Positions 1-64,000 of a stretch of 64,000 bases of DNA are shown in pieces. Numbering within the stretch: position 1 is the stretch's first letter; each line of letters opens with the position of its first letter. Below the pieces are notes generated by a model that worked only from the letters and a program-made list of their open reading frames with translations, was not told where the DNA came from and made no database searches. Made by a program: the position numbers and the translations under genes. The stretch is from an uncultured archaeon (GTDB taxonomy: Archaea; Thermoproteota; Nitrososphaeria; JACIWG01), in contig CALHLD010000005.1 in the NCBI GenBank assembly GCA_938034445.1, forward strand, positions 1 to 64,000. The letters are read 5' to 3'.

Positions 1-583
1 GCTTTTCCCTAATCTTCCAATAGTTTGTTATCTGTCCATTGTGTACGAGTGCTATGTCTGCATATTTTAGAGACTGAAATGGGTGTGCATGAAATATGTC
101 GACACAGCTTTCCGTAGAAAATCTTACATGTCCAAGTCCATGTGTTCCATACATTTCCGAAATCTTGAAGTTTTTTTCAAGTTCTTCAACAACTCCTGTA
201 TCCTTTATTATCTCCATTCTTCTACCTATACTTATAACCTTAGCTAAACCTGTCGAATTTACTTTTTCAACGATGTCCTCTAGCTTATCTTCTGATGTTC
301 TCACGATATAGTTGTCGAAACCGAACCCCCTTACTATATTAATTTTTATGCTTCTAATGTCTGCTCCAGCTTTTGCTAGGGCTGTCGAAACCTTACTTAA
401 AGCTCCAACAATGTCTTTTGTAAGAACTTTAACAATATATTCGTTTCCTTGAACATTTTCTCCACCATATATTGCTACTCCTGCAGAATCTTTTCCCCTA
501 TGCTGGAGTTTCTCCATCATGGCTATCAAATATTTTCCAATTGCTCCCTCTTTTTCAAAAAAAATGCAAGCTATGCCACAGAT
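1..583 (-). CDS. Class II glutamine amidotransferase (GlxB / glutamate synthase domain 1-like), C-terminus cut by window edge, ATC start proposed
   Basis: Minus-strand translation (I/M)CGIACIFFEKEGAIGKYLIAMMEKLQHRGKDSAGVAIYGGENVQG...GTHGLGHVRFSTES..HAHPFQSLKYADIALVHNGQITNYWKIRE; class II GATase motifs. Absent from ORF track because there is no ATG/GTG/TTG before the catalytic Cys. Confidence 0.85.
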   Translation of the reverse strand, partial: MCGIACIFFEKEGAIGKYLIAMMEKLQHRGKDSAGVAIYGGENVQGNEYIVKVLTKDIVGALSKVSTALAKAGADIRSIKINIVRGFGFDNYIVRTSEDKLEDIVEKVNSTGLAKVISIGRRMEIIKDTGVVEELEKNFKISEMYGTHGLGHVRFSTESCVDIFHAHPFQSLKYADIALVHNGQITNYWKIREK

Positions 584-601
584 ATGACTGTCACCTCTAC
601 C

Positions 602-1963
602 CTATAACCTTCTTATGTATCTTTCAATCTCCCAATCTGTAACCTGTGTTCTGTAAATGTCCCATTCCTTCCTTTTAATATGTAGATAGTTGTGAAAGAG
701 TGTTTCGCCTAAAGCCTTCTTCATAAACTCACTATTTTCCATTAAATCAAGTGCTTCCTTTAATGATTCCGGTAACGATATAATATTTCTTGCTTTTCTC
801 TCTTCATAGCTTAGCTTATATACGTTGAGTTCTGTAGGCTCCCCTGGATCTATTTTCCTCTTAATTCCCTCAAGTCCAGCTAAGCATAGGACTGCAAACT
901 GTAGATAGGGGTTTCCAGCCGGATCTGGGCACCTTATCTCGCATCTTGCAGCATTTTTTCTTCCACCAAAGTTTGGTACTCTGATAAGTGGTGACCTGTT
1001 CCTGAATGCCCACGCTACATAAACTGGAGCCTCGTATCCTGGAACAAGTCTCTTGTAAGAGTTCGGCCAAGATGCTAATACTGCGCACATTTCTCTTCCA
1101 AAGTAAAGTTGTCCTCCTATAAAGTATCGTGCTATCTCTGATAGGAAGTTTGTTGAAGGGTCCTCTGAATAGAATAGGTTTTCCGTTCTATCTATGTTCC
1201 ATAAACTTTGGTGTACGTGCATTCCTGAACCGTTGACACCGTAAAATGGTTTCGGCATGTATGTTGCTATATAACCGTTTTTTGCAGCAACAATCTTTGT
1301 AACCATCTTCATCGTTATAGTCCTGTCAGCGGTTTCAAGTGCTTCATCAAACCTAAAGTCTATCTCATTCTGTCCAAGTGCAACCTCATGATGCGCTATC
1401 TCTATTTCTATACCAAAACATTCTGCCATATCCGCTATTTCGCGTCTAATCCAGTCTGTTAGGTCACCTGGATGGTAGTCAAAGTATCCTGCCATATCAA
1501 TAGGCTTAGGCTTGCCCTCCTCATTCTCTTTTAATAGAAAGAATTCGAGTTCGGGTGCGCACACATACTTCATGCCACTTTCTTCACATTTTTTTAACGC
1601 TTTTTCTAAAACGTATCTTGGATCTCCTTCAAACCTTTTATCTTCTGGTGTGTAAACATCACAGATCATTCTTCCTGACGCTTTCTCCTGAGGTCTCCAC
1701 GGTATTTCTGAAAATGTTGACGGGTCTGGATAGAGTATCATATCAGATTCCTCTATTGGCCTGAACCCGGTTATTGAGGAGCCGTCAAATGATTGTCCAT
1801 TCTCAAATATACTTTCTATGTTTTTTGAGTGTACTTGAAGGCTCTTAAGTATTCCGTTTATGTCAGTAAATTGGAGTTTTATAAATTTGATATTTTTACC
1901 TTTTATCTCTTGCACAACCTTTGTAACATTTTCTTTCCATATAGCATCTTTAAAGTGACGCAT
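602..1963 (-). CDS. glnA: Glutamine synthetase
   Basis: Full-length ORF; motifs FDGSSITGF, CAPELEFFLL, NGSGMHVHQSLW, VPGYEAPVYVAWAFRNRSPLIRVP. Confidence 0.95.
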   Translation of the reverse strand: MRHFKDAIWKENVTKVVQEIKGKNIKFIKLQFTDINGILKSLQVHSKNIESIFENGQSFDGSSITGFRPIEESDMILYPDPSTFSEIPWRPQEKASGRMICDVYTPEDKRFEGDPRYVLEKALKKCEESGMKYVCAPELEFFLLKENEEGKPKPIDMAGYFDYHPGDLTDWIRREIADMAECFGIEIEIAHHEVALGQNEIDFRFDEALETADRTITMKMVTKIVAAKNGYIATYMPKPFYGVNGSGMHVHQSLWNIDRTENLFYSEDPSTNFLSEIARYFIGGQLYFGREMCAVLASWPNSYKRLVPGYEAPVYVAWAFRNRSPLIRVPNFGGRKNAARCEIRCPDPAGNPYLQFAVLCLAGLEGIKRKIDPGEPTELNVYKLSYEERKARNIISLPESLKEALDLMENSEFMKKALGETLFHNYLHIKRKEWDIYRTQVTDWEIERYIRRL

Positions 1964-2215
1964 TTAACTCGCCACTATATGGGCTAATACCTCCAATATT
2001 ATATCTTATAAAGTTTTTGATGCATATAATATTATAATTTTTACAAAAATTTTTTTTATTACTAAAAAATTTAAAAAAATAATTTTTTTTTAAAAAAATA
2101 GCCTATGAAGATGTTTTTATCTCTAATATAAACCTTTTGTACAAAATATCTTGCATACTGCCATTTAATATTTATTGCCAATTTTATTGTTCAAGCATTT
2201 TGCTAAAGTTTATAG

Positions 2216-3483
2216 GTGCTCTTTTTGTGGGTACTGGTAATGCGTGATAGTAAGGTAAAAAATAACTACTTTACCTATCCTGACAGGCGTCCCCCTAAGG
2301 TTCGTGATAGTGGTGAAATAGAAAAGGTTCTTAGTAGGTTTTCAGGCTTTCCATATGAGGTGGTAGCGAATATTTGTGGTGCAAAAATAATGCTTAAAAC
2401 GAATTCTTTACATGTTTACGAGTATTGGAAACTTAACTGGTTTCCAGCCTCTGAAAATGATGATGTTGACGGTATAATTTACGATTTAGTTGGTGTTGAA
2501 GGCTATGATCCGGTTATCTTATACAATTTCAGAAATCGTAGGTCTCTTATTTTGAATTGCGAATATTATGGTGCTGCAAAGTCGGCTGGCGCACTTGGTC
2601 TTGCAACTTATATTCTAGAGGCAGGGGTGGTTACGCTATACATGGTGCATGTGTAGCTGTACCCAATTCTTCAGGCTATTCTGGTGTTATTATTGTCGCG
2701 CCAACTGGAACAGGGAAGACTTCACAGTTTCATGAGCTTATATATAATGTTAAAAATGCTAAGGTCCATTCTGACGACTATGTTTTCGTATTTTTTGAGC
2801 CTGAACCTGTGGCATATGCTACTGAAAATTGGCTTTACATGCGTACTGAAATCGCTATAAACCATCCTACTTTTATTAAACTCTTTCATGATCTACCGTT
2901 AGAGAATGTTGTTACTGAAAAGGAAAAGTGTGCTCAAAGGTCTGATGACGTATCTAGGATGGGTGAATGTTATAGGGCTGTTTTATATGGTGAAAGAAAG
3001 TGTGTGTTTGACTTGGGCTGTGATCGTTGTTATTGGTCATATGCAAACTCTAGGGTTATGTTTCCAAGAGAAATGTTTCCTATGCTTTTAAAAGATTCTG
3101 AAGGCAATCTTGTCGAACGTCCTAAGGGAAAAGAGAATGTGATTAACAAGTGTAGTATTAAATATGTGCTTCTGCTTACTCGGGATGATTCATCTAAGCC
3201 AGTTAAGCTTTTGGATGTTGATGAAGCAGTCAACATTTTAAAGGAGGGTAAGTTTGTTATTAGACCTGGCTCAGGTCCTCCTGAAAGGTGGGGTCAATAT
3301 GGTTATGAACCCTTCTATAACCCATATCCTCCTGAACATAATTTGAAGGTTGAAGAAGAGTTCTTTAGATCCCTCTATAAGGCTGGTGTAAAATTTTATC
3401 TTCTAAACACTGGAACGTATGAAGGTAAAAAGATAACGATTCATCAAACACACATGTATATTAGACATATTGTCGAAGACTAA
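2216..3483 (+). pseudogene. HPr kinase/PEPCK-like P-loop protein split by a -1 frameshift (ORFs 2216..2656 and 2557..3483)
   Basis: ORF1 ...YGAAKSAGALGLATYILEAG continues after -1 shift at GGGG (2624-2627) as GGYAIHGACVAVPNSSGYSGVIIVAPTGTGKTSQ, a Walker A in HprK-like context. Confidence 0.65.
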
Positions 3484-4817
3484 AACTGTGCTTTCGTCAC
3501 CCTCGTTTTTTCAACTAATATTGTAGGTGTGTACACTGGTATCTCTACTTCCCACCATTTTATCCACTTTCTTTCTTTCCCTATAGCCTTTATGCTTGAA
3601 AGCTGTCTTGGTATACTATCACTTATTCTTGTCCCATTTATTGCATACTTTATACTCCCATTCTCTATAAGGAATGTCGCATCTCTTGGTATAGTAGAAT
3701 ATTCTCCTCTCATATAATTTTGGTATCTTGTGTACCAGTTGTTTGTAACATATACTGCTCTTTTACATTCTCTAATCATTTCATCGACACTCATGTCTCC
3801 AGCGTTAACGACAATATTCCATGGATGTGGTGCAATTATTCCAGCATTTCCTGTACTGGTTGTGCCATACTTTTTTGCCGTAGTTGTATTATGTAGGTAT
3901 GTTTTTAGAACACCCTCTTCAATAATAGTGTTCTTTTGTGTTGGAACTCCTTCGTCATCAAATTTTCTACCACCAAACCCACCCTCTATTGTTCCATAGT
4001 CTTCAACTGTTAGACTTTCAACTGCAACCTTTTTTCCTAGACAGTCTTTGAAGAAGGATGTTCCAGTATCTATTCTAAAGGCTGAAGCTGATATTCCAAC
4101 CATTTGAAAGATGTCAGCTGCTACTGTAGGACTAATTATAAGATCATATTCTCCCTCATCCCAACGTCCAACTTTCTTTGACTCTCTCGAAAACATTCCA
4201 GCAGTCTTTCCAGCTTCTTCAGGATAAAACTTTGAAAGGTAGGTTGAACATGATAGCCCATGTCCACTTGAATTCGTTTCAGAAAAAGCTCTTATGTTCG
4301 CGCTAATGTAACTGATTCTATCCTCTTCCTCTATCCCCCCAGACGTCCTTATTTTACACATTTCTACATTAGCTGAAATTGTTCCAGAAACCCTTTTCGC
4401 CCCCTCCGATAATGCTGCATTTATCGCACTTTCACAGTAGTCCACTATCCCCTCACCTAGTTTCTCAATTTTTTCATCATAATCATTTTTTCCTAAGTAT
4501 TTGAAAACATTTTTTGGCAATGATGTGATGTCGGAGCTTTTTTCAACAAACTGCATGCTCGAAAATAGTCTTTCAACAAACTTGTCTAGTTCCTCTTTTC
4601 TAACAGAATATGTTGTGCCAACAACTTTTTTACCATCCTTTATCATATAAAGAAATACTGCTACCTCATTTAATGTGTCTATAACAGTAATTGAGTTATT
4701 GCTGAATCTGGCCATATTTTCTATTCCATAAACTGCAATAATAGATGTGTCATCAACTTTCAACTCTAAAGCCTTTTTAAATACATTGTCAACAATTTCA
4801 TCTAAGATCTCTTTCAT
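3480..4817 (-). CDS. TldE/PmbA-family protease-like subunit
   Basis: TldD/PmbA family features: GEYDLIISPTVAADIFQ, DDEGVPTQKNTIIEEGVLKTYLHNTTTAKKYGTTSTGNAG; paired with TldD. Confidence 0.88.
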   Translation of the reverse strand: MKEILDEIVDNVFKKALELKVDDTSIIAVYGIENMARFSNNSITVIDTLNEVAVFLYMIKDGKKVVGTTYSVRKEELDKFVERLFSSMQFVEKSSDITSLPKNVFKYLGKNDYDEKIEKLGEGIVDYCESAINAALSEGAKRVSGTISANVEMCKIRTSGGIEEEDRISYISANIRAFSETNSSGHGLSCSTYLSKFYPEEAGKTAGMFSRESKKVGRWDEGEYDLIISPTVAADIFQMVGISASAFRIDTGTSFFKDCLGKKVAVESLTVEDYGTIEGGFGGRKFDDEGVPTQKNTIIEEGVLKTYLHNTTTAKKYGTTSTGNAGIIAPHPWNIVVNAGDMSVDEMIRECKRAVYVTNNWYTRYQNYMRGEYSTIPRDATFLIENGSIKYAINGTRISDSIPRQLSSIKAIGKERKWIKWWEVEIPVYTPTILVEKTRVTKAQF

Positions 4818-6250
4818 CTTGTCTTCACCTCCAAGTTTCTAAACCTGAGATACGGCCCTCCTGCCCAAACTGGCACTCCCTGCATAGGGTCTCCTTTGCC
4901 GCACGTTGCAGCCCAAAACTGTATTTCCTTTCCTCTTGCATCAAGGCTTGACCATAACCTTTCTGTTGTCACTTCAATAACAGGGTTTATTAGTGGATAT
5001 TTTATTTCTCCATTTTCTATAAGGTATGATTCGTGTCCAACGTATCTTTGGTTCCATCTAATATCGTCAATATTCCATTCCATAAAAGAGTTTACGAGGA
5101 CGCCTCTTTTAACATCTTTGATTAGTTCGTCAAAAGTGTAGTCTCCTGGTTCAACGTAAGTGTTTGCCATTCTAACTATGGGCTCCCTATCAAACTTATT
5201 TGATCTAGCAGCTCCATTGCTTTTCGTCTTAAATTCTCTTGCAGTAGCCCTATTATGTAAAAGTTCGTTTACAATACCATTTACGACAAGTTTCCTTTTT
5301 CTTGCAGGAACCCCTTCATCATCATATAAGTAAAATCCATATGAGCCTGGGATTGTTGGATCATCGGATATGTTTGCTTCCTCACTACCTATTTGTCTTC
5401 CCAAATCTGTGGGCTTAAGATACGATTCACCAGCCTGTGCGCCCTCTCTACCTAATATTCTGTCTGCCTCAAAAGGATGCCCTATAGATTCGTGAACCAT
5501 TATACCTGTAACCTCAGGCCCGGTTATTATATCATATACTCCAGCTACAGTTTTTTGCCCCTTTTCCAAAATTTCTTTAATCACTTGAACCTGTTTTCTT
5601 ATTTCCTCAAATACATTAAGTTTTGTAATCAGTTCCCAGCCTCCGCTCCCCCCAAATTCTATTACCTTCTGTACACTTTTGCTTTCCTTTAATCCTGTAA
5701 GAAAGCCTCCAATATATAATCTGGGAACATAGCCCTCAATATATGTTCCTTGAGAGTTAGTAAAAAGCTTCTTTTCAACTGAAATCTCTAGCTCCAAAAA
5801 TCTCATTGGAATATAATCTTTTTCTTCCAAAACTATGTTATCCAACTCCCTCAACACTTTTGTTAGGTCTTCAAAGCTTTTGTCCACAAGTTTTTGATGC
5901 TCTAACGCAGACCATTTCTTTTTTAATCTCCTTTCTCTACTAAATTTAACCTTATTTTTAGTAAGATTTGACGCGGTCTTTCCCTTCTTTAGAGTTTCTT
6001 CAATAAGCTTTTTAGCATTCTCTCTATTTACGATATTTGTTGCCGAAAAAACTAGGGTTCCATTAAATAGTGCTCTCACACCTAGACCATGAGAGTATGT
6101 AACAATAGCCGGTTCCAGTTGGCCATTTTTTAGTATGCATCCAATCTCCTCACGGGTATGGAGTCTTGTTTCTGCATATTCTGCTCCAGCTTCCTCTATC
6201 TTTTTGACAACATATAATGGTATTTCTAAATCTAAATTTTTTCTGCTCAC
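4814..6250 (-). CDS. tldD: TldD-family metalloprotease
   Basis: HESIGHPFEADRI (HExxxH-like motif) and DDEGVPARKRKLVVNGIVNELLHNR; 4-nt overlap with downstream partner. Confidence 0.9.
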   Translation of the reverse strand: MSRKNLDLEIPLYVVKKIEEAGAEYAETRLHTREEIGCILKNGQLEPAIVTYSHGLGVRALFNGTLVFSATNIVNRENAKKLIEETLKKGKTASNLTKNKVKFSRERRLKKKWSALEHQKLVDKSFEDLTKVLRELDNIVLEEKDYIPMRFLELEISVEKKLFTNSQGTYIEGYVPRLYIGGFLTGLKESKSVQKVIEFGGSGGWELITKLNVFEEIRKQVQVIKEILEKGQKTVAGVYDIITGPEVTGIMVHESIGHPFEADRILGREGAQAGESYLKPTDLGRQIGSEEANISDDPTIPGSYGFYLYDDEGVPARKRKLVVNGIVNELLHNRATAREFKTKSNGAARSNKFDREPIVRMANTYVEPGDYTFDELIKDVKRGVLVNSFMEWNIDDIRWNQRYVGHESYLIENGEIKYPLINPVIEVTTERLWSSLDARGKEIQFWAATCGKGDPMQGVPVWAGGPYLRFRNLEVKTR

Positions 6251-6333
6251 AACATCATACTTAATAAAAGAATTTATATTAAATTTTTCCCAAAAAATAT
6301 AATAGTAAGCTTTGGTTAAACAAGTGTACGATA

Positions 6334-7872
6334 TTGTCCCCTAATGTTTTCTTAATACCCTATGGTGGTGTTGGTAGGATAGGTGGGAACACCTTTCTTA
6401 TAGAAGATGGTTCATCAAAAATCTTCTTAGATTTTGGTCTAGATTTCGGAAAATATAGGTTATACTATGATTTTCCATTAAATGTTCCAAAGACGACACT
6501 AGAATTGTTGATTACGGGTGTACTGCCAAAGATATATTCACATGAAGGACGACAATTTTTTGAATATTGTGAAGTTGAAAAGGGTAATGGTAGGGGTAGA
6601 GGGTGGACGGTAATCGAAAAACAGCCTAAGGAACAATTCTCTGTAATAATATCACATGCGCATTTGGACCATATAGGAAACTCTATTTTCCTTCCATCAT
6701 CTGTACCAATATATTTAAGCACATTTTCTAAAATCTCTTTCCTAACATTCTTTCTATCACATCTCTTTATAGGTAAGAGTGGTTCTCTAGTTGATAAACT
6801 TGCAATATCCTATAATGCAAAGGAAAGGATAAAAAGTTTGGAAAGACCGGAATTTGATGTCTTAAGAAACAAGTATATCATATTCAGGAACAATATTCCA
6901 TTTAAAGTTGATGATGTGTTCGTCGAACCTTATGCTGTAGACCATTCAATACCAGGCTCTTTTGGTTTTATAGTTAAAACAAGCGATCATACAATGGCAT
7001 ACAGTGGTGACTTTAGAGTTCATGGTGTAGTGAAAGATTTTTCTAACAATTTTATTGAAAGGCTTTCAAGTGAGAGAATAGACTATTTTTTATGTGAGGG
7101 AACAAATCTGGGACTAAATCCTGTGAGAAGTGAAGAGGAAGTTGTTTCTTCAACTATGTCCGTTTTAAAGAAATTTTTTGACCATGGAGGCGAACATGCT
7201 CTAGTTATTTTGTCGCATACGAACGTTGACCGGATAAGTGAAATGTATGGGATTTCAAGAAGGTTGGGTCTAAACTTCTATGTATCTGGGACAATCTTCC
7301 TCTTACTATATTATATTTTAACTAGCGAGCTTAAAGAAAGAATCCGCTCTCCTTTACCAGCTCTTGTAAGAGACCCTAAAATTGATAGGACAATCCAAGA
7401 GTTTTGGCCTGGCTCAAGTGAAGTAAGCTCTTTCGGTGTACTCGCTAAAGATAATCCTAAATTGATAAAGTTGGCTGAAAAATTATCTCTTAATGTTGCT
7501 GATGAAAACGATTTTTCCACTGTTCCAAAAAAATCAATACTTCTTTTAAATAGCCTGCCCTCTATCCTAAGTAAAAAGTTTGTAAAGAATAGTCTTTTTA
7601 TAATAAGTACAACCGAGCACGAGGATGAAGAAGATTTATATGATTTAAATCGCTTCGTTAACCAGGCAATGCTTCTTGGTGTCCCACTATTAAGAATACA
7701 CTCATCCGGCCATGTTAATGTAATAGAATTGATTGAAGTTATAAAAAGGGTTAGGCCAAAAAATTTGATCCCAATACACACACTATACCCAAATTTTTTC
7801 AAATCCTACTTCGAAAAAATTTTGGACGTGAACGTAATATTGCCTACAGAAGGCAATCCCATAAAGCTCTAA
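6334..7872 (+). CDS. Metallo-beta-lactamase-fold hydrolase, RNase J/beta-CASP-like
   Basis: VIISHAHLDHIG, AVDHSIPGSFGF, MAYSGDFRVHG, IHSSGHVNVIELIEVIKRVRPKNLIPIHT. TTG start. Confidence 0.8.
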   Translation: MSPNVFLIPYGGVGRIGGNTFLIEDGSSKIFLDFGLDFGKYRLYYDFPLNVPKTTLELLITGVLPKIYSHEGRQFFEYCEVEKGNGRGRGWTVIEKQPKEQFSVIISHAHLDHIGNSIFLPSSVPIYLSTFSKISFLTFFLSHLFIGKSGSLVDKLAISYNAKERIKSLERPEFDVLRNKYIIFRNNIPFKVDDVFVEPYAVDHSIPGSFGFIVKTSDHTMAYSGDFRVHGVVKDFSNNFIERLSSERIDYFLCEGTNLGLNPVRSEEEVVSSTMSVLKKFFDHGGEHALVILSHTNVDRISEMYGISRRLGLNFYVSGTIFLLLYYILTSELKERIRSPLPALVRDPKIDRTIQEFWPGSSEVSSFGVLAKDNPKLIKLAEKLSLNVADENDFSTVPKKSILLLNSLPSILSKKFVKNSLFIISTTEHEDEEDLYDLNRFVNQAMLLGVPLLRIHSSGHVNVIELIEVIKRVRPKNLIPIHTLYPNFFKSYFEKILDVNVILPTEGNPIKL

Positions 7873-7917
7873 AAAATTATATACAATGAACCTCAAGCTT
7901 GTATAAGGTGGAAAATA

Positions 7918-8010
7918 TTGTCGCCCACTGGTGACCCAAACTTAGTATACGCTCTCCTAATACTATTATATGGGACAAGATTCAGGTTCAGGAAACATTT
8001 TCAGGTTTAG
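7918..8010 (+). CDS. Possible 30-aa small hydrophobic protein
   Basis: TTG start behind AAGGTGG: MSPTGDPNLVYALLILLYGTRFRFRKHFQV*; fits between flanking genes. Below ORF-track length cutoff. Confidence 0.35.
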   Translation: MSPTGDPNLVYALLILLYGTRFRFRKHFQV

Positions 8011-8306
8011 GCTTCATCTAATTTTATCCTCTCTTTTAATATTTTCCCCCTCTTTCTTATATACCATATTTCTGCTTCCGCTCCGAAAGCTTTAGCCCAG
8101 GATATTAGCTCTTCTTTCTCCCTCCGTTTTATTCTTGTTTTTCCGCTTTTTACCTGTATTAGGAGTGTTTTTCCATCCTTTCCTGCGAAGATGTCTACTG
8201 GGCCATGCGACATGGCGCTTCTGCTACAGAACCATCCGTCCTTTCTCAGGATCTCCATAACCTTATACTCTTTAGCCCTTCCTCTAGTGTATGGTGTTGT
8301 AACCAT
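8007..8306 (-). CDS. hjc: Archaeal Holliday junction resolvase Hjc
   Basis: RGRAKEYKVMEILRKDGWFCSRSAMSHGPVDIFA...LLIQVKSGK: Hjc/PD-(D/E)xK pattern. Confidence 0.85.
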   Translation of the reverse strand: MVTTPYTRGRAKEYKVMEILRKDGWFCSRSAMSHGPVDIFAGKDGKTLLIQVKSGKTRIKRREKEELISWAKAFGAEAEIWYIRKRGKILKERIKLDEA

Positions 8307-8375
8307 TTTTTCCCTTCCACTCTACATTATAATGGTTAAAATGGTTTTTAAACTAAAATGGTTTAAACTATTGAG

Positions 8376-8678
8376 GTGCTGTTGGAAGAAAGGTATTTGT
8401 TTCCTCAAGCAGTAAAGTTAAATTTTATTGCAACAAATGAAGGTTTTATTGTCTTCAAAGATGCCGATATATTATCTGGTTTAAAGATAAATACACAGTT
8501 TTTGACAGTTGTTGTTGAAACAATTTCAGGTAAAAATATTGCTGTAGTTAACCTTAACCTTTCATCAAATTCCTCATTAGTTGTATTCGGTGCAAAAGCG
8601 ATGTCCGTCTCGCCTTCACATGAATCGGTAATCGTATATATAGAATTTTATTCTAAAGATGATGTAGAGACTTCATAA
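8376..8678 (+). CDS. Hypothetical protein
   Basis: ORF of 100 aa with GTG start in an intergenic slot; no recognised motif. Confidence 0.45.
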   Translation: MLLEERYLFPQAVKLNFIATNEGFIVFKDADILSGLKINTQFLTVVVETISGKNIAVVNLNLSSNSSLVVFGAKAMSVSPSHESVIVYIEFYSKDDVETS

Positions 8679-8694
8679 TTGGCAAAAAATTCAT

Positions 8695-9141
8695 TTAAAT
8701 ACTATCTTCTAGTTTTTCAAGCATTTCAAGTTCTTTAAGCAGTTTAATCCTCTTCTTTTCAAGCTTCCTTAACTTAACCTTTAGTAAAGCTTTCCTCATC
8801 CTTATATCCTCTATATCGTAAAATTCTTCTTCAATCTTAGGGTTAATGATATAAAATTCTAGGCCTGTGATTTCCTCGTCAAAGAAAAATTTAGGTATAA
8901 CCTTATACTTTAAATAGTAAACCTTTTTAGGTCTACCTTCACTTCTTTCCCTAACATTTTTTGATTCAATAACCTTCGCCTTCTCAAGTATGTCTAAATG
9001 TTTTAGGACTGCTGGAACACTAATGTTTAATTCTTTAGCAATCTCTTCAATTGAAAGAGGCCTTTCTCTAAGCATTTCAAGTATCTTAAACCTATTTAAT
9101 GTACCAATCATTTCCAAAAGTTCTTCTATCTTTATATCCAT
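8695..9141 (-). CDS. ArsR-like winged-HTH regulator, candidate heat-shock regulator
   Basis: MIGTLNRFKILEMLRERPLSIEEIAKELNISVPAVLKHLDILEKAKVI plus C-terminal coiled coil; divergent from hsp20. Confidence 0.8.
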   Translation of the reverse strand: MDIKIEELLEMIGTLNRFKILEMLRERPLSIEEIAKELNISVPAVLKHLDILEKAKVIESKNVRERSEGRPKKVYYLKYKVIPKFFFDEEITGLEFYIINPKIEEEFYDIEDIRMRKALLKVKLRKLEKKRIKLLKELEMLEKLEDSI

Positions 9142-9172
9142 AGCCCTATCGCTTCAGCATTGGATAGAAAGA

Positions 9173-9202
9173 TTTATAAACTTAACCTTTGGTTAATTAA
9201 CC
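9173..9202 (+). promoter_or_regulatory. TATA box plus overlapping inverted repeats upstream of hsp20
   Basis: TTTATAAAC (9173-9181), TTAACC-TTT-GGTTAA (9182-9196), GGTTAATTAACC (9191-9202). Confidence 0.65.
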
Positions 9203-9203
9203 G

Positions 9204-9716
9204 GTGGTAAATATGTTTGATGAAAGAAGATTTGAAGAATTCTTTGAAGAACTAGAGGAATTCATAGAGAAGACGATGGAGGACCTAGAGAAGTCCATAA
9301 AAAACTTGCTAAAGAGCGACTACACTAAAACATTTTATAAACCAAAACTTTACGGTTTCTCCATACAACTGGATGAAAACGGTCTTCCCAAGATAACAAA
9401 ATTCGGTGACAGCTTCCTGACATCATCTGAAGAAAGGACACCATTCTACGACCAGTACTTGGACAAGAATAGGAACCTATTAACAATAATATTCGAGGTA
9501 CCTGGTGTCGAAAAAGAGGACATACAACTAAAATCTTCTTCAACAAAACTAATACTTGATGCGAGAAGCGAGGACAGAAAATATCATGCGGAAGTTGACT
9601 TAGAAGCTGAAGTCGACCCATCGACGGCCACATGCTCCTTCAAAAACGGAATACTTACAGTATCATTTAAGACAAAAAGCAAAAGCGACGAGTTTACAAA
9701 TTTAAGTATAAGTTAA
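9204..9716 (+). CDS. Hsp20/alpha-crystallin small heat-shock protein (start probably ATG at 9213)
   Basis: NLLTIIFEVPGVEKEDIQLKSSSTKLILDA...FKNGILTVSF. Confidence 0.85.
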   Translation: MVNMFDERRFEEFFEELEEFIEKTMEDLEKSIKNLLKSDYTKTFYKPKLYGFSIQLDENGLPKITKFGDSFLTSSEERTPFYDQYLDKNRNLLTIIFEVPGVEKEDIQLKSSSTKLILDARSEDRKYHAEVDLEAEVDPSTATCSFKNGILTVSFKTKSKSDEFTNLSIS

Positions 9717-9740
9717 ACAATAATATGTAGGTGGTAGGAG

Positions 9741-11909
9741 TTGAGTGAAGGTATAAGGCTTCAAGTAATGGAAGCCTATCCAAGAGATGTTGGAAGAGGT
9801 ATAGCGAGAGTCGACTATTCAGTTATGGACGCCCTCCAAGCTCATACAGGTGACGTTATAGAAATTAGGGGAAGGAAGAGGACTGTAGCAAAGGTTTTAC
9901 CCGTACATCCATCAGATGAAGGCAAAGATATTATAAGAATTGATGGAATCACAAGAAGCAATGCAGATGTCCCTCTGGGGGATACTGTTATTGTCAGAAA
10001 GATTAATGCGCTTCCCGCTGAAAGGGTAACATTAATTCCTCCAGAAGGATATCCTCCCCTTGATAAAAGATACTTTTCTGAAGTTTTAGAAAGCATTGCA
10101 GTGACAAAGGGTGACAATATTATAGTACCATATTTTGGAAGCAAACTTATATTCAATGTTGCATCCGTATACCCGAACGCTGACGCGGTAGTTATAACAA
10201 AAAGAACTGAATTCATAATTTCTGAAAAGAGTGCTGCATTACGTGGGATACCGCAGATAACTTATGAGGACATAGGTGGACTGAAGGAGGAAATACAGAA
10301 GGTTAGAGAAATGATCGAACTACCACTAAGGCATCCTGAAATTTTTGAAAAACTTGGCATAGAGCCTCCAAAGGGTGTACTCTTGTATGGTCCACCTGGC
10401 ACTGGTAAAACATTGCTCGCAAAGGCTGTTGCAAACGAAAGCAACGCTTACTTTATAAGCATAGGCGGCCCAGAAATCATGAGCAAATATTATGGTGAAT
10501 CTGAAGCAAGATTAAGAGAAATATTTAAGGAGGCAAAGGAAAAGGCGCCCTCAATAATATTCATAGACGAAATAGACTCTATAGCTCCAAAACGTGAGGA
10601 AGTAACTGGAGAAGTTGAAAGAAGAGTCGTAAGCCAGCTTCTTTCACTAATGGATGGACTTGAAGCCAGAGGAAAAGTGATAGTTATTGCTGCAACAAAC
10701 AGACCAAACGCACTTGACCCAGCTCTAAGGCGTCCTGGAAGATTTGACAGAGAAATAGAAATAAAGGTTCCAGACAAGAAGGGTAGGCTAGAAATTCTTC
10801 AAATACATACAAGGAACATGCCTCTAGCACCTGATGTTGACCTTGAAAAGCTAGCCGCACTAACACACGGTTTTGTTGGCGCTGACCTAGAATATTTGTG
10901 CAAAGAAGCAGCAATGAAGGCTCTTAGGAGGGTTCTGCCAGAACTCAAGCTTGACGAGGATAGAATAGACTACGAAACCCTAAACAAGCTTCAAGTAACG
11001 ATGTCCGACTTCGAAAAGGCCCTTAAGGATGTTCAACCGTCAGCACTTAGGGAAGTCTTCTTAGAAACTCCAAATGTTAGATGGAGTGACATCGGTGGAC
11101 TAGAAAATGTGAAAAAGGAACTTCAAGAGGCTATAGAATGGCCTCTAAAATTTCCAGAAGTATATAAGAAGGTAGGTTATAAGATGCCTAAAGGTATACT
11201 CTTGTATGGTCCACCTGGCACTGGTAAAACATTGCTCGCAAAGGCTGTTGCAACAGAAAGTGAAGTAAACTTCATAAGTGTAAGAGGTCCAGAACTGCTT
11301 TCGAAATGGGTTGGAGAGTCAGAAAGAGGAATACGTGAAGTATTTAGGAAAGCAAGACAGGCAGCGCCATGTATAATATTCTTCGATGAAATAGACTCAC
11401 TAGCACCCATAAGAGGATATGGGCTGGGAGAAAGCATGGTTACAGAAAGAGTTGTAAGCCAGCTCCTTACAGAACTTGATGGAATACAAGAACTACAAGA
11501 TGTGATAGTGCTTGCGGCAACAAACAGAATAGACATGGTTGACCCAGCCCTACTGAGAGCAGGAAGATTTGACAAGCTAATATATGTCCCATTACCCGAC
11601 AGGGCAGCAAGAAAACAGATACTAGAAATACACTTCAAAGGCAAGCCCCTATCTCCGGAAGTAAGCATCGACAGAATCGCTGACATAACAGACGGCTTTT
11701 CTGGAGCAGACTTGGCTGCAATAGCAAATACAGCCGTATCTCTTGTAGTACAAGAGTTTGTGTCAAAATATCCTACTCCAGAAGAGGCTAAAAAACATCT
11801 TGAGGAAGCAATGATAACACAGAGGCACGTGGACCAGGCAATAAATAGGGTAAAAGCAACTAAAGAGGGTCGCCTACCAGAAAAAGAGATAAAGCCATAT
11901 TATAGGTAA
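9741..11909 (+). CDS. CDC48/VAT-type double AAA+ ATPase
   Basis: N-domain plus two [15 protein letters not shown] Walker A and [12 protein letters not shown] / [12 protein letters not shown] Walker B. Confidence 0.97.
10378..10434 (+). repeat. 57-nt exact repeat, copy 1 (Walker A region of AAA domain 1)
   Basis: tactcttgtatggtccacctggcactggtaaaacattgctcgcaaaggctgttgcaa, identical to 11197-11253. Confidence 0.95.
11197..11253 (+). repeat. 57-nt exact repeat, copy 2 (Walker A region of AAA domain 2)
   Basis: Identical to 10378-10434 by direct reading. Confidence 0.95.
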
Positions 11910-11944
11910 CAAACCATTTATTACACTCCTCCTTTTCACCCTTT

Positions 11945-13528
11945 TTGATGCAAGTAATTGGAAAGGGTACGTGGATAGACCTTGTGGCATATAAGGTTAT
12001 AGAGCGAGAAAAAAGTCTAGGTCGTCCCCTAAACCTTATCCGAGTAGAAAGTGGTTTAGGCGCATCAGGAATACCCCATATAGGAAGTCTGGCTGATGCT
12101 GCAAGGGCTGCTGCAGTAAAACTTGCCCTAGAAAATTTAGGCTACAAGTCCGAATTTATAGCATTTTCAGACGACATGGACGGACTAAGAAAGGTTCCTC
12201 AAGGTCTTCCAGAATGGTTAAACAACTACCTCGCCTATCCAGTTTCATCGATTCCAGACCCATTCAAGTGCCACGAAAGCTATGGCTCACATATGAGCTC
12301 CATGCTCATTGACGCTATGGAAAAATGTGGTATAGAATTCAATTTCATGAGCGGTAGAGATGCTTACAGAAAAGGCATATACAAGAAACAGGCTGTAAAA
12401 ATTTTGGAGAACTGGGAAAAAATTGGTCAAGCAATAGAAGAGATTACTGGACAAACAAAATTTAGAACACAACTTCCATACTTTCCAATATGCGAAAACT
12501 GTCACAGAATATATCTGGCAAAGGCTACAGCATATAATACAAAAACTCAAAGAGTCATGTACAAGTGTGAGGGCACAGAAATAAGAAAAAAGTTTATTAA
12601 AGGATGCGGCCACGAAGGTGAAACAAAAATAGACAGCGATCAAGGCAAACTCGCTTGGAAGGTAGAATTTGCAGCAAGATGGGCTTCACTTGACATAAGA
12701 TATGAAGCCTATGGAAAAGATATCGCTGACTCTGTAAAGGTAAACGATTGGGTTTCAGACAACATATTAAATTTTCCACACCCATATCATGTACGATATG
12801 AAATGTTTTTAGACAAGGGAGGAAAAAAGATTTCAAAATCTGCAGGAAATGTTTTCACACCACAAACATGGCTAAGGTATGGTACACCCCAATCCCTACT
12901 ACTCCTATTATACAAAAGGATAATTGGAACACGAACTCTTTCAATAGAAGATATACCAAATTATATGGATGAAGTTGACCAAATTGAGGAAATATACTTT
13001 AGCAAAAAGGAACCTTCAAGCATGTGGGAAATAAAACTTAGAGGCCTATACGAGTATATTCACCTTCTAAAGCCTCCAGAAAAGCCGTCAAAGCACATCC
13101 CATATTCTCTGTTGGTACAGTTATGTGCAATAGCTCCGGAAGGGAAAGAAATCGAATATGTTACAAATAAGCTAAAACAGTATGGTATGATAAAAGAAGT
13201 TGATGAAATGATTGTGCAAAGAATAAGGTTAGCACTAAATTGGGCAAAAGAAATGCATGAAGTTAAAAGAGAAAAGGTGCAGTTAAATGAAAAAGAAAAG
13301 CAGATGATAAAAGAATTAATAAGCGCACTAACAAACGACCCAAAAGAATCACAGCAAGCAATATTTCAGACAGCAAAAAAATATGGGGTTGACCCAAAAG
13401 ACTTCTTCAAAACATTATATAAAATACTCTTAGGCACAGAAAGCGGTCCAAGACTAGGTCCATATATAGTGGATATAGGCTTAGAAAAGGCTCGCACAAT
13501 ACTGATTCAAGCAATAGAAGCCAACTAA
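11945..13528 (+). CDS. lysS: Class I lysyl-tRNA synthetase
   Basis: GLGASGIPHIGSLADAARA (HIGH-like), DDMDGLRKVPQGLP, KGGKKISKSAGNVF (KMSKS-like). Confidence 0.93.
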   Translation: MMQVIGKGTWIDLVAYKVIEREKSLGRPLNLIRVESGLGASGIPHIGSLADAARAAAVKLALENLGYKSEFIAFSDDMDGLRKVPQGLPEWLNNYLAYPVSSIPDPFKCHESYGSHMSSMLIDAMEKCGIEFNFMSGRDAYRKGIYKKQAVKILENWEKIGQAIEEITGQTKFRTQLPYFPICENCHRIYLAKATAYNTKTQRVMYKCEGTEIRKKFIKGCGHEGETKIDSDQGKLAWKVEFAARWASLDIRYEAYGKDIADSVKVNDWVSDNILNFPHPYHVRYEMFLDKGGKKISKSAGNVFTPQTWLRYGTPQSLLLLLYKRIIGTRTLSIEDIPNYMDEVDQIEEIYFSKKEPSSMWEIKLRGLYEYIHLLKPPEKPSKHIPYSLLVQLCAIAPEGKEIEYVTNKLKQYGMIKEVDEMIVQRIRLALNWAKEMHEVKREKVQLNEKEKQMIKELISALTNDPKESQQAIFQTAKKYGVDPKDFFKTLYKILLGTESGPRLGPYIVDIGLEKARTILIQAIEAN

Positions 13529-13614
13529 AAAATACTAAATATTTTTTAAGCAAAAGAACTATTTTATTATAGCAGCAACATAATTTAACCACATTAGTTA
13601 ATAGAAAATCACCT

Positions 13615-13968
13615 ATGGACAGAACGCAAATAAAATTAGCTAAAAATATTACAAAAGAATACAAGGAACTATACAATACAGTGGGAACGGTAAAAGATAC
13701 CATTACATCAAAAGAAGTAAAAAAGAATTGTCAAAAAATATTAAATAAAAGCAAAAAAAGCATTGGAAACAAGATCATATCAGCTGGCATAGCATTAATC
13801 GCATTCCCAGACCCAACAATATCAGACATTATCGGAAGCGCGCTTATACTATCAGGACAATACTTAAAAAGGAAATCCCCTATAGGAATAGAAGACGTTT
13901 ACAAACAATTCAATAGAATAAGCTCAGAACTTAAAGAAAACAATTATAAGAACTTCCAATGTTTATAA
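13615..13968 (+). CDS. Hypothetical protein with one hydrophobic segment
   Basis: 117-aa ORF; GNKIISAGIALIAFPDPTISDIIGSALILSGQYL. Confidence 0.5.
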   Translation: MDRTQIKLAKNITKEYKELYNTVGTVKDTITSKEVKKNCQKILNKSKKSIGNKIISAGIALIAFPDPTISDIIGSALILSGQYLKRKSPIGIEDVYKQFNRISSELKENNYKNFQCL

Positions 13969-14042
13969 AAAGTTAACAAATTTTAATATTATTCAAAAAT
14001 GTTTATTACTAAATTAATTCTAGATCAAGCCGTGAATACACA

Positions 14043-14561
14043 TTGATCACAATCAAGGAGGCAAGTAAAGAAGAAATTCAAATACTAAGTAAAAAAATTG
14101 CTGACGCTTTTAGAAGATAAGAACAGTAAACTATATCAAGACAATGTTACAAAATTTGGTATACCAGACGAATATGTGAAAAAAGCTTTTTCAGAAGATG
14201 TTCTTCTAAAATCAGCGGAAACAGGAAAATCAGTATTCTATCTCGCTCTAGAAGACAAAGAAATCATAGGTTTCGCTCAAACCATACAACAAGACGCAGA
14301 AACGATAGAGCTTGACCGCATCATAATTTTCCCACAATATATAAGAAAAGGTATAGGCACTAAACTCTTACAAAAGATAATACAAGACCAAAAACAAAAG
14401 GGTATAAAAAAATCATTGCAACTACAGGAATAGAAGAAAACCAAGCAAAACAATTTTATGAAAAAAATGGTTTCAAACAAATAGATAAAAGAATAATAGA
14501 TACACCGTGGAAGAAAAAATTAGCAATAGTCACATACCAACTTTATTTGGAAAATCAATAA
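14043..14561 (+). pseudogene. GNAT acetyltransferase with two apparent frameshifts
   Basis: Pieces in two frames: MITIKEASKEEIQILSKKIADAF / EDKNSKLYQ...IELDRIIIFPQYIRKGIGTKLLQKIIQDQKQKGIKK / IIATTGIEENQAKQFYEKNGFKQIDKRI. Shifts lie near A7 runs. Confidence 0.7.
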
Positions 14562-14777
14562 TTATATAATCTCTAACTTTAATATTTGTGTTAGCTCTAT
14601 AATTTTAGCCAGTTTGAACATAGTGTAAACATAATATTTTTCTGATCATCAAGGATGAAATTTAAGAACTATTCAATTAATTCTGTAACAGAAAATTTTA
14701 AAGAAAATGTTTAAAAACAAAGTTTTTTTTAGAAAAATTTAAATAAGTTAATAGGCGGACCTAAAGGGTGATGTATT

Positions 14778-15161
14778 ATGGTTGAGAAACCAAGATTTAT
14801 AATGTGTATTTGTACGGGAGAATGCCCAGGTTTTGCAAAACTTGACCTCTGGAAGCTTGTAAATTTTGTCAGAAGAGAATTAGATGTTGAATACGCAATA
14901 GTGCACCCACAATTATGTGTTGATGATGGCGACAGATTTTGGAAAGACTATCTTAAAGAAAATGGAAAAGATATAGTATACATTGTTGGTGCATGTGACC
15001 CTAAAATGCAAAATAAGATGTTCAAGGAAGTTTTTAAGTCAAAAGGTTTGGATGTTGAGAAGCAATTGGTTTCACTGGATTTAAGGAACATGAGCACAGA
15101 GGAAGCGATGAGGAAGGTGGAAGAGACTGTTAATAAAGTAGTAGGTAAAGCGAGTTCATAG
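14778..15161 (+). CDS. HdrA N-terminal-domain-like protein
   Basis: FIMCICTGECPGFAKLD ... IVYIVGACDPKMQNKMFKEVF resembles HdrA N-terminal cysteine region; followed by ferredoxin. Confidence 0.55.
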   Translation: MVEKPRFIMCICTGECPGFAKLDLWKLVNFVRRELDVEYAIVHPQLCVDDGDRFWKDYLKENGKDIVYIVGACDPKMQNKMFKEVFKSKGLDVEKQLVSLDLRNMSTEEAMRKVEETVNKVVGKASS

Positions 15162-15194
15162 AAGATTTAGTAAAAATGTAAATCTGGTGAGATT

Positions 15195-15458
15195 ATGGAT
15201 ATCCCACGCGAAGAAATACCTTGGTTTCCATCAATAAACTATGAAAAGTGCATTGGATGTTTGACCTGCGTAAGTATGTGCCCAAACAATGTGTATGATG
15301 TCGAGGGGAATGAGCCTCATCCAGTAGTCAAGAACCCCTACAATTGTGTCGTCGGATGCCAATCTTGTGCAAAAATGTGTCCAGGTAAGGCAATAAGTTT
15401 CCCATCAAGAGAAGAACTTATTAAGATCTTAAGAGAATTAAGACGAAAATATTCTTAA
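15195..15458 (+). CDS. 4Fe-4S ferredoxin-like protein
   Basis: CIGCLTCVSMCP and CVVGCQSCAKMCP clusters. Confidence 0.85.
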   Translation: MDIPREEIPWFPSINYEKCIGCLTCVSMCPNNVYDVEGNEPHPVVKNPYNCVVGCQSCAKMCPGKAISFPSREELIKILRELRRKYS

Positions 15459-15898
15459 TAGAACTCGAACGTAAATATTTAAATGAAAAATTTCTTAATC
15501 ATCCAAAAATTCAAAGAAACTTTGATAAGAGACTTCTGTTAAATTTAGTTGGTTCATAAATCTTAATATAAAACTAAAACATCTACAAACAGGTTGCAAA
15601 AATGAGGAAAGTTGAATATAAAAAGTAGTAAAATCTTTAAGACATTAGTGAAAAACAACTATACTGGCGCCATAAAAACTTTTGGAACAAGAATTGAATT
15701 CAACGCCTACCTCATTAGAATATTCTACTATCTTAGATCGAATGGAAAGTAAGAAACAAAACCCTTATGTTCTCAAAAACATATCAGAGAAAAATTACAC
15801 GTGTGTGGCTTGTAGTTAAACATCAGATGAAAACACTATTGACAATAGACAAACGGATAAAAAATAAAAATATAACAAAGCAAGCATACAATATGAGT

Positions 15899-15974
15899 GG
15901 GCCCGTGGCCCAGAATGGACTAAGGCATCGGCCTGCGGAGCCGAAGATCGTGGGTTCAAGTCCCACCGGGCCCG
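15899..15974 (+). tRNA. tRNA-Arg (anticodon GCG)
   Basis: GGGCCCG acceptor pairs with CGGGCCC; anticodon arm TCGGC-CTGCGGA-GCCGA; T arm GTGGG-TTCAAGT-CCCAC. Confidence 0.92.
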
Positions 15975-16014
15975 CTTCTAATTGAGTCCAAATCATTGAC
16001 TAATACAGTAGTAT

Positions 16015-16740
16015 TTATTCATTTAATAGCAAAATTGTTCTAGTCAAGTTTAACCAAACAATTTGCAAGTATAAGCTGATTTTGTCAAGCAGTGTCTTCA
16101 TAAGACCAAATATAAAACCAGTGAAAATTAAGACTACGTTCGAGTATATGTTGGAAACGTTAGCGAGTTTTAAAGGATGCCCTGGAATTACTGATAGCTT
16201 CCAAACTTTATCAAGTTCAATAGCACAGTCTCCTACCTGTTTTCCTATAGTAGCCAACAGATCTTACATCGTTGTCATGAATCTTCTAGACAGAGAAATA
16301 GAGATGCATCCTGTTCAAAATGATACTCCTTTTATGCGTTTAGCAATGTCCCCCCCAATTTGCTGTATGCTTCCTTCCCGTTGGCTCCTTGCGCTAAAGC
16401 ATTTAACAAGCTATCAGATTTTAATTTTCTGATAAGTTTACATTCTAAAATAATTAAAGGCATACTCTTAACTAATCTGTTAAGAAACAAAGAAAAGTGT
16501 CATTAAGCCCTGAATATTTTTTGCAGTGTATTTTTAGGGTTATACCCTTGTTAAGCAAAGTGTTTAGGAAAGCAAGCAGAGTTACGCCGCCATCGCCTGC
16601 GGCTACATTTAGCCATAAAGGGATGAACCCCATAGATCCTAACGTGGCCAGTATCATTTCCTGACGCTCTCTATAGAAATTCTCAGTTTGTTGCCCTAAA
16701 GGTTTTCACTGTAGACAGAAAGATTTATTTGTATACAACC
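16015..16740 (-). pseudogene. Decayed coding sequence(s) of unknown family next to tRNA-Arg
   Basis: Minus-strand protein-like stretches broken by stops and frameshifts: MILATLGSMGFIPLWLNVAAGDGGVTLLAFLNTLLNKG; ATIGKQVGDCAIELDKVWKLSVIPGHPLKLANVSNIYSNVVLIFTGFIFG. Confidence 0.4.
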
Positions 16741-16747
16741 TGTATAC
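16731..16747 (+). promoter_or_regulatory. GTATAC-N5-GTATAC palindromic operator candidate
   Basis: gtatacaacctgtatac just upstream of the RHH-MNT start (16754). Confidence 0.6.
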
Positions 16748-16753
16748 GATGGT

Positions 16754-17272
16754 ATGAGTGTTGTTGTCCCTGTCAGGGTTTCGAGGGTAATAGCCGAAAA
16801 GATTAAGGAGTTAGTTGATACTGGACTTTATTCGAATCGAAGCAACCTTATTCGTGAAGCTTTAAGAAGGTTTATAATTTCTGAAAGTATGCTTACACGA
16901 AAGGTCGATCTTGAAAAAATCGCGGTAATAGTTTCTGCAATGATTTCTTGGAATGAAAATTCAGTGAGGGACATCATATTATTTGGCTCAGTAGCCCGTA
17001 GGGAGGCAACAGTAGAAAGTGACATTGACCTACTTGTATTGGTTGAAAATGCTGAAAGTTGGGTTGTTAGGCAACGTCTCTACGGGTTAATTTACGCGGT
17101 AATTCCCACTCTTGAGGTGGATGTTTCCTTGATTGTGATTAATAGAAAACGTTTTATCCGAATGGTTGATGAAGGAGATCCTTTCGCTCTATCGGTTATT
17201 AGGGAAGGTATCCAACTTTATGGAGGTTTTTTGATTGAATATAGCAAAAGCACACTTGGAAAAGGCTGTTGA
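16754..17272 (+). CDS. Ribbon-helix-helix-MNT nucleotidyltransferase fusion (antitoxin-like)
   Basis: N-terminal VPVRVSRVIAEKIKELVDTGLYSNRSNLIREALRRFI (RHH) plus DIILFGSVARREATVESDIDLLVLVE (MNT). Confidence 0.85.
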   Translation: MSVVVPVRVSRVIAEKIKELVDTGLYSNRSNLIREALRRFIISESMLTRKVDLEKIAVIVSAMISWNENSVRDIILFGSVARREATVESDIDLLVLVENAESWVVRQRLYGLIYAVIPTLEVDVSLIVINRKRFIRMVDEGDPFALSVIREGIQLYGGFLIEYSKSTLGKGC

Positions 17273-17609
17273 GAGATTAAAGGTTGCTAGAAAGCTATTC
17301 TGTGATGGTAATTACGAAGATGCAGTTTCAAGGGCCTATTATGCTATGTATCATGCAGCTTTAGCTGCACTGTCTACTGTAAACGTTTTTCCTAAGACTC
17401 ATGAAGGAGTAGTTTCAGAATTCGGTAAAAAATTTGTGTTGACGGGAATTTTCTCGAAGGAGCTGGGTAAAAACTTGGCTGATGCAAAGGCTGCTAGAGA
17501 AACTTACGAATATAGTGTTACAGCTACTGTGGAAAAATTGGAGGCTGAAGCAATACTGTTGAATGCTCAAGAATTTGTGGATACTATAAGAAAATATATA
17601 GAAAAGTGA
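17235..17609 (+). CDS. HEPN-domain protein (toxin-like)
   Basis: AHLEKAVERLKVARKLFCDGNYEDAVSRAYYAMYHAALAALS...KTHEGVVSEF; overlaps MNT gene. Confidence 0.85.
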   Translation: MNIAKAHLEKAVERLKVARKLFCDGNYEDAVSRAYYAMYHAALAALSTVNVFPKTHEGVVSEFGKKFVLTGIFSKELGKNLADAKAARETYEYSVTATVEKLEAEAILLNAQEFVDTIRKYIEK

Positions 17610-17817
17610 AGGAGAATATGGTTTTAAGTTTGGCTTATTACAGTTTTCCAAGGAGGCGTTATCCGATAACAAAAGTTGATAGCCATTTGTGGATTTAGCA
17701 TGTACACTTTTGTACAGTTAAAGTTAATAATTATAGCAAAATTTGATTCTTTAGTAAGGTTAATTTGGAAAGTAAGATATTTATATAGTAGTTGTTTTTG
17801 CCCTTGTCGAGGAAACT

Positions 17818-20199
17818 ATGTCTAAAAAGGATAGGTTCTTTCTAGAATTCGAGGAGATTAGGAAGGATGATGTGCCGCTTGTGGGCGGAAAAAATGCTAG
17901 CTTAGGTGAAATGATAAACGCAGGTATACCTGTTCCACCGGGCTTTGCCTTAACTGCAGCAGGATACGACTATTTTATAAACGCTTCAGGTGTTGCTGAA
18001 AAGCTTGTCGAACTTCTCTCTGGTCTCGATATTAACGATCTTGCAAAGCTTACTGAAACATCTAAAAAGGTTCGTGCTCTAATAGAGTCATGCGAATTCC
18101 CTAAGGCTCTTGAAGAGGAACTTATGAAATACTATAAGCGTCTCGGTGAAAAGGTTGGTAAAGAAAATCCTGAAGTCGCGGTGAGAAGTAGTGCTACTGC
18201 TGAAGATCTTCCAACAGCCTCCTTTGCTGGACAGCAGGAAACATACCTTTTCGTTTCAGGAAGGGAGGCTCTTGTTGAAAGCACTAAAAAATGTATAAGC
18301 TCACTTTTCACACCAAGAGCTATAGCCTATAGGGTTGAAAAGGGCTTTGACCACTTTAAGGTTAAGCTTTCTGTTGGAGTTCAGAAGATGGTTAACAGTA
18401 AGGCTGCCGGTGTAATGTTCACATTAAATCCTGTGACAGGAGATAATAATGTTGTTGTGATCGAGGGTGCTTGGGGTGTTGGAGAATCGGTTGTACAGGG
18501 GCATGTTGACCCAGACAGGTTTGTTGTAGAAAAGGGAACATACAAGATACTTGAAAAGAATGTTTCTCAGAAGAAGTTGATGACAATAAAGGGTAAGAGT
18601 GAAGATGGCTTTAGCAAGGAAGTTGAGGTTCCACCAGAGTTGCAGAATCTACCATGCCTTACTGACGAACAGGTTATAGAGTTGGCAAAATATGCTGAAC
18701 TTATTGAAAAACATTATGGTCGTGCAATGGATATTGAATGGGCTCTAGACTCTGACACCAACAAGCTGTATATTGTGCAGGCGAGGCCTGAAACAGTATG
18801 GTCCTCTAAAGTTGCTGTCGAAACAAAGGTTGAAAAGGTTAAGCCAAGTGAAGCAAAGATTCTTGTAAGAGGTCTTGGCGCCTCACCTGGTAGAGCTTCT
18901 GGGAAGGTTAGGGTTATAATGGATGTAAAGGACATTTCACAGTTCCAGGAAGGTGAAATTCTTGTTACTGAAATGACTGCACCAGACTGGGTTCCCGCTA
19001 TGAGAAAGGCTGCTGCAATCGTAACAAATGGTGGTGGTATGACAGCGCATGCTGCAATCGTTTCTAGGGAGCTTGGTGTACCATGTGTTGTTGGAACAAA
19101 GGTGGCTACAGATGTTCTTAAGACTGGACAGCTGGTAACTGTAGACGGCTCACTTGGTGTAATATATGAGGGTGTAATTGAGGAAGCTAAACCTGAAGTA
19201 AAGGCTGAAGTTCCTGCAGCCGCTGTCATTGCAAGCACCGTACCTATTACTGGCACAAAAGTTTACATGAACCTCGGTGAACCAGACAAAATTGACGAAT
19301 ACAAGGATCTGCCTTTCGATGGTATAGGATTGATGAGAATTGAATTTATTATCGCAGACTGGGTTGGAGAGCATCCTATGGCTTTAATTGAACAAGGTAA
19401 ACCTCAAGTCTTTGTAGACAAGCTTGCTGAAGGTATAGCTAAGGTTGCTAGCGCAATATATCCAAGACCTGTTGTTGTTAGACTAAGCGACTTCAAGACT
19501 AACGAATACGCTGCCCTAAAGGGTGGTGAAAAGTATGAGCCGAGAGAAAATAATCCTATGATAGGCTGGAGAGGTGTTTCAAGGTACATTAGTCCAGAAT
19601 ATGAGCCAGGTTTTAGGCTAGAATGTAAGGCTATAAAGAAGGTAAGGAATGAAATGGGCTTAAAGAATGTTTGGGTGATGCTGCCATTTGTTAGAACAAC
19701 ATGGGAAGTTGAAAAGGCTATAAAAATAATGAAGGAGGAGGGATTAGAACGTGGAAAGGACTTTAAACTATGGTTTATGGCTGAAGTTCCATCTATAATA
19801 ATATTGGCTGATGAATTCAGTAAACTTTGTGATGGTTTCAGCATAGGCTCTAACGACCTTACACAATTACTGTTAGGCGCGGATAGAGATAGTGGTATAC
19901 TTGGAAATCTAGGCTACTTTGACGAAAGAGATCCTGCAGTATTAAGGTCCATCGCACATCTAATCAAGGTAGCTCACGAAAACGGTGTAACTGTAAGCAT
20001 CTGTGGGCAGGCACCATCCGTATACCCTGAAATAACAGAATTCCTTGTAGAAAACGGAATAGACAGTATTTCAGTCAATCCTGACGTTGTTGTAACGACC
20101 AAGAAGCTTGTAGCAAGCGTTGAACAGAAACTTATACTAAAACGCCTTTCAGAACTTAAAAACACCTTATCCAATCAGAAATCAAGTCTTCTAAAATAA
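17818..20199 (+). CDS. ppsA: Phosphoenolpyruvate synthase (pyruvate, water dikinase)
   Basis: [61 protein letters not shown]. Confidence 0.96.
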
Positions 20200-20279
20200 A
20201 TTTCTCTCCTAACATCCCTTTAATTTTTTCATTAACCATTTTAATCATTTATTTACCTCCATAAATTAATGTTAGATGG

Positions 20280-21044
20280 GTGCCTATGCTACTTGATATA
20301 AGAAACTTGACCGTAGAAGTGGAGGGAAAAACGGTATTAAAAAATCTATCACTATCAATAGGTTTTGGAGAAACAGTTTTACTCATGGGCCCAAATGGTT
20401 CCGGTAAATCTTCTCTAATATACACTTTAATGGGCAACCCACAATATAAGATAAAGAGTGGTTCTATAGTTTTTAAAGGAAGGGACATAACAAACTTTTC
20501 TACCGAAGAGAGGGTGAAGTTGGGGCTTGGTGCTGCCCTACAGTTTCCTCCAAAAATTTATGGTATCACGTTAAGAAATTTGGCCAAAAAACTTGCTAAA
20601 AATGATGCTGAAATTGATTCGACAGCCTCTTTGCTTAATTTAACCAGCTTTCTGGATAGGGAAATTAATGTTGGCTTTAGTGGCGGTGAAATGAAGCGTG
20701 TTGAAATATTCTTTCTTCTACTTCAGAAGCCTTCTCTTGCACTATTGGATGAGCCTGATTCTGGTGTAGATATTGAAAACATGACTGTTGTAGGCAAAGC
20801 TATAGGAAAACTTCTGTCAGACAGCAATAATACTGCGATGAAAAAGCCTTCTGGACTAATTGTAACACATTTAGGGCATATTTCAAGATATGTTTTAACT
20901 CATAGAACGTATATAATGCAGAATGGTGCAATAATATGCTATGGTCCTACAGAAAATCTTGTAAATGATGTTCTGAAGCATGGATTTGACTGGTGCATAA
21001 AATGCTATGACGATCGTTTATCATGTAAACAGGTGGGCGAATAG
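20280..21044 (+). CDS. sufC: SufC/SmsC-like Fe-S assembly ABC ATPase
   Basis: GPNGSGKSSLIYTLMG, FSGGEMKRVEIFFLLLQKPSLALLDEPDSGVDIE. Confidence 0.9.
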   Translation: MPMLLDIRNLTVEVEGKTVLKNLSLSIGFGETVLLMGPNGSGKSSLIYTLMGNPQYKIKSGSIVFKGRDITNFSTEERVKLGLGAALQFPPKIYGITLRNLAKKLAKNDAEIDSTASLLNLTSFLDREINVGFSGGEMKRVEIFFLLLQKPSLALLDEPDSGVDIENMTVVGKAIGKLLSDSNNTAMKKPSGLIVTHLGHISRYVLTHRTYIMQNGAIICYGPTENLVNDVLKHGFDWCIKCYDDRLSCKQVGE

Positions 21045-21047
21045 GTT

Positions 21048-22283
21048 TTGAATATGGGGGAAAAGATTGAATTTTTGAATAATAGGGCAAAAATGTCCTT
21101 GCAAAATAGATGCCCATATGGGCCGGATGTAGACGTTTCATCTTACATAAAATCCGAGAATAGTTTTAAGGAGGTTGAAGATATAGGCTTACTTCCGGAA
21201 AATGTTGTTGAAAGAATAAAAAGTGTTGGCATAGATTTAGGTGGTTCCATCAAATCTTCTAGCTACTTGCAAATAGACCACAGCCTAGTGTACAAGAGGA
21301 AACTGTATCCAAACGTTGAAATATTAAGTTTAGATGAGGCATTAAACGATAAGTATTTTGTTGAAAACTATTTTTGGAATCTTATAGACGTGGGACAAGA
21401 TAAGTTTACTGCGGCAGCACAATTGTATGGAAAAGGAGGCTATGTAATAATTTCTAAAGAAAATTCTATTACAGAATCCCCAGTTCAAGCATGTCTTTTC
21501 ATAAAAGGTACAGAAGTTTTTCAAGCTCCACATAATATTGTTGTTGCTGAACCAAATTCTGTTCTACATGTTGTAACAGGTTGTGCTGCGATGCCTGAAA
21601 CTGTCGGATTACATGCTGGAATAACAGAATTTTATGTTAAAAAGAATTCTACTGTAACATTTACAATGATACATGATTGGAGCAGAGCCGCTCATGTTCG
21701 TCCAAGAACTGCAGTAGTTGTTGAAGATGGTGGAACATTTATAAACAATTATATAAACTTAAATGTCTCGGGCCTTAATTCTCTTCAATCCTATCCAATA
21801 GTATATTTGAAAGGTGAAAATTCTAGAACATTCATGTCCTCAATTATTGTTGGCAGATCAAACTCCTACATCGATTTAGGCTCAGCTGTAAAGGCTACTG
21901 GCAAAAATTCCAGTGCTGAAATCATATCAAGGGCTGTTTCAACAGATTCCTCAAAAATTGTTTCAAGGGCCAGAATATCTTCTGAAGCATCTGGTGTAAA
22001 AGGGCATATAGAATGTCGTGGCCTTATCCTTAACGATGGTTCTGGTATTTGGACTGTACCTGAACTCGATTCTATTGTCAAAGATGTTGAATTAACTCAT
22101 GAAGCTGCTGTAGGAAAGCTTTCTGAGGAATTAATATTCTATCTACTTACTAAGGGTATTGAAAGGGATGAGGCAGTATCCATGCTTGTTAGAGGTTTTC
22201 TTGAGGTCAGGGTTCCTAGTCTACCAACTTTGATTGAAAAGCAGATTAAGATTTTAATGGAGTCTAGTACAAAATTTTTGTAA
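21048..22283 (+). CDS. SufB/SufD (SmsB)-like Fe-S assembly scaffold
   Basis: Adjacent to sufC; C-terminal HIECRGLILNDGSGIWTVPELDSIVKDVELTHEAAVGKLSEELIFYLLTKGI typical of SufBD. Confidence 0.88.
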   Translation: MNMGEKIEFLNNRAKMSLQNRCPYGPDVDVSSYIKSENSFKEVEDIGLLPENVVERIKSVGIDLGGSIKSSSYLQIDHSLVYKRKLYPNVEILSLDEALNDKYFVENYFWNLIDVGQDKFTAAAQLYGKGGYVIISKENSITESPVQACLFIKGTEVFQAPHNIVVAEPNSVLHVVTGCAAMPETVGLHAGITEFYVKKNSTVTFTMIHDWSRAAHVRPRTAVVVEDGGTFINNYINLNVSGLNSLQSYPIVYLKGENSRTFMSSIIVGRSNSYIDLGSAVKATGKNSSAEIISRAVSTDSSKIVSRARISSEASGVKGHIECRGLILNDGSGIWTVPELDSIVKDVELTHEAAVGKLSEELIFYLLTKGIERDEAVSMLVRGFLEVRVPSLPTLIEKQIKILMESSTKFL

Positions 22284-22330
22284 TAGATGTAAAAAAGTTT
22301 TTTAACATAAAATACGGTGAGGGTATAAAA

Positions 22331-22780
22331 TTGGTTACAAAGATTAGAGAAATGTGCATCGACGATCTTCCAGAAGTTTTTCATATAGGCGAGTCTATTT
22401 TTTCTAGCGAAACTTTTCCAATAATGTATAGAACATGGGACGAATATACTGTAACATCCCTTTTCAATAATAATAAGGACTTGTGTTTAGTGGCGGAATA
22501 CAATGATAAAGTTGTAGGTTTCATAATGGGGGTAACTGTTGAAAAACCTCAATCTCCATGGAAGTACGGGTACATTGCATGGCTTGGTGTTAGAAAGAAA
22601 TATCAGAGGTCAGGTATTGCAAGTAGATTATATGATAGTTTAGAGGAAAGGTTTAAGGAACTTGGTGTAAGAATCGTTCTAGCTGATATTGAAGCAACCA
22701 ACTTAAAGGCTCTTAAATTTTTTGAAAAGAAAAAGTTTGAACGCACAGCTTCATACATTTGGGTTAAAAAGAGCCTTTAA
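22331..22780 (+). CDS. GNAT N-acetyltransferase (RimI-like)
   Basis: IAWLGVRKKYQRSGIASRLYDSLEERFKELGVRIVLADIEATNLKALKFFEKKKF. Confidence 0.82.
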   Translation: MVTKIREMCIDDLPEVFHIGESIFSSETFPIMYRTWDEYTVTSLFNNNKDLCLVAEYNDKVVGFIMGVTVEKPQSPWKYGYIAWLGVRKKYQRSGIASRLYDSLEERFKELGVRIVLADIEATNLKALKFFEKKKFERTASYIWVKKSL

Positions 22781-22783
22781 ATG

Positions 22784-23446
22784 CTAAATATTTTTAGAAA
22801 GTTCCTCAAAGCCTTCTTCAAGCTTAACTATCGGAAAGTAAATCCATTTTGGTTCAAGTAGGTTGTCTGTTAGTTTCCATTCTTCGACAGAGGAAACTCT
22901 GTATCCCACAAACCTTCCACTGATCTCATTATCTGAAAGGTAAGTGAAGTATATTCTTCTACTTTTATCAAATATTCTTTGAACAAGTTTTATTGTATAA
23001 ACATGTTTGTCATAATGTTTCCAGTTGTAGATTATAAAAGTTCTTTTTATAATCGGCCAACCTAAAGTGAATCGGAGAAGGTCTTCAAAGGTCTGTGTTC
23101 TAACTATAAGTGGTGTGTCCTTTGGAAAGTTTCTAAAGTCACTTTTCTCATCAAGATATATTAATGGAATATAGACGTCTGTTCCCTCGATGCCCTTTGA
23201 TGGTGAAATAATTTTTTTGCCTCCTGCTGTTGAAAATTTTAAAAATTTTTCTCCAACATACTCGTCTTCTGTAAAAAATATGTTTAGAAAGTCGCTTGTA
23301 TCGTCTGGGTCTCCAAACGTAAAATATACTCTAATCTGTCCTGTTCCAGTAACGAATATTCCACCATAGTATTGCATTAATTCTGTAGTCTTTGAGGCTA
23401 CAATCATTTTTGCAAGATCTTCCAAGGATTTTACTTTAAATATCAT
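22784..23446 (-). CDS. Hypothetical protein
   Basis: 220-aa ORF, no recognised motif. Confidence 0.6.
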   Translation of the reverse strand: MIFKVKSLEDLAKMIVASKTTELMQYYGGIFVTGTGQIRVYFTFGDPDDTSDFLNIFFTEDEYVGEKFLKFSTAGGKKIISPSKGIEGTDVYIPLIYLDEKSDFRNFPKDTPLIVRTQTFEDLLRFTLGWPIIKRTFIIYNWKHYDKHVYTIKLVQRIFDKSRRIYFTYLSDNEISGRFVGYRVSSVEEWKLTDNLLEPKWIYFPIVKLEEGFEELSKNI

Positions 23447-23538
23447 TTTATCACTATCACTTTTAATCTGTATCTATTAAATTTTTTCATGAAGGACGAA
23501 AACTTTTATAGGCGTAATATATGCCCATTGTTTGATGA

Positions 23539-24564
<1,026 letters not shown>

Positions 24565-24603
24565 ATCTACTAAAACAGTAGCATAAGAATGGGTGTTTAG
24601 TGT

Positions 24604-25830
24604 TTGAAGTATAAAACATTAGATGATGTGAACGTTAAAGGTAAAACTGTTATCGTTAGAGTCGACTTTAATTCAACAGTAGATCCTGAAACTAAAAAGC
24701 TTTTAGATGATGAGAGAATAAAATTGCATTCTGTAACAATTAGGGAGCTGGCTGAAAAGGGTGCTAAGGTTATAGTTTTAGCGCACCAAGGTAGGCCAGG
24801 TGACGCTGACTTTATCGGGCTAGGTCAACATGCTAACCGTCTAAAGGAAATATTAGGTATAGATGTAAAGTTTGTAGAGGATGTTGTTGGAGAAAAGGCT
24901 GTTACTGCAATAAAAGAGTTAAGGGATGGTGAAATTCTTCTTCTAGATAATGTTCGAACTCTATCAGATGAAATGGCTAAAAAATCTATTGAAGAGCATG
25001 CTAATTCTATGATCGTAAATGCTCTTGCACCGTTAGCTGATCTGTTCGTCATAGACGCTTTTGCAGCAGCGCATCGTGCGCATGCATCTATTGTAGGCTT
25101 TATTCCAAAAATTCCAACTGTTTTCGGTAGAGTAATGGAGAAAGAGCTGCTTGCAATCGATAAGGTTAGGTCTGTTGAAAATAGGCCAATAGTATACGTT
25201 TTAGGCGGCTCAAAGGTTAAAGAGGGTGTTGAAATATCAGAATATGTTTTATCGAATAATAGGGTTGACTACATACTTACTGGAGGTCTTGTTGCACAAC
25301 TATTTTTGCATTCCAAAGGAATAAACTTGGGGGATGTGAATGTTAAGGTCTTAGAGGGAAGAGGTCTTCTCGACCTTGCTCCCAAAGCTAAAACCCTTTT
25401 GGACAACTTCAAGGAAAAGATTATTACACCCAAAGATTTGGCAGTTAAATCTAATGGCTTTAGAAGGGAGCTATTAGTTGAAGAACTTCCAACTGATGAT
25501 GAAATATGTGATATTGGTTCCACGACAATGGAGTATTTTGCAAAGTTTCTATCTAACGCTAAAGCTGTCTTCTTGCACGGCCCTATGGGTGTATATGAGG
25601 ACAGTAAATTTATAGAAGGTACAAGGGCCGTTTTTAAGGCTGCTGTAGAATCTGGTGCCTTCACTGTAGCTGGTGGAGGCCACACTATTGCCGCGTTAAG
25701 TAGACTTGGTCTATATGATAAAGTATCATATATTAGCTCTGGTGGTGGAGCATTGCTGGAGGCTCTTATGGGTAAAAAGCTTCCAGTTATAGAAGCAATA
25801 GAAAAGTATCAGACAACATTTTTTAGCTAA
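24604..25830 (+). CDS. pgk: Phosphoglycerate kinase
   Basis: VIVRVDFNSTVDPETKKLLDDERI, VIVLAHQGRPG, FLHGPMGVYED, SGGGALLEALMGKKLP. Confidence 0.95.
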   Translation: MKYKTLDDVNVKGKTVIVRVDFNSTVDPETKKLLDDERIKLHSVTIRELAEKGAKVIVLAHQGRPGDADFIGLGQHANRLKEILGIDVKFVEDVVGEKAVTAIKELRDGEILLLDNVRTLSDEMAKKSIEEHANSMIVNALAPLADLFVIDAFAAAHRAHASIVGFIPKIPTVFGRVMEKELLAIDKVRSVENRPIVYVLGGSKVKEGVEISEYVLSNNRVDYILTGGLVAQLFLHSKGINLGDVNVKVLEGRGLLDLAPKAKTLLDNFKEKIITPKDLAVKSNGFRRELLVEELPTDDEICDIGSTTMEYFAKFLSNAKAVFLHGPMGVYEDSKFIEGTRAVFKAAVESGAFTVAGGGHTIAALSRLGLYDKVSYISSGGGALLEALMGKKLPVIEAIEKYQTTFFS

Positions 25831-28597
25831 CATTCAAATTGTCTTTTAAATCCTTTTTCCTATATTTTTTTGAATATAGTATCCATAACATGATGGCAGC
25901 TGCTACTAGAATTGGTATAAACGTTAATAGAATGTTCCCAGTTTTCCATTCGATGTTCCATTTTGCTTTAACATTATATGGTCTACTCATTTTTAAAGTT
26001 ATCGTGAGTTCGTTGCTTTCAATATCCCCTACCCATTTTTCGAAAGCATAATATGTGAAAAAATCCCTATCTACTGTCAAATCAGAAATGTAGAATGAAA
26101 CTTCAACTCCTTCATTATACCATTTTGTTGGATTTTCTTGAAAATTTTTTGATAGCACTTGAGCGTGTTCTGATGTCACATTGAGAAAATATTGTGTTAC
26201 AAAGACTGCATACAAGTTTGCTGGACCATGCATGACTATTTGTCCTAACGTCGATGTTGTCGTCATGTTACCTTTCCATTCTACAAAAACTTTTCTTATT
26301 CCCTCAGAAACATATATTGTAGAATTCAATATTCTAAATGTTGCTTTCTGTGAAGCATTATACCATCCTGTTCCTTCCACTATTCCATAATCTGATGACA
26401 CTTTTAGATAATACTGGATATAATATGTTATGTTCAAAGTTTTTGGCTTATCCAGCTTAAGGGAAAAGCTTCTTAAGTAGTTTACTATGCTATCATATTT
26501 GCTGTAAGAGAAACAATATCTAATATTTTCTCCAGAATATATGTATGCTGGTGCTTCTACACTAACTTCTTTACCCTCATCGAACCAGTAATCTTCTGTA
26601 AAAGGCTGCACTTTAACAGCTTTAAAATCAAGAACATTTGGGCTCATAATAATATCAAGTTTATACTGTAGTTTCCAAAGAATCTTTTCTATTAACGGTC
26701 CAAGGACAGTTACTTTAGCCTTATAGTCTTCACCAGAATATGATCCAGGTCCACTGCCTTCCCATCCTACAAAAATTATTCTTGTGTTTGTAGTGTTATA
26801 TGATTCTATTGGCAATATTGTGATCTCCACTTTAGTACCGTTTTCGTACCAGTGGTCTGGATTTGATGGAGAAAGATCGTATATGAAATATTTTGGCTTA
26901 TCTACTCTCAACATGTATTCAATAGTGTATTTTACTGTAAATGTTTTATCTGAATCGGCTTTATATGTTATCTGATTTTTTGTTAGGCCAAGTTCTTCCC
27001 AGACTTTAAACTTGTATCTACTGACTGAAGTTATATTTGAAGTGTTTTCTGTTATAAGGTTGACTGTTCCAGCATACGTGTATATTTTTGTGTAGCCGCT
27101 TGAGTTTGTGTAATATTTTGTCCCATTTACAGTAATCATTAGCTTGGGTAATGGATTACCATTTAAGTCTACAGCTTTAATTGTTATCGTTATAGGTTTT
27201 CTAACATCAACTGTCGTCGTTATCGTCGTCTCCTTAAAATCCAAGTTTCCCTCCCATAACGCTTTGAATGTTAATTTGCCTGCAATCGTGGGCTTAAATG
27301 TAAATTTGAAGTTTCCCTTTGAATCTGTTGTTGTCTGTCCTATTTCTGTCCATGTTGTCTGGTTTTCTTGAATATACAATTTTATTGTTTGGTTTGCTAT
27401 GCTTGGTGTTAGTGTGCCTTCAAATGTTATGTTATTTCCTAATCCTATAACATTAGGTATAGCGTTTAATGTAATTTTTGCAAACGGCTTTCTTGTGAAA
27501 GATAAAATTTTTGTTTTTGTACATGCTATAAGGTATTCTGGCTCTTCTTCGCCAAAGACTATAGCAATATCTGCTGCTGTTGTTGATATTGTGTAACTCC
27601 AAAGATTCTCTCCTGCAAACTTTGTTATTCCAACCTTTCCCTCTGAAGTCCATGCAATATAATCAAGATTTTTGTCCCCTAAAATGTTTACTGCATTTTT
27701 AGAAATAATAGTCTTATACCATTCTCCTGTTAATGTACTGTGATATAGGATTGTGCCATTACTTAACCCTAAAGCAACTTTTCTGCCATCGTATGATATC
27801 AAGGATGAAATAAATTGTGTGTTTGAAAGTGTTGCTGTCTCTATAATATATAGTGTGTCTGTTCTAATTAGGTAAAATCTATTCTTTGTTGTCACGGTAG
27901 CAAAAAAGCCGAAGCCTGAAACATCTAATGAGGTTATTGAATCATCTAACCTTATACTCTTGATAATTTTCCCGTTCATTGGATCAATTAGTGTGAGTGT
28001 GCCATCTTCTGAGCCTGCCAATATTCTGTAGAATGAGTTGTCGTAGTCGATTGCCTTTATTTTTGTACCAACTTTTGTATTCCATTTTATTGATAGGTTT
28101 GCTGGCATAATTAAATCTGCTCTTGTAACATTTCCATCTGAAGTAGTATAGACAATAGTATATTCTTTCTCAATGTTTTTTGGCAATATTATGTTTTCGA
28201 CTGTAGCGTTCGCCTTAAATATGAAACTTCTATAGCTTGTCGAATTATATACGCTCACGTATGTGCCGTTAACTATCGAAACAACATATTTTCCACTGTC
28301 ATGTACCTTTACTCCGTCAACTATGTCAACATATCTTGCTGGAAGAATTTCTACTCTCTTGCTTCCGTCCACTGGACTTAATCCTATAACTAGAGACCTG
28401 TTTATTGCGTAAACTATGTTCTGGTCTCCTGTTAAAGAAATTCTATATTTTTCGCTTGCATAGTTTTCTATACTTTTTGTCCATGTTGGAAGGTTATCGT
28501 ATGCTGTTGTTCTACAATTGGGGGTGAAAATTAGGAATATTAGAAAAAGTATGGTTATTGTTGTCTTTTTTATTTCCATCCTATGATTGCTTTGCAT
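25823..28597 (-). CDS. Large secreted, membrane-anchored beta-propeller/Ig-like surface protein
   Basis: N-terminal signal-like helix, propeller-like region, Ig-like NITFEGTLTPSIANQTIKLYIQ, C-terminal TM NILLTFIPILVAAAIMLWILYSKKYRKK. Confidence 0.7.
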   Translation of the reverse strand: MQSNHRMEIKKTTITILFLIFLIFTPNCRTTAYDNLPTWTKSIENYASEKYRISLTGDQNIVYAINRSLVIGLSPVDGSKRVEILPARYVDIVDGVKVHDSGKYVVSIVNGTYVSVYNSTSYRSFIFKANATVENIILPKNIEKEYTIVYTTSDGNVTRADLIMPANLSIKWNTKVGTKIKAIDYDNSFYRILAGSEDGTLTLIDPMNGKIIKSIRLDDSITSLDVSGFGFFATVTTKNRFYLIRTDTLYIIETATLSNTQFISSLISYDGRKVALGLSNGTILYHSTLTGEWYKTIISKNAVNILGDKNLDYIAWTSEGKVGITKFAGENLWSYTISTTAADIAIVFGEEEPEYLIACTKTKILSFTRKPFAKITLNAIPNVIGLGNNITFEGTLTPSIANQTIKLYIQENQTTWTEIGQTTTDSKGNFKFTFKPTIAGKLTFKALWEGNLDFKETTITTTVDVRKPITITIKAVDLNGNPLPKLMITVNGTKYYTNSSGYTKIYTYAGTVNLITENTSNITSVSRYKFKVWEELGLTKNQITYKADSDKTFTVKYTIEYMLRVDKPKYFIYDLSPSNPDHWYENGTKVEITILPIESYNTTNTRIIFVGWEGSGPGSYSGEDYKAKVTVLGPLIEKILWKLQYKLDIIMSPNVLDFKAVKVQPFTEDYWFDEGKEVSVEAPAYIYSGENIRYCFSYSKYDSIVNYLRSFSLKLDKPKTLNITYYIQYYLKVSSDYGIVEGTGWYNASQKATFRILNSTIYVSEGIRKVFVEWKGNMTTTSTLGQIVMHGPANLYAVFVTQYFLNVTSEHAQVLSKNFQENPTKWYNEGVEVSFYISDLTVDRDFFTYYAFEKWVGDIESNELTITLKMSRPYNVKAKWNIEWKTGNILLTFIPILVAAAIMLWILYSKKYRKKDLKDNLNVS

Positions 28598-28616
28598 TAA
28601 CCGTTTTTATTATTTT

Positions 28617-31361
28617 CTATCTACTTTTTATTCTACCCATAATCGCTTTTGCAACTTCTACGGCTACAAATATTATTGTTGCTGAAGCTATTCCAAGAAT
28701 CCAATCTTGTAATGTTGGATATGTTATTCCAAAGGCTTCATGTAGTGATGGTGTGTAGAGGACTATTAGCTGTAGCGCTAATGAGCTTGCTATTGCAAGC
28801 CAAAGGTACCTGTTTGAAAATGGTTTAGCTTTCACAATTGGGTGGCTGAGTGAATGGCATGATAGGGCTATAACGAGTTCGCATACAATCATTGTTGTAA
28901 AAAGTTCTGTTCTAGGTTCAATAAGTTCTGTTTCATTAAATGTGCTAAAGTATGTCGTTTCTGTCGATATTGTGAATAGGAAATTCCACAATAGTATAGT
29001 TGTAAGTAGTGCCGGAAGTATTATAAAGAATGTTGCAAACTCCCTTCTCTTCATTAAACTTGATTTAGGATCTCTAGGCTTCCTTCTCATCACATCTTCT
29101 TCTGGAGGATCTACTCCTAATGCGATTGCAGGTAACCCGTCTGTTGTAAGGTTTACCCAAAGGATCTGTACAGCCGTCAATGGTAATGGTAAGCCTGCTA
29201 ATGTTGCAACAAGCATTATAGCGATTTCAGAAATGTTACATTGTAAAAGGTATGTTAGATATTTTTTAATGTTGTCAAAGATTCTTCTTCCCTCCTTAAC
29301 CGCGTTCACTATTGTTGAAAAGTTGTCGTCTGCCAAGATCATGTCAGAAGTTTCCTTTGTAACTTCTGTTCCAGTTATTCCCATCGCTACTCCTATATCA
29401 GCCATCTTTAATGCTGCCGCATCATTTATTCCATCACCTGTCATGGCGACGACATAGCCTTTATTCTTTAACGCTTTAACAATCTTTGTCTTATGTTCTG
29501 GAGAAACTCTTGCGTAAACCTTAACATCTTCCACAATCTTATTAAATTCTTCCTCCGGTATCTTTTCAAGCTCAGCTCCAGTTAACACCAGATTATCTTC
29601 TTCGCTCAAGAGTCCAAGCTCCTTTGCAACCGCTACAGCTGTAAGCTTATGGTCTCCTGTAATCATCACAACCTTTATTCCAGCATCCTTACAGAGTTTT
29701 ATCGCATCCTTTACCTCCTCTCTTGGAGGATCTATCATTCCCTCTATACCCAAGAATATGAAGTCCTTCTCAAACTCCTTCTCGTCTATCTTTTCAGGAA
29801 CTTCTTTAACCTCCTTGTAGGCTATCGCAAGGTTTCTTAACGCCTCTGAAGCCATTTTCTCGTTAACTTCTAAAATCTTTCTTTTTTCTTCTTCAGTAAG
29901 CTTAACACGCTTTCCATCTTTCATGATCCACTTACATCTTTCTAAAACGACTTCAGGAGCTCCCTTCATTGCAACAAACTTTTTACCACCTTCTGGCATA
30001 TTGTGAACTGTAGTCATCCTCTTTCTTTCGGAGGTAAATGGAATCTCGTTAATTCTGGGATATTTGCTCAGTTCCTCCTCTGCTATTCCAGCCTTTTTAG
30101 CTGCTACAATCAGAGCACCTTCTGTAGTATCTCCGCTAACACTCCATCTACCGCTTTCATAGAACAGTTTTGCGTCATTGCATAGGGCTGAAGCCTTTAG
30201 AAGCATTTTCAGGGTTTCCATCTTTAAGGGTTCAATCTTTTTTCCATCAAAATAAAATTCACCTTTAGGCTCATAGCCTACACCACTAACTTCAATCATC
30301 TTATCTTCAACAAAAATTCTTTTAACTGTCATTTCACCTTTGGTCATGGTACCAGTTTTATCCGCACAAATTATCGAAGTACTTCCCAATGTTTCAACCG
30401 CAGGCAATCTTCTAACGATAGCCTTCCTTTTAGCCATCTCGTACATTCCAATTGCCAGAGAGCCTGTTACAACCGCAGGCAATGCTTCTGGAACCGCTGC
30501 AACAGCCAAACTTATACCCCAAAGTATCATCTCAATCAACTCATATCCTCTCAATATTCCAAGAAAAGCGACTAGACCACAGACACTGAGTGCAAAGATT
30601 GTCAACCATTTACCTATAGCATTCATCCTCTTCTCTAAAGGTGTTTCAACCTTTTCCTCTTCTTGCACTGTTTTAGCGATCTTACCGAACTCCGTATTCA
30701 TACCTGTGGCTACAACAACACCTAAACCTCTACCATAAGTTACTATAGTGCCACTAAAAGCCATATTCACCCTATCAGAGACTATAGTGTTTTCTGGCAA
30801 AGGTTCAACAGTTTTTTCTACTGGAATAGATTCTCCTGTTAGGGGAGCTTCATCAATTTTCAAATTATATACTTCAACAAGTCTTATGTCTGCTGGAACC
30901 CTATCACCAGCCCTTAAAACAGCAATATCTCCTGGAACAATATCTTTAGAAGATATAACCCTTTCTCTTCCCTCCCTTATTACTGTAGCCGATGGTGCTG
31001 CAAGCTTCTTCAAAAGTTGCACAGCCTTTTCAGAACGATATTCTTGAACAAAGCCTAAAACTGCTGACGCTACAACTATAGCGAATATTACTATTGCATC
31101 AAGCACCTCTCCAATAAGTAGCGAAAATCCTGTAGCCGCAATCAAAAGTATAATGAGAATATTCTCGAATTGTTCAATAAAAATTTTCCATGCTGGCGTC
31201 GCCTTTTCTCTAATTATCTCATTGAATCCGTAGGTTGCAAGTCTTTTTCTAGCCTCTTCCTCCTTCAACCCTTCAATTGACGTACCAACCTTCTCCAACA
31301 CTTCGTTTATATTAAGCGCATGCCATTTTATTTCAGATTTAAGCGCCATGAACTTATCCAT
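28617..31361 (-). CDS. Cation-transporting P-type ATPase (Ca2+-ATPase-like, P2)
   Basis: ICADKTGTMTKGEMTV, TGDHKLTAVAVAKELGL, VAMTGDGINDAAALKMADIGVAMG. Confidence 0.95.
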   Translation of the reverse strand: MDKFMALKSEIKWHALNINEVLEKVGTSIEGLKEEEARKRLATYGFNEIIREKATPAWKIFIEQFENILIILLIAATGFSLLIGEVLDAIVIFAIVVASAVLGFVQEYRSEKAVQLLKKLAAPSATVIREGRERVISSKDIVPGDIAVLRAGDRVPADIRLVEVYNLKIDEAPLTGESIPVEKTVEPLPENTIVSDRVNMAFSGTIVTYGRGLGVVVATGMNTEFGKIAKTVQEEEKVETPLEKRMNAIGKWLTIFALSVCGLVAFLGILRGYELIEMILWGISLAVAAVPEALPAVVTGSLAIGMYEMAKRKAIVRRLPAVETLGSTSIICADKTGTMTKGEMTVKRIFVEDKMIEVSGVGYEPKGEFYFDGKKIEPLKMETLKMLLKASALCNDAKLFYESGRWSVSGDTTEGALIVAAKKAGIAEEELSKYPRINEIPFTSERKRMTTVHNMPEGGKKFVAMKGAPEVVLERCKWIMKDGKRVKLTEEEKRKILEVNEKMASEALRNLAIAYKEVKEVPEKIDEKEFEKDFIFLGIEGMIDPPREEVKDAIKLCKDAGIKVVMITGDHKLTAVAVAKELGLLSEEDNLVLTGAELEKIPEEEFNKIVEDVKVYARVSPEHKTKIVKALKNKGYVVAMTGDGINDAAALKMADIGVAMGITGTEVTKETSDMILADDNFSTIVNAVKEGRRIFDNIKKYLTYLLQCNISEIAIMLVATLAGLPLPLTAVQILWVNLTTDGLPAIALGVDPPEEDVMRRKPRDPKSSLMKRREFATFFIILPALLTTILLWNFLFTISTETTYFSTFNETELIEPRTELFTTMIVCELVIALSCHSLSHPIVKAKPFSNRYLWLAIASSLALQLIVLYTPSLHEAFGITYPTLQDWILGIASATIIFVAVEVAKAIMGRIKSR

Positions 31362-31479
31362 CCTATTTTTAGGTTAAAAATTTTTATAAACTTTAATTGA
31401 TAATCAAGGCTTTAAAAGAATAATGTAGTCAACTTAATTAGGTTAGCAAACCTATAAATAGTATGTACTGGGAAGATGT

Positions 31480-31875
31480 ATGTTAATGATTGCATTAATT
31501 CCAATAGTACTTATTTTTGTAATTGGTCTTTTAATAATTATTTGGGCTATTGCCTCAATTCCAGTGTACGTTTCTGCAAAAATATTGACTTCCGGTAAAT
31601 CAACCCTTTTCCAATCAATGATCGCCACCCTGTTTGGTTCAATAGTTTACATTATAGCATTATCTATCTCACACATAATTTTCCATTCATTTATAATCTC
31701 TTTTTTGGTAGCATACTTACTTTACATTTGGACTTTTAAGTCAATATTTGGTGTAGGCTGGCTTAAGGCTATAGGAATATCTATTTTAGCCATAATATTC
31801 ACACTAATCATCCAGACTCTATTGGCGGAATTATGGTCTATAACTTTCATACCTTCTCCGAAATGGGCAATATGA
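31480..31875 (+). CDS. Multi-pass membrane hypothetical protein
   Basis: 131 aa, four hydrophobic segments. Confidence 0.55.
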   Translation: MLMIALIPIVLIFVIGLLIIIWAIASIPVYVSAKILTSGKSTLFQSMIATLFGSIVYIIALSISHIIFHSFIISFLVAYLLYIWTFKSIFGVGWLKAIGISILAIIFTLIIQTLLAELWSITFIPSPKWAI

Positions 31876-31921
31876 TTACTAAACTTTTTATATTCGAAGA
31901 CCTAAGAATTTAGGATTTCAA

Positions 31922-32962
31922 ATGAGTATACAGTTTATAAAGGAAGTGAAATATGCAAGGCTTCTGTCACCTTTAAAAGATTATCAAGTGGATGAACAGG
32001 CTGTTGAGCATAGGTTTGACCCCCTACTAAATAGGGAGACAGTTATAACCCCTGGGCGTTTCCAGTATGTGAAAAGGCTGTTTGAGTCTAATGAAAAAGA
32101 TATTGTGGATGTTGTAGAAGGTACTAGAGTCAACTGTCCATTTTGTCCAGAAAGAATTCAAGCATCTACACCTAAGTTTCCAAAGGAAATCGTGAAAGAA
32201 GGAAGGATTGTTGTTGGAGAAACAGTACTTTTTCCAAGCCTCTTTGCACATATGGACTATAATGCTGTAGGCGTCTTATGTAAAGAGCATTATCTGAAAC
32301 TTAATGAGATCCATGAAAAATTGTATGATGGCATTAGGGCTGGACTTATTTGGATAAAAAGCCTTCACAAATATGATAGTAATATCAAATATGCATGCTT
32401 TATAGAAAACTATTTTCCACCATCTGGCTCAACAGTAGTACATCCTCACATCCAAGTTTTAGCCAGCGAGCTACCCTTTAACATGCTAAAGGAGCTTTTA
32501 AGCAAAAGTGAAGCCTACTTTAAAAGTAATGGAACAAACTATTGGATAGACCTAATAGATGTTGAAAGGAAGGGAGAACGTTTTGTAAGCGAATCAGATG
32601 ATGTCGTCTGGTTAACTCCGTTTGCGCCAATGTACACTTACGAGGTTTTGGCTGTAAGTAAAAGTCTCTCAAACTTTCAAGAATTAGATGACAATACTAT
32701 CAGAGAATTTGTGAACGGTGTAAAATGTGTACTAAACTTTTTCCAAGAAGAAGGTCTCTCATCATTTAACATGGTCTTCTACTCAGGCCCATTGGGTGAA
32801 GATTCAAAAAACTATTTTAGAATCGGTATGAAGATTATAGGCCGTGCCGGATACCGTTTTCCCTTTGTTAGCGATATATGGGGGCTGCAAACATTAATGA
32901 TGGAGGGTGAAGCATACGAAACTCCTGAAGCCATGGCTAAAAAGCTTAAACAACACTTCTAA
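31922..32962 (+). CDS. Galactose-1-phosphate uridylyltransferase-like (HIT superfamily)
   Basis: FDPLLNRETVITPGR, CPFCPERI, SGSTVVHPHIQVLASE (HPHxQ). Confidence 0.8.
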   Translation: MSIQFIKEVKYARLLSPLKDYQVDEQAVEHRFDPLLNRETVITPGRFQYVKRLFESNEKDIVDVVEGTRVNCPFCPERIQASTPKFPKEIVKEGRIVVGETVLFPSLFAHMDYNAVGVLCKEHYLKLNEIHEKLYDGIRAGLIWIKSLHKYDSNIKYACFIENYFPPSGSTVVHPHIQVLASELPFNMLKELLSKSEAYFKSNGTNYWIDLIDVERKGERFVSESDDVVWLTPFAPMYTYEVLAVSKSLSNFQELDDNTIREFVNGVKCVLNFFQEEGLSSFNMVFYSGPLGEDSKNYFRIGMKIIGRAGYRFPFVSDIWGLQTLMMEGEAYETPEAMAKKLKQHF

Positions 32963-32963
32963 T

Positions 32964-33650
32964 TCACACATGAGCATCACATTCTACTCCCATATACGTG
33001 CCAACGAAAGGTTTCCTCCTATTCTCACACTTTCTAGGACAGTACATGCACGCAACATATTCTTCTGAAACTGCAAAGATTCCTGAAGAAGACTTTCTAG
33101 GCACCATAAGAAAACTCTCTGTTAAATTTACACCAATATGCTTCCACGGCTCTATCATCTTGAATATAACCTCCTGCTGTTTGATATCGAAAAGGTCGCC
33201 TCTACCGGTGCCCGGAGCAAAACTTGAAACCTTACCCCCCAATCTACACTCAACAATTCCCTTTACATGCTCTCTTGCTTTACTAAGAAGGTAGTCTCCA
33301 ACTGACTCGAGAACAAATGCCTTGATAACACTTTCTTTAGCTAACTCTGAAGCTTTTCTTTCAACATCCCCACCAACAGTTACAACGTAAATTACTATAG
33401 GCTGCCCAACTCTTAACCTGTCAGAAAGGATTTTACTCTCAAACATATGTTCTCCTCCAACATAAACCTTTAACCCATCAATTCTTTTAACATTAGTAAA
33501 TGCGAGTAATGCTTTAGGTTTGGCTAAGGACACACCTACTTCCAAAATTTTCTGGACTTCCTTTTCATCAACTCTCCTAATCTTTTTCAGTTCAATAAAC
33601 TCCCCTAAACTTATATTCAAGGGAATATTATCAACGACTTCAAGTCGCAT
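32964..33650 (-). CDS. Stand-alone vitamin B12-dependent methionine synthase activation-domain-like protein
   Basis: APGTGRGDLFDIKQQEVIFKMIEPWKHIGVNLTESFLMVPRKSSSGIFAVSEE plus C-terminal CMYCPRKCENRRKPF. Confidence 0.65.
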   Translation of the reverse strand: MRLEVVDNIPLNISLGEFIELKKIRRVDEKEVQKILEVGVSLAKPKALLAFTNVKRIDGLKVYVGGEHMFESKILSDRLRVGQPIVIYVVTVGGDVERKASELAKESVIKAFVLESVGDYLLSKAREHVKGIVECRLGGKVSSFAPGTGRGDLFDIKQQEVIFKMIEPWKHIGVNLTESFLMVPRKSSSGIFAVSEEYVACMYCPRKCENRRKPFVGTYMGVECDAHV

Positions 33651-33713
33651 ATCTCAACTTTAAAAAGTTTCATATATAAATTAAAAAATTTATTGTAACC
33701 CGATGATCCAAAA

Positions 33714-34145
33714 TTATCCAACTCTGCCCAAACAGTAAAAGCATTCTCCAATATCATATGGTTTTATAAACTGTTTATGCAGCTGGCAAAGTAAACCTTT
33801 AGACCTTATAAGCCTACATATTTCACAGACTTTAGAGATCAGCTCCGTTTGGCTTAAACTACCTTCAAAAAACTTTTCACTCAACCAAACAACTTTATCG
33901 TAAACTTCCTTATCATTTTCCAAATTTAATGTGATCCCCCTGTAGCCTCTAAAATACATACTTACTGCTGATTGGCTTATCCCCAAAGTTTTTGCTATAT
34001 CCTTTTGTCTCAAATGATGTTTTTTTGAAAGCTCCCTAGCTATTAAGGCTCTAATATTTGGCAATATCGTTTTAGCTACAACCTCACATGGCACGAACAT
34101 TTCTATCACCCAGTATAGGAAAAAGATATAAATATACTTTATCAC
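33714..34145 (-). CDS. HTH transcriptional regulator with cysteine-containing C-terminus
   Basis: IARELSKKHHLRQKDIAKTLGISQSAVSMYFRGYRG; later KVCEICRLIRSKGLLCQLH and ECFYCLGRVG. Confidence 0.75.
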   Translation of the reverse strand: MIKYIYIFFLYWVIEMFVPCEVVAKTILPNIRALIARELSKKHHLRQKDIAKTLGISQSAVSMYFRGYRGITLNLENDKEVYDKVVWLSEKFFEGSLSQTELISKVCEICRLIRSKGLLCQLHKQFIKPYDIGECFYCLGRVG

Positions 34146-34152
34146 AATAGTA

Positions 34153-34164
34153 ATATGCGCATAT
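34153..34164 (+). promoter_or_regulatory. 12-bp perfect palindrome ATATGCGCATAT in divergent promoter
   Basis: Read directly, between HTH regulator and DUF438 gene. Confidence 0.5.
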
Positions 34165-34183
34165 AATTTAAAGGTGAAAAAAG

Positions 34184-35407
34184 ATGAAAAAAGAATTTGA
34201 AAAAAAGAAGGATGTTTTAAAACAAATTATTAGGGAACTTCATTCTGGCGCCTTGCCAAAGGACATTAAAGAAAGGTTCGCATCAGTTTTGGAAGGGCTT
34301 AAGCCGGAAGAAATTGCGATGGTTGAAGAAGAACTAGTTAATGAAGGTTTGTCAAGGGACGAAATAAGACGCTTATGTGATGTGCACTTAGAGGTTTTCA
34401 GGGAACAGTTAGAGAAGGAAAGATTAAACATTGGGGAAGATCATCCAATAAATATTCTTATGGAGGAGCATAAAATCATGCTTTCTTTAGCTGAAAAACT
34501 TGTGATATTATCACAGAACCTTGAAACCGTAAACGAGCTAAACCAATTCAAAGAAATATTTCATCACATAGAACATATTGTAAAAGATTTCATTGATTCA
34601 GAAAAGCATTATCTAAGAGAAGAAAACGTCCTCTTTCCCCTTCTTGAGAAACATGGTGTGACAGAACCTCCTGCAATAATGTGGATGGAGCATAATCAGA
34701 TAAGGGAAAAGAAGAACACACTGAAAGGTCTCATAGAAGGGCATACAATTCCGCCTTCAGAAGGTTTCTTAATAAATTTAAGAAATGTTTCAGCTGAACT
34801 TAAAAATCTTTTAAACAGTCACTTCTATAAAGAAAATAACATACTATTTCCAACAGCATTAAACCTAATATCTCATGAAGAGTGGATTGTTGCAAGAAAA
34901 GATTTTGATGAAGTTGGCTACTGTTGCTTTACACCACCTATACCTCATAAACTAGAAGAAAAGACACCTTTTATGGAAGAAAAGGCGGTACATGAAGGCC
35001 AAATAGAATTTGAGACAGGCTCCTTGACAAAGGATGAAATAGAAGCAATATTAAACTCCTTACCCGTAGACATAACATTTGTTGACGCGAACGATTCAGT
35101 AAAATACTTTAACAAGGCTGAAAAGAGAATCTTTGTTAGAACGAGATCTGTTTTAGGTAGAAAGGTTCAAATGTGTCATCCTCAAAAAAGCATTCATATA
35201 GTAAACAAGATACTTGATTCATTTAGGAAAGGGGAAAAAGATGTGGCAGAATTCTGGATAAACATGAACGGGCGACTTATACACATAAGATACTTTCCGG
35301 TGAGAGACAAAAACGGCAAATACCTTGGAACAATGGAAGTAACACAGGATATCACAGAAATCAAAAAGCTAGAAGGGGAAAAAAGACTACTGGACTGGAA
35401 AGAGTAG
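34184..35407 (+). CDS. DUF438 / hemerythrin (HHE) / PAS-domain protein
   Basis: N-terminal DUF438-like helices, HPINILMEEHKIML...HYLREENVLFPLLEKHG...NHFYKENNILFPTALNLI, then PAS ILNSLPVDITFVDANDSVKYFNKAEKRIF. Confidence 0.85.
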   Translation: MKKEFEKKKDVLKQIIRELHSGALPKDIKERFASVLEGLKPEEIAMVEEELVNEGLSRDEIRRLCDVHLEVFREQLEKERLNIGEDHPINILMEEHKIMLSLAEKLVILSQNLETVNELNQFKEIFHHIEHIVKDFIDSEKHYLREENVLFPLLEKHGVTEPPAIMWMEHNQIREKKNTLKGLIEGHTIPPSEGFLINLRNVSAELKNLLNSHFYKENNILFPTALNLISHEEWIVARKDFDEVGYCCFTPPIPHKLEEKTPFMEEKAVHEGQIEFETGSLTKDEIEAILNSLPVDITFVDANDSVKYFNKAEKRIFVRTRSVLGRKVQMCHPQKSIHIVNKILDSFRKGEKDVAEFWINMNGRLIHIRYFPVRDKNGKYLGTMEVTQDITEIKKLEGEKRLLDWKE

Positions 35408-35522
35408 CGTATAGCCTTCTATCTATAATCAAATTTCTCTTTTAAAAGAATTTTTTATTTCAGGTTTTACTTTACCAAAATTTTTTTGCAATTATACTAT
35501 TAAAGGGGTTTCCTTTTAATGT

Positions 35523-35786
35523 TCAAAAAATTTTATTTAAAAATGATTTTACATTCTTATATTCTTCTTCCAATCTATTTCGCGGTATTGTTTTGTCGCA
35601 GATAATAGTGTTGTCGTCTTGGCAGGTTAAAGAATAGTTTTGGGCATACAATTTTTGTAGGCATACAAGACACTTTTCTATTACTTTTAAATCCAGTTTA
35701 CCTGATTTTGGACATAGGTTTAGTATGATTTCTATGAAGAAAGTAGGTGCTTTTAGAGTCATATTTTTTGCTCCTATACCGATCAC
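35523..35786 (-). CDS. Hypothetical protein, probably the 3' part of a longer, interrupted ORF
   Basis: 87-aa ORF; coding-like sequence extends upstream (NKLAETESVVEKAKALRQKEAYKILDKEANYVIGIG) without a standard start. Confidence 0.35.
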   Translation of the reverse strand: MIGIGAKNMTLKAPTFFIEIILNLCPKSGKLDLKVIEKCLVCLQKLYAQNYSLTCQDDNTIICDKTIPRNRLEEEYKNVKSFLNKIF

Positions 35787-36242
35787 ATAATTTGCCTCTT
35801 TGTCTAAGATTTTGTAGGCCTCTTTTTGCCTTAAGGCTTTAGCTTTTTCTACTACTGATTCCGTTTCAGCTAATTTGTTTTTCCCAAAAAACCCACTATC
35901 CTTTCAATTTTTGTAGACTGATCTTATGTCTTAAAATATTTCTTGAATAAGATTATGCCTATTGCTAAGACTTCTGTGCCAGATATAGTTATTACTGCAA
36001 AATCTAGTAATATGGCTGAGCTGTCTATGTTTGCTACGCTTTTTAAAACTCCTCCCATAATGTTTAAGTAGACAGTGTGAGCGGCTCTAAGATCTTTTTA
36101 ATGCTGGAGTTCACTATATCTATAAAATCAATTAGAGACTTTCTTATTCCATCATTAGGCTTATCACCGGATGAGGGCTGAAAGTATTACCTTCATCAAT
36201 AGGATAATATACTAACAAAATAAAATATTATTAAAATTTTGT

Positions 36243-36812
36243 TTAACAGGATTTAATATCACTTTGTTTTCTCCTCCAGCTTTCTCTTTCTCTTTCTTGC
36301 ACCATTTCAGCAAATTTACTTAGCATTTCACTACATTTTCTTAATGCTTCTTCAACTGATGTATCCCTTGTTTTCTCTGTCCATCTCGAAATTACCTTCT
36401 TATACCATCTGTTTAAACCCTCTAGACTTTCCTCTAACTCTTCAACCTCTTCTGCTCTTATGTTATCATTTTCAATATTATATTGAATCTCTTTAATAAA
36501 TTCATCACATTCTTCCAAAATTTCATCCAATTCTCTTTTTCTTTCCTCCTCAAAAATTTTTTTAATGTTAACTTCGTCAACTTCTTTTTCTCCTTTTGAT
36601 ACAAAAACTGCAACAAATCCTTGCTTTTCAATTTCCTTTCTAATAGTATTTACCTTCTTCCGAGTTATATCATTATCTGGTAATATGCAAATTGAATATG
36701 GTGGATATATTGCTCCAATCTTTTTTAAATCCCTCCAGAATTTTACTCTTATTTTTGATGGACTGTTTGGTACATCGTAGACCACAAAAATCCATTTCCT
36801 CCTGTTTTCCAT
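36243..36812 (-). CDS. ChrB N-terminal-domain-like protein
   Basis: KWIFVVYDVPNSPSKIRVKFWRDLKKIGAIYPPYSICILPD followed by coiled coil; no ChrB C-terminal domain. Confidence 0.6.
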   Translation of the reverse strand: MENRRKWIFVVYDVPNSPSKIRVKFWRDLKKIGAIYPPYSICILPDNDITRKKVNTIRKEIEKQGFVAVFVSKGEKEVDEVNIKKIFEEERKRELDEILEECDEFIKEIQYNIENDNIRAEEVEELEESLEGLNRWYKKVISRWTEKTRDTSVEEALRKCSEMLSKFAEMVQERERESWRRKQSDIKSC

Positions 36813-36879
36813 ATCATATGATAGTATGCCATCATATTAAATAACTTTAATTGAAATAATTTAATATCCTCTTATATTT

Positions 36880-36895
36880 TGTAACCATAGTTACA
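36880..36895 (+). promoter_or_regulatory. Inverted repeat TGTAAC-CATA-GTTACA
   Basis: Read directly upstream of 36911 ORF. Confidence 0.4.
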
Positions 36896-36910
36896 TTTAA
36901 AAGGTTTTAT

Positions 36911-37774
36911 TTGTTAGGATTGTGCATGGTGTCTGAGTACTTACAAAAACTTTATCAAAGAATATGGGATTTCGTGAGGGAACGCTATTCTGGAGAAGGG
37001 GGTTTCATGATGTCTCCAGTAGACTATCCGAATCCAGCGGCAACATACTATTCACTATCAATTTTAGAAAATATTGGAATAAATTTTGAGGAGAAAGAAA
37101 GGTGTGTTAGATGGTTATCTAATTTTAAAATCGACAGCATTTACTCACTATACTATGTAGTCAAAAGTCTAATTCTACTTAATCAGCAATCTATTTTAAA
37201 GAAGAAATTGTTAGAAAATGTTGGTCTAATTAAAAAGGGGATGTTCTTTCCTTCTGTTCAAAGAATTTATGAAATAGAGCAGGAGTTTAGGAGACTCTAT
37301 TTTTTGTCAGAACTGTCTAATCTTATAGGTTATGGTTTTGAAGAAGATTTGATAAAAAGGATTCTTACCCACGTAAACGAAGATGGTGGGTTTGGCCTTA
37401 TAGGCCATAGTACATTAACTTCAACATATTATGTTGTTAGTGCATTAAATGTTCTTGATAAGTTATCGTTAATAGACAAGAGGAAGGTTATCGGATATGT
37501 TAGAGAATGTGAGCGGCCAGAAGGTGGCTTTGTTACTAGACCAGAAAACATCTTACCATATATAGAATATACGTATTATGGTATTAAAACATTGGAAATT
37601 TTTGGGGAAAAAGTTAATTTTCCTTTGGAGCATATAAAATTTGTTCTTAATTGCTTAAACAAAGATGGTGGCTTTAGAAGGACAGTAACATTGGGCATAT
37701 CGAATCTTGAAAATGTGTACTATGCGTCGTCCTCACTAAAAACTCTGAATGCAGATAAATTCTTTTTATGGTGA
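36911..37774 (+). CDS. Prenyltransferase/terpene-cyclase-like alpha/alpha-barrel protein
   Basis: Repeats GEGGFMMSP..ATYYSLSIL, EDGGFGLIG..STYYVVSAL, PEGGFVTRP..YTYYGIKTL, KDGGFRRTV..VYYASSSL. Confidence 0.7.
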   Translation: MLGLCMVSEYLQKLYQRIWDFVRERYSGEGGFMMSPVDYPNPAATYYSLSILENIGINFEEKERCVRWLSNFKIDSIYSLYYVVKSLILLNQQSILKKKLLENVGLIKKGMFFPSVQRIYEIEQEFRRLYFLSELSNLIGYGFEEDLIKRILTHVNEDGGFGLIGHSTLTSTYYVVSALNVLDKLSLIDKRKVIGYVRECERPEGGFVTRPENILPYIEYTYYGIKTLEIFGEKVNFPLEHIKFVLNCLNKDGGFRRTVTLGISNLENVYYASSSLKTLNADKFFLW

Positions 37775-38553
37775 TACATATGGTTAAAAAGGACATTACA
37801 ACATTAGACATATTAGATGCTTTTGAAGGAGGTCAACTCTGTCCCCTTTGTCAACTTTGGATAAAGAGCGAGGAAAGACTAATGCCATATCTTTTAACCA
37901 ATGAAGTTAATATGGATCCAGACTTTAGAGCAAAAGTAATTGGGGCAAGAGGATTTTGTAACCGTCACATGCATTTGCTATATAATACTGCATACACGCC
38001 AGGAACTCAGGATGGTTTAGGGTATGCTTTATACATGCAGGATGTGATAAAACTAATGTTAGACAAGATTCAGGAAACGAAATCGGATATCGAAGAGATT
38101 ATGTTAAAGGCTTCGGGTATGCTAAGCAAGAAGAAGGTTGCGAAAATAAAACAAACTTTCAATAAGCTAGAAAATAATTTTAAGGGCACAGACTTGTGTC
38201 CTGCATGCGAATATCTTAGGCAACTGGACACAATGCATACTGGAACAATAATTAGAATGTTGGATGAGGATGAGGAGTTTAGAAAAATTTTTTTGAATTC
38301 GATAGGCTTTTGCGTGCCTCATTTTATATCTATAATAAAAATTGTGTCTGAGACAAAAGTGAAAAATTATGAAATGATCTTGAAATTGCTTTTTGATGTA
38401 GAATCAAAAAATATAGAAAGAATACAAATTTTATTAACAAAATTTATTAAAAGATTCGATTGGGCATACAAACAAAAATCTTATGGAGAGGAAATTGAGG
38501 CAAACAATATAGTTAAAAACTTTCTGAAAGGAGTAGAAGGTCTTAAAATATAA
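37768..38553 (+). CDS. Duplicated CPxC...GFCxxH protein (DUF6062-like)
   Basis: CPLCQLW...GARGFCNRHMHLLY and CPACEYL...NSIGFCVPHFISII. Confidence 0.65.
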   Translation: MVIHMVKKDITTLDILDAFEGGQLCPLCQLWIKSEERLMPYLLTNEVNMDPDFRAKVIGARGFCNRHMHLLYNTAYTPGTQDGLGYALYMQDVIKLMLDKIQETKSDIEEIMLKASGMLSKKKVAKIKQTFNKLENNFKGTDLCPACEYLRQLDTMHTGTIIRMLDEDEEFRKIFLNSIGFCVPHFISIIKIVSETKVKNYEMILKLLFDVESKNIERIQILLTKFIKRFDWAYKQKSYGEEIEANNIVKNFLKGVEGLKI

Positions 38554-39088
38554 TCATCTTTTAGACAATTTTCCTTCTTATGGTTGCTTGTACATGAGTA
38601 TGCGGGACACTCACATTATGCTAACTCTATTGTAGATCTCATGCTTCTGACCATACCTTAGTCAGCAGTCTATAATTGCACTTACGCCCAAAATACAGGA
38701 ATTACTTTCTTTATCTACTTTTGCTAAAGGTATATTGTTAAGTCTAAATTATGTAGGTTATTAGTTGGTTTTCATAAAACATTAAATATACTTTCCATAT
38801 ATCTGGATATATTATGGTCCAAAAACTTTTAATTGCTTCAAGTACGATAAATTATCTTAATTTATAGTACGTTTAATGCAAGAACCGTATGTATTACTGT
38901 GATGTGGAAGAAGTGATCGGGATTGATAATAATGATTGCTACTATTGTCTGCATAAACTAGATACTATATAAGAACGCATTTTTCCTGAAATTAACAATC
39001 AGTGCTTTAGCTGTTTTACTAAAAAAAGGTATTCTATACATAGTGGCCCTGCTAAGCAATCCTTAAATATAGACTTCAAATAAGATAT

Positions 39089-40231
39089 GTGTTGATAAGA
39101 ACTTTTCCATTTGTTGAAGCGAGCATCGTATCTAGTCAGACTATAATAAGTCCATTTATGGAGTCACCTCAAAATCTTTTGATACTGAATTCGAGGCTTG
39201 AGGTGCATCAAAGGCGAACATTGGATTCCTTAGGTATCTCAATTATTACTCTCAAAGGTCAAGATGGGAAAAAAGGGCAATTAATCCTAAAGGATACGTT
39301 GTTCTTTACAAAGGAGTTATTGGTAGCCTTTCTCGACGAATCCATGAAATTAAGGCAACCAACTCAGTGCGCTGTCAAGAAAGGGGCTTTGACAGAAAGA
39401 TCTGTAACCCCAACTATGGATGTTGACGACCTAGGGGAGAGCATTGGCTATAGGCTTTACTATTATCCATTGAACTGTGACCTACACGCTAAGCCAAAAC
39501 CTTTAGTTATTAATGCTGACGAATATACTCAAGAGATGCTGTTTCCAAATCATATGGTTCAGGAAGGGGTTTATAGAGCTCCAATTACCAGAAAAATTAT
39601 TGTTCAGATCGAGCATTGGGCCAACCTTTGGGCATGTAATATAGCAGCACTTCTTGCCAATATCGCTGAGCTTAAACGCAATCGGTTTAGGCAACTCTGT
39701 CTTGCAGTCTCTGCACTTTCAACCAATCAATGGCGTGTTTCATCCAAGAATGTGCATATAGGAAAAAGATGTGACATTCACCCCACCGCTTACCTCGAAA
39801 ACTCTGTAATAGGAGATGATGTGGAGATAGGGGCTCATAGTGTTGTAAGAGGGTCTATGATTGGGAATAAATCCGTGATTCACAATAATTGCACAGTCGC
39901 CTACTCTGTCCTTGGAGAAGGAAGTCAACTTCGGGATGGGGCAAATGTGACATATTCGCTACTCTTTCCAGGTGCTTTCACAACAGGCTCTTTTATCAAT
40001 GTAAGTGTGATGGGAAGAAACTCTTTCTTTCCTGTTGGTTCTGTTCTAGCCGACTTCAGGATTGATGGAAAGCATGTAACCTTAAGCAAGAATGGAAAGA
40101 TTATTGATTCTGGGCAAACATTCTTGGGCTGTTGTATTGGGCATGGAGCGTATATTGGTTCAGGTATCGTTATACCGCCAGGACGAGAAGTTCCTAATGA
40201 TGCGAAACTCCTACCTTCCATTCAAGGTTAG
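39089..40231 (+). CDS. Left-handed beta-helix (hexapeptide-repeat) acyl/nucleotidyltransferase-like protein
   Basis: VHIGKRCDIHPTAYLENSVIGDDVEIGAHSVVRGSMIGNKSVIHNNCTVAYSVLGEGSQLRDGANV; GAYIGSGIVIPPGR. Confidence 0.7.
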   Translation: MLIRTFPFVEASIVSSQTIISPFMESPQNLLILNSRLEVHQRRTLDSLGISIITLKGQDGKKGQLILKDTLFFTKELLVAFLDESMKLRQPTQCAVKKGALTERSVTPTMDVDDLGESIGYRLYYYPLNCDLHAKPKPLVINADEYTQEMLFPNHMVQEGVYRAPITRKIIVQIEHWANLWACNIAALLANIAELKRNRFRQLCLAVSALSTNQWRVSSKNVHIGKRCDIHPTAYLENSVIGDDVEIGAHSVVRGSMIGNKSVIHNNCTVAYSVLGEGSQLRDGANVTYSLLFPGAFTTGSFINVSVMGRNSFFPVGSVLADFRIDGKHVTLSKNGKIIDSGQTFLGCCIGHGAYIGSGIVIPPGREVPNDAKLLPSIQG

Positions 40232-40528
40232 AGCTTTCCGCTTATTTAGAAGGTGCCTATACTTCCTGCAGTAATCACATATTCTAAACAGCCGTTCCTG
40301 TGAAAATTAACCTAGATAATCTTGTTTAGAGCGAGGAAGCTAAGGGGGAGGTCATTTCTTTAAACAATGAAGTTAAAATAAGTAAAAAGATTCAATTTTT
40401 ATAACATAACCATGCATATAGTAATTATGAGTCTATTATCACAAGGGGTCATCGAACCCTATAAGATTTCTTTCCCATATCTTGAAATACATATGTTATT
40501 TTTGATGAAATCAGATACAAGGGTTTGG

Positions 40529-40601
40529 TAGCCCGGACCAGATTCGAACTGGTGTCTGCGGCTCCAGAGGCCGCTGTGCTTGGCCGCTGCACCACCGGGC
40601 T
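40529..40601 (-). tRNA. tRNA-Gln (anticodon CTG)
   Basis: RC: AGCCCGG...GTGC-AGCGGCCAA-GCAC, GCGGC-CTCTGGA-GCCGC, ACCAG-TTCGAAT-CTGGT, CCGGGCT-A. Confidence 0.92.
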
Positions 40602-40635
40602 ATCGTATAAAGGTACAATGTTCTTGCCTAAAAAT

Positions 40636-41283
40636 TTATCCTCTAACATAATCAAGTATCTCGTATAAGGAATGTATTTTATGTATCCTAGTATTTATTA
40701 TCTCGTTTTTATCTCCAAAATATAGTCCAAGCCCTGCCTTCTTTAGCATGTTCAGGTCATAAACTGTATCTCCAACAGCTATGGTCTCGTTTAAGGTAAC
40801 GTTTTCTTCCTTCGAAACTGTTTCAAGTATCTTATCCTTTTTTCTTGGTTCTACAACCTCTATCCCTTCTCCAACAAGATATCCTTCACTATCTGTCTTC
40901 AGCCTGTTTGAAAAGACTTTGTCAGCGTAAACTTCTTTACCGACTTTTTCTGCAAGAATATCTATACCGGCTGTAATAATTACAATCTTAAGCCCCATTA
41001 TCTTCAACGCTTTCGCCACCTCTTTCGCCCCATCTACAAGCTCAAACTTTGATAAAATTTCTTCTATTTCATTTATGTGAATTTTTCCCTTTTTCTTTAT
41101 CCACGAACTTATATCTCTAACCATAAACTCTTTATATGATATTCTACCTTGCCTATATTCTTCTAAAGCCTCCTTTGCCTCTTCTATTGTACCAAATTTT
41201 TCGTGGACAAGTTCCCAGCTACTTTTACACTTAATTAGCGTTCCGTCCATGTCAAAGAAGATTATCTTGTATTCCAACATCAT
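40636..41283 (-). CDS. HAD-family phosphatase (SerB-like)
   Basis: IIFFDMDGTLIKCKSSWELVH, VIITAGIDIL, AVGDTVYDLNMLKKAGLGLYFG. Confidence 0.85.
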   Translation of the reverse strand: MMLEYKIIFFDMDGTLIKCKSSWELVHEKFGTIEEAKEALEEYRQGRISYKEFMVRDISSWIKKKGKIHINEIEEILSKFELVDGAKEVAKALKIMGLKIVIITAGIDILAEKVGKEVYADKVFSNRLKTDSEGYLVGEGIEVVEPRKKDKILETVSKEENVTLNETIAVGDTVYDLNMLKKAGLGLYFGDKNEIINTRIHKIHSLYEILDYVRG

Positions 41284-41401
41284 ATACTAAATTTCGTTTG
41301 GTTAAAAATTGTTTCCAAAAGCCATTATTACTTGAGAACTTGATTAACAATATTAAGTAAAGTTTATATTCTGTTACACTGGTGCCATATATTGATCTAA
41401 T

Positions 41402-42295
41402 ATGAGCCTCTCATTCGGTAGCACTTTAAAGGTTTATTTGAAACTTACCATATTATTCGCATTACTTGGAGGTATACTTGTCGGTCTCGGTTTTCTAATT
41501 GGTGGAATCTCTTTAGCCTTCTGGTTTCTAATTTTCGCTTTAGCATTTAACTTTCTAATGTACTTTGTTAGCGATAAAATTGTTTTATTAAGTACGGGAG
41601 CTAAGGTTGTAAGTGAAGAAGAAGCTCCAAGACTTCATGCTATTGTCTCAAAGCTAGCTGCACAGGCTGGCATTCCCAAGCCTAAGGTTGCGATCGTGAG
41701 AAGTCCGCAGCCGAACGCTTTCGCAACTGGAAGAAATAAGGAGCATGCTTTGGTGGCGGCAACTACAGGATTATTAAATATGATGAATGATGATGAAGTG
41801 GAAGCTGTGCTAGCGCATGAAATAGGCCATGTTGTACACCGTGACATGCTTGTTTCAACTATTGCCGCGTCAATAGCTACTGCAATATCGTACATTGGAA
41901 ATCTTATTGCTTGGATGGCTATCTTAGGTGGTTTAGGTGGGAGGGGAAGAGACGATAGTGCAAGAACTATTGCTGCTTTAGGTGCAGCTATACTTGCGCC
42001 TTTGGCTGCAACATTTGTACAGCTTGCTATTTCTAGAAGTAGAGAATATTATGCTGATGAAGCAAGCGCCGTCTTAACGAGGAGACCTCAATCTCTTATA
42101 CGTGCGTTAACAAAGATTGAGCAGATGATATATCGTGGCGCACCATTAAATGCATCACCTTCTACAGCATCGCTTTGGATTGCAAACCCGTTTAAAGGAT
42201 CAAGTCTACTTGAACTCTTTAGTACACATCCTTCAACAGAAAATAGGATAAGGCGGCTTGAAGAGATTGCTAGAAAAATGGGGTATTACGTGTAA
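41402..42295 (+). CDS. htpX: HtpX-like M48 membrane metalloprotease
   Basis: AVLAHEIGHVVHRDML, SRSREYYADEASAVLTRRPQSLIRAL. Confidence 0.93.
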   Translation: MSLSFGSTLKVYLKLTILFALLGGILVGLGFLIGGISLAFWFLIFALAFNFLMYFVSDKIVLLSTGAKVVSEEEAPRLHAIVSKLAAQAGIPKPKVAIVRSPQPNAFATGRNKEHALVAATTGLLNMMNDDEVEAVLAHEIGHVVHRDMLVSTIAASIATAISYIGNLIAWMAILGGLGGRGRDDSARTIAALGAAILAPLAATFVQLAISRSREYYADEASAVLTRRPQSLIRALTKIEQMIYRGAPLNASPSTASLWIANPFKGSSLLELFSTHPSTENRIRRLEEIARKMGYYV

Positions 42296-42298
42296 TAT

Positions 42299-42601
42299 AT
42301 GTCATCCCTTACTATTATTGTAGACTATTCTAATGTTTATGGAGATATGCGAAGGCTTTCCAAAAACTTTATCGAAGTTAATGTAACTCCTGATACTACA
42401 GTTGATAAAGTTAAGAGTACTGTTCTAAGCTATCTTAATATTCCATACTCGGATCTCTATTATCTTGAATTTAATAAGCAAAAATTAGATGACCAACAGC
42501 TAGTTGGTTCATTAAATTTTTCTAAAAAGGCTATTCTTATTTTAAGATGCAATAACTTTGAAGAACTATATTATCGTATGAGAAGGGATGGACGAATATG
42601 A
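42299..42601 (+). CDS. Ubiquitin-like beta-grasp protein
   Basis: VTPDTTVDKVKSTVLSYLNIPYSDLYYLEFNKQKLDDQQLVGSLNFSKKAILILR aligns by eye to ubiquitin; no C-terminal GG. Confidence 0.6.
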   Translation: MSSLTIIVDYSNVYGDMRRLSKNFIEVNVTPDTTVDKVKSTVLSYLNIPYSDLYYLEFNKQKLDDQQLVGSLNFSKKAILILRCNNFEELYYRMRRDGRI

Positions 42602-42647
42602 ATATTTTCTGATATAATTTGGAGAAACAATTATATGCTTATGGTAT

Positions 42648-43340
42648 TTGTATTTGATGGTAGGAGCAAGATTGTCTTCAAAAACTGAAATAGTTTCTGT
42701 CCTAAAATTGTTATTTAAAAAATATAAGAACATTTACATGTTCTACATAGGTTTAATTGTTGTTTTAATTCTTGTTTCTTTAACAGCCCTTTTTGATAGT
42801 GAATTAGCTGAATTGTTTACACTTTCTGCACGAAATCCATTCGGTATTCTTTCATCAATCTTTATGCAAAATAGTTTTTCCAGCTTAACTATTAACATTT
42901 TCTCAGTCTTTCTACTAATTTTTATATTCACAAACTTAAATTCTATCTTAGAAGCCTACAATTTTTCTTTAAAATATGATCTTTCTAAATCATTTGTGTT
43001 CCTTCCCTTAATTTCTTCAATTATCACCAACATTATAACATACGCTATATTAACTGACTATAATCTTTCTAATGTTACCTTATCAGGTTTTCATGTTCTT
43101 GTTCAACCCATTTTAGGATTTTCTATATCAATAGTCCTCTTTATGCTACTAATGTTTAAAGGTTATAAAAAATTCTTTCTTCCAATATCAATTATATTAT
43201 TGGGCCTTCTTTGTCTATACATAATTTATAACATATACTTTTTTGGACTAGGTAATTTTATTTTTGACTTTCAAAGGTTCTTGAGTTTATCTTTGGGCCT
43301 ATTTTCAGGTGCAGTTGTAGCAATACTGAAACTTGGGTAG
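42648..43340 (+). CDS. Multi-pass membrane protein of unknown function
   Basis: At least five hydrophobic segments. Confidence 0.6.
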   Translation: MYLMVGARLSSKTEIVSVLKLLFKKYKNIYMFYIGLIVVLILVSLTALFDSELAELFTLSARNPFGILSSIFMQNSFSSLTINIFSVFLLIFIFTNLNSILEAYNFSLKYDLSKSFVFLPLISSIITNIITYAILTDYNLSNVTLSGFHVLVQPILGFSISIVLFMLLMFKGYKKFFLPISIILLGLLCLYIIYNIYFFGLGNFIFDFQRFLSLSLGLFSGAVVAILKLG

Positions 43341-43349
43341 GCGAATTTT

Positions 43350-43835
43350 TTGAATAGCTACCAGATTTACCCTATAGGAGTTGTCCATGTAAATGTTGGG
43401 GATGAGGTTGTGCGTTTTAGCGAAAATTTGGAAGGAGTTATAGAAGTTTTTGAAGAATTTTCTGAAGCCCTATACAATATTGAAGGTTTCTCACACCTTA
43501 TACTGCTCACTTTTCTTCATAAAGTTAATTTAAGTGGTAGAAAGGTTTTGAAGGTCAGAATCCGTCGTGTTCTAGAAAAGGGTGTTCCAGAAGAAATTGT
43601 TCCACAAGTTGGTGTTTTTGCATGTGATTCTCCAAACAGACCTAATCCCATTGGTGTTAGTATTGTAGAGGTCTTGAAGGTGGAAGGACGCTTTATCTAT
43701 GTAAGGGGTGTTGACGTGTTTGACGGCACTCCTGTTATCGACATAAAACCTTATACTCCTTATAGAAGGGTTGAAAAGCTTACTGTTCCTAACTGGTTTT
43801 CGAATATAGTAAAATATATTGGCCATGAACCATAA
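43350..43835 (+). CDS. trmO: TrmO/TsaA-family tRNA methyltransferase
   Basis: YPIGVVHVN, GVFACDSPNRPNPIGVSIVEVLKVEG, GVDVFDGTPVIDIKPYTPY. Confidence 0.9.
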   Translation: MNSYQIYPIGVVHVNVGDEVVRFSENLEGVIEVFEEFSEALYNIEGFSHLILLTFLHKVNLSGRKVLKVRIRRVLEKGVPEEIVPQVGVFACDSPNRPNPIGVSIVEVLKVEGRFIYVRGVDVFDGTPVIDIKPYTPYRRVEKLTVPNWFSNIVKYIGHEP

Positions 43836-43852
43836 ATTTGTTGTCTATAAAG

Positions 43853-44803
43853 TTATTCTTCTTTAAGGTAGAATGCTGCCGCTATTGTACCATATAATCC
43901 GATTTCATCTCCAAGTTTAGTTAACCTTATCTCAGGAACCCTGTTTATAGTATATTCTTCAACATGCTCTAAAATTGGTTTCAGTATCTGTTCCCTATTA
44001 TTTAATGCTACTGCTCCCCCAACTGTAATCAATTCGGGATCGTACAAGTTTATTATGTTAGCGAACCCTATAGCATTTAATCTACCAATTTCTTCAACAA
44101 CCTTTAAAGAAAATTGGTCCCCCATTTTTGCAGCATCAAATATTTCCTTTCCATCCAAATTTTGAAGTCGGCTATAAATTACGCTCTTTTCTAGAATGTT
44201 TTTGTCAAAATTTTTTGCAATCCATTTTACAAAATTCGGTATATTTTTGCCAGAACAGTATGCTTCCCAATGTCCTCTTTTCCCGCATCCGCACACTAGT
44301 CTTCCATCAAAATCTATTGTCATATGCCCTATCTCGTGAGCGTTTCCATCCTTTCCTAAAAGCAACTTATTATTAACAAATATTCCACCACCAATGCCAC
44401 TACTTATAGTAACATAAACTAGATTTTCAACACTTCTTCCTTCTCCAAAAAACTTTTCACCAACTACTGCGGCAACACAATCATTATACATTTTTACTGG
44501 AAGATTAAGTTCGCTTGCAATTGGGTTGGTTAAATAGGCTCTCTTGAAAGGCAAGTTTGCCGGTGAAATTGAACCTGTTTTCGGATCTATTGGCCCAATC
44601 GTTCCAATCACCACTCCAACTGCTTTTTCAACATATTCTTTAGGCAATTCTTTGACCATATCAATTATCTGTCTACTCACTGCATATTCGTCGCCCTCTT
44701 GTACAGTTTTTTTAACATTTTTAGCCAAAATTCTTCCATCTCTTACACCAACAGCAACCCTAACATGGGTTGCTCCTAAATCAACTCCAATAGCTGTCTC
44801 CAT
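43853..44803 (-). CDS. ROK-family sugar kinase/glucokinase
   Basis: IGVDLGATHVRVAVG, ISSGIGGGIFVN, GHMTIDFDGRLVCGCGKRGHWEAYCSG. Confidence 0.9.
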   Translation of the reverse strand: METAIGVDLGATHVRVAVGVRDGRILAKNVKKTVQEGDEYAVSRQIIDMVKELPKEYVEKAVGVVIGTIGPIDPKTGSISPANLPFKRAYLTNPIASELNLPVKMYNDCVAAVVGEKFFGEGRSVENLVYVTISSGIGGGIFVNNKLLLGKDGNAHEIGHMTIDFDGRLVCGCGKRGHWEAYCSGKNIPNFVKWIAKNFDKNILEKSVIYSRLQNLDGKEIFDAAKMGDQFSLKVVEEIGRLNAIGFANIINLYDPELITVGGAVALNNREQILKPILEHVEEYTINRVPEIRLTKLGDEIGLYGTIAAAFYLKEE

Positions 44804-44844
44804 CTAAATCAAAATAGATTAAGTAAAATGTGCAAATAAATTTT

Positions 44845-45900
44845 TTACCTTATCTTATTAATTGTTCCACAATACTTACAGACTACCTCGTAAACTCCTC
44901 TTGTTGTAGGAACATCTAATGGTGCACCACATTTTATGCAAAAGAAAGCCTTTACGCCTTCCACTGGCTTAACTTCCAACATAATCTTGTCCTTATCAGC
45001 TTGTCCTGAAAGCACATAATTTATACACTCAATAAGCTTTTCAGTATCGTCTCCCTTTGTATCGAAAACTATAGCCTTATACTTTTGTCCAGGCCGTAAA
45101 TCGATATAGTCTCCTTCCCACGCTATCAAACCAACTCTCCCCTTCTGTACACTTGCAATTATCCCTAATGGAACCTCTAAATCTAGCCTTCTCTCAATTT
45201 TTGTTTTGGTAGCTATGAAGAGTTTTCTTTCTAAAACAATCTCTTTTTCAACCTCGTATAGAAGGCGTTGGTCTGTAACAATAGCTCTTCCCTCACTTTT
45301 TTCTCCAGGCTCAAGCTTTTTAGTCTTAACACATAGTAGTGGATGCTCATTTTCTTGGAGAATAAAGGATGCTGAAGAGATTGAATTGACTGCATTTTCT
45401 GCGTCATATATAATCTTTTCCACTCTTTCTATATCATCTCTAACTTTAACAAGTCCTTTCCTTGCTTGATTTATCTGCAAATATGCTTTTGATGTAAAAG
45501 TGTTTACCTTTGCATTATATAAAATGATTTCTCCTCTTATAGCAAATTCTGCAAAAAAAGGCTGATTGATTCTACTTAGAATAGACTGCCCCTCACTTTT
45601 TAGCATACCTATTTCGCTTTTAAGCTGGCCAGTTAAGGCTTCAATATCAAAGGAGATACTCGCTCTTGAAAAATTCCAGTTCTCGACAAGCTTTTTTAGT
45701 TGCTCTTCAATGCTAACTCTATGCACATAGCCATTCTTACGTAGTGCTTCAAATCTTGATGGAAGTGATGTGCACATGCTGTCTATGTATGCTATAGATG
45801 AAGTGAGCCAGTTAAGTTGGATTTCAACTTGAGATAAACTTGAAAGACTGTTTTGAACTTCAGATCTTAACTGCTGCCTTCTATCCTGTTGGCCACTCAT
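44845..45900 (-). CDS. Coiled-coil / PH-like / zinc-ribbon protein
   Basis: N-terminal heptads, middle LEPGEKSEGRAIVTDQRLLYEVEKEIVLERKLFIATKT (PH/GRAM-like), C-terminal CIKCGAPLD..CKYCGTINKIR. Confidence 0.55.
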   Translation of the reverse strand: MSGQQDRRQQLRSEVQNSLSSLSQVEIQLNWLTSSIAYIDSMCTSLPSRFEALRKNGYVHRVSIEEQLKKLVENWNFSRASISFDIEALTGQLKSEIGMLKSEGQSILSRINQPFFAEFAIRGEIILYNAKVNTFTSKAYLQINQARKGLVKVRDDIERVEKIIYDAENAVNSISSASFILQENEHPLLCVKTKKLEPGEKSEGRAIVTDQRLLYEVEKEIVLERKLFIATKTKIERRLDLEVPLGIIASVQKGRVGLIAWEGDYIDLRPGQKYKAIVFDTKGDDTEKLIECINYVLSGQADKDKIMLEVKPVEGVKAFFCIKCGAPLDVPTTRGVYEVVCKYCGTINKIR

Positions 45901-46043
45901 ATAAGCAATATCTTAAAAAAGTATTTATCTAAACTTTTCGGGCTGGAGGTAACTTTAAGGTTTAGTTATCTCAAACGTGCTTGCAGACTTTAATGGCTTA
46001 TTTGTTTAAAACTTAAATATTATGGTTAATATTATACTAACTT

Positions 46044-46790
46044 ATGTGGTTGCCTAAGTGGGTTGGTGAAGTTTATAAAAAGCTTTATACAAAGTTTAAT
46101 AGAGAAATCTTTTACTTTGATGATGTTCTCAATATTTCTAGATCACTTTCATCAGCTAAGGTTGTTTTACATGAGCTTAGAAAGGTTGGTGCTGTATATG
46201 TTCATGGAAGGATTGAAAGGAAAAGGACTTATAGGCTTTGTGATCCTGAAGTTTTACTTTATGTTTTGGACGGTAAGGTTTCTAATTTAGGAAAGATTAG
46301 GCAGGAAAGGTATTCTAGGGTTATTGGCTTGGTTTCGGTTGAAATTTTGAAAAGGTTCGGTTGTATGGTTAAAGGTTTGGTTGTGTATGGCAGTGTTGCG
46401 AGGGGTGCTACGAGGGCTGATAGTGACATTGATTTGCTTGTCATAATTGATAGCAAGGAAAGTTTAGGTAAAAGAATCGATATGCTTTTAGATGTTGAGT
46501 TTTCTGAAAGGATTCAGAGTGAATTAGATTGGCTATACAATAATGGTATAGATACGCATATTTCTTTTCTGCCTTTGAATATGGAAGAGATTATGGCTTT
46601 TCCACCAATACTATTAGATATAGTTGATGAAGGTATTATTTTGTTGGATGATGGTTTTTTCTCGAAATTTGTGCAGGAAAAAAGGGTGTATCTTTCTAAG
46701 ATTGGTGCTAGAAGAATCTTTCTCTCCGAAAATGAATGGTATTGGGATTTTAAGTCTGATGCAAAATTTGGGGAGGTTATAGAAGTTTGA
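46044..46790 (+). CDS. Winged-HTH + MNT nucleotidyltransferase
   Basis: LSSAKVVLHELRKVGAVYVHGRIERKRTYRLCDP then LVVYGSVARGATRADSDIDLLVII. Confidence 0.82.
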   Translation: MWLPKWVGEVYKKLYTKFNREIFYFDDVLNISRSLSSAKVVLHELRKVGAVYVHGRIERKRTYRLCDPEVLLYVLDGKVSNLGKIRQERYSRVIGLVSVEILKRFGCMVKGLVVYGSVARGATRADSDIDLLVIIDSKESLGKRIDMLLDVEFSERIQSELDWLYNNGIDTHISFLPLNMEEIMAFPPILLDIVDEGIILLDDGFFSKFVQEKRVYLSKIGARRIFLSENEWYWDFKSDAKFGEVIEV

Positions 46791-47206
46791 AGAATATTGA
46801 AATGTGCTCTTCAATGTTGGAACAGGCATTTTCTAGACTAAAAACTGCTAAGCAGGCTATGGAAGATGAAAACTTCGCTTATGTTGTGAGATGCTCTCAA
46901 GAGTGTGTTGAATTAAGTTTGAAAGCTTCTCTAAGACTTTTAGGTATCGAGTATCCGAAGAGACATGATGTGAGTCGAATCCTTTTAATTAACAGGAGCC
47001 GCTTTCCTGAATGGTTTCCTGTGGACTAGTTTGCTAAAGTAAGTAGGGTTTTGGCTGAAAAGAGGGCGTCTGCAGTTTATGGTGATGAATTGAAGTTGAT
47101 ACCTTCCTCAATTTTGTTTGATAGGAGTCAAGCGGAAGATGCTTTAAGGTTGGCTGAAAAAGTTTATAGTACTTGTCTAAAACTTTTTGAAAATGTAAAG
47201 GGCTAA
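46787..47206 (+). pseudogene. HEPN-domain protein interrupted by in-frame TAG (47027-47029)
   Basis: ...FPEWFPVD*FAKVSRVLAEKRASAVYGDELKLIPSSILFDRSQAEDALRLAEKVYSTCLKLFENVKG*; same frame on both sides. Confidence 0.72.
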
Positions 47207-47631
47207 GTTTTTGTTTTAGAAACTATGCTATAGAAGTCTAAGAATATTGTTGCTATCGTCCAAACGCCTATAAGGTACAATATTATTGTAAAGTCTATTG
47301 TTACCATCATGTTAATGTCCTGGTAAAAGAGTGTTGTTGAAAGTATTCCATTATTCAATATTTTTGTGAGTATCCAGAAGCCCAGTATCTTTGTTAAAGT
47401 GTTTAACGTGAACTTGTAGACAAAATTTTCTATTAACGATATCGCTACCCCTATTATGACGAAGAACATTATTACCCAAATGTAGTAGGCGCTTACCTCC
47501 TCCATATAGAATCCCATTCCTGAAAATATGTATGGTATTATGTAAACGTATACTATCGACCACATTATTCCAGAAAATATTCCTATAATGGCCTTTTCCA
47601 CTACCTTCAGGATCCTGCTAAGGTAACTCAT
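47203..47631 (-). CDS. Membrane hypothetical protein
   Basis: Four hydrophobic segments; overlaps upstream gene by 4 nt. Confidence 0.6.
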   Translation of the reverse strand: MSYLSRILKVVEKAIIGIFSGIMWSIVYVYIIPYIFSGMGFYMEEVSAYYIWVIMFFVIIGVAISLIENFVYKFTLNTLTKILGFWILTKILNNGILSTTLFYQDINMMVTIDFTIILYLIGVWTIATIFLDFYSIVSKTKT

Positions 47632-48023
47632 GTTCTCACAACCTTGACTTCTACAGGATATAGTTGTTCGATTGTGAACTTAATGGTCGCCTCCAGTCTA
47701 GTAAACTTTTCCACTTCTTTTATTGGAATATACGCTTTTGCTGTAAAATTCTGTTCTTTTTCCAGTCTTTCTTTAGACATGTAAATGTTTTTTTCTCCTA
47801 ATGTGATGTTGACCTGTATGTTGTTTAATGCTACAGTGCCTTTATATAATATTTTGAATTCAATTTCTATGTGTGTATTATTATGTTGGTTATAGGATGG
47901 TATGAGGAGAAATGTTTGAGGATTTAAACTCTCCTCGTACATGAACTGTGCTAGTGGTGCTACGATTATTGTACCTAATGCTATGAACGCTAGCGTTAGG
48001 GCAATTTGTGCCTGTCCGTTCAC
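47628..48023 (-). CDS. Membrane-anchored extracellular hypothetical protein
   Basis: N-terminal GQAQIALTLAFIALGTIIVAPLAQF plus beta-rich ectodomain. Confidence 0.6.
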   Translation of the reverse strand: MNGQAQIALTLAFIALGTIIVAPLAQFMYEESLNPQTFLLIPSYNQHNNTHIEIEFKILYKGTVALNNIQVNITLGEKNIYMSKERLEKEQNFTAKAYIPIKEVEKFTRLEATIKFTIEQLYPVEVKVVRT

Positions 48024-48322
48024 TTGGCTTCACTTTTTTCCCTAAAAAGTTCTACACTATCTTTTAAAATTATTGCCCCTATCCAGACGCATGCTCCTAG
48101 GAACGCTAGTTTTGCAACCAGGTCTATTATGTCGAAGCTTATACTTATGAGTGCGTCTGAAATGTTTAGTCCTAGAGGTTTTTCTAGAGGCTTATAGTTT
48201 AGGAAAACGTTTATAGCGAATGCGAAAGATATTATTAAAAACGCCAGTCCTATTATGAGTAGTGTTACTGCTGCCGTCTTTCTTGTAAAAAACTCTCTTT
48301 TTTTGACCTCAACTTCTGTCAT
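48020..48322 (-). CDS. Two-TM membrane hypothetical protein
   Basis: Two hydrophobic segments; 4-nt overlap with next gene. Confidence 0.6.
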   Translation of the reverse strand: MTEVEVKKREFFTRKTAAVTLLIIGLAFLIISFAFAINVFLNYKPLEKPLGLNISDALISISFDIIDLVAKLAFLGACVWIGAIILKDSVELFREKSEAK

Positions 48323-48342
48323 ATTATATGGATATATTTTTC

Positions 48343-49449
48343 TTATAAATATGTTTTATCATAATTTTTTGAAAGTAATGTTAGAGCCTCTTTCACTATA
48401 TTTATGCTTTCCAAATATTCTCTTAAACTTATTTTCTCATAAGGTGTGTGCGCAAGTTTTGGGTCTCCTGGCCCATATGTTATTGTGGGAACCTTCATAA
48501 TGTTACCGTATATGTTCATGTCTCCTGACCCTGTTTTTCTAACAAGCTGTGCTTCGACACCCTTAACCTTTTTCACTCCCTGTTTGAATGCTTCAACTAG
48601 CTCGTTTTTTACTGGTGCAATATATGGTGGTGTAAAATCTTCTACCTCAATTTTATATCTAATCTTCTGTCCACATACATTTGACACAATATTCTCTAAT
48701 TCTTCCAGAATCCTCTCATGTTTTATTTTCGGCGGAAATCTTATGTCTAGCACCATTTCACAGTATGATGGGCTCATATTATGGGATTCCCCTCCAGAAA
48801 TTTTTGTTAAACATACCGTTACAGTATCAAACTTTCTCTCTCTAGAAAATGCTTCCTCATTATATCTTCTCATCTTCTCCCAGATTTCTATTGCTGATTC
48901 AACAGCGCTCTTTCCAAGCCATACACTGCTTGCGTGATAGCTTTCTGTCCTAAACTCTAGCCTAACCCTTACTCCTCCCCTATATCCTATGACTATATTT
49001 GTTGAAGAAGATGGTTCTCCGAACACTGCATATGATGTCTTTAGGTTTTCTTCAATAAGTGTCTTTATCCCTTTCCCAGTATCTTCCTCATCAACTAAAG
49101 CTGCAATTATTAGTTTATTCCTGAATCCACTGTTTCTTAACACATTTGCTGCTGAAAGAAATGTTGCCAGCGAAGATTTTGCATCCACCGCCCCTCTACC
49201 GTAAATGTATTCGCCGTCAATTTTTGCATCTATTTCTCCTGGAACTGTGTCCATGTGCCCACATAAGAGTATTGAAGGCTCTTCTCCCTCATAAACTCCT
49301 ATAACGTTTCCAGCTCTGTCAATATATGCTTTGTCCACCCTAAACTCATTCTGCAGCTTATCTTTTATGAAAAGTGCCAGTTTCTCTTCTCTTCCACTTG
49401 GAGTATAAAATTTAATCATATCATATAGGAGTTTTATGTAATCATTCAA
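48343..49449 (-). CDS. lysK: LysW-lysine/ornithine hydrolase (LysK)
   Basis: M20 peptidase: LLCGHMDTVPGEI, YIYGRGAVDAKSSLA, ALVDEEDTGKG; operon context. Confidence 0.9.
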   Translation of the reverse strand: MNDYIKLLYDMIKFYTPSGREEKLALFIKDKLQNEFRVDKAYIDRAGNVIGVYEGEEPSILLCGHMDTVPGEIDAKIDGEYIYGRGAVDAKSSLATFLSAANVLRNSGFRNKLIIAALVDEEDTGKGIKTLIEENLKTSYAVFGEPSSSTNIVIGYRGGVRVRLEFRTESYHASSVWLGKSAVESAIEIWEKMRRYNEEAFSRERKFDTVTVCLTKISGGESHNMSPSYCEMVLDIRFPPKIKHERILEELENIVSNVCGQKIRYKIEVEDFTPPYIAPVKNELVEAFKQGVKKVKGVEAQLVRKTGSGDMNIYGNIMKVPTITYGPGDPKLAHTPYEKISLREYLESINIVKEALTLLSKNYDKTYL

Positions 49450-49456
49450 GCCCCTT

Positions 49457-50311
49457 TTATCTCCTTGCCTCTTTTACTACATACTCCATTATCAGTTTGG
49501 GTATGTCTACACCTGTGGCTGGAACAGTATTCTTGAATTCTGTAGTATTGTTTACCTCGTGAACTATTAACCCATTCGGTGACTCCATCATGTCAACTCC
49601 AAAAACTCCTCCTCCAACTGCTTTCGCAGCCTTTAAAGCGAGCTCTCTAATTTCCTCTGTTATCTCACATTTCACCGCTTTCCCCCCTCTCGCCGTATTG
49701 GTTCTCCAGTCACTTTCTGGCTGATAGCGGTATATTCCTGTAACAACTTCATCTCCTATTACGAATATTCTTAGGTCTCTTGGTGGTCTATTAACGTATT
49801 CTTGCATATAATATACTTGATACATTGGATACATGTAGTCCCTGTCCTCTAATACTGCCTGTGCTGCTGCCTCATCGTTTAAGAGTGCTACCATTCTTCC
49901 CCAGCTTCCGCTCACAGGCTTTAGTACCGCTTTTCCACCAAATTCTTCTCTAAAAACTTTCATTGCAGTTTCTGAAGTGAATGCTACTATTGTCTTTGGT
50001 GTTGGTATGCCATTCTTTTGTAATACTAATGTTGTAAACATTTTGTTCCCTGTTATTATTGTAGTGTTTAAGGAATTAATTACCTTAACATTCTTGTATT
50101 CTAGGTATGCGGTTGTATGTATGTTTCTATAGTAGCTTACGCTTCTCTGTAATGCGATGTCACCGAATTCTGTGCCAGAGTTTTTTGATAGATCGAATTC
50201 TCTCTCCTTCACATCGACCATTTCAACTTCTAAACCAAGTTTTTTTCCTGCATCATATAGTGCTTTTTCCTCCCATCTTATTATATCATATAATATTGAG
50301 ACTTTTGTCAA
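49457..50311 (-). CDS. lysX: LysX, alpha-aminoadipate-LysW ligase (ATP-grasp)
   Basis: GGKAVLKPVSGSWGRMVALL, YVNRPPRDLRIFVIGD, VHEVNNTTEFKNTVPATGVDIP. Confidence 0.85.
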   Translation of the reverse strand: MTKVSILYDIIRWEEKALYDAGKKLGLEVEMVDVKEREFDLSKNSGTEFGDIALQRSVSYYRNIHTTAYLEYKNVKVINSLNTTIITGNKMFTTLVLQKNGIPTPKTIVAFTSETAMKVFREEFGGKAVLKPVSGSWGRMVALLNDEAAAQAVLEDRDYMYPMYQVYYMQEYVNRPPRDLRIFVIGDEVVTGIYRYQPESDWRTNTARGGKAVKCEITEEIRELALKAAKAVGGGVFGVDMMESPNGLIVHEVNNTTEFKNTVPATGVDIPKLIMEYVVKEARR

Positions 50312-51534
50312 ACTTTTGCACCCTCCATTCCACTCAAAAATTCTTCTTTCTTCAACATTTCTTCCATTTCGTCTGTCAACTCTAGTTCGAACAGGTCTAT
50401 TCCTAGACTCTTTAGCCCTGATAAAAGTTTTTCACTTTCGCTTGAAACGTTTATTCCAAAAATTTTGAGCAAGAATTCTGCTCCATTTTTTCCAGAAAGT
50501 CCTCCGAACACAAGCTTTCTCCTATTCCCTACAGTTTTCGGGGATATTAGCTCATATGTTTTAGGGTTTCTTAGTACTGCTGCAACGTGTGTTCCCGCCT
50601 TATGCTTGTATGCGTTGTCTCCGACTATTGGCATAGATTTTGGTACAGGTATTCTTGTATACTCTTCTAGGAGTCTACTTAGCTCATATAGCATGTTGAA
50701 CCTTATTCTCACATCCGCTCCATAAAGTAGTTTTAGAGCTAGTGCTGTCTGTGATAGGTCAGCTATACCTGTTCTTTCTCCAAGACCATTAACTGAAACG
50801 TGAACCTGCTCTGCTCCCGCCTCTAATCCTGCTATAGAGTTTGCAAGTGCTAGTCCAAGGTCGTTGTGGCAGTGTACGTCTAGGGGTACATCAACATTTT
50901 CTCTAATCGTTTTCACAAGATTATACATTCCATTGGGTGTCATGATTCCTACTGTGTCTGGTAAGCTTATTCTGTCAACATGTGCTTCCTCAAGCCTTTT
51001 TGCAAATTCTATCAGATATTTTGGGTCTGCTCTGCTTGCATCCTCTAAGGTTACTCTAGCCTTTAATCCGTGGGCTTTTGCATAATCTAGTGCTGAAACG
51101 GTCCTTTCTATTGCCTTCTCCCTCGTTACACGCAGCTTGTATTTTAGCTGTGTGTCTGATGCTGAATGATATAATGCTACGAATTCTGCATCGCATTCGA
51201 GAGCCTTGTCTACGTCCTCCTTTAGGGCTCTTCCGTGTGCTACGATTGTAGCATTTAGTCCAGCTTTAACAATCTTTTTGCATGCTTCAAGATGGTTTGA
51301 TGAAATTACTGGACTTATTTCTATAGCGTCCACTCCTATAAAGTCCAGCATCCACGCAATCTGTATTCTTTGGCTGTTTGTGAAGTAGCATCCCGGAAAC
51401 TGTTCGCCTTCTCTTAATGTTGTGTCTAGAAACTTTACTCTTCTCCCCTTTAGTGGGCTGTTTCCATTATAAAGTGGTCCGTAGCCAACTCTTTCTAAGT
51501 CGCCTGATAAATTTTCCAGAACTTCTTCCTCCAA
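50308..51534 (-). CDS. Homocitrate synthase / isopropylmalate synthase family
   Basis: FLDTTLREGEQFPGCYF, LDVHCHNDLGLALANSIAGLEAGAEQVHVSVNGLGERTG; operon context favours homocitrate synthase. Confidence 0.85.
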   Translation of the reverse strand: MEEEVLENLSGDLERVGYGPLYNGNSPLKGRRVKFLDTTLREGEQFPGCYFTNSQRIQIAWMLDFIGVDAIEISPVISSNHLEACKKIVKAGLNATIVAHGRALKEDVDKALECDAEFVALYHSASDTQLKYKLRVTREKAIERTVSALDYAKAHGLKARVTLEDASRADPKYLIEFAKRLEEAHVDRISLPDTVGIMTPNGMYNLVKTIRENVDVPLDVHCHNDLGLALANSIAGLEAGAEQVHVSVNGLGERTGIADLSQTALALKLLYGADVRIRFNMLYELSRLLEEYTRIPVPKSMPIVGDNAYKHKAGTHVAAVLRNPKTYELISPKTVGNRRKLVFGGLSGKNGAEFLLKIFGINVSSESEKLLSGLKSLGIDLFELELTDEMEEMLKKEEFLSGMEGAKV

Positions 51535-51547
51535 ATTTTCTCACCTT

Positions 51548-51964
51548 TTATCCGACTTCTCTTAAAATTATTATTGTGTTCGTTCTAAGTACGCCCGGCG
51601 TTTTACGTATTTCCTCAATATAGTTGTTGACTTCAGTTATACTTGACCCTTCGACGAACGATAAAATATCATATTGTCCAGTGATCTCATATACTCTCTT
51701 AACACCCTTTATTTTTAGAATATTCTTTGAAACTTCATATGTTGGCGTGGAAGGGTTAACTGCAATCAATGTGAACGCGTGCGCTTCATCTTCTTTAACT
51801 TCGATAGTAAACTTTCTTATTATCCCCTCTTCCACAAGTCTTTTAATCCTTTTCCTTACTGCTGCCTCAGAAAGGCCTACCTTTTTACCTATTTCAACAT
51901 ATGACATTCTAGAATTTTCTTTTAAAGCTTCTATTATCGCATTATCTACCCTATCTATGTCCAT
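51548..51964 (-). CDS. Lrp/AsnC-family regulator (LysM-like position)
   Basis: IDRVDNAIIEALKENSRMSYVEIGKKVGLSEAAVRKRIKRLVEEGIIRKF plus RAM domain. Confidence 0.9.
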   Translation of the reverse strand: MDIDRVDNAIIEALKENSRMSYVEIGKKVGLSEAAVRKRIKRLVEEGIIRKFTIEVKEDEAHAFTLIAVNPSTPTYEVSKNILKIKGVKRVYEITGQYDILSFVEGSSITEVNNYIEEIRKTPGVLRTNTIIILREVG

Positions 51965-52003
51965 ATCAAGGCCTAAAACTTTCTTATTTAAAACTTTTTC
52001 TAT

Positions 52004-53209
52004 CTAAATTTTACTTTTTTCGTACCAATTTAACGTTTCACGTAATATTGATGTTGCTTTTTCAGCTTCTTCTCTCGATATTATTAATGGTGGTAACATT
52101 CTTAGTATCGTTTTCCCAGAGTATAGTGTAAGAAGCCCTAACTCTATTGCTTTGAAGAGTATTTCCAAAAATTTTACTCTTAACTCTACTGCAACCATCA
52201 ACCCCTTTCCTCTAACCTCTCTGACAATTCTAGATCCTCTAACTTCCTCATTCAATATTCTTAACATATGTTCCCCCACATTCTGAACGTTTTGGAGTAT
52301 ATTGTCTTCTGTTAGTGCATCAAGTACTGCTTTACCTGCTGCACATGCTAGAGGGTTTCCTCCCATTGTGCTAGTATGCTCTCCAACCTCAAACACGTTC
52401 ATTATCTCCGGTCTTGCTACTGTAACGCCCATTGGTATCCCTCCACCTATTCCCTTGCCTATTGTCATAACATCCGGTACTATGTCCCAGTGTTCGTGAG
52501 CCCACATTTTTCCTGTTCTACCTAACCCACTTTGCACCTCATCTACTACGAGTAGTATTCCATTTTTGTCCGCTACTTCCCTTAACCCTTTAAGATACCC
52601 TTCTGGTGGTAAACGTATTCCACCCTCCCCCTGAATTGGTTCAACAAATATTGCCGCATACTCTTCCAATCTTTTTCCTTTTTCGACAGCCTCTAGGTTC
52701 CCATATTCTACAAAATCTACACCCTTATATATTATATCATCGAATGCTTTCCTATATTTTTCAGCAAATGTTAGTGCCAGCGCTCCAAGGGTTTTTCCAT
52801 GATATGCTCCACCCATCGCAATAATCTTTTTTCTTTTTGTAGCCTTTAGCGCTGCCTTTAATGCCGCCTCTATTGCTTCTGCACCACTGTTTGAAAGATA
52901 GGCTGAGCTTAAGCCTTTTGGTGTAACCGAGATTAGTTTTTTCAAGAAAAGTGTTCTTGACTCATTATATAATGAGCTGTGTGCTATAACAATGTTCTCA
53001 AGCTGTTCCTTTATTGCATTAACTATTCTTGGATGCCCATGGCCTAAAATTGCTACACCATATCCTGTCATGAAATCGATGTATTCTTTACCGTTCACAT
53101 CCCATACTTTGCATCCCTTCCCATACCTTATAGCTATGGGCATTTTCTGGTATGTTGGCGCTAGGTGCCTATCCTCTATCTCCTTTATTTCCTCAAATGT
53201 TATGTTCAT
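52004..53209 (-). CDS. lysJ: LysW-gamma-semialdehyde aminotransferase (LysJ/ArgD)
   Basis: FMTGYGVAILGHGHPRI, AMGGAYHGKTLGALALT, LLVVDEVQSGLGRTGKMWAHEH. Confidence 0.92.
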   Translation of the reverse strand: MNITFEEIKEIEDRHLAPTYQKMPIAIRYGKGCKVWDVNGKEYIDFMTGYGVAILGHGHPRIVNAIKEQLENIVIAHSSLYNESRTLFLKKLISVTPKGLSSAYLSNSGAEAIEAALKAALKATKRKKIIAMGGAYHGKTLGALALTFAEKYRKAFDDIIYKGVDFVEYGNLEAVEKGKRLEEYAAIFVEPIQGEGGIRLPPEGYLKGLREVADKNGILLVVDEVQSGLGRTGKMWAHEHWDIVPDVMTIGKGIGGGIPMGVTVARPEIMNVFEVGEHTSTMGGNPLACAAGKAVLDALTEDNILQNVQNVGEHMLRILNEEVRGSRIVREVRGKGLMVAVELRVKFLEILFKAIELGLLTLYSGKTILRMLPPLIISREEAEKATSILRETLNWYEKSKI

Positions 53210-54012
53210 GCTCTTATCACCGTCCTATTTTCTCCTGATAGGCTGTTTGTGAGCGGATTTTCAATGTTTCCTGCGGAAATTATGCTTTCCTTTACACCAC
53301 TTTCTATTGCCTCAACTGCAGCCATAATCTTCTTATCCATTCCAAAACCAACCTTTCTCATACTCTTTTTAGCCTCCTCAACACTCATTTCTTTTACAAG
53401 TTGTCCATCTATTAGGACTCCTCCAACATCAGTTAAGAATATAGCCTTTTCAGCCTTCAAGCATCCTGCAATTGCTGCAGCAGCCCTATCTCCGTCAACA
53501 TTCAAAGGCTCCCCCTCAGTTCCTAAGGCTACTGGTGCTACAATTGGTACAAAGTTTTCTTTCAAAAGAGTGTTTAATAGTTCACTGTTCGCTTTCAGAA
53601 TCTTTCCAGTGTAGCCTCCATCTATTGCAATCCTTCTTCCCCTCTCATCAACTATAACCAGCCTCTTTTTTCTTTCAGCAACGAGTGTTGCTCCATCAAA
53701 TCCCGATATTCCTACAGCCTTAACTCCTTTAGCCTGTAAAGCTAAAACTATCTCAGAGTTTATTTTCCCCTTCATAACCATAGTATATATTTCAACAGTT
53801 TCCCTGTCCGTGTATCTACTTCGTATTCCCTCAGGCGATACTACAAAACGTTGCTTTTTACCTAATTTTTCAGCAACCTCTGTAACCTCATATCCTCCCC
53901 CGTGAACTAGGACGAGCTTATCCACCTGCATTGTTTTAATAAAATCATTTACTATGTTTTCTGGTGGACCAAGTTTTAGTAGGCTTCCTCCAACCTTAAT
54001 TACTATTACCAT
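53206..54012 (-). CDS. lysZ: LysW-aminoadipate/glutamate kinase (LysZ/ArgB)
   Basis: VIKVGGSLLK, LVHGGGYEVTEVAEKLG, NVDGDRAAAAIAGCLKAEKAIFLTDVGGV. Confidence 0.92.
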   Translation of the reverse strand: MVIVIKVGGSLLKLGPPENIVNDFIKTMQVDKLVLVHGGGYEVTEVAEKLGKKQRFVVSPEGIRSRYTDRETVEIYTMVMKGKINSEIVLALQAKGVKAVGISGFDGATLVAERKKRLVIVDERGRRIAIDGGYTGKILKANSELLNTLLKENFVPIVAPVALGTEGEPLNVDGDRAAAAIAGCLKAEKAIFLTDVGGVLIDGQLVKEMSVEEAKKSMRKVGFGMDKKIMAAVEAIESGVKESIISAGNIENPLTNSLSGENRTVIRA

Positions 54013-54017
54013 ACCAT

Positions 54018-55070
54018 TTACACCGGATGCAATGCTGGAAAATTTAATCCTTCTCTCTCATTAAGTTTTAGCATGATGTTCATTGACTGTATTGCGTTTC
54101 CTGCTGCACCCTTTATTAGGTTATCTATTGCTCCAAAAACAACAATTCTATCAACATACGGGTCTATCTCAAAACCTACGTCAGCGAAGTTCGAGCCTAT
54201 CGTTATCTTTGGGTCAGGGTACTTGTACAACCCCTTCTTATCCATAATAAATCTTACAAAAGGTTCATCCTTGTACATGCTCCTATACGCTTTCCATACT
54301 GTTGAAGGTTCAGGCTTTGACGAAAGCATTGCATGCGATGTTGTGAGTATGCCTCTTACCATGTTAACTGCATGCGCTGTCATACCGACCTTAAACTCTT
54401 TTCCAGAAACATACTTTAATTCCTGTTCTATTTCACCTATATGTCTGTGTCCAACAGGCTTGTAGACTCTAACGACACCAAATCTTTCGGAAAAGTGTGT
54501 TGAAAGTGAAGGTTTTCCTCCTGCTCCTGAGGAACCTATTTTTGCGTCAACAAAAATTACTCCATTTATTATTCCAGCTTTTGCTAATGGTGCAAGGCTT
54601 ACTATTGAAGCTGTAGCCATACATCCTGGTACTGCAACAAAATTGGTTTTCTTTAATTCCTCACGATGTAATTCTGGTAGTCCGTAAACGAACTTTTGAA
54701 GAAGGTCTGGAGCAGGATGCGTCCACCCATACCATTTCTGATAGTCTGAAGCATTTTTTAATCTAAAGTCTGCACTCATATCTATAATCTTCACACCTGT
54801 TTCTGCAAGTTTTGGAGTTATCTTACATGAGACCCCATGTGGCACTGCAAGAAATATTACGTCAACTTTCGATGCTACACTTAGTGGGTCTTCGGCTGAA
54901 AATTGTAGGTTCGTCATTCCTTTTAGATTTGGATGTACCTTAAAAACGTATTCCCCAACATGCTGCCTTGATGTCACAGAAACTATTTCCACTTGCGGGT
55001 GTCCTAGCAGGATTCGTAAAAGTTCTCCGCCAACATATCCTGACGCTCCAACTATACCAACTTTAACCAT
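54018..55070 (-). CDS. lysY: LysW-aminoadipyl/glutamyl phosphate reductase (LysY/ArgC)
   Basis: VGIVGASGYVGGELLRILLGHPQVEI, AVPGCMATASIVSLAPL. Confidence 0.93.
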   Translation of the reverse strand: MVKVGIVGASGYVGGELLRILLGHPQVEIVSVTSRQHVGEYVFKVHPNLKGMTNLQFSAEDPLSVASKVDVIFLAVPHGVSCKITPKLAETGVKIIDMSADFRLKNASDYQKWYGWTHPAPDLLQKFVYGLPELHREELKKTNFVAVPGCMATASIVSLAPLAKAGIINGVIFVDAKIGSSGAGGKPSLSTHFSERFGVVRVYKPVGHRHIGEIEQELKYVSGKEFKVGMTAHAVNMVRGILTTSHAMLSSKPEPSTVWKAYRSMYKDEPFVRFIMDKKGLYKYPDPKITIGSNFADVGFEIDPYVDRIVVFGAIDNLIKGAAGNAIQSMNIMLKLNEREGLNFPALHPV

Positions 55071-55927
55071 TATCTTTTCACCTTCTCCACCGCATAGTCC
55101 ACTATCCTTTTCGGTATATTAACTGTTGAAACTGATGAAGCACCTTTAAATTCTACACATCCGTTGATTTCGTGGACAAGTAATCCTCTCTCGCTCTCCA
55201 TAGCGTCTACACCTAATACTCCCTCACCAACCGCCTTCGCTGCCTTAATTATTATCTCTTCTTGTCCTGGCTCAAGTTTAGCTAATACTGCAGCTCCCCC
55301 TCTTGCAACATTTGTCCTCCAATCATCTTCTGGCTGATACCTGTATATTGATGTTATTATCTCATCTCCTACAACTATTGCTCTTATGTCTCTTGGCGGT
55401 CTCTTGACATATTCTTGTAGATAATATATTTGCTGTAAAGGCTCATGTAACATTTCTCTTGTCTCAAAAAGGGCTTCCGCCTCCCTCCTATCTCTAATAC
55501 ATGCGACCATTCTTCCCCAGCTTCCAATTATAGGTTTTATTACCAGAGGATATCCCATCTTATCTGCAAGTTCAAGTGCAGATTCTAAGGAAAAGGCTAC
55601 CGCTGTTTTTGGTGTTGGAACATTTGCCCTATCTAGTGTTAAGGTTGTGAGAAGCTTGTTTGTTGTCAAAGAAAGAACCTTGTAAGAGTTTATTACAAGC
55701 TTTTCCTTTTCCAGCACAGCAGCATAGTATAGCCCGCGTATATGGCTCATGCACCTTTCTAGGACAACGTCACCGAATTTAGAATTGGTTAAACCATCTT
55801 CTCCAACAAGTATCAGTGGATGCGATTTTGCATCAATAAGGCTAACATTAATTTCCATCTTCTTTGCTTCTTCCGCTATCGCCTTCTCTTCCCAGCGTAG
55901 TCTATCATATAATATTGAAAGCTCCAT
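55070..55927 (-). CDS. argX: ArgX-like glutamate-LysW ligase (ATP-grasp)
   Basis: LVIKPIIGSWGRMVACI, YVKRPPRDIRAIVVGD, VHEINGCVEFKGASSVSTVNIP. Confidence 0.8.
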   Translation of the reverse strand: MELSILYDRLRWEEKAIAEEAKKMEINVSLIDAKSHPLILVGEDGLTNSKFGDVVLERCMSHIRGLYYAAVLEKEKLVINSYKVLSLTTNKLLTTLTLDRANVPTPKTAVAFSLESALELADKMGYPLVIKPIIGSWGRMVACIRDRREAEALFETREMLHEPLQQIYYLQEYVKRPPRDIRAIVVGDEIITSIYRYQPEDDWRTNVARGGAAVLAKLEPGQEEIIIKAAKAVGEGVLGVDAMESERGLLVHEINGCVEFKGASSVSTVNIPKRIVDYAVEKVKR

Positions 55928-55933
55928 CTTCCG

Positions 55934-56107
55934 CTATTCTCCCCAATCTTCTCCAATTTCTTCTGCAGGCTTTAGAATAGGTTCACCGCCTTTTATTTCA
56001 ACAACTTCGTACTCGCTTCCACAGTCTGGGCAGCTTACTATTTCCCCCTTTATTGCGTCATCTGGTACCTCTATATCTCCACCACATACTTCACACACTG
56101 TCTTCAT
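55934..56107 (-). CDS. lysW: LysW amino-group carrier protein (57 aa; missing from ORF track)
   Basis: MKTVCEVCGGDIEVPDDAIKGEIVSCPDCGSEYEVVEIKGGEPILKPAEEIGEDWGE*, zinc ribbon plus C-terminal EDWGE; SD GGTGG. Confidence 0.96.
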   Translation of the reverse strand: MKTVCEVCGGDIEVPDDAIKGEIVSCPDCGSEYEVVEIKGGEPILKPAEEIGEDWGE

Positions 56108-57585
56108 TTCTTACCACCTCCATTAACCATAAACTCATATAAATTTAATTTTAAACGTGCATTCTCTATCCTAGAAAGCTCATCTTTTGCTATTTTCTTA
56201 AAAATACGGTTTCGGTCTTCTCTTTCTCTGATCATTGCAATAACGTTGTCAGGGTTCGGTCCACCTGCAATAGTCTTTTCCAATATGCTTGTCTTTGGAT
56301 CTAATGCTCTAATATATTCATCATATGATAGGGGTGTAACATTTTCTTTATTAAGTTCCTCACAAATCATCTGATATGCTTCTCTTGAAAATAGTGGCAC
56401 ATCTTTCTCTAGACATTTTCTAACATAAGCTCCAACTATATGATGTGCTTTTCTAAAGGGTATTTTATATTCTATGACGATTTTTTCAGCAAGCTCCATT
56501 GCATTAGAAAAGTTGTTAACCAATATCTCATAGCCTCTATCTTCATTAAAACCAATCTCCTTAATCAAATCCTTCATAACATCTATTGTATTATAAACAA
56601 TATTGTATGCTTCCCACATCTTTGGTGTTATCTCTTGAAGGTCTAGGTTGTATGATAGTGGTAGAGCTTTATAGATACACATTATACCAAAAAAGTTTCC
56701 TATAACAATACCAGCATATGCTCTAGCAACTTCAGTAACTATAGAATTCTTTTTCTGTGGCATAGCACTGCTTGTAGAAGAAAACTTGTCTGGAACATTA
56801 AATATTCCAATATCGTTGTTTGATAAAAAGTTAATATCCTCACACATTCTGCTCACATTTAACATAATTGAGGAGAGTGCAAACATGTGCTCAAGTATGA
56901 AGTCTCTTGAACTCACTGCGTCCACTGTATTCTCTATAATAGAGTAGAAGGCAAGCTTTTTTGCAACACCCATTCTATCTAACTTTACTGTTGTTCCAGC
57001 GCATGCTGCTGCACCCATTGGGCTCATGTTTGTTCTAACATAGTTTTCAAAAAGTCTTTCAACATCTCTCATAATCATGTCATGATATGCTAGAAGCCAG
57101 TATGCGAATGTGATTGGCTGAGCCACTTGCAAGTGCGTGTATGCTGGCATAACCTTATCTTTAGCTTCTCTCGCTTTCTCAAGTAATGTTTCCATGAAAT
57201 CGGCGAGTAATAGGATTATTTCCAAAATTTTCTTTCTTAACGCAATCCTTAAAGCCGTTGAAACCTGATCGTTTCTACTTTTACCGAGATTAATGTATCC
57301 TCCATCTCCACCAACTAAGCCGATAACCTTTTGCTCTAAAAACATGTGGACATCCTCCACTTTTTCACCCTTTTCAAATGTGTTAACCATTTTTATTGCT
57401 GAAACAATTTTTTCAGCCTTCTCCCTTTCAATCGCTCCTGCTTTTAGAAGGGCTATTACGTGTGCAATATTAATTTCTTTCACAGGCTCAAAGAGGATCT
57501 CATCTTCTTCAATTGACGAGGTATATTTTAGCACATTTGAGGCTATAGGTTCGAGCCTGCTTCCTCTAAGAATATCTTCACTCAT
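56104..57585 (-). CDS. argH: Argininosuccinate lyase
   Basis: VGGDGGYINLGKSRNDQVSTALRIAL, PAYTHLQVAQPITFAYWLLAYH, SSAMPQKKNSIVTEVARA. Confidence 0.95.
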   Translation of the reverse strand: MSEDILRGSRLEPIASNVLKYTSSIEEDEILFEPVKEINIAHVIALLKAGAIEREKAEKIVSAIKMVNTFEKGEKVEDVHMFLEQKVIGLVGGDGGYINLGKSRNDQVSTALRIALRKKILEIILLLADFMETLLEKAREAKDKVMPAYTHLQVAQPITFAYWLLAYHDMIMRDVERLFENYVRTNMSPMGAAACAGTTVKLDRMGVAKKLAFYSIIENTVDAVSSRDFILEHMFALSSIMLNVSRMCEDINFLSNNDIGIFNVPDKFSSTSSAMPQKKNSIVTEVARAYAGIVIGNFFGIMCIYKALPLSYNLDLQEITPKMWEAYNIVYNTIDVMKDLIKEIGFNEDRGYEILVNNFSNAMELAEKIVIEYKIPFRKAHHIVGAYVRKCLEKDVPLFSREAYQMICEELNKENVTPLSYDEYIRALDPKTSILEKTIAGGPNPDNVIAMIREREDRNRIFKKIAKDELSRIENARLKLNLYEFMVNGGGKK

Positions 57586-58786
57586 TTCCCCTTACCTTCT
57601 CCAATATTTTGTAACCCATCCTCGATTGTAGTCCCCAAATTTCTATGAAACCTTCAGACATTTTTTGATCGAATTTTGACTCTATACCATAGGTTGAAAG
57701 GTTCCTGTCATAAAGAGAGTAAGGTGACTTGAGTCCGTCAATGAAAAGGTTACCCTTATAAAGCTTAACTCTAACAGACCCTTCAACCCGAGCCTGAGTA
57801 TTTTCTATAAAACTTTCAAGGTCTTCTCTTAAAGGTTCAGTCCAAAGACCAAAGTATACAAGTCTAGACCACTCGTTATCCACCAGCTCTTTAAAGAATA
57901 ACTCGTGTCTTGTCAAAACCATCTTCTCTAAAGCCTTATGTGCCTCAAGCAATGTTACAGCCGCTGGACATTCGTAAACTTCCCTACTCTTTATGCCAAC
58001 AAGCCTATCCTCTATATGGTCAATAAGTCCAACACCACATTCTCCAGCAACACTATTCACATTAGAAATTAATTTAATTAAATTAATCCTCTCCCCATTT
58101 AATGAAATAGGTAATCCATTACTGAAACCTATTTCCAAAAAAGTAGGCTTATCAGGAGCCTTTTCAGGGGGTACAAGCCACTCAAAAACATCTTCTTCAA
58201 CACCATTCCATGGGTCTTCAAGTGGTCCACCCTCTATAGACCTACCCCAAAGATTTTGGTCAATACTATACTTTTTAGCCTTAGCCTGCACCTCGATCCC
58301 ATGTGCGTTCGCATACTTTACCTCCTCATCCCTATTAAGATTCCATTCCCTTACAGGAGCGTAAACCTTCAATTTTGGATTTAAAGCCTTCACCGTAACC
58401 TCAAACCTAACCTGATCATTACCCTTTCCAGTACACCCATGTGCCACTGCACAAGCACCCTCATCTTCCGCAACCTTCACCAGCTTTTCTACAATAAGAG
58501 GTCTTCCAAGAGCTGTGCTTAAAGGATATTTTCCCTCATATAATCCGTTAGCCTTTATAGCCCTAGAAATAAAATTATTCACAAACTCTTCTTTTGCATC
58601 AATACTATAATGTTTGATAGCACCAGCTTTGTATGCTCTTTCTTCTATAGACTTAAAATCCTCTTTTTGACCAAGGTCTACAGTAACAGTTATAACATCG
58701 TACCCGTATTTCTCGTTAAGCCACTTTATCATTACAGTTGTATCTAATCCCCCCGAATACGCTAAAACGATCTTTTTATCTTGCAT
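57578..58786 (-). CDS. argG: Argininosuccinate synthase
   Basis: VLAYSGGLDTTVMIKWL, AHGCTGKGNDQVRFE, DQNLWGRSIEGGPLEDPW. Confidence 0.96.
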   Translation of the reverse strand: MQDKKIVLAYSGGLDTTVMIKWLNEKYGYDVITVTVDLGQKEDFKSIEERAYKAGAIKHYSIDAKEEFVNNFISRAIKANGLYEGKYPLSTALGRPLIVEKLVKVAEDEGACAVAHGCTGKGNDQVRFEVTVKALNPKLKVYAPVREWNLNRDEEVKYANAHGIEVQAKAKKYSIDQNLWGRSIEGGPLEDPWNGVEEDVFEWLVPPEKAPDKPTFLEIGFSNGLPISLNGERINLIKLISNVNSVAGECGVGLIDHIEDRLVGIKSREVYECPAAVTLLEAHKALEKMVLTRHELFFKELVDNEWSRLVYFGLWTEPLREDLESFIENTQARVEGSVRVKLYKGNLFIDGLKSPYSLYDRNLSTYGIESKFDQKMSEGFIEIWGLQSRMGYKILEKVRGNE

Positions 58787-58854
58787 GGTGAATGGGCCTA
58801 TTAAACGATAAGTTTATATAGTTTTTGGCCAGAATAGTCCAAAGATAGATTAAA

Positions 58855-59553
58855 ATGACCAATATGGGTCAAAACATATCTAGAACTGTAAAAGAAATAA
58901 TATTAAATGACATATTCTTACAGTCTTCAATAAGGGGTCAATACTGTAATTATAGTGCAATAGCAAGAAGGATAAAGCCTTTAGTAGATAAAAGGGTAGG
59001 ATATAATACAGACATACAAAGTATCGTTACCGCACTAAAAAGGCTAAAATCTTCCCTAACATTTTCACCAAAAAATGTTAAGATGGTATTAGCTGACAGC
59101 AATCTTTCAGTAAGGACTGGTGTAGCAAAAATAACAGTTGAAAAAACGAGAACTGCAACCATAAAATTTTCGGAACTTATTAGAAAATACGTAAACTCTA
59201 TAATTCATGTTAGCATAGGGTCTACAGCTATAACAATTATAATGGATGAAATATATGCAGGAGAAGTCCTAGAACTTTTTGAAAGATCAACAATACTCGA
59301 AAACAAGGGAAGTCTTGCTGCAATAATAGTAACTAGTACTCCAGAAATAACAGATGTGCCTGGTTGCGCGATATCAATATATGAACGTCTATTTTCAACT
59401 GGAATAAATATAGAAGACACTACAAGCTCATACACTGACACAATAATAATTTTAAAAAATGAGGACGTGGGAAAAGCCTTTGAAACCTTGAATGAGCTTA
59501 TAAATGAAAGTAAAAGGGAAATAGCAACATTGTTCAGAAAGAGTAGTTTATAA
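58855..59553 (+). CDS. Predicted regulator: N-terminal wHTH-like region plus C-terminal ACT-like domain
   Basis: QYCNYSAIARRIKPLVDKRVG...; GSLAAIIVTSTPEITDVPGCAISIYERLFSTGINIEDTTSSYTDTIIILKNEDVGKAFETLNEL. Confidence 0.6.
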   Translation: MTNMGQNISRTVKEIILNDIFLQSSIRGQYCNYSAIARRIKPLVDKRVGYNTDIQSIVTALKRLKSSLTFSPKNVKMVLADSNLSVRTGVAKITVEKTRTATIKFSELIRKYVNSIIHVSIGSTAITIIMDEIYAGEVLELFERSTILENKGSLAAIIVTSTPEITDVPGCAISIYERLFSTGINIEDTTSSYTDTIIILKNEDVGKAFETLNELINESKREIATLFRKSSL

Positions 59554-59599
59554 AATTAAAAAAATTATAAAATTTTTTTAAAAATTTTAAATTAATTTC

Positions 59600-60916
59600 T
59601 TGTTTGTCGTCATCATGCAAAAAAGATTTATATACATGGTATTTATCCCCTTTTCCTTACACATGTCTGGTCCGCCATCTAGTAGATTCGCTGTAAAATG
59701 TGGGTTGTTACTAGACGGTACTGGTAAAGAACCTCTCCAAGACGTTTTTGTTGTCGTAGGCAATGGGAAAATAGAATCCATATCAAAAAATGTTGAGCCA
59801 TCAATCGAAGTTGTTGACGCAGGAAACTATACTGTGATGCCAGGATTGATCGATGCACATCTTCACCTTGCCGGCCACTTAACTGACAAATTCGTCGAAG
59901 AATCGATTGTAACACCTTACGAAATACATTTAATAAAGGCTCTTTACGACATACAGGATCTATTATCTGCAGGGTACACTACAATTAGAGATTGTGGAAG
60001 TCTCCAGGGACCATACTTGAAGATGGCTGTCGAAAGTGGGTTAACTAAAGGTCCAAGGATTGTAACCGCTGGCAGAGTGTTGACACAAACGTTTGGACAT
60101 GGTGACGAGCACTATTTTCCAGTAGAAATAGTGAAAATGCGAAGTGATTATAAGCTTGGTTTTGGTGGAATATTATGTGATGGTGTAGACGAATGCATAA
60201 GGGCTGCAAGAACCGCGTTTAGGGAAGGTGCAGACTTCATAAAAATTTGCTCAACAGGTGGTGTGATGTCACAAAGAGATAAGCCTGAAGACGAACAGTT
60301 TACGGTAGAGGAAATACGTGCTATAGTAAACGAGGCGAAAAAGGTTCGAAGTTTTGTAGCCTCACATGCTCAAGGTGCTAAGGGGATAAAGAATGCGCTT
60401 ATGGCTGGTGTAAGAACAATAGAACATGGTATATACTTGGATGAGGAGGGCGCAAAAATGATGATAGAACAGGATGCTATAATGGTTCCCACTCTCTCAA
60501 TCGTACACCAACTTGTTTCAAAAGGAAGGGAAGCTGGTACACCAGAATGGGGTCTAAAAAAGTCTCTTGAAGTAATCGACGCTCATGTTAAGAACGTGAA
60601 GAAGGCAAAATCCTTGGGTGTAAAAATTGCTACAGGAACAGACTTTATAGGCTCCCCAATGCTAAAATTTGGAGCCAACGCAATGGAACTTCAACTTCTT
60701 GTAGAAAAATGTGATTTCACTCCTATGGATGCTATTGTTGCTGCTACAAAAAATGGTGCTGACGCATGCGGAGTATTAGATAAAACTGGAACCTTAGAAG
60801 TTGGAAAATTTGCTGACATGATTGCAGTAAAAGGTAACCCGTTAGAGGATGTGAAAATACTTCAAAGAAGGGAAAACATAAAGTTTGTTATGAAAGGAGG
60901 TGTTATGGTTGGGTAA
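59600..60916 (+). CDS. Amidohydrolase (imidazolonepropionase/Xaa-Pro dipeptidase-like)
   Basis: VMPGLIDAHLHLAGH, FIKICSTGGVMS, ATGTDFIGSP, LEVGKFADMIAVKGNPLEDV. Confidence 0.88.
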   Translation: MFVVIMQKRFIYMVFIPFSLHMSGPPSSRFAVKCGLLLDGTGKEPLQDVFVVVGNGKIESISKNVEPSIEVVDAGNYTVMPGLIDAHLHLAGHLTDKFVEESIVTPYEIHLIKALYDIQDLLSAGYTTIRDCGSLQGPYLKMAVESGLTKGPRIVTAGRVLTQTFGHGDEHYFPVEIVKMRSDYKLGFGGILCDGVDECIRAARTAFREGADFIKICSTGGVMSQRDKPEDEQFTVEEIRAIVNEAKKVRSFVASHAQGAKGIKNALMAGVRTIEHGIYLDEEGAKMMIEQDAIMVPTLSIVHQLVSKGREAGTPEWGLKKSLEVIDAHVKNVKKAKSLGVKIATGTDFIGSPMLKFGANAMELQLLVEKCDFTPMDAIVAATKNGADACGVLDKTGTLEVGKFADMIAVKGNPLEDVKILQRRENIKFVMKGGVMVG

Positions 60917-62546
60917 GGCGTTAAATAAGCTAGCGGCTGTAGCCGCAGTTATTGTAGTAGTTGCTGCTGCAGCAGTATTCCTATTACCCCAACTACAACC
61001 GACTACAACTACACCTTCTTCGACTACTACAAGTTTAACTTCGTCTCCCACAACTACGTCATCTACTCCACCAATTACACAAAAGGTTTTAAGAATAGCT
61101 ATAGGTATTGACGCAGACACACTTGACCCCCATGGGCAAACAACCACATTAATAAGTAATATAATGAGTTTTATAACAGAACCACTATTCTACTATAACG
61201 AAAAGGGTGAACTGATACATTATCTTGCAGAAAGCTACTCAGTCTCATCAGACGGGCTTAAGGTTACAGTAACTTTGAAGAAGGGTATCAAGTTCCAGGA
61301 CGGCTATCCTCTAAACGCTACTGCTGTGAAATTGACATTTGACAGACTCTTGAATCCTAAGGTTAAGGTTCCAAGCAGGTACTTGCTTGACGCTCTAAAC
61401 TCTACAGAAATAGTTGACCAATACACAGTAAGATTTAACCTAAAGTATGCTTATGCACCATTTGTTAGAACTTTAACCACATGGTACATAATCTCACCAT
61501 TAGCTTATCAGAAACTTGGTGAAGAAAACTTAGGAAAAACTCCAATTGACCTTGGAACTGGACCCCTAAAGTTTAAAGAATGGGTTAAAGGAGACCATAT
61601 TACCCTAGTAAGGTTTGACGATTACTGGGGTGGTCCAGTAAAGTTCGAGGAAGTAGTTTTTAAGATAGTTCCTGAAGCCCAGACTAGGGAAGCGATGCTT
61701 CTTTCTGGAGAAGTTGATATTGTATACCAGCCTCCACCAGCCGATCTACCTAAGTTGAATGCAACTGCGGGTGTAAAGTTGGCTATTAATCCTAGTACTA
61801 GAGTCATGACAGTAAACATTAACACCCAAAGGGGTCCATTAAAGGATGCTAGAGTAAGACAGGCTCTAAACTATGCAGTCGACAAAGAAGCATTGATAAA
61901 AAATGTTCTATTCAACCTTGCGACTTTAGCGGACTCACCCGTATATCCAGCATTTTTCGGCTATTCACCACAGAAAGTATATGAATATAATCCTGAAAAG
62001 GCTAAACAGCTCCTTGCTGAAGCAGGATATTCTAGCGGATTTAAGTTAACCCTTATGGTTCCAACTGGAAGATACATATTTGACCGACAGGTTGGTGAAG
62101 CCCTACAATCTTATCTCTCAAAGGTTGGTATAACTGTAGAGCTTTACACTCCTGACTGGCCTACTTTTGTTCAAAGCCTAATAGGACAAAATTATACATC
62201 CACACCATGGGATCTCTGTTATGTCGGATATGGTATGACTACACCAGACGCCGATGCAGTACTATATCCTGTATTCCATTCGTCTCAATGGGCTCCAGGC
62301 AAATTTAACACGATGTTTTATAAGAACGAGCGGGTAGATAAGCTTTTAGATGATGCAAGAAGAGAGGTTGACGAAAGCAAACGCCTTCAAATGTATGCTG
62401 AAGCCCAGAAGATAATATGGGAAGAGTGTCCGTGGATATTCCTATATTTCCAGAACTTTGTTCTTGCACATAGTGACAAAGTTCATGGTCTGGTTGTCTA
62501 TCCATATGAAACATTTGACTTAAGATGGGTTTATGCTACACAGTAG
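60900..62546 (+). CDS. Peptide/nickel ABC transporter substrate-binding protein
   Basis: N-terminal TM, Thr/Ser-rich linker, SBP_bac_5 pattern: DADTLDPHG, LAESYSVSSDGLKVTVTLKKGIKFQDGYPLNATAVKLTFDRLL. Confidence 0.9.
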   Translation: MLWLGKALNKLAAVAAVIVVVAAAAVFLLPQLQPTTTTPSSTTTSLTSSPTTTSSTPPITQKVLRIAIGIDADTLDPHGQTTTLISNIMSFITEPLFYYNEKGELIHYLAESYSVSSDGLKVTVTLKKGIKFQDGYPLNATAVKLTFDRLLNPKVKVPSRYLLDALNSTEIVDQYTVRFNLKYAYAPFVRTLTTWYIISPLAYQKLGEENLGKTPIDLGTGPLKFKEWVKGDHITLVRFDDYWGGPVKFEEVVFKIVPEAQTREAMLLSGEVDIVYQPPPADLPKLNATAGVKLAINPSTRVMTVNINTQRGPLKDARVRQALNYAVDKEALIKNVLFNLATLADSPVYPAFFGYSPQKVYEYNPEKAKQLLAEAGYSSGFKLTLMVPTGRYIFDRQVGEALQSYLSKVGITVELYTPDWPTFVQSLIGQNYTSTPWDLCYVGYGMTTPDADAVLYPVFHSSQWAPGKFNTMFYKNERVDKLLDDARREVDESKRLQMYAEAQKIIWEECPWIFLYFQNFVLAHSDKVHGLVVYPYETFDLRWVYATQ

Positions 62547-63487
62547 GGGGGAAGCCAGTACTGTCTGCCCTCAAATATTTTTTTTATCGTCTCCTAACGC
62601 TTGCAATAACACTTATTGGACTTGTTACCCTAATTTTTATTTTAATAAGGTCTATTCCCGGTGACCCTGCCCGTGTTTTGGCGGGAATGATGGCAAGTGA
62701 AGAAGATGTTAATCTTATTAGGGAACAGTTGGGTTTAAATCAGCCCATTTACATTCAATATTTTATTTATTTAAAAAATCTTTTTACACTAAATTTGGGT
62801 ATATCTTTTAGAACCGATTCCCCTGTTATAAATGAAATTTTTGCAAGGCTTCCAAACACACTTTTACTTGCGGTCACGAGCACTTGTACTGCTGTTATCT
62901 TCGGCATTCCTTTAGGTGTGATCGCTGCATCTAAAAAGGGAGGTAAACTCGATTTTCTATTATCAACATTTTCTATTGCCGGAATATCTTTGCCCATTTA
63001 CTGGCTCGGTCTGATTTTGATTTTAATATTTTCTGTTGAACTTAGAATTTTGCCTGCAGGCGGCTCAGGCACACCAATGCATCTCATTCTCCCTACACTC
63101 ACTATAGCATTATATCTTATGGCATTTATTGTAAAGATTACTAAGGCAAGCGTTATAGATTCTATGGAAAAAAATTATGTGATAACCGCAAAGTCTAAGG
63201 GCTTAAGCGAGAGGACAATACTCTATAAGCATGTGTTAAAGAATGCCCTAATACCTGTTGTAACTATAATTGGTTTACAGTTTGGCGCTCTTTTAGGGGG
63301 TGCAGTTATCACTGAAACTATATTTGCATGGCCTGGTCTTGGAAGGCTAATTGTTGACTCAATAAACTCAAGAGATTATCCAATGGTTCAAGGCTCAATA
63401 TTCATTTTCGCACTACTTTATGCTCTAGTAAATTTAGCAACAGACATCCTTTACACCTTCATAGACCCTAGAGTGAGACTTAAATGA
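62525..63487 (+). CDS. Peptide ABC transporter permease (DppB-like); start uncertain
   Basis: IRSIPGDPARVLAGMMASEEDVNLIREQLGLNQPI; GALLGGAVITETIFAWPGLGRLIVDSINSRDYP. Confidence 0.93.
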   Translation: MGLCYTVGGKPVLSALKYFFYRLLTLAITLIGLVTLIFILIRSIPGDPARVLAGMMASEEDVNLIREQLGLNQPIYIQYFIYLKNLFTLNLGISFRTDSPVINEIFARLPNTLLLAVTSTCTAVIFGIPLGVIAASKKGGKLDFLLSTFSIAGISLPIYWLGLILILIFSVELRILPAGGSGTPMHLILPTLTIALYLMAFIVKITKASVIDSMEKNYVITAKSKGLSERTILYKHVLKNALIPVVTIIGLQFGALLGGAVITETIFAWPGLGRLIVDSINSRDYPMVQGSIFIFALLYALVNLATDILYTFIDPRVRLK

Positions 63488-64000
63488 TGCAACAGTACAC
63501 TCGTCTATTTAAATCAAAGCGTGTTAAAATATGTCTATTTATAATACTGTCCTTTATTTTTATGGCACTTTTTGCAGACTTTATATCTCCATACAATCCA
63601 TTAGAAACTGACCTATCAAAAAGCTGTAGGCCTCCAAGTTTTGAGCATCTTCTTGGAACTGATGAACTTGGAAGAGATATTTTAAGTAGGATAATTCATG
63701 GTTCTAGACTTACTCTAACCATCTCCTTTGTTGCAACGGCTTTGGGTGCAGCTGCAGGCATATTTTTTGGAGTAATTTCTGGATACTTTGGTGGAATAGT
63801 TGACACAATAATTCAGAGGATTACTGAAATACTTCTTGCGCTTCCAGGTTTCCTGTTAGCGATCATGTTTGTTGCAATAATGGGTAGTAACTTGTGGACT
63901 GTAATAATATCCGTTGCCATTTCAATGACTCCTTCGTTTGTTAGGATGGTTAGGGGTCTAACTTTGCAGGTTAGAGAACTCGAGTATGTGTTGGCTGCAA
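63484..64000 (+). CDS. Peptide ABC transporter permease (DppC-like), truncated at window edge
   Basis: MMQQYTRLFKSKRVKICLFIILSFIFMALFADFISPYNPLETDLSKSCRPPSFEHLLGTDELGRDILSRIIHGSRLTLT. Confidence 0.9.
   Translation, partial: MMQQYTRLFKSKRVKICLFIILSFIFMALFADFISPYNPLETDLSKSCRPPSFEHLLGTDELGRDILSRIIHGSRLTLTISFVATALGAAAGIFFGVISGYFGGIVDTIIQRITEILLALPGFLLAIMFVAIMGSNLWTVIISVAISMTPSFVRMVRGLTLQVRELEYVLAA

Follow-up and report, generated by a model that had tools for sequence, protein, structure and literature searches.

Near-cognate start codons are already known from infC, the gene for IF3 in E. coli and relatives, where an AUU start limits and autoregulates expression (references in PMC9845219). The gene described here, encoding an ACT-GATase, resembles infC in having a putative near-cognate start of the AUH type. 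The differences are substantial, since infC is bacterial, uses AUU and codes for a fidelity factor, whereas the ACT-GATase gene is archaeal, apparently uses AUC and codes for an amidotransferase for which no autoregulation has been shown. Class II glutamine amidotransferases (GATases) need a cysteine at position 1 after removal of the initiator methionine, and some of them, such as PurF and bacterial GltB, carry propeptides. ACT-GATase shares its Cys1 nucleophile and its fold with the class II, Ntn-type enzymes GlmS, PurF, AsnB and GltB, but differs from them by an ACT domain inserted after the QHRGxDS segment, by its inferred non-AUG start and by having no propeptide. As in the split glutamate synthases of archaea, the GATase and the GXGXG/ferredoxin/FMN portions are separate polypeptides; in contrast to these systems, the GATase gene of the family studied here lies directly after glnA and has the inferred AUC start. 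The literature searched, which excluded most subscription journals, contained no report of a conserved AUC start in an archaeal metabolic gene; searches on AUC start codons in archaea and on ACT-GATase glutamate synthases yielded nothing relevant.

The window, a 64 kb stretch of DNA (64,000 nucleotides), was taken from an assembly of 1.8 Mb in 56 contigs. Its first base is also the first base of contig C5, so that the GATase gene lacks its 3' end. Complete orthologues contain 302 residues counted from Cys1 and comprise GATase and ACT domains. Membership of the class II amidotransferases is supported by matches to Pfam GATase_6 and GATase_7 and by residues C1, G2 and I3, which are invariant in 23 aligned orthologues. 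The AlphaFold model of an orthologue has a mean pLDDT of 91, and the best Foldseek matches are the glutaminase domains of glutamate synthase (7mfm) and GlmS (1xff). In complete relatives, the gene located 3' of the GATase encodes a 709-residue protein with GXGXG, 4Fe-4S and Glu_synthase domains; this adjacency was read from those relatives, as the window contig ends before that gene. The end of the GATase gene overlaps the gltB-like start in all three complete family members. The gene order in the family is glnA - GATase - gltB, with glnA directly upstream, and adjacency of the GATase and synthase genes is also present in a Methanobrevibacter. The locus thus combines glutamine synthetase with a split glutamate synthase of archaeal type, whose ammonia-releasing subunit is the ACT-GATase. 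As a separate observation, the insertion of the ACT domain within the glutaminase domain, in the window and in orthologues, suggests amino-acid sensing by the ammonia-releasing subunit. Coordinates of the features are summarized in Table 1.

Table 1. Coordinates of features at the ACT-GATase locus (window positions), at the carA loci and downstream of gltB in relatives.
Feature	Location	Strand	Basis or remark
ACT-GATase gene (GATase subunit of split glutamate synthase)	window 2..583	-	Pfam GATase_6 and ACT; 3' end cut by contig end
ACT domain inserted in GATase, residues 48-109	window 254..439	-	Pfam PF01842, E = 3.9e-9; AlphaFold model of orthologue
TTG, first in-frame standard start	window 527..529	-	residue 18; mechanical ORF callers begin there, losing Cys1
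TGT, catalytic Cys1 of class II amidotransferase	window 578..580	-	C1-G2-I3 invariant in 23 aligned orthologues; fold match
ATC, inferred translation start	window 581..583	-	sequence; same codon in 7 other genomes
Shine-Dalgarno GAGGTGA, 7 nt 5' of ATC	window 591..597	-	perfect complement of 16S rRNA 3' end, GGATCACCTCC
TAG, glnA stop	window 602..604	-	in frame with GATase in window genome, apparently by chance; other in-frame stops in relatives
glnA, type I glutamine synthetase, upstream gene	window 602..1963	-	NCBIfam TIGR00653 above cut-off
carA, window genome	L287, contig C7, about 15.25 kb	-	no in-frame ATG/GTG/TTG before conserved N-terminus
carA, G003	L288		no in-frame ATG/GTG/TTG before conserved N-terminus
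carA, G004	L286, C10, about 323.9 kb	+	no in-frame ATG/GTG/TTG before conserved N-terminus
asparaginase/isoaspartyl-peptidase-like gene, G003	L032 473-1396	+	VHGGAG by eye
asparaginase/isoaspartyl-peptidase-like gene, G001	L033 4635-5558	+	VHGGAG by eye

Past the glnA stop TAG (604-602), the minus strand reads GGT AGA GGT GAC AGT CAT ATC TGT GGC ATA GCT TGC, so that, just as a sequence-only reading of this DNA had described, ATC stands immediately 5' of the TGT for the catalytic cysteine. The perfect Shine-Dalgarno (SD) sequence claimed in that reading 7 nt before ATC is also borne out, with GAGGTGA (597-591) complementary over all seven bases to the 3' end of this genome's 16S rRNA. No in-frame ATG, GTG or TTG lies between the glnA stop and the catalytic cysteine on the minus strand of the window, again in agreement with that reading. 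Initiation at the first standard start, the TTG at 529, would strip Cys1 plus 16 more residues. The second is an ATG at residue 21, which had correctly been said to delete the nucleophile and the N-terminal strand; a start at either codon would lose Cys1 and the first strand. The arrangement of SD, 7 nt and ATC occurs once in the 64 kb window against 0.10 occurrences expected, a count that is suggestive but, being only weakly improbable by itself, not decisive. The case for the ATC start therefore rests on its conservation in relatives and not on window statistics.

Orthologues were found in three of the four other genomes examined from the window's family, with protein identities of 83% (G003), 79% (G001) and 67% (G004, which belongs to another genus). 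The start codon in close relatives had been proposed as a check: all three orthologues have ATC directly before TGT or TGC, and ATG occurs at this codon only in more distant genomes, for example in G013 from another family. ATC is thus found in all four family members with the gene, across two genera. Codons -5 to -2 mostly differ among these members, whereas codon -1 is ATC in all of them, and codons 1-17 display the synonymous and amino-acid changes typical of coding sequence. The SD of G004 is weaker (GGAG or GAGG). The records of the family relatives (Nitrososphaeria archaeon SKW303, MAG-19 and DRTY6_bin.115) belong to different accession series.

A wider survey, in which GTDB genomes and the phylum were searched with a profile, recovered many orthologues. 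ATC is also found in family f78 of the same class (G657/L043 and G667/L045; JZ2_bin.220247 and DRTY6_bin.138) and in two Methanomethylicia of the Methanomethylicota (G209/L040 and G099/L041; JZ_65_OP_bin_38 and M_DeepCast_400m). In 39 representative orthologues, the codon before Cys1 is ATG in 23, ATC in eight, TTG in six and GTG in two; no other codon, including AUU, AUA, CUG and ACG, was found there among these 39. Relatives function with ATG, GTG or TTG, and AUC is thus not required. When ATC is mapped onto the protein tree, at least four changes of state are required even on well-supported branches, a result that allows either for several gains or for a smaller number combined with reversions. 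Every ATC carrier is a metagenome assembly. Two criteria for near-cognate initiation are fulfilled, namely a codon conserved among relatives at a suitable SD spacing and the lack of any in-frame AUG, GUG or UUG from the upstream stop to the conserved N-terminus, and the AUC start has apparently been kept through evolution and is not a sequencing slip. AUC initiation, one of three alternatives offered in the sequence-only reading, is supported by the presence of ATC at the same codon in seven other genomes.

A tRNA scan of 1.54 Mb of the window genome (about 0.25 Mb lay outside the scan) identified one initiator-type Met tRNA, with anticodon CAU, which we take to be the initiator from its A1:U72 pair and GC-rich anticodon stem, as judged by eye. 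The tRNA-Ile(GAU) looks like a normal elongator, and no initiator-type tRNA with an anticodon matching AUC was found in the 1.54 Mb scanned. The scan gave no sign of a special or reassigned initiator tRNA, the CAU tRNA being the only one of initiator type in that sequence.

Translation of the ACT-GATase gene very probably starts at ATC, a reading made from sequence without proteomics, Ribo-seq or transcript data. The strong SD would position the small ribosomal subunit at AUC, where the ordinary initiator tRNA (anticodon CAU) would pair with a third-position mismatch and insert methionine. Because cysteine follows the initiator, removal of this methionine is expected; methionine aminopeptidase would take it off and free Cys1 as the nucleophile. 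Since AUC is a weak start, its likely role would be to keep synthesis of the GATase subunit low relative to glutamine synthetase and, via the overlapping gltB start, the low level of synthesis may extend to the whole synthase. The position and conservation of ATC, the SD, the absence of another start, the standard initiator tRNA, the gene order and the overlap are direct observations. Mismatched reading and insertion of methionine, its removal and the lowered synthesis are inferred from established knowledge, the coupling to gltB is likewise an inference, and the regulatory role is inferred from codon strength and gene order. As a whole, a kept AUC start read by the standard CAU initiator, with methionine removal and a weak start that probably limits the subunit, is in our judgment the best explanation and is held with high confidence, and a selected regulatory or dosage role for AUC stands at about even chances. 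Initiation fidelity could modulate the ACT-GATase gene as IF3 does infC, a parallel that is untested; in Sulfolobus, aIF1 reportedly promotes the rejection of non-canonical start codons (PMC6237735).

The alternative that survives best accepts AUC initiation as real but regards the codon as a product of drift, neutral or slightly deleterious, that the strong SD makes tolerable and that has no regulatory function. The ATG and GTG relatives, which occur even within the same Methanomethylicia genus as ATC carriers, are consistent with drift. However, ATC is fixed in all four carriers of the window's family, over two genera and 67-83% identity, and every non-standard start is AUC instead of being spread over the near-cognate codons, although an AUC-specific role is not shown. 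Drift remains a serious possibility, somewhat short of an even chance.

In a further alternative, ribosomes would begin at an AUG or GUG in another frame close to the SD and reach the GATase frame by programmed frameshifting. Six of the eight ATC genomes do have an ATG, GTG or TTG that overlaps the SD region (-19 to -13). The open frames are nevertheless incompatible (mod 1 in G004 and L043; mod 2 in the window, G003, G001 and L045), the ATG frames of G003 and G001 stop before the cysteine, and neither L040 nor L041 offers an out-of-frame start that could be used. Because the frames differ, two of them close early and two genomes lack such a start, frameshifting cannot be general, and we consider it very unlikely.

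Another alternative of the earlier reading was readthrough of the TAG with propeptide cleavage; a variant considered with it has translation begin at an in-frame codon farther upstream, the propeptide being removed later as in PurF or bacterial GltB. In the window, the GATase does share its frame with the glnA stop, and a short propeptide, M-(R/K)-EK, precedes the cysteine of PurF in two ATC genomes. Against this, in-frame stops are found 3-14 codons upstream of Cys1 in the eight ATC genomes, variously TAG, TGA and TAA; the in-frame stop in G003, G001 and G004 is not that of glnA; and the codons between stop and cysteine are unconserved apart from ATC, this spacer consisting of GGA AGA ATC alone in G004 and AGG AAA ATC alone in L043. 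Since the upstream stops vary in kind and distance, readthrough cannot be general; the proposal is refuted by the relatives and is extremely improbable. The weakest alternative, a sequencing or assembly error in a true ATG, could be entertained for a single metagenome-assembled genome with the gene at a contig end and one base separating ATC from ATG, but is virtually ruled out, and the earlier suggestion of it overturned, by the same ATC in seven further genomes with diverged flanks, from other assemblies and samples.

A census of similar cases compared 381 kb of G004 with 1.54 Mb of the window genome and gave 236 filtered orthologue pairs; overlapping pairs were removed, the unfiltered hits being mostly antisense shadow ORFs. 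Six of the 236 pairs were flagged because, in both genomes, the alignment extended upstream of the first standard start. Of these, four were dismissed, with ordinary starts slightly downstream or an unconserved upstream alignment, which left the ACT-GATase gene and carA (carbamoyl-phosphate synthase small subunit). In three family members, carA has a conserved GGGAGAGGGTT(T/C)ACG and no standard start in frame, and its start in these genomes is probably the ACG after GGGAGAGGGTT(T/C). A conserved GAGGGTCACAAT(T/A), mostly without an in-frame standard start, characterizes carA in most of the relatives that are probably ammonia oxidisers (L289, L291, L294-L298, L300-L304, L306 and L308-L315, from related Nitrososphaeria). 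A stop directly precedes ATT ATT in L289 and AGG GTC ACA ATA in L314. From these sequences alone, a start at AUU or AUA is suggested for carA in these Nitrososphaeria; that the GAGGGTCACAAT relatives are ammonia oxidisers is inferred from their class and genome sizes and is probable.

In the window genome, GlmS has an ATG start, and AUG is therefore not generally replaced in this organism. Near-cognate starts are rare there; the two clear cases both encode glutamine amidotransferases, which may be chance given so small a number. It is conceivable, though improbable, that Nitrososphaeria and Methanomethylicia use near-cognate starts selectively for glutamine amidotransferases, with AUC in the gene for the glutamate synthase GATase and ACG, AUU or AUA in carA, and that these starts put the use of glutamine under a common translational control sensed via initiation fidelity.

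Cys1 chemistry makes the ACT-GATase gene a rare case in which a start is fixed by sequence alone. Gene callers limited to ATG, GTG and TTG lose its catalytic cysteine, and the same callers probably mis-start carA across ammonia-oxidising archaea. The ATC start also offers a natural test of near-cognate acceptance by the archaeal initiation factors aIF1 and aIF2.

Two minor features were noted in the surrounding sequence. An asparaginase/isoaspartyl-peptidase-like gene, recognized by eye from its VHGGAG motif, lies beyond gltB, on its downstream side, in two members of the family. On the plus strand of the window, between 2216 and 3483, ORFs 2216-2656 and 2557-3483 overlap in different frames, the second carrying GTGKT, and have the appearance of a single P-loop protein interrupted by a frameshift near 2630.
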